DNA of 7,186 nt from JBHIBR01 sp046759145 [NCBI: Nitrospinota bacterium] (GTDB taxonomy: Bacteria > UBA8248), in NCBI GenBank assembly GCA_046759145.1, contig JBHIBR010000092.1, positions 1 to 7,186 on the forward strand, given 5' to 3'. Position 1 is the first letter of the stretch, and every line of letters begins with the position of its first letter. Positions 1 through 7,186 of this stretch are shown piece by piece. A model generated the notes under the pieces. The model worked only from the letters and a program-made list of their open reading frames with translations, did no database searches and was not told where the DNA came from. A program made the translations under genes and the position numbers.

Positions 1-162
1 GGCATCGGCCGTGGCCTGCATGGCGGTCCGGACGAAGTAGAGATAACCCACGTCCACGGCGAGGGCGGCGAAGCCCAGGAGGACGGGAAGCATGAGGGCG
101 AAGAGTACGAGGGCGTTGCCCGCCTCGCCCCGACGCCGCACGATCTTCGTCCTTTTGTCCAT
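1..162 (-). CDS. TadG-like Tad pilus pseudopilin, 5' part only (paralogue 1)
   Basis: This is the first 54 codons of a TadG-like gene that runs off the left edge. The ATG at 162-160 is chosen because a GGAGGAGGGG Shine-Dalgarno lies about 7 bases before it. A longer frame from TTG at 186 would translate that site itself as NEEEG. The protein opens with a basic stretch (KRTKIVRRRG), then EAGNALVLFALMLPVLLG, the single membrane anchor at residues 16-39, and then the VGYLYFVRTAMQATADA block typical of TadE/TadG-type pseudopilins. In this family the anchor holds the protein in the inner membrane with the rest outside the cytoplasm, where it acts as a minor component of Flp pilus assembly. The visible 162 bases are identical to the start of the next gene upstream. 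Whether the missing 3' part is intact or differs cannot be seen here. Confidence 0.85.
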   Translation of the reverse strand, partial: MDKRTKIVRRRGEAGNALVLFALMLPVLLGFAALAVDVGYLYFVRTAMQATADA

Positions 163-178
163 GACGCGCCCCTCCTCC

Positions 179-204
179 TCATTCAAGGCGCATTGAAACC
201 GTCT
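179..204 (-). pseudogene. tadE: tadE 3'-tail remnant before paralogue 1
   Basis: On the minus strand this reads (E)TVSMRLE followed by TGA, matching the QTVTMRHE-stop end of the intact tadE at 2954-3364. The body of tadE is missing, and the sequence immediately upstream (205 to about 300) matches the leader of the intact tadE. The junction carries AGACGGTTTC. The same ten bases occur at the start of the intact tadE (3361-3352) and in the tadE tails before paralogue 4 and the decayed copy, so the deletion probably arose between short direct repeats. The stop codon overlaps the first bases of the ribosome-binding site of the following TadG-like gene. Confidence 0.75.
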
Positions 205-237
205 CCCAGCAGAGCTCCGCGCATGCCTCCGCGGCGC

Positions 238-279
238 TCACCCGTAAGTGGGACGCCCGGTGAGGGGAAATCTTTTCAT
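238..279 (-). CDS. 13-codon leader ORF (copy 1), unknown
   Basis: This short reading frame, MKRFPLTGRPTYG, is preceded by a strong GGAGGTG site five bases before the ATG. Its start and site are conserved in front of the intact tadE, where the product begins MKGLPLSGRLTY and continues to 26 residues. Here it ends early at TGA. Base changes between the two versions are not confined to synonymous positions, so the case for a functional peptide is modest. It could equally be the decayed 5' part of the leader ORF that overlaps the intact tadE. The identical second copy is at 1624-1665. Confidence 0.3.
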   Translation of the reverse strand: MKRFPLTGRPTYG

Positions 280-292
280 TTTTCACCTCCAT

Positions 293-315
293 GCGAGCTC
301 CGAGCTCGCTTTTTT
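293..315 (+). terminator. Palindrome plus T-run, terminator-like on the plus strand (copy 1)
   Basis: GCGAGCTCCGAGCTCGC is a perfect inverted repeat (arms of 8, centre of 1) followed on the plus strand by six T. That is the form of an intrinsic terminator for rightward transcription, although no gene on the plus strand would use it. On the minus strand, the direction of the genes, the six A come first and the hairpin sits directly before the GGAGGTG site of the leader ORF. There it could instead modulate translation. An identical copy is at 1679-1701. Confidence 0.4.
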
Positions 316-459
316 GGGCGGGCGCCCCACAAATCGCCCTTTGGGTGACTGGTTTCACACCCCGATGGGGGTCCGCCCGCACAGGCCGGACGTATCCGCC
401 CGCTCGGCAGGCGCACCCCTTCAGGCAGAAGAAGGAGAGGCGTGAGGGAGGGGTGACCC

Positions 460-1548
460 CTAGCTGAGGAGCTTGGGGGCCGCGGCGCTGCCGCTCCCCG
501 CGGGAACGGGGATGGGGGACAAATCCGGAGAATTGACTATATGCCGGATCACGTCGAAGGTGAGAAAGAGCTGCGATTGCTTCTTTACGAGCTTCTTCAT
601 CTTAATGACGTAGAAGCCGATCACCCGGGATTCGCTCAAGATGTTGCCCTGGTGGGTGTAGTATTCCACCTCGGGCACCACCACGACGGGGTCATTCAGT
701 ATCCGTTTGCGGATGGAATGCATCAAGACCCCGTTGAAGTTCCCGTATTGGTCGCCATGGACGGGAAGGAGGTCTCCAAAGTTGATAGTCCCCGTATAGT
801 TCTTGACCCCCTCAATGTGCCAGCCGATGTCTTTCGCAGACCAGTCGCGGGTGAAGTAGACCGCCTGGAGGCCGTCCTCTCCGCTCCCGAAGTCCTCCCC
901 GGCGCACGGGTCGTCGCCCTTCATGCCGCATCCGATCCGAAGTTCGAAATCATCATCACTCCTGTTATCCCCAGAATCGACGTCGTTCCAGGGCCGGCCC
1001 GGGCAGTTCATGCCGCCCGTCCTGACTCCTATATTTACGCCCTGGAGAACACGGGGATCGGGCGCCGACGGCATGGGGCAATAGACGGCCAGGGGTATGA
1101 GGTTGCTCCCCGTGACCGCGTTGACCCCCGAGAGGCCGCACGTAGCCGTAGCGGCGACGGGGGCCGTCGTCCAACCGAGGATCCGCCCGAAGAAGAGGCG
1201 CATGGCGGGGTTGCTCACCGTGGTGCTGATGACATCGGTCGAGGGAAACGAGACCGCCAGGGTGGTGGGCTGGTCGGAATTCCCGAGGATGGTCATCTGG
1301 GCGATGTTCCGATCTCCGATGGCGGTCGCACGCGCCGTGGATTCGACCTCGCTCTCCAGGAGTCCCGACGCGCCCGCCAGACAGCTGGCATCGGCCGTGG
1401 CCTGCATGGCGGTCCGGACGAAGTAGAGATAACCCACGTCCACGGCGAGGGCGGCGAAGCCCAGGAGGACGGGAAGCATGAGGGCGAAGAGTACGAGGGC
1501 GTTGCCCGCCTCGCCCCGACGCCGCACGATCTTCGTCCTTTTGTCCAT
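460..1548 (-). CDS. TadG-like Tad pilus pseudopilin (paralogue 2)
   Basis: The product is 362 residues from the ATG at 1548, which has GGAGGAGGGG about 7 bases upstream. A TTG 24 bases earlier would only add the translated Shine-Dalgarno. The first 15 residues are basic, residues 16-39 form one membrane anchor (GNALVLFALMLPVLLG...), and the next block VGYLYFVRTAMQATADA is the TadE/G-like signature. The remainder is an extracytoplasmic domain with cysteines at 56, 137, 157, 182, 207 and 215, the later ones suited to disulfides. Residues 160-220 differ strongly from paralogue 3, while FTRDWSAKDIG (232-242) and the APKLLS end are shared. Length fits short TadG-like proteins; no von Willebrand A domain is evident, unlike classical TadG. 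The role inferred from the family is minor pseudopilin of Flp pilus assembly in the inner membrane. No promoter is evident just upstream, so read-through from the tadE unit is likely. Confidence 0.9.
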   Translation of the reverse strand: MDKRTKIVRRRGEAGNALVLFALMLPVLLGFAALAVDVGYLYFVRTAMQATADASCLAGASGLLESEVESTARATAIGDRNIAQMTILGNSDQPTTLAVSFPSTDVISTTVSNPAMRLFFGRILGWTTAPVAATATCGLSGVNAVTGSNLIPLAVYCPMPSAPDPRVLQGVNIGVRTGGMNCPGRPWNDVDSGDNRSDDDFELRIGCGMKGDDPCAGEDFGSGEDGLQAVYFTRDWSAKDIGWHIEGVKNYTGTINFGDLLPVHGDQYGNFNGVLMHSIRKRILNDPVVVVPEVEYYTHQGNILSESRVIGFYVIKMKKLVKKQSQLFLTFDVIRHIVNSPDLSPIPVPAGSGSAAAPKLLS

Positions 1549-1564
1549 GACGCGCCCCTCCTCC

Positions 1565-1590
1565 TCATTCAAGGCGCATTGAAACCGTCT
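1565..1590 (-). pseudogene. tadE: tadE 3'-tail remnant before paralogue 2
   Basis: Identical to the remnant at 179-204: minus-strand codons ending in ETVSMRLE and TGA, the last codons of a tadE whose body is deleted. The upstream bases 1591 to about 1686 match the leader of the intact tadE. Paralogues 2 and 1 therefore inherited the same deletion by later duplication of the already deleted unit. Confidence 0.75.
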
Positions 1591-1623
1591 CCCAGCAGAG
1601 CTCCGCGCATGCCTCCGCGGCGC

Positions 1624-1665
1624 TCACCCGTAAGTGGGACGCCCGGTGAGGGGAAATCTTTTCAT
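1624..1665 (-). CDS. 13-codon leader ORF (copy 2), unknown
   Basis: Identical to the small frame at 238-279 (MKRFPLTGRPTYG, GGAGGTG site five bases before ATG). It lies in the part of the spacer derived from the tadE leader. Function and expression are unknown, and being an exact duplicate it adds no independent evidence. Confidence 0.28.
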   Translation of the reverse strand: MKRFPLTGRPTYG

Positions 1666-1678
1666 TTTTCACCTCCAT

Positions 1679-1701
1679 GCGAGCTCCGAGCTCGCTTTTT
1701 T
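1679..1701 (+). terminator. Palindrome plus T-run, terminator-like on the plus strand (copy 2)
   Basis: Exact duplicate of 293-315: arms GCGAGCTC and GAGCTCGC around one base, followed by six T on the plus strand. The element is absent at the homologous position of the intact tadE leader, where only TCGGAGCT of it is kept. Confidence 0.4.
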
Positions 1702-1845
1702 GGGCGGGCGCCCCACAAATCGCCCTTTGGGTGACTGGTTTCACACCCCGATGGGGGTCCGCCCGCACAGGCCGGACGTATCCGCCCGCTCGGCAAGCGC
1801 ACCCCTTCAGGCAGAAGAGGGAGGGGAGTGAGGGAGGTGTGACCC

Positions 1846-2937
1846 CTAGCTGAGGAGCTTGGGGGCCACGGGGCTGGCGCTCCCCGGGTCGGGGTAGGGG
1901 ACCAAACGCGGAGATTCGACTATGTGCTGGACCACGGTGAATTGGACAAAAATCTGCGATTGCCTGAACTTGACGTCGTCTATCCGAATGGCGTAGAAGC
2001 CTATTATCCGTGATTCGAGCAGGATTGCGCCCTGGTCGGTCCAATACTCAATCTCGGGCACGAACACGGTGTCCCCTATCCGCTTGCGGATGGCGGGATA
2101 CAAGACCCCGTTGAAGTTCCCGGTTTTGTCGCCATGGGCGGGAAGGAGCTGTCCTGCCCACAGCGTCCCGGCGTATTCCTTGGTCCCATCAATGTGATGG
2201 CCAATGTCCTTCGCAGACCAGTCGCGGGTGAAGTAGACCGCCTGCAAGCTGTCCTCTGCGGGGTCGAAGTTGGGCCCGGCGCACGGTGCGTTGCCGGTCA
2301 TGCCGCATCCCACTCGAACCCAATTACCGGGAGGAAGCCCGGTCTGAGGCCTCCCGGGCTGATACCCGGGCCCCCAGGGGCGACCCGGGCAGGTACTCGG
2401 TTGTGTTGAGTATGTATAGACAGTGGTATTTATGGGATCCGTCGGGACGGGGCAATAGACCCCCAGGGGTATGATGCCGCTCCCCGTGACCGCGCCCACC
2501 CCCGAGAGGCCGCACAAAGCCGTAGCGGCGACGGGAGCCGTCGTCCAACCGAGGATCCGCCCGAAGAAGAGGCGCATGGCGGGGTTGCTCACCGTGGTGC
2601 GGATGTTCCTGGCGGATGATCCTGAGACGGGCGGAAACGAAACCGCCAGGGCGGTGGGCTGGTCGGAATTCCCGAGGATGGTCATCTGGGCGATGTTCTG
2701 GTTGCCGATGGCGTTCGCCCGGTTGGTGGCCTCGGCCTGGCTCTCCAGGAGTCCTGACCCGCCCGCCAAGCAGGCGGCATCGGCCGTGGCCTGCATGGCG
2801 GTCCGGACGAAGTAGAGATAACCCACGTCCACGGCGAGGGCGGCGAAGCCCAGGAGGACGGGAAGCATGAGGGCGAAGAGTACGAGGGCGTTGCCCGCCT
2901 CGCCCTGACGCCGCACCCCCTTCGTCGCTTCACCCAT
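1846..2937 (-). CDS. TadG-like Tad pilus pseudopilin (paralogue 3), paired with tadE
   Basis: The product is 363 residues from the ATG at 2937, with GAGGAGGAGG 6-9 bases upstream. The tadE stop lies 16 bases before this start, so the two are probably translationally coupled. Residues 1-15 are basic, 16-39 are the membrane anchor, and 40-60 carry VGYLYFVRTAMQATADAACLAG. Cysteines are at 56, 142, 162, 183, 211 and 219, in the same order as paralogue 2. The stretch between cysteines 162 and 211 is different in sequence (Pro/Gly/Thr-rich here, acidic in paralogue 2). FTRDWSAKDIG and the terminal APKLLS return to near identity. It is the only TadG-like gene still adjacent to a complete tadE, and so the best candidate for the ancestral arrangement. 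The family role is pseudopilin or minor component in Tad (Flp) pilus biogenesis. Confidence 0.92.
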   Translation of the reverse strand: MGEATKGVRRQGEAGNALVLFALMLPVLLGFAALAVDVGYLYFVRTAMQATADAACLAGGSGLLESQAEATNRANAIGNQNIAQMTILGNSDQPTALAVSFPPVSGSSARNIRTTVSNPAMRLFFGRILGWTTAPVAATALCGLSGVGAVTGSGIIPLGVYCPVPTDPINTTVYTYSTQPSTCPGRPWGPGYQPGRPQTGLPPGNWVRVGCGMTGNAPCAGPNFDPAEDSLQAVYFTRDWSAKDIGHHIDGTKEYAGTLWAGQLLPAHGDKTGNFNGVLYPAIRKRIGDTVFVPEIEYWTDQGAILLESRIIGFYAIRIDDVKFRQSQIFVQFTVVQHIVESPRLVPYPDPGSASPVAPKLLS

Positions 2938-2953
2938 GACGCACGCCTCCTCC

Positions 2954-3364
2954 TCATTCATGGCGCATCGTGACCGTCTGGCTCAGGTTGATCGTCCCCC
3001 CCCACCCCGGGACGAAGGTGCTGAGGAAAGGGCCCGTGAGCACGGCGAAGGGGTAGGTCACGGTGACGGTGGTGGGGGCTCCCGTCGCCGCGGCCGCGCC
3101 CACGTTCGCCACGGTGACGGTCGCGGTCGCCGTCATGTTGGCGGAAGCCAGGTAGTCGTTTACCTTCTGAGTGACATCGGCTTCCGTGGTGGTGGTGAGG
3201 ATGCCCACCCGCGCCCCCTCCCGGGCGGCGTTGGTGATGACCTGCATGTTCCAGTACGCACGGGCGAACTCCATTATGCCGAGGGCGATGAGCAGGAAAA
3301 CGGGGAGGATGAGGGCGAACTCTACCAGCCCTTGCCCGCCGCAGCGCCTGGGAAACCGTCTCAC
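2954..3364 (-). CDS. tadE: TadE-family pseudopilin
   Basis: The product is 136 residues. The start GTG at 3364 is preferred because GGAGGTC lies six bases before it; a GTG at 3379 adds five residues but has poor spacing. Residues 10-54 are a classic TadE domain: GQGLVEFALILPVFLLIALG with the glutamate after the cleavage-like glycine (GLVEF), a membrane segment at 12-34, then FARAYWNMQVITNAAREGAR. The rest is a Thr/Val/Ala-rich extracytoplasmic domain. TadE is a minor pseudopilin of Tad (Flp) pili, processed in studied systems by the prepilin peptidase TadV, and is normally encoded beside tadF/tadG as here. Its first codon overlaps the stop of an upstream small ORF (GTGA) and its stop is 16 bases from the TadG-like start. 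It is the only complete tadE; at least three other copies survive only as tails. Confidence 0.95.
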   Translation of the reverse strand: MRRFPRRCGGQGLVEFALILPVFLLIALGIMEFARAYWNMQVITNAAREGARVGILTTTTEADVTQKVNDYLASANMTATATVTVANVGAAAATGAPTTVTVTYPFAVLTGPFLSTFVPGWGGTINLSQTVTMRHE

Positions 3365-3441
3365 AAGTGACCTCCCCACATTCCTCCCCTCCGCTGCGCT
3401 CGCCTGTAAGTAAGACGCCCGCTGAGAGGGAGTCCTTTCAT
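3361..3441 (-). CDS. 26-codon small ORF overlapping the tadE start, unknown
   Basis: The frame runs from ATG at 3441, with GAGGTG five bases before it, to a TGA that overlaps the tadE start as GTGA. The product starts MKGLPLSGRLTYRRAQRRGG and is basic, with no membrane segment. The first twelve codons and the ribosome site recur in the spacers before paralogues 1 and 2 as a shorter frame. The tadE ribosome-binding site lies inside its last codons, so its translation should influence tadE initiation. It may be a leader peptide used for coupling, or only a chance frame. Nothing recognisable in sequence. Confidence 0.4.
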   Translation of the reverse strand: MKGLPLSGRLTYRRAQRRGGMWGGHL

Positions 3442-3443
3442 CT

Positions 3444-3530
3444 TCACCTCAGCCCCAGCTCCGAATTATACCACAAAAGCTGTTTGCGGAGGTAGCGATC
3501 GGCCTCGGCGAGGGCTACCTTGGGCTTCAC
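3444..3530 (-). CDS. 28-codon small ORF, first frame after the sigma-54 promoter, unknown
   Basis: The start is GTG at 3530 with GAGGAG six bases upstream. The product starts MKPKVALAEADRYLRKQLLW and ends ELGLR, a charged, helix-prone peptide. Most third codon positions are G or C, like the real genes nearby. Promoter, leader, ribosome site and the first codons (GTG-AAG-CCN-AAG) are conserved at the second sigma-54 promoter, where the frame runs into a tadE tail. Its stop lies two bases before the next small ORF. I do not recognise a family. It could be a genuine small protein, the remnant of a longer gene, or a translated leader. Confidence 0.4.
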   Translation of the reverse strand: MKPKVALAEADRYLRKQLLWYNSELGLR

Positions 3531-3590
3531 CTTCCGCTCCTCAAGGACTTTGGGCGTCCCGCCTCGCTGCCGCTCCGCCCTGTGCAGGAA

Positions 3591-3606
3591 GCAACGGCCG
3601 TGCCAA
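3591..3606 (-). promoter_or_regulatory. Sigma-54 (RpoN) promoter of the tadE unit
   Basis: The minus strand reads TTGGCACGGCCGTTGC, which matches the -24/-12 consensus TGGCACG-N4-TTGC with exactly ten bases between GG and GC. Transcription should start near 3579, about 49 bases before the first small ORF and 215 before tadE. Sigma-54 promoters need an upstream-bound ATP-dependent activator; inverted repeats at 3713-3729 and 3854-3870 are candidate binding sites. Conservation with 5653-5668 continues through the leader to the GTG of the small ORF. Confidence 0.85.
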
Positions 3607-3712
3607 GGGGGGCGAGGGAAGGGATCGCCTATAGAAGATACATGTTTTCAATAGGTTGCCGTTATGCCCCATCTGTCGGCTGAGCCGACCGCCACTCAGC
3701 CGGGGAAAAAAA

Positions 3713-3729
3713 TGGGGAGTTTAGCCCCA
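3713..3729. repeat. 17-bp inverted repeat, candidate activator site
   Basis: TGGGGAGTTTAGCCCCA, with TGGGG/CCCCA arms around seven bases. It is identical to the elements at 5745-5761 and 6144-6160 and lies about 134 bp upstream of the predicted start of the tadE transcript, a usual distance for an RpoN activator site. Confidence 0.6.
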
Positions 3730-3847
3730 CGGCCTATGCCGGAAAAAGCGGTAAGGAGGTCATGAACAATAGGTTAGGAAAATCTGGCGGATCGGGCATT
3801 TTTTACCCAGCGGGGGATAACGTACTTACGATTAAGAAATCAAATAC

Positions 3848-3913
3848 TTATAGTGGGAAGAGATTCCCCATCGCCCCGCCCCGACGTCGCACCCTCTTCA
3901 TCGCTTTCACCAT
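3848..3913 (-). pseudogene. tadG 5'-end scrap fused to a repeat module
   Basis: The frame MVKAMKRVRRRGGAMG followed by NLFPL and TAA copies the first ~15 codons of the TadG-like genes (MGEATKSVRRRGEAGN). It also retains the GTGAGGGGGCACGTCATG start context. Homology stops exactly where the inverted repeat at 3854-3870 begins. It lies 11 bases beyond the stop of paralogue 4. It marks the breakpoint at which a following tadG body was replaced by the regulatory modules of the next unit. Confidence 0.7.
3854..3870. repeat. 17-bp inverted repeat, candidate activator site (variant)
   Basis: TGGGAAGAGATTCCCCA, a diverged version of the element at 3713. The spacing of 141 bp between the two equals that between 6144 and 6285. 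It forms the right boundary of the module and the breakpoint of the tadG scrap. Confidence 0.5.
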
Positions 3914-3924
3914 GACGTGCCCCC

Positions 3925-4971
3925 TCACTCAAGCAGGCGCACCACCATAACGGAGTTGAGCTCGGTGCCATCGGCGGGGGGGGCAAAGTCGGCGGGCGAG
4001 ACCGTAGTTTCGGTAACCGTAAACGTCATGTGGTCGGTGTTTCCTTCCTCCCCGAAGTAGTTTATCGTTATAGCGACGAATTCGATGATCTGGACTTGCC
4101 GGCCGCCGTAGCCCTGGGGATCTTGTTTGACTACCGGGATAATTACCTCGTTGCGCTCCTCGAGGAGCCGGTTATACATCCCAGATTGCCAGCCATTCCG
4201 GTTCCCAGGGAGGGCACAGTTGTCATCGTAGGTGGTCCCCTTATAACCGTTATAGACCAGGTCACGGAATGTGGCGTTGCTCATAGTTACCCACACGTTA
4301 TCCTCTCCCCTGTAATTGCAAACGTTACCCGGGCCAAGCGCGATGCCCATGAGGAACACTTCATCCGGCGTGAAGGCGTTCCCGCAAGCGTCCCCGTTCC
4401 CGCTGACGTAAAAGTTGCCGCAGTAGCGCCGGAGTGTCTCTGGATTGTTACCATTTAGCATATTCTGTAGGAATGTTTGGCAGTTGTTGGTCGGGGTGCA
4501 AACAACGGCGAGGGGGATTAAGTCCCTCGCAACGTGGGTCGCCGGCGTGAGGCCGCACGTAGCCGTAGCGGAGACGGGAGCTGTCGTCCAACCGAGGACC
4601 CGAGCGAAGAAAAGGCGCATGGTGGGGTTGCTCACCGTGGTGCTGATGTCCAGGTCGTCGTCGGATGGAAACGAAACCGCCAGGGTGGTCGGGTGGTCGG
4701 AATTCGAAAGGATGGTCATCTGGGCGATGTTCTGATCTCCGATGGCGGTCGCGCGCCGCTTGGCCTCGCCCTGGCTCACCACGAGTCCCGACCCGCCCGC
4801 CAAGCAGGCGGCATCGGCCGTGGCCTGCATGGCGGTCCGGACGTAGTAGAGATAACCCACGTCCACGGCCAGGGCGGCGAAGCCCATGAGGACGGGAAGC
4901 ATGAGGGCGAAGAGGACGAGGGCGTTTCCCGCCTCGCCCCGACGGCGCGCGCTCTTCGTCGCTTCACCCAT
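3925..4971 (-). CDS. Divergent TadG-like Tad pilus pseudopilin (paralogue 4)
   Basis: The product is 348 residues from the ATG at 4971, with GAGGAGGAGGG about 7 bases upstream. The first ~155 residues follow the array pattern: basic start, membrane anchor 16-39, VGYLYYVRTAMQATADAACLAG, TTVSNPTMRLFFARVLGWTTAP and CGLTPATHVARDLIPLAVVC. From about residue 158 it has little in common with paralogues 2 and 3. It carries eight cysteines (56, 139, 158, 164, 184, 196, 218, 252), lacks the FTRDWSAKDIG block and ends VRLLE. That end vaguely resembles a tadE tail. The distinct C-terminal half may be an alternative surface domain brought in by recombination, or the product of older divergence. It is preceded by the tadE tail that ends the decayed cassette, so translation may once have been coupled to it. 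Confidence 0.88.
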   Translation of the reverse strand: MGEATKSARRRGEAGNALVLFALMLPVLMGFAALAVDVGYLYYVRTAMQATADAACLAGGSGLVVSQGEAKRRATAIGDQNIAQMTILSNSDHPTTLAVSFPSDDDLDISTTVSNPTMRLFFARVLGWTTAPVSATATCGLTPATHVARDLIPLAVVCTPTNNCQTFLQNMLNGNNPETLRRYCGNFYVSGNGDACGNAFTPDEVFLMGIALGPGNVCNYRGEDNVWVTMSNATFRDLVYNGYKGTTYDDNCALPGNRNGWQSGMYNRLLEERNEVIIPVVKQDPQGYGGRQVQIIEFVAITINYFGEEGNTDHMTFTVTETTVSPADFAPPADGTELNSVMVVRLLE

Positions 4972-4987
4972 GACGCGTCCCTCCTCC

Positions 4988-5514
4988 TCATTCATGGCGC
5001 ATCGAAACCGTCTGGGTCAGGTCGATCGTCCCGGGGCGGCCCGGGCAGATCGGGACAGGGCAATAGACGGCCGGGGTATAAGGCCATTCCCCCTGACTGA
5101 GTTGGCCGCCGAGACGCCGCACGTAGCGGACACGGGAGCCGTTGCCCAACCGATGACCCGCCAGAAGAAGAGGCGCATGGCGGGGTTGCTCACCGTGGCG
5201 CGGATGGTCGTGCCGGATGGAAACGTGACCGTCAGGAGGGAATTGGCGAGGGCCGCCGTCTTCTGGTTGATGTTATGCTTGCCGATGGCGGTCCGGCGCA
5301 CCGTGGCCTGGGCCTCGCTCTCCAGGGGTCCTGCCCCCCCCGCCAGGCAGGCGGCATCGGCCGTGGCCTGCAAGGCGGTCCGGGCGTAGTAGAGGTAACT
5401 CACGTCCGCGGTGAGGGCGGCGAAGCCCAGTAATACAGGCAGCAGGAGTGCCAAGAGAACGCCGGCCCTTCCGGCCCGGCCCCGACGCCGCACACTCTTC
5501 GTCGCTTCCCCCAT
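4988..5514 (-). pseudogene. Frameshifted tadG::tadE fusion (decayed paralogue 5)
   Basis: From ATG 5514 (AAGGAG site 6-7 bases upstream) the frame reads a TadG-like N-terminus: basic start, anchor LLALLLPVLLGFAALTADV, YYARTALQATADAACLAG, TVSNPAMRLFFWRVIGWATAP. The open frame ends at 5017 (165 residues) after an unrelated tail, because one base is missing between 5072 and 5073. Paralogue 2 has CCAGGGG in this place against CCGGGG here. Restoring it gives LAVYCPVPICPGRPGTIDL then TQTVSMRHE and a stop at 4988, that is, a tadG cut after the CPGRP motif and joined to the last 14 codons of tadE. So a deletion removed the 3' half of this tadG and nearly all of the next tadE, and the frame was later lost. 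A short membrane-anchored peptide may still be made. Confidence 0.82.
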
Positions 5515-5530
5515 GACGCGCTCCTTCTCC

Positions 5531-5593
5531 TCATCCACCCCGCATCGAAACCGTCTGGCTTTGGGCTTCATCTTCGTCTCCCTTTGGCTTCAC
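5531..5593 (-). pseudogene. Small ORF fused to a tadE tail
   Basis: The frame starts at GTG 5593 after an AAGGAG site six bases upstream and reads MKPKGDEDEAQSQTVSMRGG then stop. Its beginning matches the small ORF at 3530-3444. Its end, SQTVSM, is the tadE tail (LSQTVTMRHE in the intact gene). The second small ORF and the tadE body are therefore deleted here. A 22-bp duplication (GGCTTCA-CTTCGTCTCC at 5564-5581 and 5586-5603 on the plus strand) repeats the ribosome site and start. The second start, ATG 5571, lies in frame with the decayed tadG and would add 19 residues to it. Confidence 0.55.
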
Positions 5594-5652
5594 CTTCGTC
5601 TCCTTAAGGACTTTGGCGTCCCACCTCGGTGTCGCTCCGGCCTGTATGAAAC

Positions 5653-5668
5653 GCAATGGCCGTGCCAA
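5653..5668 (-). promoter_or_regulatory. Sigma-54 (RpoN) promoter of the decayed unit
   Basis: The minus strand reads TTGGCACGGCCATTGC, an excellent -24/-12 match with ten bases between GG and GC. It differs from the promoter at 3591-3606 at one base of sixteen. Start of transcription is expected near 5641. The ~60 downstream bases, including a GGAC...GTCC hairpin, are strongly conserved between the two units. It remains intact although the first gene behind it is broken, and may now serve paralogue 4. Confidence 0.85.
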
Positions 5669-5744
5669 GGGGGGTGTTGCCTAAAGAAGACGTATGTTTT
5701 CAATGTGTTGCAGTTATATCCCATCTGTTCGGCCGGGAAAGGAC

Positions 5745-5761
5745 TGGGGAGTTTAGCCCCA
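5745..5761. repeat. 17-bp inverted repeat, candidate activator site
   Basis: TGGGGAGTTTAGCCCCA, identical to 3713-3729 and 6144-6160. Its centre is about 110 bp upstream of the expected start from the promoter at 5653-5668. Confidence 0.6.
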
Positions 5762-5895
5762 CCGCTTATGCGGGTAAATCCGTAAGTGTTTTATAAACAA
5801 CTTCTTAACGATGAGTAGCGAGAATGTGAGCAGGTTCGCACTAATTTATTTTCGAAACCAAAACATAATTACTATTAGCAAATCAGGCACTTAGC

Positions 5896-5913
5896 ATGGG
5901 GGAAATTACTCAC
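5896..5913. repeat. Degenerate inverted repeat between modules
   Basis: ATGGGGGAAATTACTCAC retains the GTGGG/CCCAC-type arms with mismatches. Identified by its position between two modules and by its GGGAAATTAC core shared with 6284-6302. Confidence 0.45.
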
Positions 5914-6019
5914 CAACCGCCTGGGGCAAAAGCCCTTCCTCTAGGGGGGCATTTCCACAAAATGCACGTGTTTTCAATTTGTTGCCGTTACCTCGCATGC
6001 GTTCAGCCGGAAAAAATTA

Positions 6020-6038
6020 GTGGGGAGAAATTACCCAC
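6020..6038. repeat. 19-bp inverted repeat between modules
   Basis: GTGGGGAGAAATTACCCAC, with GTGGG/CCCAC arms. It lies 124 bp from the previous element and 123 bp from the next. Confidence 0.55.
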
Positions 6039-6143
6039 AAGCAGCCTATGGCGAAAGCCCTTCTTCTAGGGAAGCGTTGCCTACAAAAGACATATACTTT
6101 CAATGCGTTGTCGCTATATCGCATCCATTTAGCCGGGAAAAAA

Positions 6144-6160
6144 TGGGGAGTTTAGCCCCA
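6144..6160. repeat. 17-bp inverted repeat between modules
   Basis: TGGGGAGTTTAGCCCCA, the same 17 bases as at 3713 and 5745. It is followed after 8 bases by the GCCT-GAAA-GGGC hairpin. Confidence 0.6.
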
Positions 6161-6283
6161 TGGCCCATGCCTGAAAGGGCGTAAGTAGTTCATGAACAAT
6201 ATGTTAACGAAATCCAGCGAGGTTACGCAGCTTCTATCCGGCGGGGGATAACATACTTCTTATTGATAAATCAAATACTTATA

Positions 6284-6302
6284 GTGGGGGGAAATTACCC
6301 AC
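6284..6302. repeat. 19-bp inverted repeat at the array end, beside the oxidoreductase stop
   Basis: GTGGGGGGAAATTACCCAC, with GTGGG/CCCAC arms, begins 9 bases after the stop of the minus-strand oxidoreductase gene. As a hairpin it could help end that transcript, but there is no T-run after it, so a terminator call is not justified. Confidence 0.5.
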
Positions 6303-6311
6303 CGCCCGCAA

Positions 6312-7186
6312 TCATCCGCCCCCGCGGCAAGGGGGGAGCACCTCCTCGCCCACACGCTGGAGGGTCTCCAGGACCAGTCCCTGGGGCATCCCCGGCCACT
6401 GAATGCTGAAGATGAAGTGGTTCACCCCGAGGCGACGGTGGTGGGCGAGGACCTGCTCCGCGCATTCCTCCGGTCCCCCCAGGATGAAGCGGTCGCGGAG
6501 CAACTCCTCGAAGGGGATGTCGAAGGAGGTGTCGTCCCCGGGGAGCGCGCGGTCCTGGCCCCAGCGGTGGTAGGCGGCGTATTTCGTCTCGAGGTAGGGC
6601 CGCGCCAGGCGGATGGCCTCCTCCCTGTCGCGGGCGCAGAAGAGCTCCCTCCGCATCGGGAGCTCCTGGGGGAAGGGACGGCCCGCCTCCTCCAGCGCCC
6701 GCCGGTAGAGGGCTACCTGCCGCTCCAGGGTAGAGAGGCGCGCATGGGGATTCAGGTACCAGCAGTCGCCGATCCGGGCCGCCCGGCGGACGCCTGGGTC
6801 CGAATCGGCAGCCACCCAGATGGGGGGGTGGGGGCGCTGGAGCGGTCGGAGAAGGAGAGAGGCCCTCTCGAGGCGGAAGCGGGGGCTCTCCCAGGTTACC
6901 TCCTCCCCCGCCCAGAGGCGTTTCACCACCTCCAGGTTCTCCAGCAAGCGCCCCACGCGCTCCCGGCGGCTCATCCCGAAGGCGGCGAACTCCTCATCCC
7001 GGTAACCCAGGCCCACCCCGAAGACGAGCCTCCCGTCCGTGATGACGTCCAGGGTGGCGTACTGCTCGGCGACATCCACCGGGTTGTGGAGCGGGAGGAG
7101 CACAACCCCGGCCACGAGCCGCATCCCGGGAGCCTCGGCGGCCAGGCGGGCGAGGAAGGGCAACTGCTGGAATTCCTGGAATGGGG
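6312..7186 (-). CDS. LLM-class (luciferase-like) flavin-dependent oxidoreductase, 5' end missing
   Basis: The reading frame stays open to the right edge, so the start is outside the window; the TTG at 7163 is an internal leucine. The visible 290 residues have the landmarks of the bacterial luciferase/F420-dependent family: PLHNPVDVAEQYATLDVITD then GRLVFGVGLGY (about residues 31-62), RFRLERASLLLRPLQRPHPP followed by IWVAADSDPGVRRAARIGD, and a C-terminal PEECAEQVLAHHRRLGVNHF strand. These proteins fold as a TIM barrel and use FMN or coenzyme F420 to oxidise a small substrate in the cytoplasm. Substrate and cofactor cannot be told from this part. Family members are about 330-350 residues, so some 50 are missing. 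It has no visible link to pilus assembly, and the repeat array separates it from the pilus units. Confidence 0.9.
   Translation of the reverse strand, partial: PFQEFQQLPFLARLAAEAPGMRLVAGVVLLPLHNPVDVAEQYATLDVITDGRLVFGVGLGYRDEEFAAFGMSRRERVGRLLENLEVVKRLWAGEEVTWESPRFRLERASLLLRPLQRPHPPIWVAADSDPGVRRAARIGDCWYLNPHARLSTLERQVALYRRALEEAGRPFPQELPMRRELFCARDREEAIRLARPYLETKYAAYHRWGQDRALPGDDTSFDIPFEELLRDRFILGGPEECAEQVLAHHRRLGVNHFIFSIQWPGMPQGLVLETLQRVGEEVLPPCRGGG

Follow-up and report, generated by a model that had tools for sequence, protein, structure and literature searches.

Organization of the array

The window, a stretch of 7,186 nucleotides at the start of contig JBHIBR010000092.1 from a Nitrospinota bacterium, carries five tadG-like copies arranged head to tail on the minus strand, the strand to which all of the features described here belong. 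They are labelled A–E in transcription order (copies 5, 4, 3, 2 and 1, respectively, of a first-pass annotation of this DNA), with tadE lying between copies B and C. Copies B (3925..4971), C (1846..2937) and D (460..1548; ATG at 1548, with a TTG at 1572 as an alternative start) are full-length genes. Copy A (5017..5514; ATG at 5514) is a broken, frameshifted stump that has lost its 3′ half and runs over into a tadE 3′ end. Copy E (1..162; ATG at 162) is a tadG-like 5′ end truncated by the window edge; only its first 62 codons are visible, and no statement is possible on its variable part. The five TadG-like copies of the first-pass annotation are thus borne out as five 5′ ends, all of them scoring above the curated cut-off for PF13400 (5/5), and as three complete genes accompanied by a stump and an edge-cut copy. 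Each of copies B, C, D and E keeps a Shine–Dalgarno-like sequence and an ATG, and in copy C the ribosome-binding sequence is immediately preceded by the tadE stop codon.

The tadE gene (2954..3379; PF07811 above the cut-off), which was absent from the first-pass annotation, is the sole intact tadE in the window. It precedes copy C, and remnants of tadE precede the other four copies. Upstream of A there is a short tadE 3′-end leftover (5541..5560; 90% over 20 nt, E = 0.009), and a second, continuing from A, lies upstream of B (4988..5032; 91% over 45 nt). The spacer between C and D (1549..1845) in part resembles the region upstream of tadE, from which it switches at AGACGGTTTC (1590–1581) to the tadE 3′ end, while the spacer between D and E (163..459) carries a tadE 3′-end leftover at 204–179; these two non-coding spacers, behind C and behind D, are nearly identical. 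Directly behind B lies what remains of the 5′ end of a sixth tadG (3873..3926), with 45 of 54 positions identical to the start of another copy, a likeness reached by none of 300 shuffles. In each of the five leftover and spacer comparisons, 0/300 shuffles matched the real score.

A putative regulatory region of tadE (3515..3872) resembles stretches upstream of A, where a repeated putative regulatory region extends over 5578..6301. The former contains GGGGCTAAACTCCCCA at 3728–3713 and a sigma-54-like site at 3605–3591; the latter contains GGGGCTAAACTCCCCA twice, at 5760–5745 and 6159–6144, and a sigma-54-like site at 5667–5653. The two sigma-54-like sites match the sigma-54 consensus exactly and, as they occupy corresponding places, they are counted as one duplicated site. 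Allowing up to two mismatches gave three sites against 6.3 expected, that is, fewer than expected, and control of the array by sigma-54 is a suggestion only. A search for known RNA elements in Rfam produced no match up to E = 1.

Constant 5′ half

An exact block of 130 nt is common to E (1–130), D (1387–1516) and C (2776–2905), in agreement with the first-pass observation of about 130 identical base pairs around the anchor in its copies 1, 2 and 3; no run of this length was reached in 2000 codon shuffles. Copies E and D are identical over the whole visible part of E, within an identity of 409 nt that continues into the spacers (1–409 and 1387–1795). It is conceivable, if improbable, that E and part of this D–E identity are an assembly artefact arising from an unresolved repeat at the left end. 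Base 1 of the window looks like an assembly break, since it falls at the exact point where the identity of C and D ends after the three-way block and where an assembly graph would branch. However, the D–E and C–D spacers differ at five bases (410, 433, 438, 441 and 452), indicating that the join between the 3′ side of D and another 5′ end does not simply repeat the C–D junction, and copies A, B, C and D and tadE are independent of the left end.

In the constant half, nucleotide identity to C is about the same for B as for D (89.0 and 89.7%, respectively), and the synonymous divergence is low in all three pairs (dS 0.14 for C–D, 0.16 for C–B and 0.20 for D–B). Beyond codon ∼150, dS rises to 0.36, 1.97 and 1.07, respectively, a jump seen in C–D, where the effect is moderate (Fisher P = 0.0023), in C–B (P = 7.6 × 10−19) and in D–B (P = 2.4 × 10−10), with the best synonymous breakpoints near comparable codons 160 (C–D), 155 (C–B) and 148 (D–B). 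The GC content of B, C and D drops across the same border from 67–68% to 56–62%. Within the 150 codons of stump A there was no breakpoint, equally strong signals being obtained in 461/2000 and 523/2000 shuffles. The C–D 5′ half is itself uneven, with no synonymous differences at 24.7 sites in columns 31–60 and a dS of 0.50 at columns 61–90.

The border also coincides with the end of homology to ordinary TadG. Residues 18–148 of B are homologous (BLASTP, E = 6 × 10−11) to residues 11–150 of TadG from a Pseudosulfitobacter pseudonitzschiae plasmid, in which PF09977 stops at residue 149; in A, B and C this family scores only below its cut-off, and it is not listed for D.

Uniform divergence without breakpoints at the border, named in the first-pass annotation as an outcome that would speak against its proposal of a locus varying a surface structure by recombination, is therefore not what is observed. 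The synonymous jump and the breakpoints support recombination between, or homogenization of, the 5′ halves, and to this extent the proposal stands; homogenized 5′ halves were also the alternative that the same annotation had named. Ordinary paralogue divergence, in which the 5′ half of an old tandem family would be kept by purifying selection only, without recombination between copies, is quite unlikely. The constant half is the TadG core and could be constrained, and TadG paralogues adjoin elsewhere, the Thermomicrobium roseum pair being 33% identical in the N-terminal and 32% in the C-terminal stretch. The likeness in the array nevertheless extends to synonymous sites of the constant half (dS 0.14–0.20, against 0.36–1.97 beyond it) and to the non-coding spacers that follow C and D, which constraint on the protein does not account for. 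The dN/dS intervals of the constant half also reach 1 (0.36–1.48, 0.36–1.30 and 0.26–1.01 for the three pairs).

Variable 3′ halves

Differences between C and D extend over the entire 3′ half, and B is different from either of them. As had been described for copies 2 and 3, D and C diverge sharply, with 17/40, 18/36 and 18/33 identical positions in three adjoining blocks at 961–1076, and then become alike again, FTRDWSAKDIG and APKLLS being present in both. The two genes remain open throughout despite ∼31% nonsynonymous differences in this half, for which the dN/dS interval (0.79–1.63) is compatible with relaxed and with diversifying selection alike. All seven indels in the C–D alignment are whole codons, as follows from an alignment guided by protein, and their in-frame nature was dropped as proof of selection. 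There are four cysteines in the variable half of C, four in that of D and six in that of B, for which the earlier wording of 'cysteine-rich' centres is too strong.

The 3′ half of B is strongly divergent and lower in GC, and the first-pass annotation had regarded the whole C-terminal half of this copy as replaced. A BLASTP comparison of this half gave no significant match (best E values of 0.19 and 0.076), and local alignment scores were reached by 59/1000 and 11/1000 shuffles, a weak result. In global alignment, 0/1000 shuffles reached the score against either C or D (z of about 5), making a remote relative likelier than an unrelated replacement. An unrelated C-terminal domain in B was accordingly dropped as a candidate.

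These halves also bear on an antigenic variation locus similar to pilE/pilS of Neisseria, in which one expressed tadG would gain variable segments from other copies by gene conversion and thereby alter a surface structure at high frequency. Such a locus would account for a variable segment between alike segments, for length differences that do not close the reading frame and for a C–D dN/dS interval that includes 1, and the identical flanks are of sufficient length to recombine. However, there is no variable-only (5′-less) cassette in the window: a search with the variable segments matched only C, D and, over a short piece, A, a copy that has its 5′ half. Copies B, C, D and E all keep their translation signals, so that there is no start-less donor among them, and no copied variable segment was found, given that C and D differ over the whole half and B resembles neither. 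This reading is unlikely, and silent cassettes of the Neisseria type, as envisaged in the first-pass annotation, are not supported within this window.

Searches for related loci and structures

Using the constant half of B as a query, 86 plasmid records with TadE or TadG homologues were found, all below 60% identity, and the tadE query produced 24 such records; neither protein C nor the non-coding stretch 3400–3900 had a plasmid match. Searches of genome contigs for a related locus gave 23 and 161 pattern matches, none of which was confirmed by tblastn, and in viral contigs there was none with C, tadE, the neighbouring oxidoreductase, the TadG alignment or a DNA pattern. These scans rely on exact short peptide or DNA patterns, which diverged relatives can escape. 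Genes of the Tad machinery (tadA, tadB, tadC and rcpA) were not seen among the window proteins scanned. The predicted structures of C and B were of too low quality to be used (mean pLDDT of 34 each) and so lend no structural support to a pilin fold with a distal C-terminal domain, and the single match of C to a solved structure (E = 0.3) is not credible. Judged on titles, counts and the openings of abstracts, the literature matches listed include no account of recombining TadG arrays.

Comparison with known systems

The ends of Tad pili have recently been proposed to be customized by minor pilins of the TadE/F/G type (PMC12075869). According to that work, the Tip complexes (KilLMN) of the Tad-like Kil pilus of Myxococcus xanthus comprise TadE/F/G-like minor pilins in several paralogous sets. 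The TadG-like member, KilN, combines a conserved base and predicted disulfides with a C-terminal extremity that varies among four paralogous clusters. A conserved base and a variable C-terminal part likewise characterize the several paralogous TadG-like proteins here, at the level of sequence only. In the same account, the Myxococcus genes form trios with TadE- and TadF-like partners in four gene clusters, whereas the present locus is one tandem array, mostly of tadG alone, with one intact TadE-type gene for the three full tadG genes in the window; the likeness of the 5′ halves at the DNA level sets the array apart from KilLMN as presented there.

The tad locus of the P. pseudonitzschiae plasmid shares the order of tadE followed at once by tadG. 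It consists of one such pair beside machinery genes, in contrast to the at least five tadG 5′ ends without machinery genes in this window, and its TadG, although homologous to the constant half of B, has a C-terminal half that differs from those of the array. The tadG-tadE-tadE-tadG cluster of T. roseum similarly has more than one tadG beside tadE and is without annotated machinery genes over the 14 kb seen, but its two TadG proteins, with an identity of about one third at either end, lack the near-identical core found here.

The pilE/pilS genes of Neisseria are repeated genes of the pilin type that contain both alike and variable stretches, and concern the major pilin. The array differs in belonging to a minor-pilin family, in that several copies keep translation signals of their own and in that no 5′-less cassette was found in the window.

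Proposed origin and function

The copies are mosaics, with 5′ halves (the TadG core) that are alike also at synonymous sites and 3′ halves that are diverged or remotely related, and tadE leftovers, a sixth tadG start, a stump–tadE fusion and duplicated upstream regions are present. A probable origin is tandem amplification of a promoter-tadE-tadG module followed by recombination, yielding mosaic copies that would provide a repertoire of alternative Tad pilus tips. The module would have undergone repeated duplication, deletion and homogenization, and the leftovers would be the trace of repeated deletions that in D and E may have occurred between short AGACGGTTTC repeats. Exchange within the common 5′ half and spacer, by unequal crossing-over or gene conversion, would keep the assembly part alike, while the C-terminal halves could diverge under weak or diversifying selection; alternatively to homogenization, distant 3′ halves may have been brought in behind a common 5′ half.

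The products would be alternative TadG-type minor pilins, with the 5′ half encoding the part anchored in the pilus and the C-terminal half, which probably faces outward, forming the exposed tip. By analogy with Myxococcus, the best functional reading would be a repertoire of tip proteins rather than one expressed gene with silent donors. That the array actively diversifies pilus tips, with ongoing recombination through core and spacers swapping or creating C-terminal tip domains within one lineage so that cells of a population differ in their tips, is a speculative extension with a small chance of being correct; if true, a Tad minor pilin would here be varied by recombination. Even if the copies were only old paralogues, the spacers would still preserve the history of duplication and deletion of a tadE-tadG module in unusual detail. 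With an assembly half that is alike at the DNA level and a tip half that diverges, the locus would show how tip repertoires can arise, and would be a site at which tip switching could be sought.

Organization of the array

All array genes are encoded by the minus strand. Read in the direction of transcription, the window opens with an LLM-class oxidoreductase gene (7184–6312), which reaches the right edge and is open there, and continues with an uncalled stretch of ∼800 nt with repeats, the tadG-like copies A and B, a non-coding region, tadE, and the tadG-like copies C, D and E. PF13400 exceeds its cut-off in all five tadG-like copies and PF07811 was found in tadE. The five copies in a row described in the first-pass annotation are thus present as tadG-like genes, but copy A is only a stump and tadE interrupts the array. 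The oxidoreductase gene has a GC content of 70%, and its best plasmid matches listed, from haloarchaeal plasmids, are ∼43% identical.

Copy A begins at ATG 5514, which corresponds to the ATG of the other copies. In B, C, D and E the most likely start is the ATG behind GAGGAGGAGG (4971, 2937, 1548 and 162, respectively), eight codons inside the longest frames. The first start of the longest frame is an ATG in B and C and a TTG in D (1572) and E (186), for which the ATG 24 bases downstream is the better start. The frames of C and D are open end to end, and E is truncated by the window edge.

Mosaic structure of the copies

The block of about 130 bp reported as common to three copies is an exact repeat of 130 nt in E (1–130), D (1387–1516) and C (2776–2905), and E equals D across 409 nt, most of the spacer included. 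Base 1 of the window coincides exactly with the end of the E/D/C identity, where C and D cease to be identical, which suggests that the left end is an assembly break in a repeat, like a contig stopping at a graph branch. The sharp central divergence of D and C also holds (43–55% identity at 961–1076 in 40-column blocks), as do their renewed likeness toward the 3′ end (74.6% over 485 columns) and the motifs noted there. The centres have a modest cysteine count, which the description as cysteine-rich overstates, and the C-terminal half of B, read earlier as replaced, is more probably a remote relative.

The codon alignment of the full-length copies was split into the alike 5′ half (the constant half, columns 9–155) and the variable half beyond the border (columns 156–401). 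For the pairs C–D, C–B and D–B, dS is 0.14, 0.16 and 0.20 in the constant half versus 0.36, 1.97 and 1.07 beyond it, the second C–B value being undefined in 238 of 2000 bootstraps because of saturation (rounded synonymous counts compared by Fisher test, p = 0.0023, 7.6 × 10−19 and 2.4 × 10−10). The best synonymous breakpoints fall after comparable codons 160, 155 and 148, with strengths matched by 15, 0 and 0 of 2000 codon shuffles, and the longest identical runs (130, 54 and 34 nt) were matched by 0, 0 and 4 of 2000. The constant half of stump A is 79–83% identical to the remaining copies; compared over 150 codons with C and with B, the stump showed neither a breakpoint (461 and 523 of 2000 shuffles, respectively) nor unusual identical runs (106 and 321 of 2000). 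Unlike patches also occur inside the 5′ half (columns 61–90, C–D dS 0.50), so that its likeness is patchy. The C–D dN/dS intervals (variable half 0.79–1.63, constant half 0.36–1.48) demonstrate neither positive selection nor strong purifying selection. The seven C–D indels are whole codons because the alignment was protein-guided.

Alignment of B with a Pseudosulfitobacter plasmid TadG spans B residues 18 to 148, ending at the border; PF09977 terminates at residue 149 of the plasmid protein, and GC content in B, C and D drops from 67–68% before the border to 56–62% after it. Therefore, the constant half represents the TadG core, to which the variable half adds a C-terminal extension. Among the window proteins, A, B and C match PF09977, in each case only below its cut-off, and D is not listed for it. 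The variable half of B (3925–4548) has a GC content of 56% and a GC3 of 0.72, versus 67% and 0.84 in its constant half, hinting that the two may differ in origin.

Spacers and upstream regions

A leftover of the tadE 3′ end precedes four of the copies: 20 nt at 90% before A, 45 nt at 91% before B, and 26 nt at 85% before each of D and E; C is preceded by intact tadE instead. In the spacer before D, a stretch similar to the sequence upstream of tadE passes abruptly into the tadE end at AGACGGTTTC. This 10-mer recurs close to the start of tadE (3361) and in the leftover tadE ends before A (5556) and B (5013); the intact tadE end (2979) carries its first seven bases only. This arrangement looks like the product of a deletion between short direct repeats. 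Copy A has lost its 3′ half and continues into a tadE 3′ end, and a 54-nt stretch behind B matches a tadG start at 83%. Each of five leftover/spacer comparisons was matched by 0 of 300 shuffles, the segments having been picked after inspection of the alignments.

The tadE upstream region resembles two stretches upstream of A (72% in 243 columns and 79% in 180). These repeated non-coding stretches (5578–6310 and 3515–3872) are lower in GC and match nothing in Rfam at E ≤ 1. The palindrome-like GGGGCTAAACTCCCCA occurs in three exact copies in the repeated regions upstream of tadE and A; a pattern built from it, with up to three mismatches, matches the window eight times versus 1.04 expected (0 of 200 shuffles), some of these matches overlapping or lying outside the repeated regions. 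Two exact sigma-54-like sites occupy corresponding places. The repeated stretches may hold activator-binding sites.

Comparison with other pilus loci

Neisseria varies its pilin through a donor–recipient layout of silent (pilS) and expressed (pilE) loci. A search of the B, C and D variable segments against the 7186-base window found no separate variable-only copy: the B segment matches itself alone at the thresholds used, and those of C and D match each other, plus A over about 50 nt. The pilE/pilS layout is therefore not seen within these 7186 bases, although donors might lie in other parts of the genome or in the portion of E past the window edge.

No relatives of the locus were found in the genome-contig, viral-contig and plasmid collections searched. 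Plasmid protein relatives of the constant half are below 60% identity in all 86 records (E limit 1), 40 of them from Pseudosulfitobacter. Five plasmid tad regions were inspected, chosen from match lists rather than sampled. A single TadG-related gene is annotated in four of them, and two are annotated in the fifth, from Thermomicrobium; this pair shares 33% identity in an N-terminal and 32% in a C-terminal stretch and therefore, unlike the array copies, has no near-identical core.

Structure models of C and B (mean pLDDT 34 for each, from alignments of four and three rows) were too poor for use. Passages on KilN in a study of Myxococcus describe it as homologous to TadG-type minor pilins and as forming the backbone of a tip predicted to consist of minor pilins, with its C-terminal domain, of which four paralogous versions exist, forming the tip extremity; they suggest that Tad tips elsewhere are customized likewise (PMC12075869). 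The array, with its same bases and different ends, fits what is described there and would match a scheme of pilus-tip customization.
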